From an uncultured Desulfovibrio sp. (GTDB lineage: Bacteria; Desulfobacterota; Desulfovibrionia; Desulfovibrionales; Desulfovibrionaceae): DNA of 56,804 nt. Positions 1 to 56,804 of the stretch are shown one piece after another. The DNA is taken from NCBI RefSeq assembly GCF_944324935.1, contig NZ_CALUYG010000015.1, positions 1 through 56,804 on the forward strand. Reading direction: 5' to 3'. The position numbers were made by a program, and so were the translations under genes. A model generated the notes under the pieces. The model made no database searches. It saw only the letters and a program-made list of their open reading frames with translations, and was not told the DNA's origin. Position 1 is the stretch's first letter; each line of letters opens with the position of its first letter.

Positions 1-81
1 GTCTGGGCATTCCTGCCTGGCCAATCCGCGCACTCCCCTTCTCCATCCAAAACAGGCAGCAAATAGTGTTAACAGGACCTA
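1..81 (-). repeat. End of a MITE-like repeat, cut by the window edge
   Basis: The 16 bases at 66-81, read on the minus strand, begin TAGGTCCTGTTAACAC. They match 13 of 16 positions of each terminal inverted repeat of the element at 47756-47934. The inner part (CCCCTTC, then CAGCAAA, at about 36-63) is also shared with that element. Only one end lies in the window. The first triplet of the repeat end is the stop codon of nspC. No transposase is visible. Confidence 0.5.
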
Positions 82-1290
82 GGACAGACGGTTGCGGAAG
101 TCCTCGTAGCCGAAGGCATGCAGCAGGCGGAAGTCCCCGTCAGACCGGAGCAGGCCGATGCCGGGCAGGCGCAGACCGTTGAAAGTGGTGGTCTTGACCA
201 TGCTGTAAATGGCCATGTCGCAGAAGATGAGGCGCTGGCCCACGGCAAGCGGCGCGGCAAAGCTGTAGTCGCCGATGACGTCGCCCGCCAGACAGGACTT
301 GCCCGCCAGACGGCAGGTCCAGGCCTTTTCGCCGGCCTCGCCTGCCTGCGCGAGCTCGCCCGCTTCCCGCGCCAGCACGCGGGGCCGGTAGGGCATCTCC
401 AGCACATCGGGCATGTGGCAGGCGGCGGAGGTGTCCAGGATGGCGATGGGCATGTCCGCCTCCACCACGTCCAGCACCGTGGCCGTCAGCCAGCCCGCGT
501 CCAGGGCCACGGCCTCGCCGGGTTCCAGATAGATTTGCGCGCCGTAGGTGCGCTCCATGCTGTCGATGCAGCGGCAGAGCAGGTCCACGTCGTAGTCCGC
601 GCGGGTGATATGGTGGCCGCCGCCGAAGTTGATCCAGCGGCACTGGGCAAGCTGCGCGCCGAAATGGCGTTCCACGGCCTGCAACGTGCGCTCCAGCGCG
701 TCCGCGCCCTGTTCGCAGAGCGTGTGGAAGTGCAGACCGGAGATGCCGTCCGGCAGGCGTTCGGGCATGTGGCGCGGCCGGATGCCGAGACGCGAGCCCG
801 GCGAGCAGGGATTGTAGATGGCCACCGCCCCCTCGGAATGTTCGGGATTGACGCGCAGGCCGCATGCGACAGGGCGGCCGCTTTGCCGGCTGTAGGCCTG
901 TATGCGCGGCCGGAAATGCTCCCACTGGGCCAGCGAGTTGAAGACGATGTGATCGGCCAGCGGCAGGAGCTCGTCCATGTCCGCATCCGACCAGCCCGCG
1001 GCAAAGGCGTGGACCTCGCCGCCGAATTCTTCCCGGCCGAGGCGGGCCTCGTCCACGGAGCTCGCGCAGGTCCCGTACAGCGGCCCGTGTCCGCCTCTGG
1101 CGGCGTCCCGGCTGAGCAGCGGGAAGGTGGCCCAGGCGGCATAGCCCTTGAGGGCCAGCAGGATACGGGCGTGCGTGCGCTCCTGCACGCTGTTCAGGAT
1201 GGCGGCATTGGCCAGCAGGCGGGCTTCATCCAGGACGAAGCAGGGGGAGGGGACGCGGGCCGGATCAAGCAGGGGAAGCAGATGGTTCAT
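79..1290 (-). CDS. nspC: Carboxynorspermidine decarboxylase NspC
   Basis: PLP-dependent decarboxylase (403 aa) that removes CO2 from carboxynorspermidine or carboxyspermidine, the last step of the alternative polyamine route. It has the fold-III alanine-racemase/ornithine-decarboxylase layout. Lys48 in LLALKGYA is the expected PLP lysine. The GLHFHTLCEQ block is typical of NspC and sets it apart from LysA. The reading frame stays open upstream to 1566, but the ATG at 1290 starts the family-like sequence MNHLLPLLDPARVPSPCF. It lies 83 bases downstream of the carboxynorspermidine dehydrogenase gene on the same strand, so the two probably form an operon. The stop codon coincides with the edge of a repeat element. 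Confidence 0.92.
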   Translation of the reverse strand: MNHLLPLLDPARVPSPCFVLDEARLLANAAILNSVQERTHARILLALKGYAAWATFPLLSRDAARGGHGPLYGTCASSVDEARLGREEFGGEVHAFAAGWSDADMDELLPLADHIVFNSLAQWEHFRPRIQAYSRQSGRPVACGLRVNPEHSEGAVAIYNPCSPGSRLGIRPRHMPERLPDGISGLHFHTLCEQGADALERTLQAVERHFGAQLAQCRWINFGGGHHITRADYDVDLLCRCIDSMERTYGAQIYLEPGEAVALDAGWLTATVLDVVEADMPIAILDTSAACHMPDVLEMPYRPRVLAREAGELAQAGEAGEKAWTCRLAGKSCLAGDVIGDYSFAAPLAVGQRLIFCDMAIYSMVKTTTFNGLRLPGIGLLRSDGDFRLLHAFGYEDFRNRLS

Positions 1291-1373
1291 GCGCTGTACT
1301 CGGAAGGAAAAACGGTCGGAAAAAGGGAGAGGCGCAACGCCCCTCCCTCGGTTGACGATACTGGCGACAGGTT

Positions 1374-2576
1374 TTAGTCCACGTCCACGCACTGCCAGGG
1401 CAGGCCGTAGACGTTGAGATCGGCCATGAAGGGATCGGGGTCGAACTGTTCCATGTTCCAGACGCCGGGCTTGCGCCACTTGCCGGTGACGATCATCTTG
1501 GCGCCGATCATGGCGGGCACGCCGGTGGTGTAGGAGATGGCCTGCGAGCCCACCTCCCGGTAGCATTCCTCATGGTCGCAGATGTTGTAGATGTAGACGG
1601 TCTTTTCCTTGCCGTCCCTGACGCCGCGCATGACGTCGCCGATGCAGGTCTTGCCCCTGGTCAGCGGGCCGAGGGAGGCCGGGTCGGGCAAAAGCTTGCT
1701 CAGGAACTGGATGGGCACGATGTCCATGCCGTTGTAGTTCACGGGGTCGATGCGGGTCATGCCCACGTTGCCCAGCACCTTGAGATGGTTCAGATAGTTC
1801 TCGGAGAAGGTCATCCAGAAGCGGGCGCGCTTGATGCCCTTGAGGTTCCGCACGAGGGATTCCAGCTCCTCATGGTACATGAGGAAACATTTTTTCGGCC
1901 CGATGCCGTCCGGGAAATCGTAGGTCATGCTCCAGGCCAGCGGGTCGGTCTCCACCCATTCGCCGCGTTCCCAGTAGCGGCCGCGCGCGGTCACTTCGCG
2001 GATGTTGATCTCCGGGTTGAAGTTGGTGGCGAAGGGCTGGCCGTGATCGCCCGCGTTGCAGTCGATGATGTCCAGCACATGCACTTCATCCAGCTTGTGC
2101 TTCATCACCCAGGCCGCAAAGACGTTGGTCACGCCGGGGTCGAAGCCCGAACCGAGCAGGGCCGTCAGCCCCGCCTCGCGGAAGCGTTCCTGATAGGCCC
2201 ACTGCCATTTGTATTCGAATTTCGCCGTATCCAGTGGTTCGTAATTGGCCGTGTCCATATAGTGGACGCCGCATTCGAGGCAGGCATCCATGATGTGCAG
2301 ATCCTGATAGGGCAGGGCGATGTTGCAGACCACTTCCGGCTTGACGTCGCGGATGAGGCTGCACAGCTCGGGCACGTTGTCGGCATCCACCTTCGCCGTG
2401 GCGATGTCCACGCCGAAACGGTTCTTCACCGATGCGGCGATGTCGTCGCACCGCGACCTGGTACGGCTGGCAAGGGTGATCTTGCCGAAAACGCCTTCAG
2501 CCCTGGCTGCCTGCGCCACCTTGTGCGCCACAACGCTGCCGACGCCCCCGGCGCCGATGATCAGAATGTCCGCCAT
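1374..2576 (-). CDS. Carboxynorspermidine dehydrogenase (saccharopine dehydrogenase family)
   Basis: A 400-aa NAD(P)H-dependent enzyme of the Lys9/saccharopine dehydrogenase family. It condenses aspartate semialdehyde with a diamine (putrescine or diaminopropane) to make the substrate of NspC. The Rossmann motif GAGGVGSVVAHK is at residues 7-18, and the family block SGFDPGVTNVFAA is present. The frame is open upstream to 2909, but the ATG at 2576 follows an AGGAGA ribosome binding site and starts directly with MADILIIGAGGVG. Adjacency to nspC supports carboxy(nor)spermidine dehydrogenase over lysine metabolism. Which polyamine is made cannot be told from sequence. Confidence 0.9.
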   Translation of the reverse strand: MADILIIGAGGVGSVVAHKVAQAARAEGVFGKITLASRTRSRCDDIAASVKNRFGVDIATAKVDADNVPELCSLIRDVKPEVVCNIALPYQDLHIMDACLECGVHYMDTANYEPLDTAKFEYKWQWAYQERFREAGLTALLGSGFDPGVTNVFAAWVMKHKLDEVHVLDIIDCNAGDHGQPFATNFNPEINIREVTARGRYWERGEWVETDPLAWSMTYDFPDGIGPKKCFLMYHEELESLVRNLKGIKRARFWMTFSENYLNHLKVLGNVGMTRIDPVNYNGMDIVPIQFLSKLLPDPASLGPLTRGKTCIGDVMRGVRDGKEKTVYIYNICDHEECYREVGSQAISYTTGVPAMIGAKMIVTGKWRKPGVWNMEQFDPDPFMADLNVYGLPWQCVDVD

Positions 2577-2850
2577 GATGTCTCCTTTTGCGGTAAAGGG
2601 CCCGTCGGGCCTCGTCCAGAACAGGATGCGCCCAATCAGGTGCGCGTGTCGTTCACATAGCCTGAAGCGGGCGCAAGGTAAAGGGCGGCGCGGGCCGTGG
2701 CCGGCGTTTTTTCCGTGACGCTCTTGGCGTGCCCATGTCTTATGACGGGCCTCCATGATCCTCCGACACGCGGTGCAAAAGGGGAAAGGCAATCCATGGT
2801 GGAGCAAATCGTTTTTACCGTTCTGGACGTGGAACAAGGGTGCGGGGATA

Positions 2851-2879
2851 TTGACGCGATGCTGGGACTTTTTTAGGGT
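2851..2879 (+). promoter_or_regulatory. Weak sigma-70-like promoter before flagellin
   Basis: TTGACG at 2851-2856 and TAGGGT at 2874-2879 are separated by 17 bases. The -10 match is poor. No clear FliA or sigma-54 site is visible between 2577 and 2988. The rest of this 412-base gap holds only the leader elements listed separately. Confidence 0.3.
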
Positions 2880-2932
2880 AACGAAAACGTGGATATAGGG
2901 GGTAGCCATGCGAGTTCCCGTCTTGTCAGCTC

Positions 2933-2954
2933 CTCTCTCTCTCTCTCTCTCTCT
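2933..2954 (+). repeat. (CT)11 microsatellite in the flagellin leader
   Basis: Eleven uninterrupted CT units lie 35 bases upstream of the flagellin ATG and just before a small hairpin and the ribosome binding site. Tracts of this kind can change length by slipped-strand mispairing. Here a length change would alter leader or promoter geometry, not a reading frame. Confidence 0.95.
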
Positions 2955-2973
2955 ACAGTAAGTCGGTTACTGT
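2955..2973 (+). promoter_or_regulatory. Leader hairpin before the flagellin ribosome binding site
   Basis: ACAGTAA and TTACTGT form a perfect 7-bp inverted repeat around a GTCGG loop. It abuts the CT tract on the left and the GGAGG ribosome binding site (about 2979-2984) on the right, so it could affect translation of the flagellin mRNA. Confidence 0.5.
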
Positions 2974-2988
2974 TGATGGAGGAGTGCT

Positions 2989-4545
2989 ATGGCGCTTTCC
3001 ATCAACACTAACGGCATGGCCCGTCAGGCGGCGCGGCAACTCAACGCCCACTACGACAAGGTGGCCGACTCCACGCGCCGCCTTTCCAGTGGCCTGCGCG
3101 TGGAACGGGCGGCGGACGATGCGGCGGGACTGGCCATCCGTGAACTCATGCGGGCGGATATCCGGGCCTTGGGGCAGGGCGCACGCAACGCCAATGACGC
3201 CATTTCCATGATCCAGACGGCGGACTGCGCTCTGGCCGTTATCGACGAAAAGCTCATCCGCATGAAGGAACTGGCCGAACAGGCGGCCACAGGCACGTAT
3301 GACTCCACGCAACGCCTGATCATTGATTCCGAATTCCAGCAGATGGCGTCTGAGATAGATCGCATCGCCAAGGCCACGGATTTCAACGGCGTGAAGCTGC
3401 TGGACGGTTCGCTTTCCGGGCGGCATGACGGTTCTGGGCGCGGAAGCGAGGACGGCCTCTCGTCCACCGGCGCGCTCAAGGTGCATTTCGGCACGGCCAA
3501 CGACAGCGCTGAGGACTACTACTATGTGGAGATTGGCGACTGTACATTATCGGGGTTGGGGTTGAGGGATGGCGTGTGGCAGGGCTATAAAGGATACGGC
3601 AACGTTCCCTCCATCAATGAAGTCATAGGCAATGCCTATGGAGGCGGGAATACCTATGGCGGAGAGATCATCAACCAGAACAATACTGTCATGTATGCGC
3701 CATTGGCTGAGGCCGTGCTGATCATCCCTGCCGGATTACAAAATGTGACCTTGGACCTTGGTGCCATTATTGGAGGCGACCCCAATCAGGTCAGGGGTCA
3801 AAATAGTCTCAATATTTTTACCCGTTCCGGAGAGCACATCGCGGGCGTTCCCATCGCAGACTGGAACGTACAATCCCGGCAGGAACATGGGCCGGATACC
3901 CAACCGGAAGATGTGCTCACTGCGGAAAATGGATTTGCGGAAGGCGCGACATACGATGCGACAAAGCTTAATGGCAATGGCAAACCTGTGACAAATTATA
4001 ATATGCTCACAGGCGTCATGACGTATTTTACTGTCAATGGTATGCATATGGGCTATTCTGGCGATGGAGAAGTCCATACCACAACGATGGTAGGAACGCA
4101 TGAGAAAATAGTAATTGAAACCGTTACTGAAGACCTGATCCTTGTTCTGGGAGGATTTAGAGGCTATAGTTTTACGGCAACTTGGCAACTTCCGGCGGCA
4201 GCCGATGTGGCTGCCGCCGGAGGCGGGGGCGACGGCTCCATCGTCTGCATCAAAACTCAGGAGCTTGCCCAGAAAGCCCTGCCGCGCCTTGATCGGGCTA
4301 TCGTCAGAAAAGACAGCGTGCGTGCGCATTTGGGGGCCATGCAGAACCGCCTGGAAAATACCGTCACGAACCTCAATATTCAGGCCGAGAACCTGCAAAA
4401 TGCCGAATCCCGCATCTCCGACGTGGACGTGGCCACGGAGATGACGACGTTCGTCCGTAATCAGGTGCTGACCCAGTCCGCTGTCTCCCTGCTGGCGCAG
4501 GCCAACGCCTTTCCGCATATGTTATTGCGGCTTTTGCAGGAGTAG
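2989..4545 (+). CDS. fliC: Flagellin with a long variable central domain
   Basis: A 518-aa flagellin, the subunit of the flagellar filament. The N-terminal D0/D1 region (about 1-140) contains the expected SGLRVERAADDAAGLAI and RNANDAISMIQTAD blocks. The C-terminal D1/D0 region (about 425-518) contains NTVTNLNIQAENLQNAESRISDVD-like sequence and ends in LAQANAFPHMLLRLLQE. The middle, about residues 185-400, is not recognisable from family conservation and its DNA (about 3540-4180) is visibly richer in A and T than either flank. That suggests exchange of the surface-exposed domain. The ATG follows a GGAGG site. The leader carries a CT microsatellite. No other flagellar gene is next to it, which is usual for Desulfovibrio flagellins. 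Confidence 0.93.
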   Translation: MALSINTNGMARQAARQLNAHYDKVADSTRRLSSGLRVERAADDAAGLAIRELMRADIRALGQGARNANDAISMIQTADCALAVIDEKLIRMKELAEQAATGTYDSTQRLIIDSEFQQMASEIDRIAKATDFNGVKLLDGSLSGRHDGSGRGSEDGLSSTGALKVHFGTANDSAEDYYYVEIGDCTLSGLGLRDGVWQGYKGYGNVPSINEVIGNAYGGGNTYGGEIINQNNTVMYAPLAEAVLIIPAGLQNVTLDLGAIIGGDPNQVRGQNSLNIFTRSGEHIAGVPIADWNVQSRQEHGPDTQPEDVLTAENGFAEGATYDATKLNGNGKPVTNYNMLTGVMTYFTVNGMHMGYSGDGEVHTTTMVGTHEKIVIETVTEDLILVLGGFRGYSFTATWQLPAAADVAAAGGGGDGSIVCIKTQELAQKALPRLDRAIVRKDSVRAHLGAMQNRLENTVTNLNIQAENLQNAESRISDVDVATEMTTFVRNQVLTQSAVSLLAQANAFPHMLLRLLQE

Positions 4546-4625
4546 CTGGGGATGCCGTGCGGGCTTTTTGCCGCCGCCGGGCTGCGTTTTCAGAAGGATA
4601 TGGGGAAACATCCGCCGTTCGGCAG

Positions 4626-4645
4626 CGGAAAGGGATCCCTTTCCG
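4626..4645. terminator. Perfect 20-bp palindrome between convergent genes
   Basis: CGGAAAGGGA is followed directly by its reverse complement TCCCTTTCCG. It lies between the end of flagellin and the end of the convergent DUF4911 gene. There is no long T tract, so it may be a bidirectional terminator or simply a stable hairpin. Confidence 0.5.
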
Positions 4646-4651
4646 GCAGGC

Positions 4652-4954
4652 TCAGGCGAGGCCGTCCGGCTGGTAGGGCAGGCGTTCCAGCGGCACGCCG
4701 CGGGCGATGTCGGCCAGGGCGGCGTCGGCCTGCGCGCGCATGTGCGGCGAGAAGACGAGCTTGATCAGGGCCTCCTTGCGGTCAAGGACCGTGAAATAGG
4801 CCACGTTCTCGTACGCTTCCAGCAGAAAGCGGAAAAGAGCCGTCTGTTCGGCGGGAAGCCGCAGATAGAGCGCCGCGCTCTCACGGGCCGGGGGGAGGAC
4901 GGCGGAGCGGTCGCGGCGACGCCGCAGGGACGGCGGGAGAGCGGCGTCGGCCAT
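4652..4954 (-). CDS. DUF4911 domain protein
   Basis: A small 100-aa protein of unknown function. The central part (about residues 25-75, with YLRLPAEQTALFRFLLEAYENVAYFTVLD-type sequence) resembles the DUF4911 family of Desulfovibrio and Geobacter relatives. No signal peptide or membrane segment is visible. Its ATG overlaps the azlD stop (TGATG), so it is translationally coupled to the azlCD exporter genes. The coupling is direct sequence evidence; any role in transport is inference. Function is unknown. Confidence 0.7.
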   Translation of the reverse strand: MADAALPPSLRRRRDRSAVLPPARESAALYLRLPAEQTALFRFLLEAYENVAYFTVLDRKEALIKLVFSPHMRAQADAALADIARGVPLERLPYQPDGLA

Positions 4955-5295
4955 CAGTATATCCCGAAAAAGCGCGCTCCGGCCACCAGCAGCATGGCGA
5001 AGATGATGGTGCCGAAAAAGCTTTTGGTTTTCCAGGCCACCAGCAGCGAGGGCAGGGCGGCCACAAGGTAGAGGTTCCCCGGGGTGGGGTCGAACGTGTC
5101 GTTGTAATAGAATATCTGCGAAGCGAGCAGGGCCGCCATGACCGACACGGGCACGAAGGAGAGCCAGTGCCTGAGCAGGGGCGGCAGTTTCTCCGCCCGC
5201 AGGTACATGACCGGGAGGACGCGGGGGATGGCCGTCACCAGCGTACAGCCGATGATGCACCAGACGAGTTCGGCATGCTGGGCAAGAAAGTTCAT
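4954..5295 (-). CDS. azlD: AzlD, small subunit of a branched-chain amino acid exporter
   Basis: A 113-aa membrane protein with about four hydrophobic segments, matching the AzlD/YgaH family in length and in the conserved TAIPRVLPVMYL block near residues 21-32. AzlC and AzlD together form a branched-chain amino acid (LIV-E) efflux system in the inner membrane. Its start overlaps the azlC stop by four bases (ATGA), and its own stop overlaps the next gene, showing a tightly coupled operon. Substrate is predicted from the family only. Confidence 0.9.
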   Translation of the reverse strand: MNFLAQHAELVWCIIGCTLVTAIPRVLPVMYLRAEKLPPLLRHWLSFVPVSVMAALLASQIFYYNDTFDPTPGNLYLVAALPSLLVAWKTKSFFGTIIFAMLLVAGARFFGIY

Positions 5296-5996
5296 GCGCG
5301 AGCCTCCCCGGACGGGCGGCACTCCCGTCGGAGCAGGCAGGTCCCCGCGCAGGCGGCCAGAACGGTGGCCATGACCACGTTCCACTGGCCCATGCCGGCG
5401 ATCTTGAAGCCAAGGGAAAGCACGCCGGCCAGCAGGGCCACCAGCACATGCAGGCGGCTCACGCACTGCGGCACCAGCAGGGCGAGGAACATGGCCGTCA
5501 GGGCATAGTCGAGGCCCAGCGGGCGGACATCCGTCACCAGTTCGCCGCAAAAGACGCCCAGAGCCGTGCCGCCGACCCAGGCGCTGTGGGCCGTAAGATT
5601 GCAGGCGTACAGCGTGCCCGCGGCAAGCTGCCAGCCTTTCTGGAACGCGCCGATGTGCACGCCGAACGTCTCGTCCGTGAGCTCGCAGCCGAAAAGGAAA
5701 CGCTGCCAGCGCGCGAGCGGGGCAAGATATTCCGCCAGCGCCGCGGACATGAGCAGATGGCGCAGATTGACCACGAAGACCGCCACCACCACCGATGCCG
5801 CCCCGACGCCCGCGCCCCAGAGACCGGCAATGACGAACTGTCCCGAGCCGGCAAAGAGCAGCACGGACATGATCACCGCCAGCGAGGGCGGTATCTGACT
5901 CTTGACGGCGAGCACGCCAAAGGCGAAACCTACGGGCACATAGCCGAGAACGATGGGCAGGGCTCGGCGCACGCCGGCGCTGATGGGGGATGGCAT
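5292..5996 (-). CDS. azlC: AzlC, large subunit of a branched-chain amino acid exporter
   Basis: A 234-aa inner-membrane protein. It begins MPSPISAGVRRALPIVLGYVPVGFAFGVLA and contains the family blocks LLFAGSGQFV and VNLRHLLMSAAL. The frame is open further upstream, but the ATG at 5996 follows an AGGAGG site and gives the usual AzlC length. It is the first gene of azlC-azlD-DUF4911 and is transcribed away from an MFS transporter gene. The two share a 109-base intergenic region (5997-6105) that must hold both promoters. No clear operator was seen there. Confidence 0.92.
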   Translation of the reverse strand: MPSPISAGVRRALPIVLGYVPVGFAFGVLAVKSQIPPSLAVIMSVLLFAGSGQFVIAGLWGAGVGAASVVVAVFVVNLRHLLMSAALAEYLAPLARWQRFLFGCELTDETFGVHIGAFQKGWQLAAGTLYACNLTAHSAWVGGTALGVFCGELVTDVRPLGLDYALTAMFLALLVPQCVSRLHVLVALLAGVLSLGFKIAGMGQWNVVMATVLAACAGTCLLRRECRPSGEARA

Positions 5997-6105
5997 AGAA
6001 CCTCCTGCGGGCAGGGGGCCCGCAATGTGCGAATCCCCTTGATAGCGCTTTCGTCCGCCACTGGCAAGGATGCCATGCGGCAATATGCCCAGGGAGCAAC
6101 GGCGT

Positions 6106-7371
6106 ATGGAAGATGTCTCGCGGCAGCGCTCGCTGGCTGCCCTTTCTCTCTTGTGTTTCGCGCTGGCCGACGTCCGGGACGGGCTCGGCCCCTTTTTCGG
6201 CGTGTACCTGCAAAGCCACGGCTGGACGCCCGACGCCATCGGCTATGTGATGACGCTGGGCGGCCTCATGGGCGTGGCGGCAGCCTCGCCGATGGGGGCG
6301 CTTGTGGACGCCACGCGCAACAAGCGGCCTCTGCTGGCCGTGGTGGTCCTGGGCATCGTGCTGGCCGCCGTGGCCGTCTTCCTGTCTCCCCTGCCGCTGG
6401 TGGCCGGGGCCAGCCAGATCACGCAGGGTCTGCTGGCGGCGGCCGTGGCGCCGCTCATCAGCGCGCTGAGTCTGGGGCTCGTGGGACAGGCGGGACTGCC
6501 TGCCCGGCTGGGCCGCAACGAGGCGTGGAATCACGTGGGCAATACCGCCAGCGGGATGCTGGGCGCTGCGGTAGGCTGGCTTTACGGCATCGGCGGCGTG
6601 CTGCTGGTCATGGCGGGCATGGGGCTGCTCTCTCTGCTGGCGGTGCGGGGCATACGCCCCCAGCACATCGACTACGCCGCGGCACGCGGGCTGGAAAGGA
6701 ATATCCTCGCCAAGGGCGGGGAGCACGGCGCGGGCCCGGCCCCCTCGCGCCTGAGTTTGCTGTTTGGCGACAAGGCGCTGCTCTGCACCGGCGGGATCAT
6801 GCTGTTCTTCCATCTGGGCAATGCCGCCATGCTGCCGTTGCTCGGGCAATCCGCCGTCGCTCATTTTGGCGTGGATGCCGCCGTGTATACGGCATGTACC
6901 GTGCTGGTGGCCCAGGGCACCATGATCCTGACCGCGCTCTGGGCCGCCTGGCTCGCCCCGCGCCGAGGCTACGGCCCGGCCCTGCTCTGTGCCCTGATCG
7001 CCCTGCCCATACGCGGCCTCATTGCCGGATTCTGGCAAAGCCCGTGGAATATCGTGCCCGTGCAGATCCTGGATGGCGTGGGGGCCGGCATCATGGGCGT
7101 GGTGACGCCGGGGCTGGTCGCCCTGCTGCTGCGCGGCAGCGGGCACATCAACCTCGGTTTGGGCATGGTGATGACGCTGCAGGGCGTCGGTGCAGCCTTC
7201 AGCGCGACCTGGGGCGGCGTCGTGGCTTCGGAGTACGGATACGGCATGGCCTTTCTGGCGCTGGCCGTCGCACCGTGCATCGCCCTTGGGCTGATGCTGG
7301 CGGGCCTGCACCGCCTTCCGCGCCTGCGGGAGGCGCTGTCGCCTCAGCCTGGCAGCCGCACGCTTGCCTAA
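6106..7371 (+). CDS. MFS transporter
   Basis: A 421-aa major facilitator superfamily permease with about 12 hydrophobic segments and short loops. It contains the MFS-type loop GALVDATRNKRPLL between the second and third segments (about residues 65-78) and repeated glycine-rich helices. Start chosen at 6106 because AGGGAG lies about 11 bases upstream; the in-frame ATG at 6070 has no comparable site. It is divergent from azlC and is followed 60 bases later by an unrelated gene. The substrate cannot be told; drug or metabolite efflux is the usual family role. Confidence 0.85.
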   Translation: MEDVSRQRSLAALSLLCFALADVRDGLGPFFGVYLQSHGWTPDAIGYVMTLGGLMGVAAASPMGALVDATRNKRPLLAVVVLGIVLAAVAVFLSPLPLVAGASQITQGLLAAAVAPLISALSLGLVGQAGLPARLGRNEAWNHVGNTASGMLGAAVGWLYGIGGVLLVMAGMGLLSLLAVRGIRPQHIDYAAARGLERNILAKGGEHGAGPAPSRLSLLFGDKALLCTGGIMLFFHLGNAAMLPLLGQSAVAHFGVDAAVYTACTVLVAQGTMILTALWAAWLAPRRGYGPALLCALIALPIRGLIAGFWQSPWNIVPVQILDGVGAGIMGVVTPGLVALLLRGSGHINLGLGMVMTLQGVGAAFSATWGGVVASEYGYGMAFLALAVAPCIALGLMLAGLHRLPRLREALSPQPGSRTLA

Positions 7372-7431
7372 GGGCGGAACACGACATATACTCTATGGAC
7401 GATGGCACTCTGAAGCAAAAGGCAGGAGCAT

Positions 7432-8442
7432 ATGTCTGAAAATGCGGAACCGGTCGGTGGCATAGGTGCGCTTACGGGAACGGGCATGACGGGAGCCGCG
7501 GGGTATTTCCAGCAGGCCCCCGCTACCGCCGTGCGCGGGCGTTCTCCCTACCAGTCCTCCGGCAACGGCAAGGGGGACGCAGCGCAGGACGCCGGCTTTG
7601 GCGAGGCGATGGGCGACAGTCTTGAGCTTTCGCCCGAAGCGGAACAGCAGCTCAGGGAGTTGAAACAGCGGGATGCCGAGGTGCGCGCCCATGAGCGCGC
7701 GCACATGGCCGCGGCCGGCCAGCATGCCATCGGCGGCGCGCAGTACACCTATCAGGTCGGACCGGACGGGCGGCGTTACGCCATCGGCGGGCATGTCAAC
7801 ATCGATACGTCTTCGGTGCCTGACGACCCGGAAGCCTCCGAAGAAAAGGCGCAGCAGGTTCGTCGTGCCGCGCTCGCGCCCGGCGATCCTTCCGCTCAGG
7901 ATATGCAGGTGGCCGCCCAGGCCGCCCAGATGGAAGCTGAGGCCCGGGTGGACTCCCGGGAAGAGGATCAGGAAGCCGGCCGCAACGGCGGCGCGGGCGG
8001 AGATGCCGCCGGCGCGGTGGATCCCCTCACCGGCAGCCTGGCGGCAGCCCCCAATGTGAGCATGGCCTCGCCCGCAGGGACGGCCGGCTCCCGTCCGGTC
8101 GCCGATCCTTCGGACATCGTGACGGAGCGGAGCTCCCGGCGACAGGCCGTCCAGGCCTATGAAAGCGCGAGCCTGGGCTTTCCCGCAGCAGGAGAGCTGC
8201 CGCGCGCGGCAGCGCCCTCGGGCGACGGCAGCTCGTGGCGGATGACCGCTGACGGAATGTTTGCCGCCTACAGCAGCAGCGGCAGCCAGACAGCGCCCGG
8301 GCAGGCGGTCGGTCGTGCGGAAACGTTCTGGTCAGGCACGAGCCCGCAACGCGCCGTGCGCGCCTACGCCGGACAGGATGCCGGCGCGGGTTTCAGCGCG
8401 TCGGCCAATGTCGCCGGTTCTCTCTTTTCCTTTGCTGTCTGA
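7432..8442 (+). CDS. SprA-family putative metalloprotease (CJM1_0395-like)
   Basis: A 336-aa protein. Its only ordered-looking part is residues about 65-150. This region contains RAHERAHMAAAG, with a zinc-protease-like HExxH (His87, Glu88, His91), followed by a GGAQYTYQVGPDGRRYAIGGHVNID block, as in the SprA-related / CJM1_0395 family. The flanking sequence is low-complexity, rich in Ala, Gly and Ser, and the C-terminal 150 residues look disordered. No signal peptide is visible. Proteolytic activity is predicted from the motif only. The gene stands alone between two unrelated units, and a terminator hairpin follows it. Confidence 0.75.
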   Translation: MSENAEPVGGIGALTGTGMTGAAGYFQQAPATAVRGRSPYQSSGNGKGDAAQDAGFGEAMGDSLELSPEAEQQLRELKQRDAEVRAHERAHMAAAGQHAIGGAQYTYQVGPDGRRYAIGGHVNIDTSSVPDDPEASEEKAQQVRRAALAPGDPSAQDMQVAAQAAQMEAEARVDSREEDQEAGRNGGAGGDAAGAVDPLTGSLAAAPNVSMASPAGTAGSRPVADPSDIVTERSSRRQAVQAYESASLGFPAAGELPRAAAPSGDGSSWRMTADGMFAAYSSSGSQTAPGQAVGRAETFWSGTSPQRAVRAYAGQDAGAGFSASANVAGSLFSFAV

Positions 8443-8469
8443 GCCGGCAGGTCCGCACGGAGGGGTTTC

Positions 8470-8502
8470 GGCCCGTCCCCTTGACCGGGGGCGGGCCTTT
8501 TT
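8470..8502 (+). terminator. Rho-independent terminator after the SprA-like gene
   Basis: GGCCCGTCCCC and CCGGGGGCGGGCC pair around a short TTGA loop and are followed by TTTTT. Confidence 0.8.
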
Positions 8503-8763
8503 GCGGGCGGCGGAGCAAAAAAACGGCCGGCCTGCGTCGCCGTATCCGCCCCATGTGCACGATACCGTATGGACGGACTTTTCCCGCCGTATGCACCGGG
8601 ATGGGCGATCGGTTCGCACGGCGCCTCACGGGGCAGTCCGGGGCAGACCGGGGGCGGCACGGCAGGCCGGGGAGGGCTGTTTGCGCGGCCTGTGGAGATA
8701 CGGCTGCTGAGGGGCAGGCCACGGCCAGCCAGGGACACTACCGGCCAGGGGCGGCCAGACGAA
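8503..8763. other. Intergenic DNA without recognisable features
   Basis: A GC-rich stretch between two terminators of convergent genes. Only short open frames are present, with no ribosome binding site or family resemblance. No RNA gene was recognised. Confidence 0.5.
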
Positions 8764-8797
8764 AAGAGGCAAGGCCGAAGCTTCGGCCTTGCCTCTT
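8764..8797. terminator. Perfect 34-bp palindrome, bidirectional terminator
   Basis: Two exact 17-base arms (AAGAGGCAAGGCCGAAG and its complement) with A-rich sequence on the left and TCTTCTT on the right. It sits between the convergent SprA-like and motB genes and is probably used mainly by motAB transcripts. Confidence 0.8.
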
Positions 8798-8871
8798 CTT
8801 CCCGCAGGGCGGGAAGTCCGCCGGGCATGATGCCCTCCATGACCGGCGGGATATGTGTCGGCAGCGGTGCG

Positions 8872-9579
8872 CTAATAAACGACGCTGTAGTTCATAACTT
8901 CAGGACGGTGGAAAACGAATTCCACGCGCCGGTTGGCGGCCCTGCTGGCTTCATCAATGCCGGGCTTGTAGGGGCGGGTATCGCCGTAGCAGATCCCCCG
9001 CAGCGTCGTCGGCTTGATGCCCTGCGTGGTCAGATAGTGCAGCGCGGCGGCGGCGCGGGCTCCCGAGAGTTCCCAGCCCGAGGGGTAGTTGGGCTGAGCT
9101 TCGGCGGAGTCGGCATGCCCGCGCACCACAAGGTACAGATTGTACTCGCGCAGAATCTTCATCACGCTGCCGAGCACCTTGACTCCCTGGGGAGAAAGCG
9201 TCGCCGATCCGGGCTGGAACATGGCGTCCGAGTTGACCCGCAGCTGCACGCCCACGTCATCGGCGCTGATGCCCGAGGCGCTTTGCGGGATGGCATCGGC
9301 CATGAGCATCTGCTGTAATTTCTGGGCAATGGCGATATGCGATTTTTCATTCTCCGAAATGCGGAGCGAATCGGTACTGATGCGCGCCGTATTCTGCAGG
9401 AAGGGATTGTTGGAGACCGGCGACGTGGCGCTGGAATCGTACTGAAGCTCCCCCTTGAAGTAGGCGGCCAGCCCGGCCTTGGTCTCCGGGGTGACGGTGC
9501 TCAGCACCCACAGGAGCAGAAAAAAGGCCATCATGGCGGTCACAAAGTCCGCGTAGGCAACTTTCCATGCACCAGCCAT
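8872..9579 (-). CDS. motB: Flagellar stator protein MotB
   Basis: A 235-aa stator subunit anchoring the flagellar motor to peptidoglycan. One transmembrane helix at about residues 12-30 carries Asp11 in VAYADFVTAMMAFFLLLW, matching the essential proton-binding Asp of MotB. The C-terminal OmpA-like domain (about 110-228) contains VVRGHADS and the NRRVEF peptidoglycan-binding block. The cytoplasmic N-terminal tail is very short (about six residues) compared with the basic tail of enterobacterial MotB. It lies 39 bases after motA. The SGARAAAALHYL helix is intact, so it is likely functional. Confidence 0.92.
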   Translation of the reverse strand: MAGAWKVAYADFVTAMMAFFLLLWVLSTVTPETKAGLAAYFKGELQYDSSATSPVSNNPFLQNTARISTDSLRISENEKSHIAIAQKLQQMLMADAIPQSASGISADDVGVQLRVNSDAMFQPGSATLSPQGVKVLGSVMKILREYNLYLVVRGHADSAEAQPNYPSGWELSGARAAAALHYLTTQGIKPTTLRGICYGDTRPYKPGIDEASRAANRRVEFVFHRPEVMNYSVVY

Positions 9580-9618
9580 TATATCCTCCTTGAAAGACTC
9601 GCCGTCCGTGCGCGGGGC

Positions 9619-10467
9619 TTAGGCGCTGCGCAGCCGTTCTTCCATTTCCGCGAAGCGGGGACGGAAGGGATAGGGAATGGCGCGGCGGCCGTATTCCACG
9701 GCAATGAGCGGCGTAGCGCCGCGGATGGCGGCGGAGACGGCTTCCTTGACGGCATTGAAATAGAAATGCTCCTCGGAAACGTAGTTCTCCAGCTTGGAGC
9801 CCATGGGGCCGAACAGGCCGTAGCAGGAAAGGATACCGATGAAGGTCCCTACCAGAGCGGCGGCGATGTAGTGACCGAGCACTTCCGGCGGTTCGTTGAT
9901 GTTGCCCATGGCGAGCACCACGCCGAGCACGCAGGCCACGATACCCATGCCCGGCATGGACTCGGCCATGTGCGTGATGGCATGGGCGGGCAGCAGCCCT
10001 TCACCCTGCATGGTACGCATGTCCACGTCCATGAGGCTGTTGATGTCGGCCGGGTCGCCCGTGGTCAGGTAGACGCGCAGGGTGTCGCCGATGAAGTTGA
10101 CCAGGGTCGTATTTTTGGAGATGCCGGGATATTTGCTGAAAATGGGGCTGGATTCCGGCTTTTCCACGTCGCTTTCCACGCTGATCACGCCTTCACGATG
10201 CATCTTGGTGAAGAGCGTGTACAGCAGGGCCAGCGTATCCAGATAGCGTTCCTTGCTCGAACCGGGGTCGGAAAAAAGGTTCTTCAGGCTCTTGGTGATG
10301 AGCTTGAAGGTGTATTTGGTCTGCGACCCGAAAAACGCACCCAGCCCGCAGCCAAGGATGATGATGAGCTCGGCGGGCTGAAAAAGGACGGACCATTCCC
10401 CGTGCGCTACCGTATAGCCCACAATCACGGAGGAAAAAACGACGATGAGGCCTATCAGAAGATACAT
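9619..10467 (-). CDS. motA: Flagellar stator protein MotA
   Basis: A 282-aa stator channel subunit with four transmembrane segments: two near the N-terminus (about 2-20 and 31-50) and two after residue 165. The family block AESMPGMGIVACVLGVVLAMG and the C-terminal cytoplasmic segment are present. With MotB it converts ion flow into flagellar torque. The pair is transcribed from a FliA-like promoter at 10517-10543. It is not near the hook or flagellin genes of this window. Ion specificity (proton or sodium) cannot be assigned safely. Confidence 0.93.
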   Translation of the reverse strand: MYLLIGLIVVFSSVIVGYTVAHGEWSVLFQPAELIIILGCGLGAFFGSQTKYTFKLITKSLKNLFSDPGSSKERYLDTLALLYTLFTKMHREGVISVESDVEKPESSPIFSKYPGISKNTTLVNFIGDTLRVYLTTGDPADINSLMDVDMRTMQGEGLLPAHAITHMAESMPGMGIVACVLGVVLAMGNINEPPEVLGHYIAAALVGTFIGILSCYGLFGPMGSKLENYVSEEHFYFNAVKEAVSAAIRGATPLIAVEYGRRAIPYPFRPRFAEMEERLRSA

Positions 10468-10516
10468 ACAGTCCCACCAGCGCCGGCGACGATGCCGGGT
10501 TTAGCTGCCCGGAACG

Positions 10517-10543
10517 ATTTCCGGAAAAAAGTCCCATACTTTA
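10517..10543 (-). promoter_or_regulatory. FliA (sigma-28)-like promoter of motAB
   Basis: On the minus strand TAAAGTAT, 11 bases, then CCGGAAAT. The -35 matches the sigma-28 consensus TAAAGTTT at 7 of 8 positions; the -10 matches GCCGATAA at only 4 of 8. Its position about 50 bases before motA fits. Confidence 0.45.
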
Positions 10544-10593
10544 AGCATAACGCCCGGAGAAGAAAAATCTTTAGCCTTCTTCGGGCATATTGT

Positions 10594-12630
10594 CTATCTG
10601 CCCAGAATGCCGCGCATCAGTCCGCCTGCGTCCCGGATCGTCTTGTCGATGGCGCTGCCTGCGCTCCTGGCCGTCTGGCCGGCGGTCTTGCCGGCCTGCG
10701 CGCCGCCATCCAGCAGCTTGCCCGGCAGGCCGGCGGCCATGCGCTCAAGAAAGCGCGGATCCACCGTATAGGAAAGATGATCGAACGGGCCGTCCACGAT
10801 GACCGGGATGGTCAGCCCCAGGGTGTGGACGTCAGCCGTGGCGTGCAGATGCCGGCGGGGCAGACTGGCGCTGGCCTGGCCGCTGGCGTTGAGGCCGTCG
10901 GCGCTGGCCACGATGGGCTTTGCCGTCACTTCGCCCTGCCGGATGACGAAGGGGACCTGCACCCGGTCGATTCTGTTGGGGATGGCGCCGCTCACGCCCG
11001 GGATGTCGCGGGGCAGGGCGGAAAGGGCTTGCTGGTGCAGGTCGCGCACATCCAGCGTCCCCTTGCCGTCCAGGGAGGCCAGCAGCTTTTCGCTGTTTTC
11101 GCCGGCGGCGTTCAGATCCGCCGTGAGCGAGGCCCTGCCTTCGGCGGGGCGTCCCTTGCCCAGCATGGCGGTAAGCCCTCCGATGTCCAGCGCATCAGCC
11201 GCGATGTCCAGCCCGTATCGCCGTTGCGGCAGATCGAAGGCGCCGTTGGCGTGGATGTCTCCGCCGCTCAGGAGCCGGCAGCGGAGATCCTGGAGCTGAT
11301 AGCGGCCTTTTTCGCCCCGCAGGCGCAGCGCGAGCCCACGGACGCCCTTTTCCCCGTACCGGAGGCTGTCGGCGCTCAGGCTGAGATCCAGCGAGGGCAG
11401 CGCCGGGAGCGGGGCGGGGCTGTCCGCCACCCGTTCCGTCGGGCGTTTCGTCGCGTGTCCGTCCGGGACGGCAGCCGTCCCCCCGGCGGCGGAGGCGGCC
11501 TTTTCGGGCAGATAGCGTTCAAGAGCGACATCGCCGAGATGCAGTGTGCCGCGTATGTCCGGCACGGGCCGCAGCGCGATCGCCAGCGAGCCTTCCAGAC
11601 GCGTCTTGTCCAGCGAGGCCTTGAGCTGGCGCAGGGTCAGCCGGTCGGGCGCACATTCGAGGCCTGTGGAAAGTTCGAGTCTGTCCTCCCCCTGCTGCGG
11701 CAGACGTATGCCCCAGAGGGCGGCCAGGGCGCGCGGCGCGGTCGTGAGCGACAGGGTCCCGGCAAAATGCAGGGCGTTCAGGTCGGCTTCGCCGGAGAGT
11801 TCCGCATGGCTGGCGGCCCAGGACAGGACCATGTCCTGGAGCCGGAGCTTCCGGGTGGCGAAGTCCAGGGCGGCCTCTCCCCGCAGGGCCAGCGGCCCGA
11901 GGCCTGCCGGCACGGGGCCGGTTTGCGGGGCCAGGCCAAGTTGCAGATCCCGTACGGTGAGGGTGGGGGCGCAATAGCGCACCGAGGCCTTGAAGGCAAA
12001 GCTGCCGGAGAGCTCTTCTCCCCTCTGCGTGAGCGTGTAGGAAAAGCCGGTGTCCGCCAGCATGTCCGCGTGGCGACGCACGTTTTGCAGGTCCAGATAC
12101 AGATCGGCGAGGGTGAGCCGGTCGCCGGCGGCATCCGTCAGGCTGATGCAGGCCCTTTCCACCCGCACCTTGCCCAGTTCCAGCGGCAGGACGTCCGACG
12201 GGACCCCGGCGACAGCGTCTGCCGGCGGCCGGGCGTCCGGCGCTTCGCCGGCCGCTGCCGGAGGCGTCCCGGTGGCGGGCGCGTGCAGGGCGATCGACAG
12301 CGCGGGCTCGGTCAGCACGATCTCTTCCACCACGATGCGCCCGGAGAACAGGGGAGACAGGGCCACGCGGGCATGCCCGCCGGCGGCGCTGACGGCAAGA
12401 CTCTTGTCGGGCTGCTCCCGCTGCCAGGCCAGCCTGCCGAAGTCAACGCCCAGCGGGAAAAGCGAGAGGCGCGGCGGATCGGTGAAGGTCACCGGCGCGC
12501 CCGTGGCCGTATCGACGGCATCGGAGATGGTCGAGGCCACGAAGCCGGTATCGACCCGGGTCAGCACAAAGATGCCTGCCGCTGCCAGCAGCAGGAGGAC
12601 GAGGACGAGACCGAGCAGAAGGCGTTTCAT
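10594..12630 (-). CDS. AsmA family protein
   Basis: A 678-aa protein with one N-terminal membrane anchor (MKRLLLGLVLVLLLLAAAGIFVL) and a long periplasmic beta-rich region. The AsmA-like start is VDFGRLAWQ, and a C-terminal block with VRDLHQQALSALPRDIPGVSG and later LTIPVIVDGPFDHLSYTVDPRFLERM closes the family fold. AsmA-like proteins belong to the bridge-like proteins linked to phospholipid movement to the outer membrane; that role is inferred from family. The ATG at 12630 follows AGGGAG. The central part contains an Ala/Pro/Asp-rich insertion (about residues 110-130). It ends 126 bases before motA but has no functional link to it. Confidence 0.85.
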   Translation of the reverse strand: MKRLLLGLVLVLLLLAAAGIFVLTRVDTGFVASTISDAVDTATGAPVTFTDPPRLSLFPLGVDFGRLAWQREQPDKSLAVSAAGGHARVALSPLFSGRIVVEEIVLTEPALSIALHAPATGTPPAAAGEAPDARPPADAVAGVPSDVLPLELGKVRVERACISLTDAAGDRLTLADLYLDLQNVRRHADMLADTGFSYTLTQRGEELSGSFAFKASVRYCAPTLTVRDLQLGLAPQTGPVPAGLGPLALRGEAALDFATRKLRLQDMVLSWAASHAELSGEADLNALHFAGTLSLTTAPRALAALWGIRLPQQGEDRLELSTGLECAPDRLTLRQLKASLDKTRLEGSLAIALRPVPDIRGTLHLGDVALERYLPEKAASAAGGTAAVPDGHATKRPTERVADSPAPLPALPSLDLSLSADSLRYGEKGVRGLALRLRGEKGRYQLQDLRCRLLSGGDIHANGAFDLPQRRYGLDIAADALDIGGLTAMLGKGRPAEGRASLTADLNAAGENSEKLLASLDGKGTLDVRDLHQQALSALPRDIPGVSGAIPNRIDRVQVPFVIRQGEVTAKPIVASADGLNASGQASASLPRRHLHATADVHTLGLTIPVIVDGPFDHLSYTVDPRFLERMAAGLPGKLLDGGAQAGKTAGQTARSAGSAIDKTIRDAGGLMRGILGR

Positions 12631-12675
12631 GGCAAGCTCCCTTGAGCGGCCGCGGCACGGCGGGTGGGGCATGGG

Positions 12676-12700
12676 CTCCCGGCGGCGGGGCCGCCGGGAG
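12676..12700 (-). terminator. Strong hairpin between epimerase and AsmA genes
   Basis: CTCCCGGCGGC and GCCGCCGGGAG form a perfect 11-bp stem around GGG. There is no T tract, so termination by itself is uncertain. Confidence 0.4.
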
Positions 12701-12740
12701 GGATGGCGGCAAGGTGACCAGAGATGGCGGCGGACAGTAC

Positions 12741-13763
12741 CTACAGGTTGGCGGCGTACCAGTCGCCGGCCAGGCGCAGCCCGCGGCGGACGTCCACCTG
12801 AGGATCATAGCCCAGCAGGGTTCTGGCCCGGCTGATGTCGGCCAGCGAGTGGCGCACGTCCCCGGCGCGGAAATCGCGGTGGACCGCCTCGGCGCCGGCA
12901 GCTTCCGGCTTGTGGCGGGAGACCTCCTCCCGGATGAGGGCGAAGAGCTCATTGAGCGTCGTCCGCTGCCCGAAGGCCACATTGTAGATCTTGTTGCGGG
13001 CCTCGTCCCCGGCGAAGCTCGCCAGCAGATTGGCCTGGACCACATTGTCGATGTAGCAGAAATCGCGGCTGGTCTCGCCGTCGCCGTTGACGTAGACGGT
13101 CTCGCCCTTGAGCAGGCTGGCGAACCACTGCGGGATGACCGCGGCATATGCGCCGTACGGGTCCTGCCGCTGCCCGAAGACGTTGAAATAGCGCAGGCCG
13201 ATGGTGGTGAAGCCGTAGCAGGCGGCAAACACGTCGGCATAGAGCTCGTTGACGTATTTGGTGACGGCATAGGGGGAGAGGGGGCGGCCTATCTTGTCCT
13301 CGACCTTGGGCAGCTCGGGCGAATCGCCGTAGGTCGAGGAGGAGGCGGCGTAGACGAAGCTCTTCACGCCCGCATCCCTGGCCGCCAGAAGCATGTTGAG
13401 CTGGCCGTCGATGTTGCAGCTGTTGGAGAGCAGCGGATCGTCGATGGAGCGGGGCACCGAACCGAGCGCGGCCTCATGCAGCACATGGTCCACGCCCTCG
13501 CAGACCGCCCGGCAGGTGTCGAGATCGCGGATGTCGCCTTCCACGAAGCGGAAGCGGCTCCACTGTTCCGGGCCCACGGCCTCGCGCACCATGTCCAGGT
13601 TTTTCTGGTAGCCGGTAAGGAAGTTGTCCAGTCCGACCACGGTCTGGCCCAGCTTCAGGAGCCGTTCCAGAAGGTTGGACCCGATGAAGCCCGCCACGCC
13701 GGTCACGAGCCAGCGGGAGGGGCGTGCCTTCATATCGTCGCAAAGCGTATCCCATGTCTGCAT
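12741..13763 (-). CDS. wbpP: UDP-N-acetylglucosamine 4-epimerase, WbpP/TviC type
   Basis: A 340-aa short-chain dehydrogenase-type epimerase. The NAD-binding motif [10 protein letters not shown] is near the N-terminus, the catalytic Ser/Tyr/Lys set is in [15 protein letters not shown] and [11 protein letters not shown], and the block [22 protein letters not shown] is typical of the WbpP/TviC group acting on UDP-GlcNAc/GalNAc or their uronic acids. The ATG at 13763 is preferred because AAAAGG lies nine bases upstream; the ATG at 13772 sits directly on that site. It is divergent from a glycosyltransferase and a sugar-phosphate transferase, which suggests a shared glycan. The exact substrate is not resolved. 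Confidence 0.85.
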
Positions 13764-13936
13764 ATCGTACATCCTTTTTTGCCGGGGAAAGCCTCCCGGG
13801 AGGCAAGCATTTTACGATGGAGGGCGGCGGCTGTCAAAACTTCCGGGAGGAGGGCGGCGGTTTTCCCTTTTCAGGCGTGCGCCTTGCTGGTATACCCTGA
13901 AAAAAAGCGCCTGGAGACAGGCTCGAGGGATTGCTC

Positions 13937-15157
13937 ATGAAAATTGTTGTGCTTGGTAATCAGGCCCGTTCCGTGGCCAGTTTCTGGAGCGTGCTCATGC
14001 GCCGCATGCGGGGGGCCGGACATGAGGTGATCTGCATGGTGCCGGCGGGCGATGTGGCCACCGAAGGCCGGCTTGCCGCGCTGGGCGCCTGTCCGCCGGA
14101 TGCGCCCGGCTTCCCGAAGGCGCCGGCCCTGCGCATCGTCAACTATCCGCTGGACCGCAAGGGGCTCAATCCGCTGTGGGATGCCGCCACCTTCGCCTCC
14201 CTGTGCAAAACCTTCCTGCGGGAAAAGCCGGATCTGCTCTTCGCCACCACCATCAAGCCGGTCATCTACGGCTGTATGGCTGCCCGCCTTGCCGGCGTGG
14301 ATCACATTTACGCCACCATCACCGGGCTGGGCTACGCCTTTGAGGCCGACAGCCGCCTCAAGCGCTGCGTGAACAGGCTGAGCGTCTCCCTCTACCGCCG
14401 CGCCCTGAAGGATGTGGAAGGGGTCTTCTTCCAGAACAGGGACGACCTGGACGTCTTCCGCACGGCGGGCATCCTCGGGCCCCGGGCCCGGGTGCTCATG
14501 GCCCGCGGCGGCACAGGCGTGGATACGCACCGCTTCGCCGAAGCGCCCCTGCCGCCCCTGCCCGCCGACGACACGCCGCCCGAAGCGCGCCGCATCGTCT
14601 TCCTTCTGGTGGCGCGGCTGCTTGAAGCCAAGGGCCTGCGGGAATATGCCGCGGCGGCCCGTCTGCTCAAGAGCAAGTACCCCGCGGCGGAATTCCGCCT
14701 GCTGGGCCCGGCCGAGCAGGGCGTGGGCAGCGTGAGCGAACGCCTCGTCCGCCAGTGGGAGGATCGCTGCGGCATCACCTATCTCGGCCAGGCCACCGAC
14801 GTGCGTCCGCATCTGGCCGAAGCGCATGTGCTGGTGCTGCCGTCCTGGCGTGAGGGCACGCCCACGGCCATCATGGAAGGCATGAGCATGGGCCGCCCCG
14901 CGGTGGTGACCGACGTGCCCGGCTGCCGCGAAGTGGTGACCGACGGCGTCAACGGCAGGCTGTGCCGTCTGCGCGACGCGGCCTCACTGGCCGCGGGCAT
15001 GGAGCATTTCCTCCTGAATCCGCAGGATATCGCCGTCATGGGACGGAAGGGGCGGCAGCTGGCCTGCGACGAGTTCGACGCCACGGTGGTCGCCCGCCGC
15101 ATCCTGGACGACATGCGCGTGCCGCAGCCGTCCGCCCGTCTGGATGAGATTCGGTAA
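13937..15157 (+). CDS. Glycosyltransferase family 4
   Basis: A 406-aa GT-B glycosyltransferase. The N-terminal half shows the acceptor-domain pattern (KIVVLGNQARSVASFWSVLMRRM, GLGYAF). The C-terminal half has the donor-domain signature with a Glu pair in PSWREGTPTAIMEGMSMGRPAV, typical of retaining GT4 enzymes such as PglA or capsular transferases. ATG at 13937 chosen because GAGGGA lies six bases upstream. It ends 11 bases before the sugar-phosphate transferase gene, so the two are cotranscribed. It probably adds the second sugar to the lipid-linked sugar made by its neighbour. Confidence 0.87.
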   Translation: MKIVVLGNQARSVASFWSVLMRRMRGAGHEVICMVPAGDVATEGRLAALGACPPDAPGFPKAPALRIVNYPLDRKGLNPLWDAATFASLCKTFLREKPDLLFATTIKPVIYGCMAARLAGVDHIYATITGLGYAFEADSRLKRCVNRLSVSLYRRALKDVEGVFFQNRDDLDVFRTAGILGPRARVLMARGGTGVDTHRFAEAPLPPLPADDTPPEARRIVFLLVARLLEAKGLREYAAAARLLKSKYPAAEFRLLGPAEQGVGSVSERLVRQWEDRCGITYLGQATDVRPHLAEAHVLVLPSWREGTPTAIMEGMSMGRPAVVTDVPGCREVVTDGVNGRLCRLRDAASLAAGMEHFLLNPQDIAVMGRKGRQLACDEFDATVVARRILDDMRVPQPSARLDEIR

Positions 15158-15168
15158 AAGGAGACATC

Positions 15169-16518
15169 ATGGTCAGTCGTTATCGCATGGCCTTGTTGCA
15201 ATGCATGGACCTGCTCTGCATCCTTGTGGCGCTGGGCGTGGTCGGCGTGCTTGCCATCGACCCGGAGCTGAGCGTTTTTGACGACTACACCGGCGCCTCC
15301 CTGTTCACCATCTTCTTTTACATGCTGTTCTTCTATATTCTGGATGCCTACAGCGTGGGCGTCGAGGATTTCCGGGACAGCGTGGTACGGGTGATCCTGG
15401 CGGGGGTGCTGGCCATCATTTCGTCCGCGACATCCTCCTATGTCTTTGATCACTGGCGTTTCGACCGGGCGAGCACTGGGCTGCTCTTCCTGTTGTCCAT
15501 GCTCTTCTGTCTGGGCTGGCGTCTGTTCTATTACCGCAATACGGACAAGCTCACCTTCCAGATGCGGGTGCTGCTCGTGGGGGTGGACCGCGCGGGCAAG
15601 GTGCGTCAGCTCCTGGCCGAGGGCCTGCCCACGGCGCGCATCATCGGCTATGTGGGCGAACCGGATATGGACCCGGACGCCGGCCCTTGCCTGGGGGCGT
15701 CGTATGATGTGCTGAACATCGCCCGCGAGCGCCGGGCGACCACCATCCTGCTGCTGCCGGACGCCCCCATCGACGACGACATCGCGCACGACCTGCTGGA
15801 AGCCAAGCTGCGCGGGAGCATGGTGGTGGACATCCGTTCGTTTTACGAGCATGTGGTGCAGCGTCTGCCCATCTCGCAGATCAACGACGAATGGCTGCTC
15901 CAGACCGAGGGCTTCTCGCTGAACACCCGCGGTTCCCTGCGGCGTCTGAAGCGGGCCTTCGACGTGCTGATCTCGCTGGCGCTGCTCGTGCCGGCCGCGC
16001 CGGTCATGGCGCTGACGGCCCTCCTGATCCGCCTGGAATCGCCCGGGCCGGTCATCTACCGGCAGGACCGCGTGGGCCTGCATGAGCGGGAATTCACGGT
16101 CTACAAGTTCCGCTCCATGCGGGCGGACGCCGAAAAGAACGGCGCCGTCTGGGCCAGCGCCAACGACAGCCGCGTCACCCGTGTGGGCAAGTTCATCCGC
16201 AAGGTCCGCATCGACGAGCTGCCGCAGATCTGGAACATCCTCAAGGGGGACATGAGCTTCATCGGGCCACGCCCGGAGCGTATGGCCTTCGTGAGGCAGC
16301 TCAAGGAGCACATCCCCTATTACAGCCTGCGGCATACGGTGAAGCCGGGCCTCACGGGCTGGGCGCAGGTCTGCTATCCCTATGGCGCGTCGGAAGAGGA
16401 TTCGCGGCGCAAGCTGGAATACGACCTGTATTATGTCAAGAACATGTCCATCCTGCTGGACATCCACATCATCTTCAAGACCGTGGGGGTGGTGCTCTTC
16501 CCCAAGGGAGCACGCTGA
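15169..16518 (+). CDS. Polyprenyl sugar-phosphate transferase (WcaJ/EpsB-like)
   Basis: A 449-aa membrane enzyme that starts glycan synthesis by moving a sugar-1-phosphate from a UDP-sugar to undecaprenyl phosphate. It has about four N-terminal membrane helices (roughly 8-30, 45-65, 73-95, 100-120), a central Rossmann-like domain (about 130-240, starting RVLLVGVDRAGK) and a C-terminal catalytic bacterial sugar transferase domain (about 262-449). Landmarks of that domain are KRAFDVLISLALL, YKFRSMRADAE, RVRIDELPQIWN-like sequence, FIGPRPE and PGLTGWAQV. An AGGAGA site precedes the ATG. It resembles the TIGR03013 group used in exopolysaccharide clusters, but no other polysaccharide genes are nearby. 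Confidence 0.9.
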   Translation: MVSRYRMALLQCMDLLCILVALGVVGVLAIDPELSVFDDYTGASLFTIFFYMLFFYILDAYSVGVEDFRDSVVRVILAGVLAIISSATSSYVFDHWRFDRASTGLLFLLSMLFCLGWRLFYYRNTDKLTFQMRVLLVGVDRAGKVRQLLAEGLPTARIIGYVGEPDMDPDAGPCLGASYDVLNIARERRATTILLLPDAPIDDDIAHDLLEAKLRGSMVVDIRSFYEHVVQRLPISQINDEWLLQTEGFSLNTRGSLRRLKRAFDVLISLALLVPAAPVMALTALLIRLESPGPVIYRQDRVGLHEREFTVYKFRSMRADAEKNGAVWASANDSRVTRVGKFIRKVRIDELPQIWNILKGDMSFIGPRPERMAFVRQLKEHIPYYSLRHTVKPGLTGWAQVCYPYGASEEDSRRKLEYDLYYVKNMSILLDIHIIFKTVGVVLFPKGAR

Positions 16519-16529
16519 GCCCGCCATGT

Positions 16530-16561
16530 GCCCGCCTCCGCAAGGGAGGCGGGCGCTTTTT
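16530..16561 (+). terminator. Rho-independent terminator after the glycan genes
   Basis: GCCCGCCTCC and GGGAGGCGGGC pair around GCAA, then CGCTTTTT. The following DNA to 16798 is GC-rich with no other feature seen. Confidence 0.88.
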
Positions 16562-16798
16562 CTCCCCTGCCCTCCGCCGCGGCCCCGCGCCGGGCAGGCT
16601 GAGGGCTTTTGATGCGGCAGCCGGCTGCCGCGCGCATGACGCAAGGGCGTTTTGCCATTGGCGAAGGGCGAGACGCGAGGCGGCGGCCCCGCGCCGCCCG
16701 GTCCGGCGTAAGCGGGAAGCCGCGTTTTCCCCGCGAAAGACGGACCGTAAGATTTGAGACGCAACGCGTTTCAAACGGAAAATGCTCAAGGACGGAAC

Positions 16799-17662
16799 AT
16801 GGCATCGCACCTCTCCGCGGCAGCGGAACCTTCGGCAACTTCTCTGCCCATCGGGCTCTTTGATTCCGGCATCGGCGGCCTGACCGTCCTGCGGGCCATC
16901 AGCGCGCGCCTGCCACAGGAGAGCCTGCTCTACCTGGGGGACACCGCGCGCCTGCCCTACGGGACCAAGAGCCGGGAGACCATCATCCGGTATACGCTCA
17001 AGGCCGCACAGAAACTGGTGGACTGCGGCGTGAAGATGCTGGTCGTCGCCTGCAATACCGCCACGAGCGCCGCCCTGACGACCCTGCGCGAGCACTTTGC
17101 CCCGCTGCCGGTGCTGGGCGTCATCGAGCCGGGCGCGCGGGCCGCCGTGGCCGCGACGCGCAACCGGCACATCGCCGTCATCGGGACGGAGGCCACCATC
17201 GCCGACGGCGCCTATCAGAAGGCCATAACCCGCCTGCTGCCCGATGCGTCGGTACTGGGGCGGCCCTGCACGCTCTTTGTCTCCCTGGCCGAGGAGGGCT
17301 GGCTGAGCGGGCCCGTGGCGGAAGGCACGGCGCATCGCTATCTGGACGATCTCTTCCAGCCGGCGGTGACCGCCTCCCGGCCGGACACGCTCGTGCTGGG
17401 CTGCACGCATTTCCCGTTGTTTGCCGGCGTGCTGCAGCAGGTGGTCGGCGAAACGGTGCACATCGTGGACTCGGCCGCCACCACGGCCGAGGCGGTGGAA
17501 AGCGAGCTGCTCCGTCTGGGGCTGGCCCGGCAGGCCGGGTCCGGCACGACGGGCGAACGGCGCTTTATGACCACGGACAACCGCAACCGCTTCGTACGCA
17601 CGGCCAGCATCTTTCTGGGGCGGCCGCTGCATCACGCCGAGGTGGAGCTCGTCAATCTGTAG
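16799..17662 (+). CDS. murI: Glutamate racemase
   Basis: A 287-aa cytoplasmic enzyme that makes D-glutamate for peptidoglycan. Both catalytic cysteines are present: Cys85 in VVACNTATS and Cys202 in LGCTHFP. The substrate-binding FDSGIGGLTV block is at residues 21-30 and LPYG at 52-55. ATG at 16799 is chosen over an earlier in-frame ATG at 16754 because AAGGA lies seven bases upstream and the N-terminus is then closer to family length. It still carries an extra 16-residue Ala/Ser-rich extension before the conserved core. It appears to be transcribed alone. Confidence 0.93.
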   Translation: MASHLSAAAEPSATSLPIGLFDSGIGGLTVLRAISARLPQESLLYLGDTARLPYGTKSRETIIRYTLKAAQKLVDCGVKMLVVACNTATSAALTTLREHFAPLPVLGVIEPGARAAVAATRNRHIAVIGTEATIADGAYQKAITRLLPDASVLGRPCTLFVSLAEEGWLSGPVAEGTAHRYLDDLFQPAVTASRPDTLVLGCTHFPLFAGVLQQVVGETVHIVDSAATTAEAVESELLRLGLARQAGSGTTGERRFMTTDNRNRFVRTASIFLGRPLHHAEVELVNL

Positions 17663-18025
17663 GGCCGCCGGAGAGACAGGCGTGCTCCTGCCCGCAAGCA
17701 TCCCTCCGGCATGGGGCGTCGTGTCGGAGGGCGGGACACGGCGGCAACGCCCGGGGCGTGGGCGGGCCAGAGCCCCGGGGGCGGCACATCCGTCCGGCGA
17801 CTGCCCCCAGGCCTTCTTCGCGGCGGCGTGTGGATACGCTGCCCGTGCGGCACGCGGCGTACGACGCTTTTCCCGGGGAGGGGCGGCATGCCGGAACGCC
17901 GGAGCGGACGCGTCGGCAAGGCCCGAAGGCGAGCCTTTCTCGCGGGCGTGTGACGGACCGGCGGGCAAAGGGGCCGCCGTGAGCCCTTTTTTGCGACAAG
18001 TGCCGGATGATGCGGCGTTTTTGGG
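17663..18025. other. Intergenic DNA between murI and the HU promoter
   Basis: A GC-rich 363-base stretch. A weak 4-bp GGGC/GCCC stem followed by six T residues near 17965-17996 could end murI transcripts. No coding frame with a credible start and no RNA gene was recognised. Confidence 0.4.
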
Positions 18026-18055
18026 TTGACAGGCAGGGGAAGGCTTCCGTACAAC
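18026..18055 (+). promoter_or_regulatory. Sigma-70 promoter of the HU gene
   Basis: A perfect -35 TTGACA at 18026-18031, an 18-base spacer and TACAAC at 18050-18055. This predicts a leader of about 55 bases. Confidence 0.75.
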
Positions 18056-18114
18056 AACACAGTCCGACATCAAGGGGCCATCGCCCCAAATTCCTCTTTT
18101 GGAGAGTGTGTATC

Positions 18115-18390
18115 ATGACGAAAGCTGAGCTTGTTGAAAAAGTGTATGCCAAGGCCGGGCTGCCTACCAAGGCCAAGGCCGAAGAAGCTCTGGATGCGGT
18201 CATTGCTTCCCTGCGTGAAGCCCTGGCGGCCGGCGAATCCGTGACCTTCACCGGTTTCGGCAGCTTCAAGGTTGTGGAGCGCGCTGCTCGCAAGGGGCGG
18301 AATCCGCGTTCCGGCGACGAGATCACCATCCCCGCCGGCAAGGTGGCCAAATTCACGCCCGGCAAGGGCCTCAAGGACGCCATCAAGTAA
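18115..18390 (+). CDS. hup: HU family DNA-binding protein
   Basis: A 91-aa histone-like protein that bends and compacts DNA as a dimer. It begins MTKAELVEKVYAKAGL. The DNA-binding beta-arm region GFGSFKVVERAARKGRNPRSGDEITIPAGKVAKFTPGKGLKDAIK is complete and contains the conserved RNPRSG tip. The frame is open upstream to 18007, but the ATG at 18115 follows GGAGAG and matches family length. It has its own strong promoter and stands alone before a serine tRNA gene. Confidence 0.94.
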   Translation: MTKAELVEKVYAKAGLPTKAKAEEALDAVIASLREALAAGESVTFTGFGSFKVVERAARKGRNPRSGDEITIPAGKVAKFTPGKGLKDAIK

Positions 18391-18411
18391 CCATTGCACA
18401 TGCGGGCAGAA

Positions 18412-18443
18412 ACGGCGTCCGTCTGCCGGCAGGCGCCTTTTTG
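18412..18443 (+). terminator. Probable terminator after HU
   Basis: GGCG at the left pairs with CGCC at the right around an inner CTGCCGGCAG palindrome, followed by TTTTT at about 18438-18442. Confidence 0.5.
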
Positions 18444-18455
18444 TCCTCTCGCTGT

Positions 18456-18545
18456 GGAGGGGTGGCAGAGCGGTTTATTGCGGCGGTCTTGAAAACCGCT
18501 GAAGGTTCGCGCCTTCCGGGGGTTCAAATCCCTCCCCCTCCGCCA
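18456..18545 (+). tRNA. tRNA-Ser(TGA)
   Basis: A 90-base serine tRNA. The acceptor arms GGAGGGG (18456-18462) and CCCCTCC (18535-18541) pair fully, followed by G and an encoded CCA. The anticodon stem GCGGT/ACCGC encloses CTTGAAA, so the anticodon is TGA. A long variable arm and GGTTCAAATCC T-arm are present. Confidence 0.96.
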
Positions 18546-18576
18546 TGTCTGCGTGCCTCGCCATGAGGCGTCATCG

Positions 18577-18608
18577 TCCGCACAGCGGGAAGCTGCGCGG
18601 ATTTTTTT
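18577..18608 (+). terminator. Terminator after tRNA-Ser
   Basis: TCCGCACAGC and GCTGCGCGGA pair with one mismatch around GGGAA and are followed by seven T residues. Confidence 0.75.
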
Positions 18609-18726
18609 GTCTCCATCCACATGCTCAGGGGCAGCTCCGCACAGCGGCAGCATCCCGCGGCGGGCCGGCCCCGGGCGTCAGCCGGGCCGACGTCCCTTTC
18701 CTGTGCCGTCCAGCTGCCCGGCGGGG

Positions 18727-18759
18727 AAAAAAACTCCCCTCCGCAATGGCGGAGGGGAG
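18727..18759 (-). terminator. Terminator of the chemoreceptor gene
   Basis: CTCCCCTCCGC and GCGGAGGGGAG form a perfect 11-bp stem around AATG. On the minus strand the stem is followed by seven T residues. Confidence 0.88.
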
Positions 18760-18818
18760 GGGCGTGCATCCGCTTTCGATGGCCGGAGGGCTGACGGGAA
18801 ACGCTGTGCGCGGCTGTC

Positions 18819-20909
18819 TTACTCGCTCTTCATCTTCTCAATGAGTTCGTTGAGTTTCTGAGCCTCTTCGGCCATGGCATTGACGGAGTGGGCGGCCTCC
18901 TCCATGGCGGCGGCATTCTGCCCGGCGACCTGGTTGATGTCGGCAATGGAGCGGTTGATCTCCTCGCTGGTGGCGGACTGCTGTTCGCTGGCGGCGGCGA
19001 TGGCGCGCACCTGATCCGCGGCGCTTTCGGCCAGCTGGACGATCTCCTGCAGGGCGTTGCCCGAGCGTCCGGCAAGCTCGGTGGCCATATTGACGCCATC
19101 CACCGAGATCTCCACCTGTTTGATGGATTGGTTCGTACTTTTCTGGATGGCGTTGATGGCGTTGCCCACTTCCGAGGTGGAGGCCATGGTTTTTTCGGCC
19201 AGCTTGCGCACTTCATCAGCCACTACGGCGAAGCCCCGGCCGGCTTCGCCGGCGCGGGCCGCTTCGATGGCGGCATTGAGGGCCAGCAGATTGGTCTGAT
19301 CGGCGATGTCGGAGATGACGCTCATTATCTGGGTGATGGCCGCGGCATTCTGGCCGAGCGTGGACATATCCTCCTTGAGCGTCAGAGACATGTCGCGCAG
19401 CGACTCGATGCTGCGGACGACCTCGCTGACGATGCCCGCTCCTTCCTCGGCCTTGTGGCGCATATTTTCCGAAGCTTCGGCGGCGCTGCCGGCATTCCGG
19501 GCCACCTCAAGCACGGTGGCGTTCATTTCGTTCATGGCGGTGGCCGTCTCCGACGCCCTGTCCGCCTGATGCTTTGCGCCGGCGGAGGACTGGGCGATCT
19601 GCCCGGAGAGATGCCCTGCCGTGGCATTGATGATGCCGGTCGAGGCTTCCAGATGCTGCGCGGCTTCCATCATGCCTTCACGACGGGCATTTTCGGCCTT
19701 GCGCCGGGCCTCCTCCGCCTTGCGGGTGGCCTCTTCGGCCAGAGCGGTATGGCGCTGCGCTTCCTCGGTCTTCTGTTTGGCTTCGCCGATAAGGCGGCCC
19801 AGTGAGCCGATCATGCTGGCGATGCTGTCATGCAGATGGGCAAGTTCGCCGAAGAAATGGCATCCCTCCACCCGGGCATCCAGATCTCCCGCGGCGACCT
19901 CCTGGGCATTGTGCACCAGCGCATTGAGCGGACGCACGATGGAACGGACGATGAGCAGCGCAACGATGAGCATGAGCAGGGCGACCGCGACGGCAATGAG
20001 GCTCACCCGCTGCATGGCCGTGTTGCTGCGCTCGTTGATCTCCTGCACCGATTGCAGGGCGACGACTTTCCAGCCGGATTGCGTGGTGAGGATGTTGGCC
20101 ATGTAGGGCGTGCCCTTCACGTCCACATCCGCGACGCCGTTGGGCACGCGCATGATGGCCTCAAGGGCGGGCGTGCGGACGTCCTTGCCGATGACCTTGC
20201 CGACCAGCTCTTCTTCCAGCGGATTGCAGATAATGCGGCCGGAGTCCTCGATGATCAGGAAAAAGCCCGTCCTGCCGAAGTTCATTTCCGCCACGCGGTG
20301 CGACAGCTCGGCAAGAGAGATGTCGATGCCGACCACGCCGGTAAGGCGTCCCTGTGCATCGAGCAGTTTATGAGTGACGGCGACCACCATTTCCCCGGTC
20401 ACGGAAAAGTACGCCGGCGCAAGACCGGACTTTTCCGTGGCGGCGGCGCGGCGGCGATACCATTCCTTGGTGCTGAGGTCATGGTGGGGAGGGATCTTCA
20501 TGTCGTCGCAGCTGCTGGCGTAGCTGCCGTCGGCGAATCCCACATAGATCTCAAGATAATCGGGGTTGGCGCGACCGACGCGTAACAGGGTCTCGGTCAG
20601 TTCCTGCGCTTTGGGCGAGAGCTCGCTTTGCCGGTAGCGGCTTTCCTGGGGATTGTCCACAAAACGGGGAAAGATGTCCTTGGCCTCGGCCAGGCCGGGC
20701 AGTTCGGCGACGATCTGTGCGTTATGGCTGGCGGCATTGACGAAGCTGCTGATGCTCTGATCCATGAGCCGCAGTTGCTGCCCCGACGCCGTGATGAAAT
20801 AGCCGCGAGCGTCCTCGCGCATCTGCCAGCCAGCATAGCCGATGACGCAGGCGGCGACGATGGCGATGCTGCACAGAAACCCAAGGGTGATACGAAGTTT
20901 GATAGTCAT
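18819..20909 (-). CDS. Methyl-accepting chemotaxis protein with dCache-type sensor
   Basis: A 696-aa chemoreceptor. There is one membrane helix at about residues 5-27, a periplasmic sensor of about 270 residues with the dCache pattern ([27 protein letters not shown]), a second helix at about 300-325, then a HAMP domain. The C-terminal signalling coiled coil has the invariant hairpin [20 protein letters not shown] and [13 protein letters not shown]. The pentapeptide tether for CheR is not obvious. ATG at 20909 follows GGAGA; an in-frame ATG at 20918 is possible. Expression is probably under FliA control, from the promoter at 20986-21012. The ligand is unknown. Confidence 0.93.
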
Positions 20910-20985
20910 GGTCTCCATCCCACAAGAAAGTGCGCGGCCTCCCTCGAGCCGGCAGCATGGGCCGACAGAAGGAAGTCCGTGTGCA

Positions 20986-21012
20986 TTATCGGTCTTTCTT
21001 CAATAATCTTTA
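20986..21012 (-). promoter_or_regulatory. FliA (sigma-28) promoter of the chemoreceptor
   Basis: On the minus strand TAAAGATT, exactly 11 bases, then ACCGATAA. This matches 7 of 8 positions in both halves of the sigma-28 consensus TAAAGTTT-N11-GCCGATAA. It lies about 75 bases before the start codon. Confidence 0.8.
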
Positions 21013-21222
21013 GGAGGTGGAAGAAAAAAAGATGCGGGCGGAGAAGTCTGTTTGAGGAGACGTCGAACATCGTTTTCTCCTCTGTCAGCGGGGAACCCGC
21101 CGGGGTGAGCAGGGTGCGGAACGGGGAGCGCGGCCGGTTCGCTGCCGCGCGGCGACCGGCCGTGGGGAAGGTGCGGCGAGGGGAAGCCGGAGAAGGGACG
21201 GCTTCACGCAGGCGCAGCAGTA

Positions 21223-21308
21223 TGGTACCCGGAGCCGGGCTTGAACCGGCACAGCCAGAGGCCGAGGGATTTTAAGTCCCTTGTGTCTACCAATTCCACC
21301 ATCCGGGC
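21223..21308 (-). tRNA. tRNA-Leu(TAA)
   Basis: An 86-base leucine tRNA on the minus strand with encoded CCA (21225-21223). The acceptor arms GCCCGGA and TCCGGGT pair, with one G-T pair. The anticodon loop in GGGACTTAAAATCCC gives anticodon TAA. A long variable arm and GGTTCAAGCCC T-arm are visible. Confidence 0.95.
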
Positions 21309-21315
21309 ACAACGG

Positions 21316-21813
21316 TCAGGACGCGGCAGGGGCGTCAGGGTCGGGGGCCTCCAGAACGGAGGGCGGTTCCGCTGCCTCCTCCGTGGCCGGAGCCTCGAGC
21401 TCCGGGACGGGCCACAGCGGCGCGGAGGACACCGTGCGGGCCGGCAGATGCTGCGGGGCGCGCTCGGGCAGCAGGCGTTCTTCTTCGCGCCAGCTGCCGG
21501 CCTCCAGCCAGTAAAGATGCTGCACGGACAGATCTTTCTTGAGGAACAGCAGGTTGCCGCGCACGGCCTGCGGCAGCAGCGCGGCCAGCTCCTGGGCCAG
21601 CTTGCGGAAAATATAGAGTTTTTGTGCCTCAAAGGCGCACTGCACAAGCAGGATGTCGCCGGTGGGCGTAAAGTCCACATGCGCCGCGCCCGCCTGCTGC
21701 AGGAGTTCGTCCAGCCGGGGGACGAACAGCGCCTCGACGTCCTGAAGTTCCTCGTAGGTCAGGATATCCCCGTAGATGAACCGCCCGAACATTTCACATT
21801 GATATCTGCCCAT
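21316..21813 (-). CDS. Uncharacterised protein, 165 aa
   Basis: Not recognised. The first 110 residues look folded, with mixed hydrophobic pattern: MGRYQCEMFGRFIYGD, then a helix EELQDVEALFVPRLDELLQQAG, then FTPTGDILLVQCAFEAQKLYIFRKLAQEL. The last 45 residues are Pro/Ala/Glu-rich and probably disordered. No signal peptide or membrane segment is visible. The gene sits directly upstream of tRNA-Leu (15-base gap) on the same strand, so the two may share a transcript. Confidence 0.65.
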   Translation of the reverse strand: MGRYQCEMFGRFIYGDILTYEELQDVEALFVPRLDELLQQAGAAHVDFTPTGDILLVQCAFEAQKLYIFRKLAQELAALLPQAVRGNLLFLKKDLSVQHLYWLEAGSWREEERLLPERAPQHLPARTVSSAPLWPVPELEAPATEEAAEPPSVLEAPDPDAPAAS

Positions 21814-21989
21814 GCTACGACCTCGTCATTTTTATACGGGAAAAGGCGGCGGCTGGCAATGGCCGCCGGGGCGGCGGCTGCGCCGCGCTCGACGCGTCGC
21901 GGTTTTTTCCGTAAGATGCCCCTCTACCCGGCGGGAGAGGCGCACTGTCCGTCCTTTCCCTTCTTGGATCCGTACAGGAGGAAAAACAT

Positions 21990-22475
21990 ATGCCGCAATG
22001 GCTCATCCTGGGATTTTGTCGTCTGTGGAAAGCCGGGCTTTCGCCCATCATGCCGGGAACCTGTGGTACGGCGGTAGCCTGCCTGCTGGCGCCGTGGCTC
22101 TTTTTGCCCCTCTCGCCGTGGGGTCGCATATTGCTGTTGCTCATCCTGTTCGTGCTGGGGAGCCTTGCCGCGTCCCGCGCGGAAGTGTTGCTGGGGCGCA
22201 GCGATCCCGGCGAGGTGGTCATCGACGAGCTGGTGGGAGTATGGCTGGTGCTGCTGCCCTTTGCCTACGATGCGGAGCGAATCCCGTGGCCGCTGCTCTT
22301 TCTGGCCTTCCTCCTCTTCCGCATCTTCGACATGCTCAAGCCCGGCCCTGTCCGCGCTTCGGAACACTGGCTGCCCGGCGGCTGGGGAGTAATGCTGGAT
22401 GACGTGGTGGCCGGCGTCCTGGCCATGCTCTGCCTGTGTGTGCTGTACAGCTTTTTGGGCGAGCGGCTCCTCTGA
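21990..22475 (+). CDS. pgpA: Phosphatidylglycerophosphatase A
   Basis: A 161-aa inner-membrane phosphatase that converts phosphatidylglycerophosphate to phosphatidylglycerol. The PgpA family blocks appear in order: SPIMPGTCGTAVACLLA near residue 18, DPGEVVIDELVG near 73, FRIFDMLKPGPV near 110 and GGWGVMLDDVVAG near 130, with hydrophobic helices between. The acidic residues in the second and last blocks are the expected metal ligands. An AGGAGG site precedes the ATG. It stands alone between convergent neighbours. Confidence 0.93.
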   Translation: MPQWLILGFCRLWKAGLSPIMPGTCGTAVACLLAPWLFLPLSPWGRILLLLILFVLGSLAASRAEVLLGRSDPGEVVIDELVGVWLVLLPFAYDAERIPWPLLFLAFLLFRIFDMLKPGPVRASEHWLPGGWGVMLDDVVAGVLAMLCLCVLYSFLGERLL

Positions 22476-22506
22476 GTCCGGGGACCTGCCCCCGCTGCCG
22501 TAACAG

Positions 22507-22539
22507 AAACCGGGCCATCAGATGATGATGGCCCGTTTC
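22507..22539. terminator. Bidirectional terminator between pgpA and the next gene
   Basis: CGGGCCATCA and TGATGGCCCG form a perfect 10-bp stem around GATGA, with AAAC before and TTTC after. Confidence 0.8.
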
Positions 22540-22563
22540 GTATCGTCCAGGAAGAGATCGGGG

Positions 22564-23742
22564 TCACTGCCGCGGGGCGGCCGGAGCATCGTCCTCGACC
22601 GCATCCGGGGCCTGCGGATCAAAGTCGATGACGCGGCCCTGCAGCCAGACGTAGGCGTCGATCTCGTCGCCGGCCTTGGGTTCATAGTCTCCCAGCACCA
22701 TTTTGGAGGCGTAGACCGGCAGGAGCATGGGCTCACGTTCATCAAAGGGAAAGCGAAGGTACATGAGCGTGATGGGCATCTGTTCAAGCTGGCCCTGACG
22801 CACCTCTTCCACTTCCCCGCGTATCTGGTATTCGCAGAACCGGCGGCCCGGCATGATCATACGGCGACCCTTCATGCTCACCTTGAGCGGCGGCACGTCC
22901 AGCCGGCCCGTACCGGGATGGGCGGCCAGCCAGTCGGCGGCATAGGCTTCATACTGCGGGCCCTGGGTGATGGTCACGTCGTCCAGCAGAGCCTTACGCA
23001 CGGCAAAGCACAGGCCGGCCAGCGTAAAGGTGTGGGTGATGCCGGGGGTGAGGTCGTCCTTGTCCCGGAGATAGAGGGGATCATAAAGCCACATGGGGTT
23101 CTTCCCCTCGATCATGGACACGGCCACATCCGCGCCGCAGCCGTTTTCCCAGGGATGCACGTTCTCCACGGTCAGGTCGTTGGGCTGGCCTTCCAGCAGG
23201 GGAACGGCATCGCAGGGGCGCAGCTGGCCGCCTTCCTCTTCGGCCCGCATGAGCACCGAGGCCCGCAGCGATTCTTCGCGCGGCCAGGCCATGAGGACAT
23301 ATTCCTTGCCGCTGCGTTTCCACTGCCAGGAGGGGCGGGTCCCCCCTTCATGCAGCACGGTGCTGATGACCTGCGGCATGAGCGCGGCGGGATTGCGGCC
23401 CAGCACCACGGCCCAGGCGTCGCCCAGGCCTTCGGCATGGGTGCGGTTGGCGCCGCTGACGATGGCCTGCACCTGTTCCGGCGTTAGTTCGGGATGCTCG
23501 GCATCCAGCGGCTGCAGCGCTTCCGCGTCCTCGCGTGCGGGCTGCGCCGTTTCGGGCGACGGGGCGGCCTCGACTTTCTCGGCCTTTTTGGCTTTCTTGC
23601 CCTTGTCGGCCTTCTCGCTCTTGTCCGCCTTGCCGGTCTTTTCCGCGGCGCTCTTCTTTTCCTTGTCGGATTTTTCGGCCTTGGGAGCTTTCTTTTTCTT
23701 TTCTTCCACGGGCTGCTCAGTGTTTTCGCTTTTCTTGGGCAT
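22564..23742 (-). CDS. Uncharacterised protein with Lys-rich N-terminus
   Basis: A 392-aa protein of unknown function. The first 60 residues are an almost pure Lys/Glu/Ala tract (for example KKKKAPKAEKSDKEKK), probably disordered and strongly basic. The rest (about 80-380) looks like a globular cytoplasmic protein with segments such as SWQWKRSGKEYVLMAWPREESLRAS and a C-terminal part ending VWLQGRVIDFD. No membrane or signal segment and no family motif was recognised. It starts 79 bases after the end of pnp, separated from it by a hairpin. The Lys-rich tail could bind nucleic acid or acidic partners, which is speculation. Confidence 0.7.
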   Translation of the reverse strand: MPKKSENTEQPVEEKKKKAPKAEKSDKEKKSAAEKTGKADKSEKADKGKKAKKAEKVEAAPSPETAQPAREDAEALQPLDAEHPELTPEQVQAIVSGANRTHAEGLGDAWAVVLGRNPAALMPQVISTVLHEGGTRPSWQWKRSGKEYVLMAWPREESLRASVLMRAEEEGGQLRPCDAVPLLEGQPNDLTVENVHPWENGCGADVAVSMIEGKNPMWLYDPLYLRDKDDLTPGITHTFTLAGLCFAVRKALLDDVTITQGPQYEAYAADWLAAHPGTGRLDVPPLKVSMKGRRMIMPGRRFCEYQIRGEVEEVRQGQLEQMPITLMYLRFPFDEREPMLLPVYASKMVLGDYEPKAGDEIDAYVWLQGRVIDFDPQAPDAVEDDAPAAPRQ

Positions 23743-23774
23743 AGATTTCCCCGTTCTTTCCGCCGCAGCGAAAG

Positions 23775-23804
23775 GGGCGCGGGATCGGCCTGCCGTCCCG
23801 CGCC
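23775..23804 (-). terminator. Hairpin after pnp
   Basis: GGCGCGGGA and TCCCGCGCC form a perfect 9-bp stem, followed on the minus strand by CCTTTC. It is a likely terminator of the rpsO-pnp transcript. Confidence 0.6.
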
Positions 23805-23821
23805 GTTATCTGCTCATGGGC

Positions 23822-26050
23822 CTACTGGCCGCGCCGGTCTCCCCGGTCACCGCGGCCGCCACGGCCGTGCCGGTCGCCCCGATCGCCCCGGTCGCCGCGA
23901 CTGCGCTGCGGGCGGGCGGTCTCCTCGGGGTTCCAGGGGTGGCCCTGCTCTTCCAGCAGGACGGCCTTGCGGCTGGCGCGGATGCGGTCGCCGTTGATCT
24001 CGATGACCTTGACCACCATGTCTTCACCGATACGGGCGACGTCGCCGGGCTGTTCCACGCGGTTCACGTCAAGCTGGGAAACATGGACAAGAGCCTCCAC
24101 ATTGGGCAGCACTTCCACGATGGCGCCGATCTCCATGATCTTCTTGACCTTGGCGGTATAGTTCTTGCCCAGTTCCGGCCGCTGGTCGTAATAGCTGATC
24201 ATTTCCCGCGCCTTGTCCAGCGCATCGGCCGTGGGAGCGAAGATGGACACGCGGCCCGAATCCTCGATGTCCACGGAAGCGCCGGTGGCCGTGGTGATGG
24301 CCTTGATGTTTTTGCCGCCGGGGCCGATGATCAGGCGGATGATGTCGGGATTGACATAGAGCTCCGCGTGCTGCGGCGCATAGCGCGAAAGTTCCTTGCG
24401 CGGCTCGGCGATGACCTTGGCCATTTCGCCGAGGATGTGCAGGCGGCCTTCATGGGCCTGCTGCATGGCCTGGCGCATGATCTCCGTGGTCAGGCCGGTG
24501 ATCTTGATGTCCATCTGTACGCCGGTGACGCCTTCGGCCGTGCCGGCGATCTTGAAGTCCATGTCGCCGAGGGCGTCCTCGTCACCGAGGATGTCGGTCA
24601 GCACGATGAACTTGTCGCCTTCCTTGATGAGGCCCATGGCCACGCCGGCCACGGGAGCGCTGATCGGCACGCCCGCATCCATGAGCGAGAGCGAACCGCC
24701 GCAGACCGCCGCCATGGAGGAGGAGCCGTTGGACTCCACGGTCTCGGCCACCACGCGCAGGGTGAAGGGGAAGTCCGCATCAGCGGGCAGTACGGGGCGC
24801 AGGGACTTTTCGGCCAGCGCGCCGTGGCCGATCTCCCGGCGGGAGACGCGAACGGGCTTGACCTCGCCCACGCTGAAAGGCGGGAAGTTGTAGTGCAGCA
24901 TGAAACGCTTGGTGACGTCGCCGTTGAGGCCGTCCATGCGCTGCTCGTCCGTGGAGGAGCCCAGGGTGGTCACGACGAGCGACTTGGTCTCGCCGCGCCG
25001 GAAGAGGGCCGAGCCGTGCGCCCGGGGCAGCAGGCCGGTCTGGATCTGGATGGGGCGTACGGTCCTGGTGTCGCGTCCGTCGATGCGGATGCCTTCATTG
25101 ACGATGCGGGCGCGGACGATGGTCTTTTCCAGCGCGCCGAGGATGTCGCCCACTTCGCGCAGTTCGTCGCTCTCAGCCCAGGCAGGATCCGTCTTGAGGG
25201 CGTCCATGACCTTGTCCTTCACGGCCTTGCGGGCATCCTTGCGGGCCAGCTTGTCAGGCACGCGCAAGGCGGCTTCGATGCCGGCCTCGCGGGCGAGCTC
25301 CTCCACGCGGGCCACCAGCACGGGATTGTCGGCATGGGGGGTGAAGGGCATCTTTTCCTTGCCCGCCAGCTCGCGCAGCTTGAGCTGTGCCGCGATGAGC
25401 GGCTGGATCTCCTTGCGGCCCCATTCCAGCGCGTCGATGATGACGTCCTCGGGCACGAAACGGGCCTCGCCTTCCACCATGGTCAGGGCGTCGGCCGAGG
25501 CGGCGAAGACGATGTTCAGATCGCTTTTTTCCTGTTCCGCGTAGGTGGGATTGAGCACGAACTGTCCGTCGATACGGCCGATGCGGCCGCCGGCCACCGG
25601 TCCCTCAAAGGGCAGCGGCGAGAGCAGCACCGCGGCCGAGGCCCCGCTCAGAGCCAGCACGTCGGGCTCGTTTTCCGGGTCGGCGGAGATGACGCTGGCC
25701 AGCACCTGCACATCTTCGTTGAGGCCCTTGGGAAAGAGCGGGCGGATGGGGCGGTCGATGAGGCGGGAGACGAGGGTCTCCCGTTCCGAGGGGCGGCCGA
25801 TCTCGCGGCGGAAGAAGCTGCCGGGGATGCGGCCGGCGGCGTACATCTTTTCGGAATATTCCACCGTCAGCGGGAAAAAGCCCTTGTCGCTCTCCAGCGG
25901 CTGCGAGCAGACGGTGACCAGCACCACCGTGCCGCCGCACTGCACCCAGACGGCCCCGTGAGCCTGATTGGCCAGACGGCCCGTTTCAAAAATGATTTCC
26001 TTGCCGCCGACCGTGGCGGTGACGCGGGTCGGATTGAACATATCGGACAT
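23822..26050 (-). CDS. pnp: Polyribonucleotide nucleotidyltransferase (PNPase)
   Basis: A 742-aa 3'-5' phosphorolytic RNase and RNA tailing enzyme. It has two RNase PH domains (about 10-225 and 325-545) joined by a helical domain, then a KH domain (about 555-620, IIGPGGKNIKAI) and an S1 domain (about 625-695, VHVSQLDVNRVEQPGD). The catalytic region FRRGETKSLVV and AGVPISAPVAGVAMGL are intact. The C-terminal tail has repeated RGD/RGG units (about 715-742), an Arg/Gly disordered tail not found in E. coli PNPase. An AAGGA site supports the start. Gene order rpsO-pnp is the conserved one. Confidence 0.96.
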   Translation of the reverse strand: MSDMFNPTRVTATVGGKEIIFETGRLANQAHGAVWVQCGGTVVLVTVCSQPLESDKGFFPLTVEYSEKMYAAGRIPGSFFRREIGRPSERETLVSRLIDRPIRPLFPKGLNEDVQVLASVISADPENEPDVLALSGASAAVLLSPLPFEGPVAGGRIGRIDGQFVLNPTYAEQEKSDLNIVFAASADALTMVEGEARFVPEDVIIDALEWGRKEIQPLIAAQLKLRELAGKEKMPFTPHADNPVLVARVEELAREAGIEAALRVPDKLARKDARKAVKDKVMDALKTDPAWAESDELREVGDILGALEKTIVRARIVNEGIRIDGRDTRTVRPIQIQTGLLPRAHGSALFRRGETKSLVVTTLGSSTDEQRMDGLNGDVTKRFMLHYNFPPFSVGEVKPVRVSRREIGHGALAEKSLRPVLPADADFPFTLRVVAETVESNGSSSMAAVCGGSLSLMDAGVPISAPVAGVAMGLIKEGDKFIVLTDILGDEDALGDMDFKIAGTAEGVTGVQMDIKITGLTTEIMRQAMQQAHEGRLHILGEMAKVIAEPRKELSRYAPQHAELYVNPDIIRLIIGPGGKNIKAITTATGASVDIEDSGRVSIFAPTADALDKAREMISYYDQRPELGKNYTAKVKKIMEIGAIVEVLPNVEALVHVSQLDVNRVEQPGDVARIGEDMVVKVIEINGDRIRASRKAVLLEEQGHPWNPEETARPQRSRGDRGDRGDRHGRGGRGDRGDRRGQ

Positions 26051-26136
26051 GGTGTTTCCTTGATGAAGGGGATTCCGCCAAAAACCGGCCCGACCTGGGC
26101 GTGCCGGCTTTTCCCGGACCCCCCTTCCTGCGTTAT

Positions 26137-26179
26137 GCCCCGTCGCGGGGCGTTTTCTCCTGCCGCAAAAGGCGGCAGG
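26137..26179 (-). promoter_or_regulatory. Double hairpin between rpsO and pnp
   Basis: Two stems lie in the rpsO-pnp gap: CCTGCCGC/GCGGCAGG (26159-26179) and GCCCCG/CGGGGC (about 26137-26151). In E. coli this region holds an RNase III site through which PNPase controls its own mRNA; a similar role here is inferred from position only. Confidence 0.5.
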
Positions 26180-26216
26180 GGGAGCCGCGGTGCGGCCCCC
26201 CCTCCGAAACGATGGA

Positions 26217-26486
26217 TTACTTGCGCAGTCCCAGCTTCTCGATGAGGGCGCGGTAGCGCTGAATATCCTTCTTCTTGAGGTAGTTCAGGATCTTGCGACG
26301 CTGCCCCACCAGCTTGAGCAGGCCGGTACGGGAGTGGAAGTCCTTCTTGTGCACCTTGAAGTGGCCGGTCAGGCCTTCGATGCGGGCGGTCAACAGGGCC
26401 ACCTGCACTTCGGGGGAGCCGGTGTCCCCTTCATGTTTGGCATGAGCGTCGATAACGGCCTTTTTCTGATTGGCATCCATCACCAC
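26217..26486 (-). CDS. rpsO: Ribosomal protein S15
   Basis: An 89-aa small-subunit protein that binds 16S rRNA. It contains the full family pattern [54 protein letters not shown]. The likely start is GTG at 26486, giving MVMDANQ: it lies seven bases after AAGGAG and gives the usual 89-residue length. The ATG at 26480 would be 13 bases from that site and give 87 residues. It lies between truB and pnp, as in most bacteria. Confidence 0.95.
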
Positions 26487-26512
26487 AGCAGTTCTCCTTA
26501 AGAGGAAGAGGG

Positions 26513-27418
26513 TTAGTTCCAAAGTCCCCGCAAGACGGCCCAGCAGGGGCCCTGCGGCTGTTCCCTGCGTTCGGCGAGCGCCAGCTCGCAGCCTGCCTCC
26601 ATGAGCAGGGCACGGCTGTCGTCGCCGCGACAGGGGACCGTCTGTCCGTTGCGGATGCGCCGCGCCTCCTCCGGCGTGAGATCCACGCGCGGCCAGTGGG
26701 GCAGGGCTTCCGCAAGCGGGCGCAGGCCGCGAACCATGCACGCCGGATCCGCCGTGATGGCGTCCAGCGGCACGGCCGCATCCAGGCCGAAGGGGTGACT
26801 GTACTCCCGGGTCAGTTCCGTGAGCACGGCTCCGCATCCCAGTCGTTTCCCCAAGCTGTGGGCCAGGGAACGTATGTAGGTGCCGGAACTGCAAGCGACC
26901 CGAAAGCGAACAAGCGGGAGGGCCATTTCCAGCACTTCCGCCTGTGAAATCTCCATGCGTTTGATCTTGACCGGCGTGGTCACGCCCTTGCGGGCCAGCC
27001 TGTACAGGGGCTGGCCTTCATGCTTGGCGGCGGAATAGGCGGGCACTTCCTGTTCTTTCAGGTCGCGCCAGGCGGCGATCCCCGCACGCACGGCATCCGC
27101 GCTCACATCCTGCCACGGCAGTTCGCGCACGATCTGTCCCTGGCTGTCCCAGGTGTCGCTCTCCTGGCCGAGGCGCAGCACGCCGCTGTAGACCTTGCCG
27201 CCATCCGCCAGCAGGTGCGAGGCGATCTTGGTTCCCTGTCCGAGCAGCACCAGCAGGACGCCGGAAGCCAGCGGATCGAGCGTGCCCGCATGGCCGATCT
27301 TTTTTTGCCCCAGACGTTTGAGCGCCGAGAGGCAGCGGGCGGAGGTCGGGCCGGAGGGCTTGTCCAGCACCAGCACGCCGTGAAGCTGCGGCAGGACGGG
27401 AGTGTCTTGCTTGGTCAT
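26513..27418 (-). CDS. truB: tRNA pseudouridine-55 synthase TruB
   Basis: A 301-aa enzyme that makes pseudouridine 55 in the T-loop of tRNAs. The catalytic Asp48 lies in [15 protein letters not shown]. Other family blocks are [11 protein letters not shown] near residue 17, [15 protein letters not shown] and LTELTRE. The start is uncertain: ATG codons at 27418 and 27421 are adjacent and neither has a clear ribosome binding site. That is unusual, and fits a gene whose natural upstream neighbour has been displaced by an inserted cassette. It is followed by rpsO and pnp. Confidence 0.94.
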
Positions 27419-27458
27419 CATACGCAATGCGTCACTATAGCTGCGGTACGGCCGCAAG

Positions 27459-28880
27459 TCAAAGCTTTTCCGGCGAAGGAGCCGCGCTTGCGCCGGCGGC
27501 GCGATCAGGCCCCGGAGCCGCGTCGTCGTCGATGCGTTGCAGGAAGCCCGCCGCGCCGAGCCGTTGCCGCAGCACCGCCACATCCCGGCGGATGCGCTCC
27601 GGGGAGACCTGCGGAAAGGCCTCGGCCAGCAGGCCGGCCAGTTCCGCGTCGCCGCCCGGCTCTTCCCAGAGCTGCCAGAGGATGCAGCCCATGCCGTTGA
27701 GCCGGAAGACGCGGCCGTCCCGTCCGGCGACGTCCTCGTCGCGCGCCAGGAAGCCTTCGTCCCCGGTCTGACGGAAGGTGACGCCGGGGCGCTGCCGCCA
27801 GACGCCCGTGGGCGTGTCCGGGGATCGTCGTCCGGCGCGGCCACGGTGGCGGAAGAGGGGCGGACGCCTTTCGCCGATCCGCCGGGGGGAGAGGGGGGCC
27901 GGGCCGGGCGTCGGCGTGTCGGGAGCCGGCAGCGCCGCTCCCGGGGAGGCGGCCAGCCAGTCATCCAGCAGGCCGGCGGCCTCGTCCAGCGTGCGGTAGC
28001 GCAGCAGCCGGCAGGGAGCGCGTTGCAGCAGGTCGCAGGCCGTGCGCAGGGCAAGGCCCGCCCGGCCGTCCCGGAGCAGAAAGCGCAGCAGCACGTCCCG
28101 CATGTCGTCCTGTCGGGACTGCGGCAAAAGCCCGCAGGCGGCCGGCTTTTCCTGTCTGTCCAGGATGACGACGGCATCCGGCGGCAGAAGGGTCCCCCAG
28201 GGCAGCATGGGCAGCCGTGCGGGGTCGCAGCAGAGGTACTGCTCATCCCGGCAGGCCACCAGCGGCGAGTCCGGTGCCAGCAGAGGGGCCAGACGGCCGC
28301 AGGCAGGCAGCGGCAGCCGCAGGCGGGGGGCAAAGCCATAGGAGAAAAGCTCCCCCGCAGGGCTCAGCGCCAGCATATCGTCCCCAAGTCCCTGCCAGCC
28401 TCCCAGCAGCAGGCGGGCCATGAGGGCGCTCTTGCCCGCCCTGTGCGTGCCGCAGAGCAGGACCGTCCGTCCGTCGCGCACGGCGGCCGCGGCATGGATG
28501 CCCATCAGGCCGATCGTTTGCGCTTCATAGGCGGCGACAAGCTCGATGGCGAGCGTGCTGACCAGACAGGCGAGCGAGGGTTCGTAGCTGTAGCCGGGCC
28601 GCAGGCGGGCGCAGGCGTCCTGCGGGCGGAACGGCGTGAAATCCGTGGCTTCAGGGCTTGCGCCGTGCAGCCGGAAGTCGCCGTCCGGCAGCGGTTCCAC
28701 CAGGAAGAGGGGGGGCGCGGCGTCCGTCGCGGCAGCGTCCCGGCAGGCATGCGGCCAGCAGCCCAGGACGCGGCGAAGCGCGGACAGGAGCGCGCCCGTC
28801 CCCTCCGCCGCACCGGGCAGCAGGCGTACCGGTCCCGGTATGCCCTGGAAATGGATCTCCGTGCGGGGGGCCGCCGGCAT
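27459..28880 (-). CDS. HprK-like kinase / PqqD-like peptide-binding fusion
   Basis: A 473-aa two-domain protein. Residues about 100-310 resemble HprK-related kinases: GIHAAAAV at 128-135, Walker A GTHRAGKS at 144-151, and a GDD motif at 166-168 like the paired Asp of HprK. A Pro/Arg-rich linker follows (about 313-362). Residues about 366-450 resemble PqqD-type domains, which bind leader peptides in RiPP pathways (GVTFRQTGDEGFL, VFRLNGMGCILWQLWEE, VAVLRQRLGAAGFL). Known HprK-related kinase plus PqqD systems carry these as separate genes. It is 18 bases after one of two Tat-signal repetitive peptide genes. A peptide-modifying kinase is inferred; substrate and reaction are unknown. Confidence 0.7.
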   Translation of the reverse strand: MPAAPRTEIHFQGIPGPVRLLPGAAEGTGALLSALRRVLGCWPHACRDAAATDAAPPLFLVEPLPDGDFRLHGASPEATDFTPFRPQDACARLRPGYSYEPSLACLVSTLAIELVAAYEAQTIGLMGIHAAAAVRDGRTVLLCGTHRAGKSALMARLLLGGWQGLGDDMLALSPAGELFSYGFAPRLRLPLPACGRLAPLLAPDSPLVACRDEQYLCCDPARLPMLPWGTLLPPDAVVILDRQEKPAACGLLPQSRQDDMRDVLLRFLLRDGRAGLALRTACDLLQRAPCRLLRYRTLDEAAGLLDDWLAASPGAALPAPDTPTPGPAPLSPRRIGERRPPLFRHRGRAGRRSPDTPTGVWRQRPGVTFRQTGDEGFLARDEDVAGRDGRVFRLNGMGCILWQLWEEPGGDAELAGLLAEAFPQVSPERIRRDVAVLRQRLGAAGFLQRIDDDAAPGPDRAAGASAAPSPEKL

Positions 28881-28898
28881 GAAAGGCTTTCCCGAAGA

Positions 28899-29246
28899 TC
28901 AGTTGGAACGGAAACCGCCGCCGTGGGCCGGCGCGGCGCCGCCATGATAGCCGCCGCCAGCCGGGCCCTGATAGCCGCCCTGGGCCGGCGTGCCCCGGTA
29001 GCCTCCCTGCGGCGTGTAGCCGTGGTAGCTGTGCCGGGACCGGGGGCTGCGGGGGCTGCGGTAGGTACGGCGGGACCGGGGGCTGCGGTAGGTATACCGG
29101 GATGAGGCGCGGGCCTCGTCCAGCCCCAGCAGCGTGGGGGCGGTATAGGCCATGCCGGCGGCCACGAGGCCCAGCAGGAAGCGACGCCGGCTGTCGTTGG
29201 CGGCTTGCCGTGTTGTTGTGTTGTCGTGTCGTTGCTGTTCGGCCAT
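28899..29246 (-). CDS. Tat-signal peptide with Tyr/Arg/Ser/Pro repeats
   Basis: A 115-aa protein. The leader has a twin-arginine signal: RRRFLLGL at residues 20-27, a hydrophobic stretch to about 42, and a possible cleavage site after ARA (45-47). The mature part is low-complexity: first YRSPRS-type units rich in Arg, Ser, Tyr and Pro (48-75), then GGY-type units (80-115). No cysteines and no known domain. An AGGGAG site precedes the ATG. It is followed closely by the HprK-like/PqqD-like gene and preceded by a paralogue. The leader core is almost identical to that of the upstream gene, so it may be a modified and exported peptide. Function unknown. Confidence 0.7.
   Translation of the reverse strand: MAEQQRHDNTTTRQAANDSRRRFLLGLVAAGMAYTAPTLLGLDEARASSRYTYRSPRSRRTYRSPRSPRSRHSYHGYTPQGGYRGTPAQGGYQGPAGGGYHGGAAPAHGGGFRSN
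29030..29100 (-). repeat. Short imperfect tandem repeats inside the peptide gene
   Basis: The unit CGGGACCGGGGGCTG followed by CGGTAGGTA occurs twice with a partial extra copy. It encodes the repeated TYRSPRS-type residues. Confidence 0.7.
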
Positions 29247-29360
29247 GAGCAGACTCCCTGTCGTCAGCGGGACGGCGCACGGCGGGGTGCGCCTTCCGCC
29301 GGTATGTGTTGATGAGGGTATGGTGGTATCGCCTGCGGCGTCAGAAAAGCGTTAACCCTG

Positions 29361-29395
29361 AAAAAAGGGGGCGGCAGGTGATGCCTGCATCCCCC
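29361..29395 (-). terminator. Terminator or attenuator between the two peptide genes
   Basis: On the minus strand GGGGG, GCAGG, loop, CCTGC and CCCCC form an interrupted stem followed by TTTTTT. It would limit read-through from the first peptide gene into the second peptide and kinase genes. Confidence 0.65.
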
Positions 29396-29408
29396 TGTTC
29401 AGCCTCGG

Positions 29409-29879
29409 TCAGGTGTCGCGGCGCGGTCCGTCAGGCCGCCTGCGGTCGGGACCAGGTCTGACATCGCGGCGGGACGGGCCGGGCCTGCCGTCACGGCGGG
29501 ACGGGCCGCGCCGGAACGATCTGCGGTCATCCGGTCTGTCGGGCCTGCGGTCAGGGCCGGGCCTGCGGTCTCTGCGGGACGGGCCGCGCTGGAACGATCT
29601 GCGGTCATCCGGTCTGTCGGGCCTGCGGTCTCTGCGGGACGGACGGGGCCGGCGATTGTCGTGGTCCGGCCGGCGCGGCTTGCCCGAGCGTCGGCTGGGC
29701 CGGGTCCGCCGTCTGTTGGAGCGGCGTCGCGGCTCCGCCTCGGCCTCGTCCAGGCCCAGCAGGGTGGGCATGGAATAGGCCAGACCCGCGGCCACAAGGC
29801 CCAGCAGGAAGCGACGCCGGCCACATGTCCTCTGTTCAGATCCATTGACAGTGTTCTGCTCTCGTTCATGCTCGTTCAT
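29409..29879 (-). CDS. Tat-signal peptide with Arg/Asp/Pro repeats
   Basis: A 156-aa protein, paralogue of the next gene in its leader: RRRFLLGLVAAG at residues 21-32, a PTLLGLDEA block and a possible cleavage site after AEA (46-48). The mature part is extremely Arg-rich with Asp, Pro, Ser and Gly, containing two 26-residue repeats based on RPDRPDDRRSF-RGPSRRD. No hydrophobic core is present after the leader, so the tail should be unfolded and highly charged. GGAGGG precedes the ATG. A second open frame of similar length overlaps it but lacks the conserved leader. It begins 49 bases after nrnA. Function unknown. Confidence 0.7.
   Translation of the reverse strand: MNEHEREQNTVNGSEQRTCGRRRFLLGLVAAGLAYSMPTLLGLDEAEAEPRRRSNRRRTRPSRRSGKPRRPDHDNRRPRPSRRDRRPDRPDDRRSFQRGPSRRDRRPGPDRRPDRPDDRRSFRRGPSRRDGRPGPSRRDVRPGPDRRRPDGPRRDT
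29501..29656 (-). repeat. Two 78-base tandem repeats in the Arg-rich peptide gene
   Basis: The segment starting ACGGGCCGCG at 29501 recurs at 29579, a 78-base period (26 codons). The shared inner part GAACGATCTGCGGTC is identical in both copies. Expansion or contraction would keep the frame. Confidence 0.85.
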
Positions 29880-29928
29880 GATTCCCTCCTGTCATGGAGC
29901 ATTGCTGAGGTTGCCTGTCCGCATGCTG

Positions 29929-30927
29929 TCAAAGAACGGCGGAGACGGCCTTGATGAGCGCTTCGGCGGCTTGTTCGGCCTCCATGCGCAAGGTCCCCCC
30001 TGCCGCGTTCCGGTGTCCGCCACCGCCCAGCGCGGCGGCGGCAGCACGCACGTCCGTTGCGCCGAAGGAGCGCAGGCTGAACTTGTGGATGCCCGGCGCG
30101 TCCTCGCGCAGCAGGGCGGCGGCCCGCACGCCGGCGAGGCGGCGCATCTGTTCCACAAAGCCTTCAAGATCTTCCTTCGTTGCGCTACAGCTCTGTAGAT
30201 CATTCAACCGAACGGCGCAAAAGGCAAGCGTTCCGCCGGCAAAAAGTTGGATGCGTTCCATGAGGCGGGCCCAGAGGCGCATGCGGCCCATGCTCCAGCC
30301 GTTATCCAGATGCTGGCGCAGCAGGGCGATGTCGCAGCCTCTGTCCACAAGGTGGGCGGCCAGGTGCAGTACCGCCGCGCTGGTGTTGCCGTGGGCAAAG
30401 CCGCCTGTGTCCGTCACAAGGCCAAGGGCGATGGCCTGACCGAGGGGCCCTTCCAGCGGCAGGCCGGCGCTGATGGCCACATAGGCCACGAGCTGGGCCG
30501 TGGCGGCCGCCTGCGGCTCAATCCAGTTGTCCCGGCTGCCCATGCCTTCGCTGCCCAGATGATGGTCGATATTGACGGAATCCAGCGGGGGGAGGGCCTT
30601 TTCCAGCTCGTCGCCCAGACGGTGCGGCTCGCCGCAGTCCAGCAGCACGGCCGCGGCGGGGCGGAAGGGCAGGCGCTGCACGCTGTCATGCAGACTGCCG
30701 GGCAGCGGCAGGAAGGAGAGGTACGGCGGCACGCCGCTTTTGCTGTACAGGACGAACTCCTTGCCGAGCGCGCGCAGCAGGCAGCCCGTTGCCGCCACGG
30801 AGCCGAGGGCGTCGCCATCGGGATTGACATGCCCGGACACGATGACGCGGTCCATCTGCCGCAGGGCGGCGGCCATACGGGCGGCGGGGGCGCGCCAGGC
30901 CTCGGGGATGAGCTCAGTCGGCCACAT
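29929..30927 (-). CDS. nrnA: DHH-family phosphoesterase NrnA (nano-RNase / pAp phosphatase)
   Basis: A 332-aa cytoplasmic phosphoesterase that degrades very short RNAs and often also pAp. The DHH domain has VSGHVNPDGDALGS near residues 30-43, LLDCGEP near 95-101 and the name-giving Asp-His-His at 121-123. The DHHA1 domain ends with GGGGHRNAAGG at 301-311. The ATG overlaps the end of the upstream DUF503 gene by 14 bases. DUF503-nrnA-truB-rpsO-pnp is the expected order in Desulfovibrio and relatives; here a three-gene cassette separates nrnA from truB. Confidence 0.92.
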   Translation of the reverse strand: MWPTELIPEAWRAPAARMAAALRQMDRVIVSGHVNPDGDALGSVAATGCLLRALGKEFVLYSKSGVPPYLSFLPLPGSLHDSVQRLPFRPAAAVLLDCGEPHRLGDELEKALPPLDSVNIDHHLGSEGMGSRDNWIEPQAAATAQLVAYVAISAGLPLEGPLGQAIALGLVTDTGGFAHGNTSAAVLHLAAHLVDRGCDIALLRQHLDNGWSMGRMRLWARLMERIQLFAGGTLAFCAVRLNDLQSCSATKEDLEGFVEQMRRLAGVRAAALLREDAPGIHKFSLRSFGATDVRAAAAALGGGGHRNAAGGTLRMEAEQAAEALIKAVSAVL

Positions 30928-31207
30928 ATATCTCCACCTCGCTATCGATCATTTCTTCGGGGCAGACGGCCTCCATCATCAGGGCGCATTTGTCCATGCG
31001 GCTGCGCAGGTGGCTTTCGCTGTTGGAAAGGGACGCCACGGCCAGCCGCAGCCGGGTGAGGCTGTCTTCCGTGCCGGCTTCGGCCACGGCCACATTGAAA
31101 CGGTTGCGGACCTTCTGCTTGAGGCTGTTGGCCACGCGTCGCTTGGCCTTGAGGTTGTCGTTGCCGTGCAGGGCAAATTCCACGGTCAGGACCGCCAGAA
31201 ACATCAT
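30914..31207 (-). CDS. DUF503 family protein
   Basis: A 97-aa protein of the DUF503 family (YlxP-like), typically encoded between infB and rbfA. Family landmarks are LTVEFALHGNDNLKAKRRVANSLKQKVRNRFNVAVAE and the C-terminal EIYVAD. YlxP-like proteins have been linked to ribosome maturation; that is family knowledge. Start at 31207 is chosen to give the family N-terminus; GGCGGA lies upstream. infB and rbfA are absent from this window, so the gene is the first of its operon here, divergent from an XRE regulator. Confidence 0.87.
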   Translation of the reverse strand: MMFLAVLTVEFALHGNDNLKAKRRVANSLKQKVRNRFNVAVAEAGTEDSLTRLRLAVASLSNSESHLRSRMDKCALMMEAVCPEEMIDSEVEIYVAD

Positions 31208-31341
31208 TGATATTCCGCCTTGCTTGCCTTGAGTATCTGCCGCGACTATGCCCAAATGCCTCGATTCCCGCAAGGGGACGGGCGCGCGCCCCGGTGCGGG
31301 CCGGCGGGCTCCCGGGGGAGGCGGCGTCCCGCCATCCCGTC

Positions 31342-31370
31342 TTGACACTGTCAGAAATTTTTCCTATACG
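31342..31370 (+). promoter_or_regulatory. Promoter of the XRE regulator with an internal operator-like box
   Basis: A perfect TTGACA at 31342-31347, a 17-base spacer and TATACG at 31365-31370. The spacer holds AGAAATTTTTCCT, close to the GGAAAATTTTCC boxes found before the serine dehydratase gene. This is a good position for autorepression. Confidence 0.55.
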
Positions 31371-31444
31371 TACAATCCCCTGAATGGCAGGCTTCTTCGG
31401 GACAAGAGATCTTCCCTGTCCGGGATCGGTGAAGGAAAGGCAGT

Positions 31445-31975
31445 ATGGATTTTGGAAGCAGTTTGCGAAAGCACAGGAAGGAAAGAAAGCTGACCCTGGC
31501 TGCACTGGGCAAGCTGACGGGGTTGTCCATCTCCTACCTCAGCAAGCTCGAGAACGGGGTCTCCACGCCGTCGCTGGCCAATATGCAGAAATTGTGCGAA
31601 GCCCTGCAGATATCCATGATCGATCTGCTGGATGAGCATTTTTCCCGCGAGGAAAAGATCTTCGCCCGCTACAGCGAACAACCGAACATTTTTTCCACCG
31701 AGTCGGGCGTGCTCTACAATACGCTTTTCGACAAGTCTCCCAAGGCCAAGATCGTCAGCATGATCATCGATGAGGACAACTTCCAGGAAGAGATGTCCTG
31801 GGGGCATCATTATGATGAGTTCGGCATCGTGGTGGAAGGCTCCATGAGTCTGGTCATCGGGGACGATTCCTATGCCATGACGCCCGGCGACGTCATCTTC
31901 ATCAAGGCGCATACCATCCATAAATACCGCAAGACGGCGCCCGGTCGCTGCGTTTCCTTCTGGATCTACGTCTGA
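31445..31975 (+). CDS. XRE-family transcriptional regulator with cupin domain
   Basis: A 176-aa regulator. The N-terminal helix-turn-helix domain (about 5-62) has the XRE pattern LRKHRKERKLTLAALGKLTGLSISYLSKLENGVSTPSLANMQKLCEAL. The C-terminal half (about 98-176) is a cupin (HHYDEFGIVVEGSMSLVIGDDSYAMTPGDVIFIKAHTIHKYR), which in this family senses a small molecule such as an amino acid or amine. It converges with an MFS transporter and L-serine dehydratase operon. A palindromic A/T-rich box in its own promoter recurs upstream of that operon, so it probably controls both. Repressor or activator is not certain. Confidence 0.9.
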   Translation: MDFGSSLRKHRKERKLTLAALGKLTGLSISYLSKLENGVSTPSLANMQKLCEALQISMIDLLDEHFSREEKIFARYSEQPNIFSTESGVLYNTLFDKSPKAKIVSMIIDEDNFQEEMSWGHHYDEFGIVVEGSMSLVIGDDSYAMTPGDVIFIKAHTIHKYRKTAPGRCVSFWIYV

Positions 31976-32016
31976 GCGGTCCGCCCGTCCGTTGTTCGTC
32001 CCTTTTGCGCGACGCG

Positions 32017-32052
32017 AAAAGCCCCTTGCCGCACATGCGGCAAGGGGCTTTT
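32017..32052. terminator. Bidirectional terminator between XRE and MFS genes
   Basis: AAAAGCCCCTTGCCGCA and its exact complement form a 17-bp stem with A-tract and T-tract edges, serving both convergent units. Confidence 0.9.
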
Positions 32053-32101
32053 GGTGAGGAGGCGGGCGGCATGTGGTGTCAGCGATGCCGCCGGCTGGTT
32101 G

Positions 32102-33397
32102 TTACGCCTGAGGCGTGAGGAACTTCTTGTTGGTCTCAGGCGCGAACAGCTGGCAGATGAGGCCGCCGGCCACCAGCGCCGCGATGCAGCCGGCCAGCGC
32201 GGCGGTGGTTCCCCAGGCGTCGAGCACGATGGGGAGCAGGAAGGTCGCCCCCGCGGCCCCCACCCGGCTGCAGGCGATGGTGAAGCCGATGCCGCAGCCG
32301 CGGATCTCCGTGGGGAAGAGTTCGGGCGGGTAGGCGTATTCCAGTACTGATGCCGCGGCAATGGTGAAGCTGAAGACGGAGATCAGCAGGGTGATGGCCA
32401 CGGCGGAGGCCGTGGGCACGAAGATGATGGCCAGCAGGGCCAGGGCGCAGAGGTAGAAGGTGGAGATCAAAAAGCCCCGGCGGGAGACCTTGTCCACGAT
32501 CCAGGTGCCGAACATGACCCCGGCAAACAGGAAGACATTGAAGACGATGCCCGAGGTGTAGGGGTCTTCCATATTGAAGTTCTTGAAGATGATGGGCAGG
32601 AAGATGGACAGCGAGAAGTAGGGGATGACCTGAAAGGCGTAGAAGGACCCGGAAACGAGGCTTCTGGTGCGCCAGCGGGGGCTGAACAGGGCCTTCCAGC
32701 CGAGCTCTTCCGTCTGCTGCGGCAGAGGCGGGATGCGGTAGCCTTCACCAAGATGCTTGCGGATGACCTCCTGAGCTTCCTTTTCCCGCTTCTTGCCCAT
32801 GAGCCAGGTGGGCGATTCCGGCGTACCGTAGCGGACGAAGAGCGAGATGAAGGACGGAATGGCGCAGCTCAGCAGTATCCAGCGCCAGCCGGCCGCCTGC
32901 AGGAAGTAGCCCGTGATATAGGCGCTCACATAGCCGGCGGCCCAGATGGCCTGCATGAAGCCCAGCGCCCGGGCCCGCTGCTTGAGCGGCGTCCATTCGC
33001 TGACCAGGGTGACGCCCACGGCATAGTCCGCGCCGATGGCCAGGCCCAGCAGCAGACGCAGAGCCAGCAGCTGACCCGCGCTGGTGGCGAAATACTGCAG
33101 GATGGACACGCCGGCAAAGATCAGCATGGTATACTGATAGATGGCCTGCCGGCCGAAGCGGTCGACGATGGGGCCGGCAAAGAGACTGCCGAACATGAGG
33201 CCGAACAGGGATGCCGCGCCGATGAGCCCCAGCGTCCAGGGGGTGAGCCCCAGTTCGACCGTGGCAAGGCTCAGCGCGATGCCGATGGAGCCGAGCATGA
33301 AGCCGTCGCTGTACTGGCCGAAGACCCCGCCCAGCAGGACTTTCCAATGAAGCTTGCCAAAAGGCGCTTCTTCATAACTGACGGAAACAGTGGACAT
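32102..33397 (-). CDS. MFS metabolite:H+ symporter
   Basis: A 431-aa permease with about 12 membrane helices. It has the sugar/metabolite symporter signatures GPIVDRFGRQ after helix 2 and a second-half counterpart DKVSRRGF, plus SEWTPLKQRARALGFMQ and YPPELFPTEIRGCGIGF. This places it in the group carrying organic acids, aromatic acids or amino-acid-like substrates. It lies 13 bases after the L-serine dehydratase gene on the same strand, so a serine or related substrate is a reasonable guess from context, not from sequence. AGGAGG precedes the start. Confidence 0.87.
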   Translation of the reverse strand: MSTVSVSYEEAPFGKLHWKVLLGGVFGQYSDGFMLGSIGIALSLATVELGLTPWTLGLIGAASLFGLMFGSLFAGPIVDRFGRQAIYQYTMLIFAGVSILQYFATSAGQLLALRLLLGLAIGADYAVGVTLVSEWTPLKQRARALGFMQAIWAAGYVSAYITGYFLQAAGWRWILLSCAIPSFISLFVRYGTPESPTWLMGKKREKEAQEVIRKHLGEGYRIPPLPQQTEELGWKALFSPRWRTRSLVSGSFYAFQVIPYFSLSIFLPIIFKNFNMEDPYTSGIVFNVFLFAGVMFGTWIVDKVSRRGFLISTFYLCALALLAIIFVPTASAVAITLLISVFSFTIAAASVLEYAYPPELFPTEIRGCGIGFTIACSRVGAAGATFLLPIVLDAWGTTAALAGCIAALVAGGLICQLFAPETNKKFLTPQA

Positions 33398-33410
33398 GGA
33401 GCAACCTCCT

Positions 33411-34988
33411 TTATCTGGTTTGCTGTCGTTTTGCCTGAAGGCTTTTTTCGATCTCCCGCGCCCTGGCCGTGAGGCAGAGGCCTCCGAGCCCGGTGCAGCG
33501 CAGCTCGCGCGGCAGCATGGTCCCTACCGAGTACATGGCCTGTATGGTCTGATCCAGGGGGATGACCGCGTCAAAGCCCGCGTGGGCCATGTTGGCCGCG
33601 ATGAAGGCATTGCCCACGGCGCTGGAGTTGCGGTTGATGCAGGGGATGTCCACGCAGCCCGCCACGGGGTCGCAGACAAGCCCCAGCATGTTCTGCAGGG
33701 CCAGTGAGGCGCCCCGCAGGGCCGTTTGGCAGTCGCTGCCCAGATAGTGGGCGACGATGGCGGCCCCCATGCAGCTCGCCGCGCCGATTTCCGCCTGACA
33801 GGCGGCCACTTCCGCCGCGAAGGTGGCCTGGCTGGCAATGAAGATGCCGATGAGACCGGCGCAGAGCAGGGCCCGTGCGGCCTCCTGTTCGTCCGTTTCG
33901 CCGAGGCCGATGAGGCCGAAGAGGATGCCGGGGATGACCCCGCAGGATCCCGCGGTGGGGGCGGCCACCACGCGGCCCATGGCGCTGTTGTTTTCCATGA
34001 CGGCCGTGGCGTAGATGATGCCCTGGCTGATGCGGCCCATGTCCGTCATGGTTCCCGCGCGGGCATGGAGTTTGGACGCGCAGGGCGTGATGAAGCCGGC
34101 GCTTTCCAGCCCTTCGGTCAGCCCCGCGGCGATGGAATCGCGCATGATGCGTACGAGCCGCGCGGCGTAGGCCAGCACCTCATCTTCCGTCCAGCCGCTG
34201 CGGGCGCTCTCGTAGCGGACGGCCGCCTGCCACAGCGGCTGGGGCGACGCTTCCAGGAAACGCAGCAGCCCTTCCGCCGTGCTGAAGGGGACCTTGACGT
34301 CCGGCTGCGCGGTGACCGGCAAAATGGCCGGGACGTGCATGAAGGCGATGTCCTGTTCCTGGCAGGCGGCGTCCAGCAGCTGCCGCAGGTCATCGGGCAG
34401 GGGGCGCATCAGGCCGATATGAAGCAGTTCGCCGCTGTGCGTGCGGGTCAGCACCTGCTCAAGGCCCTCCAGCAGCGGCTTCAGGGCCTCCAGCCGGTCA
34501 GCCTTGCCCTCCGGAGCCAGAAAGATCAGCTCATGGGCATCTCCGGCGCATTCCAGGGCGTGTCCGTTGAGGGAGCGGATGGAAAACATGCCGCCGCCGA
34601 CGGACCAGGAGCCCACGGACAGCGTCTTGCCGCTGGCGTCGGTCAGTTCGATGACGCTCAGGTTGGGATGATCCATCGGCATATCCACGATGCTGATCTC
34701 CAGCGGGATACCCTTTTCTTTCAACCGGGTGAGAGAATTGCGGAAATCCGGGTCCGTCACCTCCATGCCGAGCAGTCCGGCCACCAGGGCGATGTCCGAT
34801 TTCTGCCCTTTGTAGACGCCGGCGTAGGAGCCTTTCTGCGGGAAAAGGATGCGCACGGCGGAAAAGTGCGGCATCAGGTGATGCGCGAAATAGCCGATCC
34901 GCCACGGGCCTGCCGTGTGTGAGCTGGACGGCCCGGTCATAATGGGCCCCAGCACATCGTTGAAAATGCTTGCTGCCTGGGTTTGCAT
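33411..34988 (-). CDS. sdaA: L-serine dehydratase, iron-sulfur type
   Basis: A 525-aa single-chain [4Fe-4S] L-serine ammonia-lyase that yields pyruvate and ammonia. The N-terminal beta domain begins with IFNDVLGPIMTGPSSSHTAGPWRIG. The C-terminal alpha domain has the cluster and substrate blocks ITPCASKLHARAGTMTD, APTAGSCGVIPGIL and CDPVAGCVDIPCINRN. ATG at 34988 follows GAGG and gives the normal N-terminus; the open frame continues upstream only through A/T-rich promoter DNA. Some relatives act on L-cysteine, releasing sulfide, so cysteine desulfidase activity cannot be excluded. It forms an operon with a permease and is preceded by five repeated palindromic boxes. Confidence 0.92.
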   Translation of the reverse strand: MQTQAASIFNDVLGPIMTGPSSSHTAGPWRIGYFAHHLMPHFSAVRILFPQKGSYAGVYKGQKSDIALVAGLLGMEVTDPDFRNSLTRLKEKGIPLEISIVDMPMDHPNLSVIELTDASGKTLSVGSWSVGGGMFSIRSLNGHALECAGDAHELIFLAPEGKADRLEALKPLLEGLEQVLTRTHSGELLHIGLMRPLPDDLRQLLDAACQEQDIAFMHVPAILPVTAQPDVKVPFSTAEGLLRFLEASPQPLWQAAVRYESARSGWTEDEVLAYAARLVRIMRDSIAAGLTEGLESAGFITPCASKLHARAGTMTDMGRISQGIIYATAVMENNSAMGRVVAAPTAGSCGVIPGILFGLIGLGETDEQEAARALLCAGLIGIFIASQATFAAEVAACQAEIGAASCMGAAIVAHYLGSDCQTALRGASLALQNMLGLVCDPVAGCVDIPCINRNSSAVGNAFIAANMAHAGFDAVIPLDQTIQAMYSVGTMLPRELRCTGLGGLCLTARAREIEKSLQAKRQQTR

Positions 34989-35027
34989 CGTTACCTCATG
35001 TTTCTCTGGGTAAAAAAATGTATAGTT

Positions 35028-35134
35028 CAGGGAAAAATTTTTCCCTGTAAGGAGAATTTTCCGGTAAATTTTCCAAATAGAGTATTTTTTCTTTCCGTTA
35101 TAGAAAATTTTCCTTTGAGTCAATAAAATTTTCC
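35028..35134 (-). promoter_or_regulatory. Five palindromic boxes and promoter upstream of L-serine dehydratase
   Basis: Copies of GGAAAATTTTCC-like sequence are centred near 35038, 35057, 35069, 35108 and 35129. The first is part of a perfect 20-bp palindrome (35028-35047). On the minus strand TTGACT (35123-35118) and TATAAC (35102-35097) with a 15-base spacer form a possible promoter whose spacer contains the fourth box. The same core occurs in the XRE regulator promoter. The remaining gap to 35294 holds one terminator. Confidence 0.6.
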
Positions 35135-35239
35135 AAATCTAAAATACCAGGCGAAAAAACGATCCCGCCGCAGGAATGGCGGGACCGGGCGAACGGCGAA
35201 AAAGGCGCAGCGGGGGGAGGGGAAGACGGACGCGGGCGC

Positions 35240-35272
35240 AAAAAAAGGGCGGTGGAGCAAGCTCCACCGCCC
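35240..35272 (-). terminator. Terminator of the hdr-flx operon
   Basis: GGGCGGTGGAGC and GCTCCACCGCCC form a perfect 12-bp stem. On the minus strand it is followed by seven T residues. Confidence 0.93.
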
Positions 35273-35294
35273 TGGGGTGTCGTGCGGGCCGGGA

Positions 35295-36185
35295 CTAGAG
35301 TTCCGGCGGCAGGCCGTTCAGCTGCTTCAGCGTGAAGACGGGGCCGTCGATGCAGACATAGTGGCTGCCGATGTTGCAGCGGCCACAGATGCCGATGCCG
35401 CACTTCATACGCTTTTCCAGCGTGGTCACGATGTTTTCATGCTGGAAGCCCAGTTTTTCCAGGGCTTGCAGCGTGAATTTGATCATAATCGGCGGGCCGC
35501 AGAGCACGGCCACGCAGTTGTCCGGCTTGGGACCGATCTCGGTCAGCACGTTGGGGATGAGGCCCACCTTGTGCTGCCAGCCTTCGGCCGGATTGTCGAT
35601 GCAGAGGTGGCAATCCAGATCGGGATTGTCCAGCCAGCCCTGGAGCTCATAGCTGAAGGCCATGTCCGCGGGGCTCTTGGCGCCGTAGAGCAGGCTCACC
35701 TTGCCGTAATCCTTCTTGTGTTCGAGGATATGCAGCATGATGGTACGGATGGGGGCCATGCCGATGCCGCCGCCCACGAAGAAGATGTTTTTGCCCTTCC
35801 AGTCCTCGTAGGGGAAGAAGTTGCCAAGGGGGGCGCGCACGCCCACCTTGTCGCCGGCGGAAAGGCGATGGATGGTGGAGGTCACTTCGCCGGCCTGCAT
35901 GACGGAGAACTGGAGGTAATCCTTCATGGACGGCGGCGAATTGATGACGAAGGTGGACTCGCCGGCGCCGAAGACGGAGAGCTGGCCCACCTGGCCGGGT
36001 TCGTACTTGAAGCTGGCCATCTGCTCGGGATCGTCAATCACCACGCGGATGGTCTTGATGTTGCCCGTTTCCTGGATGGTCTCCACCACAGTGGCCGCCA
36101 TGGGCTTGTAGGGATTGCCCTGCGGGAGCGGACGGGGGGTCAGCTCGCGCAGCATCCCTCCCTTCTTTTTGCTTTGAGTCGCCAT
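35295..36185 (-). CDS. flxA: FlxA-like FAD/NAD(P)H oxidoreductase subunit
   Basis: A 296-aa ferredoxin reductase-like protein. It has an FAD-binding domain (about 28-130, EPGQVGQLSVFG), an NAD(P)H domain (about 130-240, FFVGGGIGMAPIRTI) and a C-terminal [2Fe-2S] site with cysteines in EKRMKCGIGICGRCNIG. It is the last gene of the hdrCBA-flx operon. In the characterised D. vulgaris FlxABCD-HdrABC complex this subunit takes electrons from NADH for a bifurcation linking ferredoxin and a disulfide/thiol acceptor. The role here is inferred from gene order and similarity. GAGG precedes the start. Confidence 0.88.
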   Translation of the reverse strand: MATQSKKKGGMLRELTPRPLPQGNPYKPMAATVVETIQETGNIKTIRVVIDDPEQMASFKYEPGQVGQLSVFGAGESTFVINSPPSMKDYLQFSVMQAGEVTSTIHRLSAGDKVGVRAPLGNFFPYEDWKGKNIFFVGGGIGMAPIRTIMLHILEHKKDYGKVSLLYGAKSPADMAFSYELQGWLDNPDLDCHLCIDNPAEGWQHKVGLIPNVLTEIGPKPDNCVAVLCGPPIMIKFTLQALEKLGFQHENIVTTLEKRMKCGIGICGRCNIGSHYVCIDGPVFTLKQLNGLPPEL

Positions 36186-36194
36186 GTCTTACCT

Positions 36195-37262
36195 CTACTT
36201 AGCGGCCTTGTCGGCGTTGATGGCATCCAGCACGATCTGGCGGATGTCCAGACTCACGGGACAGTTGCTGATGCAGCGGCCGCAGCCGTTGCAGGAGAAG
36301 GTCCCCCAGTTCTCGGGATAGGTGGAGAACTTGTGCGACACGCGGTTGCGCATGCGCAGAGCCTTTTCCATGCGCGTGTTGTGCCCGCTGGCTTCGCGGG
36401 TGAACAGGGGCGACATGCAGTTGTCCCAGGAGCGCAGGCGACGGCCGCCCTTTTCGCTGGTGGCTTCCCCTTCGTCGGTGATGTTGAAGCAGTAGCAGGT
36501 GGGGCAGAAGTAGGTACAGGCCCCACAGGAGAGGCAGCGGTCAGTCTCACGAGTCCAGAAGTCCACATCCGTGAACTTGGCCGCCACCCTGGCCTGGGCG
36601 TCCTTGAGGTTGGGCGCCTTGACCAGCGTGCCCCAGGCCGCCTTGCGTACGTCTTCCATCTCCTTGAAGCGGTCGGCCCCGTCGTCAAGGCCGCTGCCTT
36701 CCAGCAGGGCGTCGCCCCTGGGGGTGATGCCCTGGAGGATGTAGCCGTCCTTGAGCTCGGTCATCAGGATGTCGGAACCTTCCGGGGAGGAAGGACCGCC
36801 GCCGACCCAGTGGCAGAAGCAGGTGTTGCAACCGCTGTTGCAGGTCAGGGTGATGACGGTCAGCTTTTCGCGCCGTGCCTTGTAGTAGGGGTCGGCGATG
36901 GGGCCCTGCAGGTAGGGACGATCCAGCGTGGCGTAGCCGCGGGCGTCGCAGGGACGGGCGGCAAAGACCACGGTGGTCTCGGCCTGCGGGGTGTCGTCGA
37001 GTTCCAGCTTGACGTTCTGCGGGTTGGCCGGGTCCTTGACCTTGCGGTAGCTGACGAGGGTCTCGCACTGGGGCAGCACGGCGGCCTTGGCGGGCACGGT
37101 GGCCTTTTCCAGCGTGAATTCCTTGCCTTCCTTCCACGGTTCAAAGACCACGGAACGCTTGTCGGCGGGCTTCACCACAGGGGCCAGCACTCGGGCTTCC
37201 TTGGAGAGGTGAGCCAGAAACGCCGGGAGGCCCTCAGGCTTTACAAATCGGGTGATGCTCAT
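36195..37262 (-). CDS. flxB: FlxB-like iron-sulfur subunit
   Basis: A 355-aa protein with two ferredoxin-like clusters in its C-terminal half: CLSCGACTYFCPTCYC near residues 245-260 and CNGCGRCISNCP near 320-331. An upstream cysteine cluster (TCNSGCNTCFC near 145) is also present. It resembles the iron-sulfur subunit that accompanies FAD/NAD reductases in Flx and hydrogenase-type complexes. The ATG at 37262 overlaps the previous stop by four bases and follows GGGAG, so translation is coupled; an ATG at 37268 is possible. It should pass electrons between FlxA and the Hdr subunits. Confidence 0.85.
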   Translation of the reverse strand: MSITRFVKPEGLPAFLAHLSKEARVLAPVVKPADKRSVVFEPWKEGKEFTLEKATVPAKAAVLPQCETLVSYRKVKDPANPQNVKLELDDTPQAETTVVFAARPCDARGYATLDRPYLQGPIADPYYKARREKLTVITLTCNSGCNTCFCHWVGGGPSSPEGSDILMTELKDGYILQGITPRGDALLEGSGLDDGADRFKEMEDVRKAAWGTLVKAPNLKDAQARVAAKFTDVDFWTRETDRCLSCGACTYFCPTCYCFNITDEGEATSEKGGRRLRSWDNCMSPLFTREASGHNTRMEKALRMRNRVSHKFSTYPENWGTFSCNGCGRCISNCPVSLDIRQIVLDAINADKAAK

Positions 37263-38707
37263 TTCCACTCCCTCTCATGAATGTTCTTTTCTTCCACTTC
37301 GTAGCCCAGGAGCGGCGGCACGGCTTCGGGATCGACGCCGGACTTGTAGCCGTCGAAGAGCTGGCCCACGGCGCGGGCGATCTGCTGGCGCAGGGCCAGG
37401 ATCGGGATGCCCACGGGACAGGCGCGCTGGCATTCGCCGCAGCCGGTGCAGCGGCCGGCCAGGTGCATGGCGTGGATGGTCTGGAAGAAGAGTTTGTCGC
37501 GGGTGCTGTCATCCTGCGAGATCCAGTGCGGTTCACGGCTTTCCGCGATGCAGTAGTCGCGGCAGACGCACATGGGGCAGGCGTTGCGGCAGGCATAGCA
37601 GCGGATGCAGCGTTCCATCTGGCCGCGCCAGAACGCCAGGCGCTCGTCCAGGCTCATGGAGTCGAGCAGGGCCAGTTCGGGCGGCGTGTAGGGGCCGGGC
37701 TTCACCTCGGTGGGCGTGCCGATGAGGGTGTCGGAGATCACCGCGGTGGGCATGGTGCAGCCGTAGCATTTGCCCTGGGCGTAATCGTTCATGCAGAAGC
37801 GGTGTTCCTTGCCGTCGGCGGTGATGGTCACGCCGGCTTCGTCATACTCCACCTTGTCGATGGTGGTGTAGCGGCCCAGTTCCTGATTGACGCGGGCCAT
37901 ATCCAGCGTGCCTTCGCAGGGCATGGCGAAGATGGTCACGTCCTCGCGGTTGATCAGGTTTTCCTGGAGCAGTTCCACCACGGACTTGGCGTCGCAGCCC
38001 TTCACCACGATGCCCACCTTCTTGCCCTTGTACTGGGGCAGATAGACGGCGGGGTTGTTGACGTTGAAGGGGCCCCACACGAGCTTGTCCACATCTTCGG
38101 GCGTACGCATGAAGAGCGGCACGGTGCGGGCGGCGTCATAGCCCTGCTGCCAGCCGATGACCAGTTCCAGCTCGGGCAGCTTGGCCTTGATGGCGGCCTT
38201 GAGCTCGTCCAGCTTGTTTTTCTGGCCGGTGCCCAGGGGACGCAGCGAGGTCAGGGCCATGTCCACCACCTTGAGCAGCGGTTCCGGGTCTTCCAGCTTC
38301 GGCGCGGGGCCGAGGTCATGGATGCGCTTGGTGAAGGTCTGCACCACATGTTGCCAGCGCTGGCCTTCGGAAGCGGACACCCAGGTGTACTCGAAGCGAC
38401 GGTCGTCGATGCCGAGCACGGGCAGGAACTGCTTCAGCACTTCCAGGCGGCGGCGGGCATAGAAGTTGCCCGCGGCATAGTGGCAGTCGCGCGGATGGCA
38501 GCCGGAGACCAGCACGCCGTCGGCGCCGTTGAGCAGGGCCTTGACGATGAAGAGCGGATCGATGCGGCCCGAGCAGGGGACGCGGATGATACGCAGGTCG
38601 GTGGGCTGTCCCGCACGGGCCGTCCCGGCGGTGTCGGCGCCGCCGTAGGAACACCAGTTGCAGAGAAAACCCACAATTCGCAGTTCTTTGCCGTTCAGCA
38701 CTGGCAT
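37259..38707 (-). CDS. FlxC/FlxD-like fusion: MvhD domain plus FrhB-like iron-sulfur domain
   Basis: A 482-aa protein. Residues about 1-145 are MvhD-like (FLCNWCSYGGADTAG, RIIRVPCSGRIDP, GADGVLVSGCHPRDCHYAAGN), the small subunit that carries electrons to HdrA. The rest (about 150-482) is a FrhB/FdhB-like domain, with KGKKVGIVVKGCDAKSVVELLQ and cysteine clusters CIRCYACRNACPMCVC and CTGCGECQRACP. In other organisms MvhD/FlxD and the FrhB-like part may be separate genes, so this looks like a fusion. Its start overlaps the hdrA stop region by 13 bases. Confidence 0.8.
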   Translation of the reverse strand: MPVLNGKELRIVGFLCNWCSYGGADTAGTARAGQPTDLRIIRVPCSGRIDPLFIVKALLNGADGVLVSGCHPRDCHYAAGNFYARRRLEVLKQFLPVLGIDDRRFEYTWVSASEGQRWQHVVQTFTKRIHDLGPAPKLEDPEPLLKVVDMALTSLRPLGTGQKNKLDELKAAIKAKLPELELVIGWQQGYDAARTVPLFMRTPEDVDKLVWGPFNVNNPAVYLPQYKGKKVGIVVKGCDAKSVVELLQENLINREDVTIFAMPCEGTLDMARVNQELGRYTTIDKVEYDEAGVTITADGKEHRFCMNDYAQGKCYGCTMPTAVISDTLIGTPTEVKPGPYTPPELALLDSMSLDERLAFWRGQMERCIRCYACRNACPMCVCRDYCIAESREPHWISQDDSTRDKLFFQTIHAMHLAGRCTGCGECQRACPVGIPILALRQQIARAVGQLFDGYKSGVDPEAVPPLLGYEVEEKNIHEREWK

Positions 38708-40656
38708 AGCGTGTTAACCTCCGCGAGAATCTGGTTGTCGGTGGCATGGGAGAGCTGGATGGCGCCCTGCGGACAGGTGGAGGTGCAGAGACCGCAGCCC
38801 TGACAGACGGTTTCGATGACCTGGGCGTACATCTTGCCGCGGAATTCCACTTCCTTGATGGCGCCGAAGGGACAGCAGCGGATGCACTTGCCGCAGTCCA
38901 CGCAGCGCTTCATGTCCACGCTGGCGATCTGCGGGTCGTTCTCCAGCTTGTCCCTGGAGAAGAGGCCCAGCACCTTGGCGGCGGCGGCGGAACCCTGGGC
39001 CACGGAGGCCGGGATGTCCTTCACGCCCTGGCACACGCCCGCCAGATACACGCCGGCGGTGTTGGTCTCCACGGGCTTCAGCTTGACGTGGCTTTCCAGG
39101 AAGAAGCCGTAGCTGTCATAGGAAATGCGCAGCTTTTCGGCCAGATGGGGCGAGCCCTTGGCGGCTTCCACGCCCACGGCCAGCACCACGAGGTCGGCCT
39201 TGACTTCCACGCCTTCGCCCAGCAGCGTGTCCACGCCGCGGACGATGAGGTGGCCTTCGCCGTCAGGGTAGATCTTGGAGACGCGGCCGCGGATGTATTC
39301 CGTGCCGTATTCTTCCATGGCGCGACGGGTGAACTCGTCGTAGATCTTCCCGTTGGCGCGGATGTCCATGTAGAAGACGTAGGACTTGGAGTCCGGGATG
39401 TGGTCCTTGGTCAGGATGGCCTGCTTGGCGGTGTACATGCAGCAGAAGCCGGAGCAGTACGGACGGCCGATGGAGCGGTCACGCGAGCCCACGCACTGGA
39501 TGAACACGATGTTCTTGGGTTCCTTGCCGTCGGAAGGACGCTTGATGTGCCCTTCGGTGGGGCCGGAGGCCGAGAGCAGGCGCTCATACTGCAGGGAGGT
39601 CACCACATCGGGGTAGCGTCCGCCGCCGTATTCCTCGTAGACCGTCCAGTCCATGAGGTCGTAGCCGGTGGCGGCCACGATGCAGCCCACTTCCTCGGTG
39701 ATGACTTCATCCTGCTGTTCGTAGTTGATGGCGCCGGTGGGGCAGACCTTGGCGCACACGCCGCATTTGCCCTTGGTGAGCTGGCGGCAGTATTCGGGAT
39801 TGATGACGGCCTTCTTCGGGATGGCCTGCGGGAAGGCGATGTTGATGGCCGTGGTGGGGCCCACGAGCTCATTGAAGGCGTCGGGCGTCTTTTTGGCCGG
39901 GCACTTTTCCGTGCACGCGCCGCAGCCGGTGCACTTGTCCCAGTCCACATAGGTGGCGCGCTTGCGGATCTTGATGCTGAAGTTGCCCACATAGCCGGAG
40001 ATGTCTTCCACCTCGGACTTGGCGTACAGCGTGATGTTGGGATGCTGGGCCACGTCCACCATCTTGGGGCCGAGGATACAGGCCGAACAGTCCACCGTGG
40101 GGAAGGTCTTGTCCAGCTTGGCCATCTTGCCGCCGATGGTGGCTTCGCGTTCCACGAGCACCACCTGGATGCCGCCTTCGGCGCAGTCCAGAGCGGCCTG
40201 GATGCCGGCCACGCCCGCGCCGATGATGAGCACGCGCTTGTTGACGTCGAAGGATTTGGCCTTGAGGGGTTTGTCGTTGCGCAGCTTGGCCACGGCGATC
40301 TGGACGAGTTCGGTCGCCTTGTTGGTATTGGCTTCCTTGTCCTTGCCGATCCAGGAGACATGCTCGCGGATGTTGGCCATTTCGAACATGTAGCGGTTCA
40401 GGCCGGCGCGCTCCACCGTCCGGCGGAAGGTCGGCTCATGGATGCGGGGGCTGCACGAGGCGACGACCACGCCGTCGAGCTTGTGCTCGTGGATGGCCGC
40501 CTCGATGGCCGCCTGTCCCGGCTCGGCGCAGGTGTACATGATGTCCTGGGCCAGCACCACATCGGGGAACATCCGCGCATTCTCGGCCACCTTGGCGCAG
40601 TCCACGGTGCCGGCGATATTGCTGCCGCAATGGCAGATGAAAACGCCTATTCTCAT
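38695..40656 (-). CDS. hdrA: HdrA-like flavin iron-sulfur subunit
   Basis: A 653-aa electron-bifurcating flavoprotein. The order of motifs is: N-terminal CHCG (about residue 10), FAD-binding GAGVAGIQAALDCAEGG near 147, a cysteine pair region VDCSACILGPKM near 190, ferredoxin clusters CTGCGACTEKCP near 247 and CGVCAKVCP near 302, and two C-terminal [4Fe-4S] motifs CVDCGKCIRCCP and CQGCGLCTSTCP. This is the layout of HdrA proteins of sulfate reducers. It overlaps hdrB by four bases. In the complex its FAD splits electrons from NADH between ferredoxin and the HdrBC thiol site. Confidence 0.94.
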   Translation of the reverse strand: MRIGVFICHCGSNIAGTVDCAKVAENARMFPDVVLAQDIMYTCAEPGQAAIEAAIHEHKLDGVVVASCSPRIHEPTFRRTVERAGLNRYMFEMANIREHVSWIGKDKEANTNKATELVQIAVAKLRNDKPLKAKSFDVNKRVLIIGAGVAGIQAALDCAEGGIQVVLVEREATIGGKMAKLDKTFPTVDCSACILGPKMVDVAQHPNITLYAKSEVEDISGYVGNFSIKIRKRATYVDWDKCTGCGACTEKCPAKKTPDAFNELVGPTTAINIAFPQAIPKKAVINPEYCRQLTKGKCGVCAKVCPTGAINYEQQDEVITEEVGCIVAATGYDLMDWTVYEEYGGGRYPDVVTSLQYERLLSASGPTEGHIKRPSDGKEPKNIVFIQCVGSRDRSIGRPYCSGFCCMYTAKQAILTKDHIPDSKSYVFYMDIRANGKIYDEFTRRAMEEYGTEYIRGRVSKIYPDGEGHLIVRGVDTLLGEGVEVKADLVVLAVGVEAAKGSPHLAEKLRISYDSYGFFLESHVKLKPVETNTAGVYLAGVCQGVKDIPASVAQGSAAAAKVLGLFSRDKLENDPQIASVDMKRCVDCGKCIRCCPFGAIKEVEFRGKMYAQVIETVCQGCGLCTSTCPQGAIQLSHATDNQILAEVNTLCQC

Positions 40657-41561
40657 GCCTTGTCTCCTTCGGGAGCCTTGCTGTAGGCAGCAGGCTGATC
40701 CAGCTTGCGCAGCAGACTGTCGGCGCTGACGCAGAGTTTATCCAGCCCGAGCGCGCTGGGCGCGAGGCCGAAGGCGATGCCCATGAGCTGGGTGTAGTAG
40801 AGCACCGGCATGCTGAAGGCGACGCCCGCTTCCTTGGCCGCCTGCTGCTGGCGCAGGTCGAGGTTCATCTGGCAGAGCGGACAGGCCACCACCACAGCAT
40901 CCACGCCCAGCATGGTGGCCAGGTGGAGGATGCGGCCGGTCAGGCGGGCCGTCATGGCGCGCTCGGGGATGCCGTAGGAGGCGCCGCAGCATTCGGTCTT
41001 GAGGGGGAAGTCCACCATTTCCGCGCCGCAGGCGGTAAGCAGGCTTTCCATGAGGGTGGGGTTCTCGGGATCGCCGAAGTCCATGACCTCATGCGGACGG
41101 CTCATAAGGCAGCCGTAATAGGCGGCCAGCTTGAGGCCGGCCAGGGGCTTGCGCACGCGGGCGGCGATGGCGTCCGTGTCATAGGCGCGGGCGATGCCCT
41201 GCATGACCGAAAGCGCCTCGGGCAGCTTTTCGGACAGGGGCTCGTCCAGCAGTTCGTTGACGCCGGCGCGGAACTCGGGGTTTTCCAGACGCTTGGCCGC
41301 ATGGCGCAGGTTGGAAAGACAGCTCGGGCAGGGCGTCAGCACCATGTCGGCTTTCTGGCGGGCGGCCAGATCCAGATTGCGGGCGCTCAGGGCGCCGGAA
41401 AGCTGGGTGTCCACGGCATGGGCGGGCGTGGAGCCGCAGCAGCTCCAGCCGCGAATCTCTTCCATCTGCATGCCCAGCGCGGCGCAGACGGCCTGGGTGG
41501 ACTTTTCGTAGTCGGCGGACGATCCCGTCGCCGAGCAGCCGGGATAGTAGGCTATCTTCAT
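40653..41561 (-). CDS. hdrB: HdrB-like catalytic subunit
   Basis: A 302-aa subunit with the two CCG motifs that hold noncubane iron-sulfur clusters at the disulfide-reducing site. The first motif set is YYPGCSATGS, WSCCGST and CPSC. The second is YYGCLMSRP, TECCGASYG and CPLCQMNL. In methanogens HdrB reduces CoM-S-S-CoB; in sulfate reducers the partner is thought to be DsrC or a similar thiol protein. Overlaps with hdrC and hdrA by four bases each show translational coupling. Confidence 0.94.
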   Translation of the reverse strand: MKIAYYPGCSATGSSADYEKSTQAVCAALGMQMEEIRGWSCCGSTPAHAVDTQLSGALSARNLDLAARQKADMVLTPCPSCLSNLRHAAKRLENPEFRAGVNELLDEPLSEKLPEALSVMQGIARAYDTDAIAARVRKPLAGLKLAAYYGCLMSRPHEVMDFGDPENPTLMESLLTACGAEMVDFPLKTECCGASYGIPERAMTARLTGRILHLATMLGVDAVVVACPLCQMNLDLRQQQAAKEAGVAFSMPVLYYTQLMGIAFGLAPSALGLDKLCVSADSLLRKLDQPAAYSKAPEGDKA

Positions 41562-42142
41562 GCGCGTTCCCCCTGACGATTGGCGCGTTCCTGATACCGC
41601 TTGAAGATGCGGCCCACGGCTTCGGCTCCCTCTTCAGGCGTCTTGTGGGGCTTGAGGCCGAGCTTGCCCTTGACCAGGGCGGCCGGGGCAAGGTCCACAT
41701 CGGTGAACACACGCATGGAGCGCAGCATGTAGAGCACCATGGTGCCGATCTCGTAGGTGCGGCCGTACTTGCGTACCGTGGCAAGGAAGGAAGTCCAGAA
41801 TTTGTCCACCTTGGGCACGGTCACAATGCCTTCCTTGCGGGCCATGTGCCGCAGGGTCTCCATCACGCCGGCGACGTCGATGTTGTTGGGGCAGCGCTGA
41901 CTACAGGTGGAACAGGACAGGCACATCCAGATGGAGCGGGAATTCAGCACCTTGTTTTTCAGGCCCAGCTGCACACCGCGCATGACCTGATTGACCTGCA
42001 GGTCGTAGACGAAGCCTGCGGGGCAACCGGCAGTGCAGTTGCCGCACTGGTAACAGGTGGAAATCCTCTGACCGCTCTGGGCGTCCACTGCCGCCGTGAA
42101 GTCGGCATCGCGCATCCGGCTTAGTTCAATGGCGTCGTTCAT
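41558..42142 (-). CDS. hdrC: HdrC-like iron-sulfur subunit
   Basis: A 194-aa protein with two ferredoxin motifs, CYQCGNCTAGCP (residues about 30-41) and CLSCSTCSQRCP (about 74-85). It connects HdrA to HdrB. It is the first gene of the operon hdrC-hdrB-hdrA-flxCD-flxB-flxA. A perfect 6-bp palindrome lies about 47 bases upstream and may be an operator. No membrane-anchoring segment is visible, so the complex should be cytoplasmic. Confidence 0.92.
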   Translation of the reverse strand: MNDAIELSRMRDADFTAAVDAQSGQRISTCYQCGNCTAGCPAGFVYDLQVNQVMRGVQLGLKNKVLNSRSIWMCLSCSTCSQRCPNNIDVAGVMETLRHMARKEGIVTVPKVDKFWTSFLATVRKYGRTYEIGTMVLYMLRSMRVFTDVDLAPAALVKGKLGLKPHKTPEEGAEAVGRIFKRYQERANRQGERA

Positions 42143-42188
42143 GGGATCTCACAGGGTTAAAGTCTGAAGGACTGGGGCGTAGCCAAAT

Positions 42189-42202
42189 TTAGGATGTCCT
42201 AA
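42189..42202. promoter_or_regulatory. Palindromic operator candidate before hdrC
   Basis: TTAGGA-TG-TCCTAA is a perfect inverted repeat located in the leader or promoter of the hdr-flx operon. It does not match the Rex or FNR-type consensus. The regulator is unknown. Confidence 0.4.
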
Positions 42203-42284
42203 CGCAAGGACAGGAAAAAATCCAGCCTTCTGCCCGCCTCTGCCATTTTTTCACGAGGAAATATGTCTGCCGGCGCGCGGCCCC

Positions 42285-42728
42285 TCAGCGGGGGGCGGCC
42301 AGCGCATGCACGGCTCGCAGGCCAAGCAGGTAGCTGCCGGGCCCGAAGCCGGCGACGCTGCCCGCGCTGACCCGCGCCAGCACGGATTCGTGCCGGAAGG
42401 CCTCGCGCGCATGCACGTTGGACATATGCACTTCCACCACGGGGATGGACAGCATGCCCAGCGCGTCCATGATGGCGTAGCTGTAGTGCGTCCAGGCGCC
42501 GGCGTTGATGACGATGCCGCGGGTGCCGTCATCGAGGGCTCGGTGAATTCGCCCCACCATCTCGCCCTCATGGTTGGTCTGGAAGATGTCCAGCCGCACG
42601 CCCAGCTCGCCGGCGAGCGTCGTCAGCGCGGCGTCGATGTCGGCAAGGGTGTTCGTGCCGTAATGGGTTGGGTCGCGGCGGCCGAACATGTTCAGGTTGA
42701 CGCCGTGCAGGATGAGATAGTCGTGCAT
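42285..42728 (-). CDS. aroQ: 3-dehydroquinate dehydratase, type II
   Basis: A 147-aa enzyme of the shikimate pathway that dehydrates 3-dehydroquinate. Family landmarks are LHGVNLNMFGRRDPTHYG at residues 8-25 (catalytic Arg and Tyr), NHEGEMVGRIHRA, VINAGAWTHYSYA and VEVHMSNVHARE with the catalytic His. GSVAGFGPGSYLLGL follows. It starts five bases after aroE ends, so the two steps of the pathway are co-expressed. Confidence 0.95.
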   Translation of the reverse strand: MHDYLILHGVNLNMFGRRDPTHYGTNTLADIDAALTTLAGELGVRLDIFQTNHEGEMVGRIHRALDDGTRGIVINAGAWTHYSYAIMDALGMLSIPVVEVHMSNVHAREAFRHESVLARVSAGSVAGFGPGSYLLGLRAVHALAAPR

Positions 42729-42733
42729 GTCCG

Positions 42734-43588
42734 CTACCCCCGTGCGCCGTCGCCGTACAGGGCCGCTTCCAGAGCCTGCCGGGCTTCCCCGGGCAGGTGC
42801 TGTCCGGTCCAGAGCAGGAATTGCGCGTCGGCCTGCGCGTGGAACATCTCCAGTCCGCCCAGGGTCTGCCAGCCCGCGGCCGCGGCATCGGCCAGGAAGC
42901 GCGTCCGCAGGGGATTATAGACGATGTCATAGGCCAGCCCCGTACGCCCTTGCGCGCGGGCCGCCGCAAAGTCATAGGGTGTCTCGCCCTCGGATTTGCC
43001 GCGCATGCCCAGAGGGGTGGCATTGACGATCAGGCGGGCGGGCACGTCGTGCCGGTCCTGCCAGGCGACGGTCTGCATGCCGAAGGCCTCGGCCAGCGGC
43101 ATATGGGTCCTGTCGGAGGGGGTGCAGACGGTGCAGGCGCTGAAGCCTGCGGCGTGCAGGCCCGCGGCGGCGGCACGCGCCGCGCCGCCCGCTCCGAGCA
43201 GCAGGACGGGCAGATCCCGGGGCAGATCCCGCGGCAGCAGGGGGGCCATGAAGCCCGTCACGTCGGTATTTTCGCCGCACAGACGGTCATCCTGCCAGTA
43301 CAGGGTGTTGACCGCGCCCACGGCCAGCGCCTGCGGGCTGATCTCATCCAGAAAGGGCATGATGGAGACCTTGTGCGGGATGGTCACCGAACAGCCGCGC
43401 ATACGCAGCAGGCGGAAGCTTTTCACAAATGCCGAAAGCTCCTCCGGGGCGATCTCCCAGCGCAGATAGACGGCATCCCGGCCAAGGGCCTGAAATGCCG
43501 TGTTGTGGATGAGCGGACTCAGGCTCTGTGCCAGAGGCCAGCCGATGACGCCGTAAAGCTCGACGGGAAGGAATGGGGGGTGCTGCAT
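42734..43588 (-). CDS. aroE: Shikimate dehydrogenase
   Basis: A 284-aa NADPH-dependent enzyme that reduces 3-dehydroshikimate to shikimate. Substrate-binding blocks are VIGWPLAQSLSPLIHN near residues 14-29 and GCSVTIPHKVSIMP, which contains the catalytic Lys. ENTDVTGF contains the catalytic Asp. The nucleotide motif LLGAGGAARAAAAGL is near residue 130. The coenzyme-binding tail and C-terminal helices are complete. It is the first gene of the aroE-aroQ pair; aroQ follows after five bases. Confidence 0.95.
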   Translation of the reverse strand: MQHPPFLPVELYGVIGWPLAQSLSPLIHNTAFQALGRDAVYLRWEIAPEELSAFVKSFRLLRMRGCSVTIPHKVSIMPFLDEISPQALAVGAVNTLYWQDDRLCGENTDVTGFMAPLLPRDLPRDLPVLLLGAGGAARAAAAGLHAAGFSACTVCTPSDRTHMPLAEAFGMQTVAWQDRHDVPARLIVNATPLGMRGKSEGETPYDFAAARAQGRTGLAYDIVYNPLRTRFLADAAAAGWQTLGGLEMFHAQADAQFLLWTGQHLPGEARQALEAALYGDGARG

Positions 43589-43708
43589 GGGATATACTCC
43601 GCGGACTGGTAGTCAGCATAGCCCATTTCGTCTCAGGGTGCAATGGCCTGCCCGGTGGAGCTGCACGCGGTGCGGCCGCGGGGGAAGATTTTGCGCGTGT
43701 CCCACGAC

Positions 43709-43741
43709 AAAAGCGCCTCCTCCCCAGGGGGAGAAGGCGCT
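43709..43741 (-). terminator. Terminator after flgE
   Basis: A 14-bp stem with one mismatch (AGCGCCT...AGGCGCT outer arms) followed on the minus strand by TTTT. Confidence 0.85.
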
Positions 43742-43763
43742 CGGCGAAGCTGGCGCGGGGGAA

Positions 43764-45317
43764 TTACGAACGCTTGATCTCCATAGCCTTCTGCAGCATG
43801 GCGTCGGCCGTGGTGATGGCCTTGCTGTTGGACTGGAAACCGCGCTGGGTGATGATCATATTGACCATCTCCGTGGTGAGGTCCACGTTGGAGCTTTCGA
43901 TATTGTAAGCGTGGATGGTCCCGTAATTCTCGGTTCCGGCACGGCCCATCTCCATCTGGCCGCAATCCTCGGTGGCGGAGAAGAGGTTGTTGCCCTCGCG
44001 GTAGAGATTGTCCTCGGCCGTGAAGCGGCAGACGGGGATCTCCCAGAGGTTGAGGCTCTGCCCGTTGGAGTAGTAACCGACGATGTCGCCTTCGGTGGTG
44101 ATGTCGTACGAGGTCAGGCGGCCGGAGGCATAGCCGTTCTGCGTAGCGCGCGTCTGGTAGGAGTTGCCCGCATAGGCCGTGGTGGCGCGATTGCTGACCA
44201 CCGCGCTGTCGCCCATGCCCGGCAGCAGGGAGTCGTCGGCGCCCACCTCGGCGGCGTTGGCCGGGGCATTCTCCCAGCCGCTGGCGGTGATGCCGAAATT
44301 GACGCCCACGGACTGGCCGTCAAGAGTGAACTGCGGCACGCCGTCGGCAAGAGCTGCCGTCGTCCAGGTGGTGAGGTCCTTGTTCCCCTCTTCGGTGGGC
44401 GTGAAGGCGGACATGCTCTTGAGCGTGCCGTCGCTGTTGAAGTGCAGGGTCCCGCTCATAAGCAGACCAGCGCCTTCGGGCAGGGACTGCGGATTGGCGG
44501 GGTCCTCCCTGTTCGCTTCCTCGATGGCGTCCTTCATCTGATCCACCACGGTGGAGCTGGCCAGCACGAATTCGATGATGGTCTCGTTGGGGTCGGAAGG
44601 CGCGCGATCGAAATAGGCGGTCACCTCCACCGGATTGCCCTCGGCGTCATACAGGGTGATGGGCATCTCGTAGCTGGCCCCGGTCGCGCTGATGGGCGGA
44701 GTGGTGGTGGCGTCGTAGGACTGCTGGAGAGAAAAGTAGGGATTCGCTTCGCTGACGCAGTTGTCCGTATCGAAACCAAGGTTGAACTGCCAGTCGATCT
44801 GGCTGCTGGCCCTAGCCGTGAGCACGTCGAAGGCGCTGATCTGGATGGGCTCCACGGCGCCGGAAAGATTTCCCTGATCGTCGTAGCGGTAGCCGCTGAC
44901 GGAGTAGCCCTGCGGATTGCGGAGATAGCCTTCGTCATCGGTGATGAAGTCCCCGGCGCGCGTGTAGAAGAGATCGCCGGTCTCGTCATCCACCACCTGG
45001 AAGTAGCCCTTGCCGTTGAGGGCGAGATCCGTCACCGTATTCGAGCTCTCAAAGCTGCCCTGGGTGAAGATGGTGCGGATGGTGTCCACCTGTACGCCGT
45101 GACCGGTCTGCCCCAGCGCCACCTTGGAGTCTTCCTGGTTGTCCCACCAGCCGCCCATGCCGGCCTGCGTAGTGGACATGATGTCGGAAAACAGTATGTT
45201 TTGCTGCTTGTAGCCGATGGTGCTGGAATTGGCGATATTATTGCTGACGACCTGCATGCCCGTACTCAGGGCCTTCAGGCCGGTGGCGCCGATATAAAGA
45301 GCAGAATTCACAGGCAA
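43764..45317 (-). CDS. flgE: Flagellar hook protein FlgE
   Basis: A 517-aa hook subunit. The N-terminal rod/hook motif ALYIGATGLKALSTGMQVVSNNIANSSTIGYKQQ is at residues 6-39. The C-terminal conserved helix region NVDLTTEMVNMIITQRGFQSNSKAITTADAMLQKAMEIKR closes the protein. The middle has the FlgE-like beta domains (LNGKGYFQVVDDETGDLFYTRAGDF, ITLYDAEGNPVEVTAYFD). Length is usual for Desulfovibrio hooks. No other basal-body genes are adjacent. No clear FliA or sigma-54 site was found in the 113 bases upstream, which hold a strong palindrome. Confidence 0.95.
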   Translation of the reverse strand: MPVNSALYIGATGLKALSTGMQVVSNNIANSSTIGYKQQNILFSDIMSTTQAGMGGWWDNQEDSKVALGQTGHGVQVDTIRTIFTQGSFESSNTVTDLALNGKGYFQVVDDETGDLFYTRAGDFITDDEGYLRNPQGYSVSGYRYDDQGNLSGAVEPIQISAFDVLTARASSQIDWQFNLGFDTDNCVSEANPYFSLQQSYDATTTPPISATGASYEMPITLYDAEGNPVEVTAYFDRAPSDPNETIIEFVLASSTVVDQMKDAIEEANREDPANPQSLPEGAGLLMSGTLHFNSDGTLKSMSAFTPTEEGNKDLTTWTTAALADGVPQFTLDGQSVGVNFGITASGWENAPANAAEVGADDSLLPGMGDSAVVSNRATTAYAGNSYQTRATQNGYASGRLTSYDITTEGDIVGYYSNGQSLNLWEIPVCRFTAEDNLYREGNNLFSATEDCGQMEMGRAGTENYGTIHAYNIESSNVDLTTEMVNMIITQRGFQSNSKAITTADAMLQKAMEIKRS

Positions 45318-45379
45318 CTCCTTCCTGGTTCCGTTCGCTTGCCGGGCACGGCATCGGGCCGGCCGCCGCAGGAGAACGC

Positions 45380-45400
45380 GGGAGGAAAAATTTTCCTCCC
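45380..45400. terminator. Palindrome between the rhodanese gene and flgE
   Basis: Ten-base arms GGGAGGAAAA and TTTTCCTCCC are separated by one A. Acting on the upstream rhodanese gene it could end transcription; its GGAAAATTTTCC-like core also resembles the XRE-box family of this window. Confidence 0.45.
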
Positions 45401-45430
45401 GGTATCCATATCATGCAAGATGCGTACCCA

Positions 45431-45847
45431 TTACGGAGCCTTCTCCGGCTCGGTGACCGGCATGCCATCCTGTTGCCACTGCTTGAAGCCCTTCGTCAGG
45501 TGGTACAAGGGGCCGAGGCCGGCTTCCTCGAAGTATTCCAGCGCCTGCGAAGAGCGGTTGCCGGAGCGGCAGTACAGCAGAATGGGCGTGTCCCCGGGCA
45601 GTTCGGCAAGGTCCATTTCAAAGCGCGGGCTGAAGAAGTCCAGATTGCGCGCATGGGCGATGTGTCCCGCACGGTACTCGTCAGGGGTGCGGACATCGAG
45701 GATGATCAGACCGTCGGGGGGGGAGGCGAGGAGCTCCCTGGCCTCGGCACTGCTGACCTCCTTGTGGGCAAGGGCATCCAGAGGCATAAGGCAGACCAGC
45801 GTGAGCAACAGGGTGAGAAAAAGGGGCGCTCGCGAGAAAACGCGCAT
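45431..45847 (-). CDS. Periplasmic rhodanese-like protein
   Basis: A 138-aa single-domain rhodanese with an N-terminal Sec signal peptide (MRVFSRAPLFLTLLLTLVCLMPLDALA, cleavage near residue 27). The active-site loop CRSGNRS contains the catalytic Cys, preceded by ILDVRTPDEYRAGHI. It would carry sulfane sulfur in the periplasm. It lies eight bases after the aminotransferase gene, on the same strand, but no functional link between them is apparent. Confidence 0.88.
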   Translation of the reverse strand: MRVFSRAPLFLTLLLTLVCLMPLDALAHKEVSSAEARELLASPPDGLIILDVRTPDEYRAGHIAHARNLDFFSPRFEMDLAELPGDTPILLYCRSGNRSSQALEYFEEAGLGPLYHLTKGFKQWQQDGMPVTEPEKAP

Positions 45848-45855
45848 ACGTCCTC

Positions 45856-47043
45856 CTAAAAAGCGGCGCGTGCCGCGGCAAATCCGGCGGCGGCCCCGCG
45901 GATGACCTTTTCATCCACGCAGAAGGCCAGGCGGAAATAGCCGGGGTAGCCGAAACCGCTGCCCGGAACGGCCAGCACGCGTTCTTCCAGCAGGCGGTTC
46001 ACAAAGGCCACATCGTCCCCGCCCGGCGCCTTGGGGAAGAAATAGAAGGCCCCGGCCGGCATCTGGTAATCATAGCCGGCAGCGGTGAGCACTTCGCCCA
46101 TGGCCTTGCGGCGCGCCGCATACACGGCCAGTTCCACCTGGCTGCCCAGCGCGGCGACCATGATGTGCTGGCCCACCACGGGCGGGTTGACGAAGCCGAG
46201 GATGCGGTTGGTCAGCGTGAGGGCCGCCATCAGCTCGGCATGCTCGCGCAGCAGCGGGGAGACGACCACATAGCCCACGCGTTCGCCCGGCAGGGACATG
46301 TTCTTGGAGAAGGAACTGATGACCACGGCATACGGGTACAGCGGCAGGACGGAGGGGACCTCCACGCCGTCATAGGCCAGGAAGCGGTAGGGCTCGTCGG
46401 CAATGAGCCAGATGGGTTTGCCGTACTGGCGGCTCTTGCGCTCCAGCAGATCGACGATGGCCTCGATCTGGGCCTTGCTGTAGACGACACCCGTGGGATT
46501 GTGGGGCGAATTGATGAGCAGGACGCGCGTCTTTTCGCTGATGGCGGCCTCGAGGGCGTCCATATCGGGGGTGAAGGTATCGGGATGGCTCTTCACGGCA
46601 CGCAGGCTGCCGCCGTGATTGGCCACATAAAAGCCGTATTCCACGAAATAGGGCGCAAAGGTCAGCATCTCCTCGCCGGGATTGATGACGGCCCGCAAAA
46701 AGGCGTTGAGGCCGCCCGCCGCGCCGCAGCTCAGCAGCACATGGTCGCCGTCAAGGGCGCAGCCCTGCTCCTGAGAGAGGTGCTCGGCCAGACGCTGCCG
46801 GGCCCAGGGGAAACCGGCATTGGCCATGTAGCCGAAGGCGAAGGGTTCGCCGGCGTGTTCGGCAAAGGCGCGCAGGCCCTCGCCCACGGCGGGAGGAGCC
46901 GGCAGGTCGGGATTGCCGAGGCTGAAGTCATGGACGTTGTCGGCGCCGTATTTGGCCTTGAGCTGGCCGCCGGCCTCAAACATGCGGCGGATCCAGGAGG
47001 CGTGTTCAAGATAACCTGCAACGCTGTCGGCAAGGATGGACAT
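45856..47043 (-). CDS. Pyridoxal-phosphate aminotransferase, class I
   Basis: A 395-aa fold-I aminotransferase of the aspartate aminotransferase superfamily. The PLP lysine is Lys247 in SSFSKNMSLPGERVGY. Other landmarks are NSPHNPTGVVYSK near residue 178, ADEPYR near 215 and a C-terminal Arg in GYFRLAFC that binds the substrate carboxylate. The ATG at 47043 follows AGGAG; the frame is open upstream but without family sequence. Exact amino-donor specificity cannot be assigned. It is divergent from a lipoprotein gene. Confidence 0.88.
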   Translation of the reverse strand: MSILADSVAGYLEHASWIRRMFEAGGQLKAKYGADNVHDFSLGNPDLPAPPAVGEGLRAFAEHAGEPFAFGYMANAGFPWARQRLAEHLSQEQGCALDGDHVLLSCGAAGGLNAFLRAVINPGEEMLTFAPYFVEYGFYVANHGGSLRAVKSHPDTFTPDMDALEAAISEKTRVLLINSPHNPTGVVYSKAQIEAIVDLLERKSRQYGKPIWLIADEPYRFLAYDGVEVPSVLPLYPYAVVISSFSKNMSLPGERVGYVVVSPLLREHAELMAALTLTNRILGFVNPPVVGQHIMVAALGSQVELAVYAARRKAMGEVLTAAGYDYQMPAGAFYFFPKAPGGDDVAFVNRLLEERVLAVPGSGFGYPGYFRLAFCVDEKVIRGAAAGFAAARAAF

Positions 47044-47133
47044 GGTGGAACTCCTAAACAAGTTGTCAATCAGTGGGGGATTGGTTATACCGTGGAAATG
47101 CGATGTTTTGCAATTCCTATGAGGGAGGACGCC

Positions 47134-47574
47134 ATGCGGAAATTTCTCACAGGCCGCTGGGAGCTGCTCGCCGGCGCGTTTTTGCTGATGAGCGGGCTTG
47201 TCGGTTGCGGCGGCAGGCAGGAGGCGCCTGATCCGGCGTCGCAGGGCATGACCGTGGAAGTGGATTTCCACACGGTGCATCGCTGCTCACGCCTCTCTCC
47301 CGCCATACTTGTCGGCAATGTGCCGAAGGGCACGTCCTATTTCGATGTGCGGCTTGTGGAGATGGAACCCGTGGAGCGGCTGCTTGGCGGCGGCACCTGG
47401 AGCAATGACGGGAGCGGCAAGATCGCCGAAGGTGGTCTGACCAGGCTGTATTCCGGTCCCTGTCCGCCCAGAGGCAAGGAGCGCCGTTATTCCTATGTCA
47501 TCTCCGCCATGCCTTTCGGCGGCGGGCAGCCTTTGAGCGTGCGCACGGCGGAAGTGCTCGTCGAAGGCGAATAG
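47134..47574 (+). CDS. Putative lipoprotein, PEBP/YbhB-like
   Basis: A 146-aa lipoprotein. The lipobox LVGC places the modified Cys at residue 25 after a hydrophobic signal. The mature part has short blocks reminiscent of the YbhB/YbcL (phosphatidylethanolamine-binding) family: RLSPAILVGNVPKGTSYFDVRLVEME and LYSGPCPPRGKERRYSYVISA. It is shorter and divergent, so the assignment is tentative. GGGAGG precedes the ATG at 47134. It is transcribed divergently from the aminotransferase gene with 90 bases between them. Confidence 0.65.
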   Translation: MRKFLTGRWELLAGAFLLMSGLVGCGGRQEAPDPASQGMTVEVDFHTVHRCSRLSPAILVGNVPKGTSYFDVRLVEMEPVERLLGGGTWSNDGSGKIAEGGLTRLYSGPCPPRGKERRYSYVISAMPFGGGQPLSVRTAEVLVEGE

Positions 47575-47599
47575 TCCGTGCCCGGCACAGGCACGACGA

Positions 47600-47632
47600 A
47601 GCAGGCTGTCCGGCGGGGCGGCCTGCTTTTTT
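47600..47632 (+). terminator. Terminator after the lipoprotein gene
   Basis: AGCAGGC and GCCTGCT pair around a 14-base loop and are followed by TTTTTT. Confidence 0.8.
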
Positions 47633-47671
47633 ATGTCGCGGCCGGCGCCGATGGCCGCTGCCTCCCCCCCC

Positions 47672-47706
47672 AAAAAAAAGGACCATCCGTTGCTTGCGGA
47701 TGGTCC
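47672..47706 (-). terminator. Terminator on the minus strand downstream of the repeat
   Basis: GGACCATCCG and CGGATGGTCC form a perfect 10-bp stem around a 7-base loop. On the minus strand it is followed by eight T residues. It lies beyond the MITE-like repeat and would end transcripts of the chorismate-mutase/EPSPS-like gene. Confidence 0.88.
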
Positions 47707-47755
47707 CGGAAAGCTCGGCTGGCCTCCCGTCGGCGGGGAGGACGCCTGCCTGGCT

Positions 47756-47934
47756 TAGGGTCTGTTAGCACGGATTTTGCGAACAATTTGACAGATAAGA
47801 AAAGAAACCGTTCGCTCTCCAGTTGTCCTTGGGGCGGGGCGCTGCGCGTTCTTGGCCCTTCTCCCGGTAAAAGCGCGCTGGGGAAGGGGTTCCCCTTCCC
47901 CCCAGCAAACAGCAAAGAGTGTCAACAGGTTCTA
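47756..47934 (-). mobile_element. 179-bp MITE-like element with terminal inverted repeats
   Basis: The left end TAGGGTCTGTTAGCAC (47756-47771) and the reverse complement of the right end, TAGAACCTGTTGACAC (47934-47919), agree at 11 of 16 positions. The interior has no coding capacity and contains a strong GGGGAAGGGG hairpin at 47878-47905. A related end lies at 66-81. The sequences resemble the ends of IS5/IS427-type insertion sequences, which is an inference. The right end overlaps the stop codon of the adjacent gene. Confidence 0.55.
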
Positions 47935-49623
47935 GTCCTCGTCCGGCAGATCGGGGATGTCGGCCAGAACGTTGGTGATGATGCGCCGGCGGGCTTTGAG
48001 GGCCGGCGCGGCCGGGGCGGGGGCCCGCTCCATCTTCGGCGCGGGCAGGCCGTTGTAGAGCGTCCAGAATGCCGGGTACAGGCCGGTGATGATGCCGGGG
48101 TTGCCGAGCCGCACCTGGCGTTTGTCCCTGGCGCAGGCCGCCAGCGCCAGCGCCAGCGCCCAGACGGGATCAGGAGCGTTCCAGCCGCGGCCTGAGGGGG
48201 CGCTCTGTTCCTCCTCGCGCAGCGGGCGGAGCACGCCGTCTTCCACGCAGAGGTGGAGCGCCGTGCAGAAGCTCGTCATATCGGCGCGGAATTCGTCGCT
48301 GCATCCTTCACGCAAGGCGGACGGCAGGGGAGCGCTGCCCTGCCGCAGGGCCGTCTGAGCCAGCAGGGCCAGCGGCAGCGGCAGCCATTCGGCGGGGAAG
48401 TCCGGGGGCAGGGCGAGGCCGGCGGCCGGGATGACCAGTGGCGCGTTCAGGCTCAGGCGTACGGCGGGCGTTTCGCCTTCCTCTCGGCGCAGATCGCCGC
48501 CCAGTCCCTGAAGGAATTCCCAGCCGGCGCGGGCGGCCGGCGTCTGCGGCCAGCGTCCCTCCAGACGCACCGTGCCGCCCAGCGAGGGGGCCAGTCCCAG
48601 AAGGAGCAGGGCCAGTTCCGCTTCCAGGGGCAGGCTGGGACGCTCGGGCAGGGCGGACAGGCCCGGCGTGACGCGGATCGTGTCGGCTTCGCGGCGGACA
48701 TCGGCCCCGGCCTGTTCCAGGATGGGCAGGGTGCGGGCAAAGACGACGGCCCGCGCGGCCATGTCGGCAAGGTCCAGCCGCAGGGGCTGCGCATAGCAGG
48801 GCGCGGCCAGCAGGATGGCTTCCGCCAGTTCCGTCGGCGCATCGGCAGGCAGCCGCACCGTATCGGGCAGGACGCCGGAACATTCGAGGCGCACGGGCAG
48901 TCCGTCGGACTTGGGCACGGCCTGGATCAGCCGGGCGCCCATCTGGCCCGCAAAGCGGCGGGCCACGGAAAAGTCCGCCAGGCGCAGATCGGGATCGCCC
49001 ACGAACTTGGCGCGCGAGGGGCGGCCCAGATAATGGCCGAGGGCCAGATAGAAGTTCCAGGCGCTGCATCCCACATGCACCACCTTGTCAAGGGCGGCCA
49101 GGGGGGCGGCGGGCATGGCGTTGACGCCCTCGTTTTCCCGGGTGATCGCGGCCCCGAGCTGGTTGAGCATCTTGACGCAGTCCACCAGGGGGTCGTTCAT
49201 CAGGCAGGGTTCGAGGCGCAGCGGCCGGCCGGAGGCGGCGGCCAGATAGAGCCAGGCGCGGGCGTCCCGGCAGGCCAGCGGCGCGCGCATGGCAAGGTCG
49301 ACCGGGGCCGTGGCCGGCGCCAGGTTGAAGGCCGGGCGCTTGTCGGCGGGCTCGTCTTCGGGCCGGGGGAGGAATGCCACTTCCTGCATGAGCGTGAAGA
49401 AGCGGCTGCTCAGGCGGGGGTCCCGGCTGACGCGCGACGCCGCGGCTTCCCAGGCTTCGCGCAGAAATTTTTCTTCCGCGGGGTCAAGATGCCCCTTGGC
49501 GGTATGCATGCGCCGCAGCAGGTTGTGACGGCGCATGAGCAGGCGCAGGATGTCGCGGTCGATCTCGCAGACGGATTCCCGCAGGCTCTTGCGGGGACGG
49601 TTTTCGGTGGCGTGCTCGCTCAT
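47932..49623 (-). CDS. Chorismate mutase-like / EPSP synthase-like fusion protein
   Basis: A 563-aa protein. Residues about 10-95 look like an AroQ-type chorismate mutase helix bundle (LRESVCEIDRDILRLLMRRHNLLRRMHTAKG). Residues about 105-525 follow the EPSP synthase fold pattern (FVGDPDLRLADFSVARRFAGQMGARLIQA, then a late LGNPGIITGLYPAFW). The usual EPSP synthase active-site motifs are not seen: the N-terminal Lys-Ser block, the SAQ block and the catalytic Asp context are all altered. ATG at 49623 follows AAGGAA. It is downstream of tunR, with 128 bases between. It may be inactive, changed in function, or regulatory. Its stop lies in a repeat end. Confidence 0.65.
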   Translation of the reverse strand: MSEHATENRPRKSLRESVCEIDRDILRLLMRRHNLLRRMHTAKGHLDPAEEKFLREAWEAAASRVSRDPRLSSRFFTLMQEVAFLPRPEDEPADKRPAFNLAPATAPVDLAMRAPLACRDARAWLYLAAASGRPLRLEPCLMNDPLVDCVKMLNQLGAAITRENEGVNAMPAAPLAALDKVVHVGCSAWNFYLALGHYLGRPSRAKFVGDPDLRLADFSVARRFAGQMGARLIQAVPKSDGLPVRLECSGVLPDTVRLPADAPTELAEAILLAAPCYAQPLRLDLADMAARAVVFARTLPILEQAGADVRREADTIRVTPGLSALPERPSLPLEAELALLLLGLAPSLGGTVRLEGRWPQTPAARAGWEFLQGLGGDLRREEGETPAVRLSLNAPLVIPAAGLALPPDFPAEWLPLPLALLAQTALRQGSAPLPSALREGCSDEFRADMTSFCTALHLCVEDGVLRPLREEEQSAPSGRGWNAPDPVWALALALAACARDKRQVRLGNPGIITGLYPAFWTLYNGLPAPKMERAPAPAAPALKARRRIITNVLADIPDLPDED

Positions 49624-49751
49624 GGTGGTTCCTTGGAGGAAGGGGATGGCATGACGGGCGGCCCGGACGGGCGTACCAGACGGACGTGCCGCGGGCCGCG
49701 CCCGTTTCTCTAGCCTGAAATCGCCCGACTGGCAAGCGTTCGCGCCGGGGA

Positions 49752-50837
49752 TCAGCGTGCGGCCAGCACCACCGACAGGGCGTCGAACCATGCCCGCGTC
49801 TCCATGCCCGGAGCCAGGGCCGGCAGGGGATTGTTTTCCTGGAGGATGCAGACGGGGGTCCCGTCGGCAAGGCGCAGCAGGACTTCCCGCCAGCGCTCGT
49901 CGCTGCGCACCTGTTCCACCACTCCGCAAAACTGCGTGGCCTCGGGCGGCGGCTGGCTGCCGTCCCCGGCAAGGTGCATCTGCGGCGCCTTGACATGGGC
50001 GGTGAGCTGGCAGCCTTCGCGGATGTCGAGCTGGCGGCGGCTCGTCTCGGTGATGATGGCCGTCAGCAGCAGACCGCCGGGCGTAAGCAGTTCCACGCGG
50101 CAGGCCAGCCCGCAGGCGCCGCAGTGCAGTACCCGTCCGGCAAAGGTGTTGCGGGCGCTGCTGCGCGGGGAGTCGTCCACGCCCTGGATGCGCTGGCGCA
50201 GGAGGCCGGCAGTCCCCGGCAGGAGGCCGGCCTGTTGCCGTCCCCGTCCCAGGAAGGCATCGACGAGCGCCGGCGAAAGACCGTGCCGGCGCAGCTCTTG
50301 CGCGCGGTTCCGGCGCAGGCTGCGGGCGGACAGCAGACCGGCGGGGAAGCCGCAGGCGCGACCGCACTGGGCAAGGCTGCGGCGTACGAGGCTGCTGTCG
50401 CGGGTGAGGGAGGCCAGCGCGCCCAGAAAGGCGGGATCCGTCAGCCGCTCCCGCAGGCTGCGGACAAGGGGGAGCGGCAGGGGGACGAGACGTTCCGGCG
50501 TCCCTCGGACGCGCAGGCAGCCCCGGGTCCAGTCCCAGTCGTCGGCCCGCAGGGAAAGGGCCTCCACCAGGCGCAGGCCGCCGTAGCGCAGCAGCAGAAA
50601 AAGACACCAGAGCCGCAGGCGGGCCTGACGGTCACGGGGGGTGCGGGCCTGCCCGCACCGCTCTTCGAACCAGAGCTCCGCCGCCCGGCACTCCGCGACG
50701 GAGAGCGGGTGGCGCGCGGCGTCGGACGGCTCCTCCTCGCCGGGCAGCAGCCGGCGGCGCAGCCACTCCCTGTCCTGAAGGCTCAGGGAGCGCCAGAGGT
50801 TTTCCAGACGTTCACGATCTCGCGGGCCGTTCTTCAT
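49752..50837 (-). CDS. tunR: TunR-like integrase-type regulator with two Mop domains
   Basis: A 361-aa molybdate/tungstate-responsive repressor. The N-terminal part (about 1-220) resembles a tyrosine recombinase (RYGGLRLVEALSLRADDW keeps the first Arg) but lacks the catalytic His-x-x-Arg box and Tyr, so it should only bind DNA. Two Mop/TOBE domains follow (about 232-292, NTFAGRVLHCGACG; and 302-361, FCGVVEQVRSDERWREVLL). It matches the TunR regulator described in D. vulgaris. It is divergent from modABC. The start at 50837 has no ribosome binding site and may be leaderless; an alternative ATG is at 50855. Confidence 0.85.
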   Translation of the reverse strand: MKNGPRDRERLENLWRSLSLQDREWLRRRLLPGEEEPSDAARHPLSVAECRAAELWFEERCGQARTPRDRQARLRLWCLFLLLRYGGLRLVEALSLRADDWDWTRGCLRVRGTPERLVPLPLPLVRSLRERLTDPAFLGALASLTRDSSLVRRSLAQCGRACGFPAGLLSARSLRRNRAQELRRHGLSPALVDAFLGRGRQQAGLLPGTAGLLRQRIQGVDDSPRSSARNTFAGRVLHCGACGLACRVELLTPGGLLLTAIITETSRRQLDIREGCQLTAHVKAPQMHLAGDGSQPPPEATQFCGVVEQVRSDERWREVLLRLADGTPVCILQENNPLPALAPGMETRAWFDALSVVLAAR

Positions 50838-50861
50838 AAAAAAATATGTTAGCATGATAAT
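50833..50861 (+). promoter_or_regulatory. Promoter of modABC
   Basis: TTCATA at 50833-50838, a 17-base spacer and GATAAT at 50856-50861. The left arm of the tunR/mod inverted repeat lies inside the spacer, so regulator binding would block RNA polymerase. Confidence 0.5.
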
Positions 50862-50881
50862 TCAAAGAGATGCAAGCATAT
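50844..50881. promoter_or_regulatory. Operator candidate between tunR and modABC
   Basis: ATATGTTAGCAT (50844-50855) and ATGCAAGCATAT (50870-50881) are inverted repeats matching at 10 of 12 positions with a 14-base spacer. They cover both divergent promoters. For tunR, TTGCAT (50875-50870) and TAACAT (50851-50846) with 18 bases between would start RNA close to the ATG at 50837. Confidence 0.6.
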
Positions 50882-50995
50882 CACTTGTCACGCTTTTATG
50901 GCGGATCGTGAGAGGTTTGCCAAACGCCGGGGTGGCGGGCAAAAGGGAGATTCAGGCTGCGAGGCAGCATCACATTCAAACGGAGGCGTCATGCC

Positions 50996-51769
50996 ATGCG
51001 CGTAATCGGTTCACTGCTTTCGGACAAGGTCCGTCCCGCCGCCGTCCTCCTGGCCTTGTGGCTGGCCTTGTGGGGCACGGCCGCACAGGCCGGGGAGATG
51101 GTCGTTTCAGGCGCGGCCAGTCTGACCAATGCTTTCGGGGAGCTGAAGGCCCTGTATGAAAAAAAGCATCCCGGGCTGACCGTCCATACGAATTATGCGG
51201 CCTCCAACCCGCTGCTCAAGCAGATGCAGGAAGGCGCGCCGGTGGACGTCTTTGCCTCGGCCGATCAGGAGACCATGGACAAGGCCGAGAAGGCCGGGCT
51301 CATCGATCCGGCGACGCGGCGTGATTTCGTCAGCAACAAGCTGGTGCTCATCGTTCCCAGGGGGGGCAAGAAGCCGGCCGGACTGGCCGACCTTTCGGGG
51401 GCCCGGCGCATAGCGGTGGGGAATCCCGACTCCGTTCCCGCCGGCCGCTATGCCCGGGAATCCCTGACCCGGGCGGGACTGTGGGAGACGCTCTCTCCCC
51501 GGTTCATCATGGGTAACAGCGTGCGTCAGGTGCTGGACTATGTGGCGCGCGGCGAGGTGGATGCCGGATTCGTCTACGCGACAGACGCCCGGCAGATGGC
51601 CGACAAGGTGGAGGTGGCGCTCGTGGCGGAAGGTCACAAGCCCGTGCTCTATCCTGTGGCCGTGGCGACCACCGGCAAGAACGCCGCGCAGGGTAAGGCT
51701 TTTGTGGACTTCCTGCTGTCTTCGGAAGCGGGCGAGGTCCTGGCCCGGTACGGATTTTCCCGGCCCTAG
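50996..51769 (+). CDS. modA: Molybdate-binding protein ModA
   Basis: A 257-aa periplasmic binding protein for molybdate or tungstate with an N-terminal signal peptide (hydrophobic core VLLALWLALWGTAAQA, cleavage near residue 32). Ligand-site blocks are SGAASLTNAFGELKALYEKKHPGL, YAASNPLLKQMQEGAPVDVFASAD and GNSVRQVLDYVARGEVDAGFVYATDA. GGAGG lies nine bases before the ATG at 50996. It is the first gene of modABC. Molybdate versus tungstate preference cannot be told from sequence. Confidence 0.94.
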   Translation: MRVIGSLLSDKVRPAAVLLALWLALWGTAAQAGEMVVSGAASLTNAFGELKALYEKKHPGLTVHTNYAASNPLLKQMQEGAPVDVFASADQETMDKAEKAGLIDPATRRDFVSNKLVLIVPRGGKKPAGLADLSGARRIAVGNPDSVPAGRYARESLTRAGLWETLSPRFIMGNSVRQVLDYVARGEVDAGFVYATDARQMADKVEVALVAEGHKPVLYPVAVATTGKNAAQGKAFVDFLLSSEAGEVLARYGFSRP

Positions 51770-51855
51770 CCATCCCCTTCCTTCAGCCCGGCGGCTGGCC
51801 ATGCGGGGCGGCATCCCTGACTCCGGGATGCCTCCCCGCGCGTGGCGGATACGGA

Positions 51856-52638
51856 ATGAACGACATCCCATTGCTTGATCCTTTGCTGCTCTCGCTGCGG
51901 GTCGCGGCGCTGGCGACGCTCTTTTCCTCGCTTGGCGCGCTGCTGCTGGCCTGGAAGCTCTCCCGGCGGCGCGGGCCGCTGCCCGCCGTGCTGGACGCCT
52001 TCTGCGCCCTGCCGCTGGTGCTGCCCCCCACGGTGGTGGGTTACTACCTTATAGTTTTGCTGGGCCGGCACGGCCTGGTGGGGCGGTGGCTGGCCGAGGC
52101 GGGCATAAGCCTCATCTTCTCCTGGCAGGGAGCGGTCGTGGCGGCTACGGTGGTGGTCTTCCCCCTGATCTACAAATCCGCCCGGGCCGCGCTGGAACAG
52201 GTGGACAGCCGGCTGGAGGATGCCGCCCGCACCCTCGGAGCGGGGGAGTGGCGCATCTTTTTGACCATTTCGCTCCCGCTGGCCTGGCGCGGCATCTTTG
52301 CCGGCATCATGCTGGCCTTTGCCCGCGGCATGGGCGAATTCGGCGCCACCCTCATGCTGGCCGGCAACATCCCCGGCCGGACACAGACGCTGGCGCTGGC
52401 CATTTACGACGCCTTCCAGGCCGGCAACGACGCCCGGGCCACGCTGCTCGTGCTTGTCGCCTCGGGGTTGTGCATGGGGCTCCTTGCCGGGGCGGAGCTG
52501 CTGATGCGCCTGCGGCGGCGTCGGCGGGCCGTCACGCGCACGTCGTCCCTGTCCCGGCAGGCGGGGGGGCTCCCGCCTGCGGACGCCCGCGGCGTCAGGC
52601 CCGCCGGCATGCTTCGGGATCGGCGGCCGGCATGCTAG
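51856..52638 (+). CDS. modB: Molybdate ABC transporter permease ModB
   Basis: A 260-aa inner-membrane permease with about five helices and the permease EAA loop RTLGAGEWRIFLTISLPLAWRGI. The region PLVLPPTVVGYYLIVLLG and ARGMGEFGATLMLAGN are typical of ModB. The C-terminal 45 residues are Arg-rich and extend beyond the usual end of the family. Its stop overlaps the modC start (ATGCTAG), so the two are coupled. Confidence 0.94.
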   Translation: MNDIPLLDPLLLSLRVAALATLFSSLGALLLAWKLSRRRGPLPAVLDAFCALPLVLPPTVVGYYLIVLLGRHGLVGRWLAEAGISLIFSWQGAVVAATVVVFPLIYKSARAALEQVDSRLEDAARTLGAGEWRIFLTISLPLAWRGIFAGIMLAFARGMGEFGATLMLAGNIPGRTQTLALAIYDAFQAGNDARATLLVLVASGLCMGLLAGAELLMRLRRRRRAVTRTSSLSRQAGGLPPADARGVRPAGMLRDRRPAC

Positions 52639-53393
52639 AGGTGTGTCTTTTTCTGGAACTTGCGGGCGGCGGGAGCGCCTTCTGTCTTGACGTGGACTAT
52701 GCCCTGAGTCTGGGGCAGGGGCCGGTCGTCCTTTTCGGTGCCTCGGGATCGGGCAAGTCCCTGACCCTGCAATGTCTGGCCGGGCTCGTGCGTCCGGCCG
52801 GCGGCCGTATCCGGCTGGATGACGACATCTTGTTCGATTCTTCACAAGGGATATGCCTGCCGGCGCGCGACAGACGCCTGGGGTACATGTTTCAGGAGTA
52901 CGCCCTGTTCCCGCACCTGTCGGTACTGGCCAACGTGGCGTATGCCCGCAGCGGCAACCGCCCGTGGCGGCCGGCCCCCGCCCTGCGCGAAGAAGCCCTG
53001 TGGACGCTGGAGCGACTCGGCATCGCGCATCTGGCGCAACGCAAGCCGGGGGAGATCTCCGGGGGGCAGCGGCAGCGCGTGGCCCTTGCCCGTGCCCTCT
53101 TCGCCCGGCCGCGCCTTCTGCTGCTTGACGAGCCCTTTTCCGCGCTGGACCCGCTGCTTCGCGAACGCCTGCGCGACGAGCTGGCGGAGCGTCTGCGCGA
53201 GGCGGGGATACCCCTGCTCATGATCACGCATGATCCCCTCGATGTGGAGACCTTTGCCGCGTCGCTGGTGGTCTACGCCGCTGGGCGGGCGCAGGTGGTG
53301 AGCGATTACGCTGCGGCACGCCGGGGCTATGCCGATACGCGTGCGTGCCTGAGCGCGCTGCTTGCCGCCGCTGGCGACATGGGAGATGTATAA
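52632..53393 (+). CDS. modC: Molybdate ABC transporter ATPase ModC (short form)
   Basis: A 253-aa ABC ATPase. Walker A is GASGSGKS, the Q-loop is FQEYALFPHLSV, the signature ISGGQRQRVALARALF is complete, Walker B is LLLLDEPFSALDP and the switch His is in MITHDP. It lacks the C-terminal Mop/TOBE domain of E. coli ModC; in this genome the Mop domains reside in the TunR regulator instead. The ATG at 52632 overlaps modB by seven bases. Confidence 0.93.
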   Translation: MLEVCLFLELAGGGSAFCLDVDYALSLGQGPVVLFGASGSGKSLTLQCLAGLVRPAGGRIRLDDDILFDSSQGICLPARDRRLGYMFQEYALFPHLSVLANVAYARSGNRPWRPAPALREEALWTLERLGIAHLAQRKPGEISGGQRQRVALARALFARPRLLLLDEPFSALDPLLRERLRDELAERLREAGIPLLMITHDPLDVETFAASLVVYAAGRAQVVSDYAAARRGYADTRACLSALLAAAGDMGDV

Positions 53394-53514
53394 AAACGTA
53401 ATCTTTTCAGATGGATGAACTGTCGATTGTGGAACGATGCCCGTGGCGCAAAATCTGTGAAAAAAAATTTTATGTGGAATTTCGAGAAGCTGGAGCCATT
53501 TTTTTGCCTGATGG

Positions 53515-53544
53515 TTGACATGTTCCGCGCTTCCGTCGTATGAA
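53515..53544 (+). promoter_or_regulatory. Sigma-70 promoter of xsc
   Basis: TTGACA at 53515-53520, an 18-base spacer and TATGAA at 53539-53544. It predicts an untranslated leader of about 145 bases. Confidence 0.65.
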
Positions 53545-53549
53545 GAGTC

Positions 53550-53696
53550 ATCCAAGCTCCCCCAGGGGGGAGTACGGTCGGTACGCCCTGTGCCGGCCGG
53601 GGATGACCGATGAGTTCGGGTTCCACGCACGCGGCGGGCCTGCCCGCGCAGGCGTGGTTGTGTTCACAATAAACAGTGTGCATAAGGAGTTTAATT
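53550..53696 (+). promoter_or_regulatory. Structured leader of xsc
   Basis: The leader contains inverted repeats: CTCCCCC/GGGGGGAG near 53557-53572 and a longer stem with CCACGC/GCGTGG outer arms (about 53622-53656) enclosing CGGGC/GCCCG. No T tract or known riboswitch motif was recognised. The ribosome binding site AAGGAG is at 53684-53689. Confidence 0.35.
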
Positions 53697-55439
53697 ATGC
53701 CTAAGATGACTCCCAGTGAGGCGATGGCCGAAGTCCTGGTGGAAGAAGGCGTCAAACACGTCAGCGGTATCCTCGGTTCCGCTTACATGGACCTTCTGGA
53801 TCTGTTCCCCGCCGCCGGCATCGACTTCATCTCCGTGCGTCATGAGCAGACCGCTGGCCACATGGAAGACGCTTTCTGCCGTCTGACCGGTAAAGCCGGT
53901 GTGGTGATCGGCCAGAACGGCCCCGGCATCACCAACTATGTGACCGCCGTGGCCACCGCCAACATGGCCCACACCCCGATGGTCATCATCTCCCCCAGCG
54001 CCGGCTCCGCTTCCATCGGTTGGGACGGCTTCCAGGAATGCGACACGTGGAACCTGTTCAAACCCGTGACCAAGGCTTCCCTGCGCGTGCCCCATCCCAA
54101 GCGTGCCGCTGACGTGCTGCGCACCGCCTTCCGCAGCGCCTATGCCCTGCGTGGCCCGGTGCTCGTGGACATCCCGCGCGACTACTTCTACGGCGAACTG
54201 GATGAAGAAATCCTGAAGCCCAGCCAGTACCGCGTGGCTCCCGGCGGCATCGGCAACCCGGAACAGTTCAAGCACGCCGTGGAAGTGCTGAAGGCCGCCA
54301 AGAAACCCGTGATCGTGGCCGGTCGCGGTGTGGTTGACGCCGACTGCGTGGAAACCGTGAAGGCCCTGGCCGAACACCTCGGCGCCCCGGTTGCCTGCAC
54401 CTACCTGCACAACGACGCCTTCCCCTGCGACCATCCGCTGTGGACGGGCCCCATCGGCTACATGGGTTCCCATGCCGCCATGCGCATCATGCAGGACGCC
54501 GACGTCATCCTGGCCATCGGTACCCGCCTGTCCTACTTCGGCACCCTGCCCCAGGACGGCATCAACTACTTCCCGAAGACCGCCAAGATCGTGCAGATCG
54601 ACATCAACCCGCTGCACATCGCCAAGACCCACCCGATCACCGTGGGCCTGTGCGCCGACGCCGGCGACGCCTCCGTGGAACTGCTGAAGCAGCTGCGTGA
54701 AGCCACCAAGCCCTGCGCCGATCTGACCTCCGTGTACAACCGCGTGAAGTCCGAACTGGACGTGTGGTTCAAGGAAATCGACGAGATCGCCAACGAACCC
54801 ACCATCGAAGGCCGTATGCATCCCCGCAAGGCCCTGGAAGTGGTCGGCAAGTTCGTGACCGACAACAACGTGATTGCCACCACCGACATCGGCAACACCT
54901 CCTCCACCGCCAACAGCTACCTGCGTTTCAAGAACCCGAAACGTCACATCGCCACCCTGACCTTCGGTAACACCGGCTTCGCCTACCAGGCCGCCCTGGG
55001 CGCCCAGCTGGCCTGCCCCGAAGACACCGTGCTCTCCATCGCCGGCGACGGCGCCTGGGGCATGAGCCTCTTCGAAGTGCCCACCGCCTGCCAGTTCAAC
55101 CTGCCCGTCATCGCCACCGTGTACAACAACGGTGCCTGGTGCGCGGAAAAGAAGAACCAGGTGGACTTCTACAACAACCGCTTCGTGGGCGCGGACATCT
55201 GGTCCAAGTCCTACGCGAAAATCGCCGAAGCCATGGGCGCCGACGGCTACACCGTCAACACCCAGAAGGATCTGGCCGAAGCCCTCGAGGCCGCCAAGAA
55301 GAACCGTCGTCCTGCCGTGATCGAAATCATGACCGACGGTACCCGTCTGGCCCCGCCCTTCCGCCGCGACGCTCTGGCTCTGCCCACCCGCTTCCTGCCC
55401 AAGTACGAACACCTGGACAAGAAGCACTTCGCGAAGTAA
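53697..55439 (+). CDS. xsc: Sulfoacetaldehyde acetyltransferase
   Basis: A 580-aa thiamine-diphosphate enzyme that converts sulfoacetaldehyde and phosphate to sulfite and acetyl phosphate, a key step in taurine and isethionate breakdown. It has the three-domain layout of the acetolactate synthase family: Glu50 in [14 protein letters not shown] activates the cofactor, and GDGAWG at 450-455 with Asn-Asn at 477-478 forms the ThDP/Mg site. Blocks [15 protein letters not shown] and [15 protein letters not shown] are characteristic of Xsc. ATG at 53697 follows AAGGAG. The codon choice is very uniform (mostly CTG, AAG, GGC, ACC), suggesting high expression. Sulfite from Xsc can serve as respiratory electron acceptor in this type of organism. 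Confidence 0.93.
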
Positions 55440-55456
55440 GCGAACTGCGACTGCAA

Positions 55457-55516
55457 GCGACCCCGCCCCGGGCGGGGTCGCCCTTACAGGGCGGGAGGTT
55501 CTCCCCCCCTTTTTTA
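55457..55516 (+). terminator. Two hairpins after xsc
   Basis: GCGACCCCGCC/GGCGGGGTCGC (55457-55481, perfect 11-bp stem) is followed by a second stem GGGCGGGAG/CTCCC-CCC and a run of T residues at about 55510-55516. The remaining DNA to 55749 shows no other gene; CGGTA-TGCCGTTC occurs twice there (near 55525 and 55676). Confidence 0.75.
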
Positions 55517-55749
55517 TTCTTATCCGGTACTGCCGTTCACGCAGCCGGGCAACGCAAGCGGCAGGGTGGGCATGCCTCGGCTTCTGCCGCCGGCATTGCC
55601 CGCCGCTTCCGGGATCGCCGGAAAGGTTTCCGGGCGGCCTGCCGGGACTGTCGTGCTGGACAATCGTTGTGCATCGGTATTGCCGTTCGGGCACGCGGGG
55701 GGGCATCCACCTGCTGTGTTGTGCTCATGGCGGCTGACGAGGGAATGTT

Positions 55750-56586
55750 ATGAAGCCTTTCTTGAAGCGCAGCCCGTATACCGGGCCGGTACAGGCCATC
55801 ATCCTCGACTGGGCGGGAACGACGGTGGATCACGGCTGCCGCGGGCCGGTGGCGGTCTTTTCCCGCGCGTTCGAACAGTACGGCATCACTCCGACGGTGG
55901 AGGAAGTGCGCGGCCCTATGGGCAAGGACAAGCGCGAGCATGTACAGTGCATGTTGCAGATGGACCGCATCGCCGCCCTCTGGAAGGAAGAGCACGGCGC
56001 GCTTCCAGACGGATCCGTCACGGACAAGATCTATGCGCGGGTACAGGAGCTCATGCCGGAAACCCTGGCCGATTACGCTACGCCCGTGCCGGGCTGGGTG
56101 GCGGCCTGCAACGCGCTGAAGGCCCGCGGCATCAAGATCGGTTCCTGTACCGGCTACACGCGGGACATGGTCGTGCGGCTGGAACCGCGGGCCGCCGAGC
56201 TGGGCTATGTGCCGGACGCTTTCGTCACCTCGGATGAGGTCCCCGTGGGCCGGCCCTGGCCCTGGATGGCCTATCTCAACTGTCAGCGGCTGGGCGTGCA
56301 CCCGCTGGAATCCTGCATCAAGGTGGGCGACACCGTGGCCGACATCGAAGAGGGCATCAACGCCGGCATGTGGGTCGTGGGCGTGACGCGCACGAGCAAC
56401 GCCCTCGGGCTGACTGAGGAAGAGGCCGCCGTCATGCCGCCTGACGAACTGGCGGCCAGGGAGGAGGCTTTTGCCGACGTGCTGCGCCAGGCCGGGGCAC
56501 ACTACGTCCTCCACAGTGCGGCTGATCTGCCGGATCTTGTGCCCGTAATCGAGGCACGCCTCAAGGCCGCCGAGCGCCCCTGGTAG
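55750..56586 (+). CDS. phnX: Phosphonoacetaldehyde hydrolase
   Basis: A 278-aa HAD-superfamily enzyme that cleaves phosphonoacetaldehyde to acetaldehyde and phosphate. All key residues known from the Bacillus enzyme are present with a constant offset of eight: nucleophile Asp20 in LDWAGTTVD, Cys30, Schiff-base Lys61 and His64 in GPMGKDKREHV. The motif GRPWPWM and VGDTVADIEEG, with the metal-binding Asp, complete the site. GAGGGA precedes the ATG. It lies 310 bases after xsc, beyond terminators, so it likely has its own promoter. No phnW-type aminotransferase is next to it in this window. Confidence 0.93.
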   Translation: MKPFLKRSPYTGPVQAIILDWAGTTVDHGCRGPVAVFSRAFEQYGITPTVEEVRGPMGKDKREHVQCMLQMDRIAALWKEEHGALPDGSVTDKIYARVQELMPETLADYATPVPGWVAACNALKARGIKIGSCTGYTRDMVVRLEPRAAELGYVPDAFVTSDEVPVGRPWPWMAYLNCQRLGVHPLESCIKVGDTVADIEEGINAGMWVVGVTRTSNALGLTEEEAAVMPPDELAAREEAFADVLRQAGAHYVLHSAADLPDLVPVIEARLKAAERPW

Positions 56587-56607
56587 GCGGCGCAGGCAAG
56601 GAACAGC

Positions 56608-56646
56608 GCGGACGAAAGCCTGTCGGCAGGTTTTCGTCCGCTTTTT
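56608..56646 (+). terminator. Terminator after phnX
   Basis: GCGGACGAAAGCCTG and CAGGTTTTCGTCCGC form a 15-bp stem with one G-T pair around TCGG, followed by TTTTT. Confidence 0.92.
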
Positions 56647-56804
56647 GTATGAAGAAAACCTCCCGCTAGATACTGTCGCCAAATTACGTTTGCCCACAAA
56701 GATATGCACCTGATTTGAACGGCGGCAAGAAAAGAGGAGCATCTTTTGGCATACCGTGTGGCAATTCCCCGCCAGCGTTTTAGATGGAGAAAAGCATTTT
56801 CGAC
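56647..56804. other. Right edge, intergenic
   Basis: More A/T-rich DNA after the phnX terminator, without a coding frame that has a credible start. It probably belongs to the control region of the next gene outside the window. Confidence 0.4.

Follow-up and report, generated by a model that had tools for sequence, protein, structure and literature searches.

A kinase–RRE fusion encoded beside proteins with a twin-arginine-type leader in Desulfovibrio: a candidate system for leader-directed modification of exported proteins

Results

Gene content of the locus

The window analysed here, a 56,804-nucleotide stretch of DNA from an uncultured Desulfovibrio sp. whose genome is 2.7 Mb in size and 99.8% complete, carries a minus-strand trio of genes, two for small proteins and one for a kinase–RRE fusion. 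The trio is flanked by the gene for a DHH/DHHA1 protein (29929-30927) on one side and by truB, rpsO and pnp on the other, and precursor 2 is separated from the fusion by 18 bases. The features of this cassette are the following.

27459..28880, minus strand: HprK/PEPCK-like kinase–RRE fusion, 473 aa (ORF; PqqD Pfam match; AF2 model; fold matches)
27927..28511, minus strand: kinase domain, residues 124-318, HprK/P-like, inside a PEPCK-like fold spanning residues 2-315
28428..28451, minus strand: Walker A motif GTHRAGKS, residues 144-151, with G149, K150 and S151 in 33/33 fusions
28377..28382, minus strand: paired Asp, D167-D168, kept in 33/33 fusions
27810..27938, minus strand: disordered Pro/Arg-rich linker, residues 315-357 (pLDDT < 50)
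27528..27806, minus strand: RRE (PqqD-like) domain, residues 359-451 (Pfam PqqD; AF2 model; fold matches)
28899..29246, minus strand: precursor 2, 115 aa (ORF; leader-profile match)
29106..29246, minus strand: precursor 2 leader, residues 1-47, with twin-Arg SRRRFLL, YTAPTL and an ARA site
29130..29147, minus strand: precursor 2 YxxPxL motif, residues 34-39, with Y and P in 30/30 aligned, pattern-collected leaders
29409..29879, minus strand: precursor 1, 156 aa, with an Arg/Asp/Pro/Ser tail (ORF; leader-profile match)
29736..29879, minus strand: precursor 1 leader, residues 1-48
29760..29777, minus strand: precursor 1 YxxPxL motif YSMPTL, residues 35-40

The first-pass annotation had described an HprK-like/PqqD-like fusion after two small genes whose products share a leader and end in unfolded Arg-rich tails, and the ORFs, the AF2 model of the fusion (pLDDT 80.2, pTM 0.78) and fold matches confirm this arrangement of an HprK/PEPCK fold with a PqqD-type RRE. 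Window neighbours between ~23.8 and 33.4 kb encode PNPase, S15, TruB, DHH, DUF503, HTH-cupin and MFS proteins, none of which is an archaeal-type SpI, a nucleotidyltransferase or an MsbA-like transporter. The cassette itself holds no dedicated transporter or leader peptidase. Any further ORF cluster recurred in at most 3 of 21 loci under a rough ORF filter, which retained the longest ORF per overlap and lost the fusion itself in 5 of the 21, and this negative result is therefore weak.

The kinase part of the fusion

Across the fusions of 33 genomes, one per genome, H129, K150, S151, D167, D168, R186, R188 and R242 are kept in 33/33. His-Lys-Asp-Asp is the catalytic set of lasso-peptide kinases (PMC9266682, in part), and it corresponds in all 33 fusions to H129, K150 and D167-D168. 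Since these residues are retained, the kinase domain looks catalytically competent. HprK_rel_A (TIGR04352) scores the window fusion at 34 bits over 51 residues, below its cut-off of 200, and matches 16/16 fusions at E<=0.1 (best 6.4e-9), while Pfam Hpr_kinase_C has no match in the window fusion and matches 4/16 of its relatives (best 3.9e-5). A phmmer search of PDB sequences with the single fusion protein found nothing, and matches there required an alignment profile instead of a single sequence. Neither PHROGs nor phage records gave a match.

The RRE part and its predicted contact with the leader

The C-terminal domain matches PqqD (PF05402) with E 2.5e-8 and a score above the gathering threshold, and the AF2 model and fold matches agree with the first-pass annotation in giving it a PqqD/RRE fold. 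D433 of the fusion aligns with D70 of LppB, the residue that fixes the leader Tyr in that protein (PMC13381572, in part), and is Asp in 28/32 and Glu in 4/32 readable fusions; N395 aligns with LppB N33 and is Asn in 23/32.

Precursor 2 and the fusion share a reading frame, and as a modelling device we read through the stop to obtain a single 595-residue chain (alignment A6, in which row L014 has 5 residues misplaced). Leader residues 1-40 reached block-mean pLDDT values of 78-88, forming a helix at 2-29 and a strand at 39-42 directly after YTAP, with the tail disordered. In lasso systems the leader extends the sheet of the RRE immediately behind its Pro (PMC13381572, in part). RRE blocks rose from pLDDT 88-91 without the leader to 93-95 with it over most of the domain, but because the alignments of the two models differed, this gain is no clean control. 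In a fold search with the read-through model, PEPCK and HprK entries fill the best 50 matches, and no RRE entry is among them. Taken as a prediction, the read-through model lends modest support to a contact between leader and RRE.

A shared leader with an RRE motif inside a predicted export signal

The common leader runs from RR-x-[FLV]-L through an Ala/Gly/Leu-rich stretch to Y-x-x-P-x-L and E-A-x-A; that of precursor 1 reads GRRRFLL ... AEA. Unusually, its YxxPxL motif sits inside an apparent twin-arginine signal peptide ending in AxA. The motif bound by the RREs of lasso and LPP systems is [Y/W]xxPx[L/V/I/F/A] (PMC13381572, in part), and YxxP is given as the lasso-peptide leader motif in PMC12710340 (in part). 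Among 22 dereplicated leaders, Tyr -14 and Pro -11 are present in 22/22 and Leu -9 in 20/22, but the invariance of the first two is partly selected because the leaders were gathered with patterns that required Y/W and P/A, or YxxP; Ala -1 was also in the pattern and Leu -9 was not. As a partial check, 48 of 2,244 ORFs from 40 loci matched the leader profile, 46 of them with YxxP. We set aside the two others (G070 and G262) as ordinary twin-arginine proteins, since they are without YxxP, unlinked to a fusion and have His/Pro-rich tails.

The first-pass annotation proposed export by the Tat route. Both window precursors have the features of a twin-arginine signal (R-R-x-F-L, an h-region and AxA), 40 of 41 precursors contain RR, and TatC is encoded in the genome. 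On the other side, one precursor (L016) has a lysine-rich start in place of RR, and Pfam TAT_signal stays below its cut-off of 22.7 bits, giving 11.3 bits for precursor 2 and no match for precursor 1; a search of the whole genome with this model returned 5 matches, none above cut-off and neither precursor among them. Twin-arginine export of the precursors is likely on these features.

Co-occurrence of leader and fusion

The fusion was found in 32 of 288 Desulfovibrionaceae genomes (E<=1e-10), spanning 5 of 44 genera, although kinship limits the weight of such counts, 22 of the 32 genomes belonging to one genus. All 25 matches among 297 genomes sampled from the order were also Desulfovibrionaceae. 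A sample of the phylum gave matches in 10 of 297 genomes, 3 of them full fusions (G000, G126, and G558 of another family); the other 7 cover the kinase part only or the RRE part only.

A leader-only profile (A4; 30 leaders, 40 positions) at E<=1e-7 picked out exactly the 32/32 fusion-bearing genomes and 0/256 others, an absence valid at the sensitivity of a search limited to 26 scored candidates per genome. Weaker matches (1.8e-5 to 8.4e-4) occur in 6/256 fusion-less genomes, and the one in G275 comes from the signal of a large protein that lacks YxxP. Homologous fusions lie near such peptides elsewhere, in line with the first-pass annotation: a leader-bearing gene adjoins the fusion on the same strand in 32/33 genomes (32 of the family plus G558). 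The exception is G220, where the precursor is on a separate contig next to grpE, and in G206 a second precursor lies on a different contig. The cassette is a real system. Recognition of the common leader by the fusion, as proposed in the first-pass annotation, is well supported, if indirectly, by the co-occurrence, the YxxPxL motif and the conserved Asp/Glu of the RRE.

The same pairing recurs in Alphaproteobacteria. A tblastn search with the fusion matched 6 of 72,556 plasmid records (2 Shinella, 4 Paracoccus), with 71% of the query aligning at 30% identity. In the three loci examined, the fusions matched profile A1 at 1.7e-82, 3.6e-75 and 9.7e-74, and the two that were aligned keep the catalytic residues. 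Directly upstream lies a small gene encoding the leader and a Ser/Arg/Gly tail, and upstream of that gene a subtilase (Pfam Peptidase_S8) whose N-terminus has the same leader, with twin arginine, YxxPxL and Ala, as well as a Ser/Arg/Pro-rich stretch. When 255 ORFs from the three loci were scored with the leader profile, all 6 matches (1.6e-8 to 3.2e-4) were the small gene or the subtilase. Since both carry it, the leader behaves, to judge by these sequences, as a transferable address. Upstream, 3/3 loci have a divergent sigma-factor gene, followed in 2/3 by a gene for what we take to be an anti-sigma factor.

Composition of the tails

Tails were compared in 41 precursors from 33 genomes, each with YxxP, a tail of at least 25 residues and at least 70% of ten residue types; because this filter demands those residue types, tail composition is partly selected. 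Under that selection, the tails are 28.9% Arg, the commonest residue, 14.2% Ser, 13.5% Pro and 11.6% Gly, with a median net charge of +16 and at least 9 Ser+Thr. The order of residues within tails is biased: 385 of 556 Ser/Thr residues fall in [Ser/Thr]-Arg pairs, versus 158.4 +/- 9.3 (maximum 189) in within-tail shuffles, and 224 of 308 do so in the 22 dereplicated precursors, versus 92.6 +/- 7.0 (maximum 114). The window's own tails are weaker in this respect (6/11 in precursor 1, 3/13 in precursor 2). Ser and Thr counts are anticorrelated in the dereplicated set (rho -0.61, P 0.003), as if the two residues were interchangeable at the same place in the tail, and in G207, G250, G254 and G256 the tails are rich in Thr, with 8 of them to 2-4 Ser.

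Tyrosines, which the first-pass annotation had offered as possible targets, are absent from 10 of 41 tails, and we reject Tyr as the main target. Ser+Thr correlates with net charge when all 41 tails are taken (rho 0.42); among the 22 dereplicated ones the correlation is gone (0.24, P 0.27), so that neutralisation of charge is unsupported. None of the 41 tails has a C-terminal Ser.

Discussion

Our results point to a model in which the cassette makes exported proteins with a leader-directed modification: the RRE binds YxxPxL, the kinase phosphorylates Ser/Thr and export follows, a reading that we consider probable. From the motif, the fold and the co-occurrence, the C-terminal RRE of the fusion would bind YxxPxL within the precursor's own twin-arginine-type signal. 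Binding would place the unfolded Arg/Ser/Thr-rich tail at the HprK/PEPCK-fold kinase, which is part of the same chain and joined by a flexible linker, and the tethered kinase would phosphorylate Ser/Thr in the tail, probably at several sites. The signal peptide would be masked while bound, so that modification would precede export. Once released, the precursor would leave by twin-arginine export, or by Sec in the lineage without RR, and signal peptidase I would cleave after AxA. Phosphorylation of Ser/Thr in the tails is the best inference from the fold, the catalytic residues and, by analogy, the precedents of LPP and lasso peptides.

The nearest known kind of system is that of the linear polyphosphorylated peptides (LPP; LppA/K/B/S/D/N), reported in 2026 and described as restricted to Bacillota (PMC13381572, in part), and by analogy the cassette may work like it. 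The two have in common an HprK-like kinase, a PqqD-type RRE, a YxxP leader motif and precursors with a conserved N-terminal and a variable C-terminal part. They differ in that the RRE is discrete in LPP systems and fused to the kinase in the cassette, whose leader is itself a twin-arginine-type signal, whose tails are Arg-rich and whose hosts belong to other phyla. LPP clusters also contain an archaeal-type SpI, a nucleotidyltransferase and an MsbA-like transporter, none of them among the window neighbours of the cassette, and the LPP leader is YxxPxVLxHQxIxFETxxS, whereas that of the cassette has YxxPxL without the HQxIxFET part. Because these defining features fail, we do not file the cassette as LPP.

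Phosphorylated lasso peptides (paeninodin PadeK, ThcoK, SyanK and PsmK) likewise involve an HprK-like kinase with His-Lys-Asp-Asp, a B1-type RRE and a [Y/W]xxPxL leader (PMC9266682, in part). Unlike them, the cassette precursors do not have the conserved C-terminal Ser, and a macrolactam is not expected. The genome has 0 matches to the B2-type leader peptidase (PF13471), and no macrolactam cyclase is among the window neighbours scanned. A lasso cluster is ruled out by the missing B2. HPr kinase/phosphorylase (HprK/P) and PEP carboxykinase share the kinase fold, P-loop and paired Asp; the cassette kinase differs from HprK/P in its RRE fusion and PEPCK-like upstream part, and another substrate is expected. 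The DUF2063/DUF2282 systems, whose products are termed bufferins, also combine an RRE with RiPP precursors that carry an export signal. There, DUF2063-type RREs are paired with DUF2282 precursors in which a Sec signal precedes a variable leader that has no specific motif (PMC12710340, in part), whereas the RRE motif of the cassette lies inside the twin-arginine-type signal. Among the matches listed from the open-access literature, mostly at title and abstract level, we found no description of a kinase–RRE fusion with such precursors.

The chemistry is where leader-guided modification would most plausibly depart from the model above. The tails might receive polyphosphate on one Ser, phosphorylation of Arg, or a phosphorylated intermediate that an unlinked enzyme then completes, rather than Ser/Thr phosphates at many sites, and we regard this as rather unlikely though worth weighing. 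LPP and lasso kinases load a single Ser with as many as four phosphates (PMC13381572, PMC9266682, each in part), and LppK has a single-Ser target rather than repeats and left Thr or Tyr at that position unphosphorylated (PMC13381572, in part). The Thr-rich tails fit poorly with such a Ser-only kinase, Arg is the commonest tail residue, and [ST]R pairs are scarce in precursor 2. However, the family-wide [ST]R enrichment and the Ser/Thr anticorrelation indicate hydroxyl residues as targets, and the neighbour analysis, within its rough filter, gave no recurrent candidate for a further enzyme.

It is improbable that the fusion is instead a proofreading chaperone for signal peptides, with the RRE holding the twin-arginine signal and the P-loop domain timing its release without covalent change. 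Redox enzyme maturation proteins are chaperones that bind twin-arginine signals, and an RRE motif within the signal peptide would suit such a role, but the catalytic kinase residues are kept in every fusion and unfolded tails require no folding control. A reading of the small proteins as basic binders of nucleic acids or surfaces, with the kinase a functionally unconnected neighbour, as the charge and disorder of their tails might suggest, is very improbable given that leader and fusion co-occur in 32/32 versus 0/256 genomes, even when unlinked (G220), and pair again in Alphaproteobacteria.

Returning to leader-directed Ser/Thr phosphorylation, an extracellular phosphorylated coat or tag is a possible role for the products. 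Eukaryotic SR proteins and protamines have Arg/Ser-rich disordered segments that are phosphorylated by SRPK-type kinases; the substrates are similar and the kinase fold is unrelated, so the comparison is an analogy only. We tentatively suggest, as a doubtful extension, that the cassette could be a bacterial counterpart of such phosphorylation gated to export, in which one protein hides the twin-arginine signal via its RRE and multiply phosphorylates [Ser/Thr]-Arg repeats, and export is limited to proteins that have been modified. The signal would then be a transferable tag, as the plasmid subtilase with this leader and a Ser/Arg-rich segment suggests.

If the favoured model is correct, the cassette would be a modification system of two genes, with a physical link between recognition domain, kinase and export signal. 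PMC9266682 leaves open whether RREs assist HprK-like kinases, and the fusion makes such assistance directly testable. Leader-guided phosphorylation would extend past the peptides of Bacillota to exported proteins, one of them a protease, and the RRE may double as an export gate.

Fold of the upstream part of the fusion

In fold matches, residues 2-315 of the fusion (window 27936-28877, minus strand) aligned more widely with PEP carboxykinase than with HprK/P, which makes the upstream part of the protein PEPCK-like.

Related loci in other genomes

At three alphaproteobacterial plasmid loci, the fusion gene is adjoined by a subtilase gene and accompanied by a divergent sigma factor gene. The subtilases carry the leader of the precursors, followed by a Ser/Arg-rich stretch, N-terminal to the protease domain.

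L146:3016-4353, subtilase with leader
L147:2993-4261, subtilase with leader
L148:2469-3734, subtilase with leader
L147:4332-4694, Paracoccus precursor P0002, whose leader gives a match below the cut-off (E 2.6e-6) to an NCBIfam family named 'formate dehydrogenase region TAT target'

Two genomes that carry the fusion also encode unlinked twin-arginine small proteins, with leaders similar to those of the precursors but lacking YxxP.

L115:3144-3476 (-), twin-arginine small protein
L116:2697-3242 (+), twin-arginine small protein with a His/Pro-rich tail

A peptide of genome G542 that contains YARPRLIKYGSVSKLT resembles a lasso precursor, and an HprK-like kinase gene lies directly downstream.

L072:4344-4508 (+), 54-residue peptide

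Locus L073 of G320, from another family of the phylum, is a predicted further YxxP cassette: its small proteins have YEPPxL or YEPPTV leaders, and two PqqD-like proteins, both discrete, are encoded nearby together with HprK-like proteins.

L073:1297-1614, 2294-2617 and 10950-11183 (-), Cys/Gly-rich small proteins

Finally, the G220 precursor gene adjoins grpE.

L112:3281-3751 (+), G220 precursor

Because this genome has precursor and fusion on separate contigs, their adjacency is dispensable.
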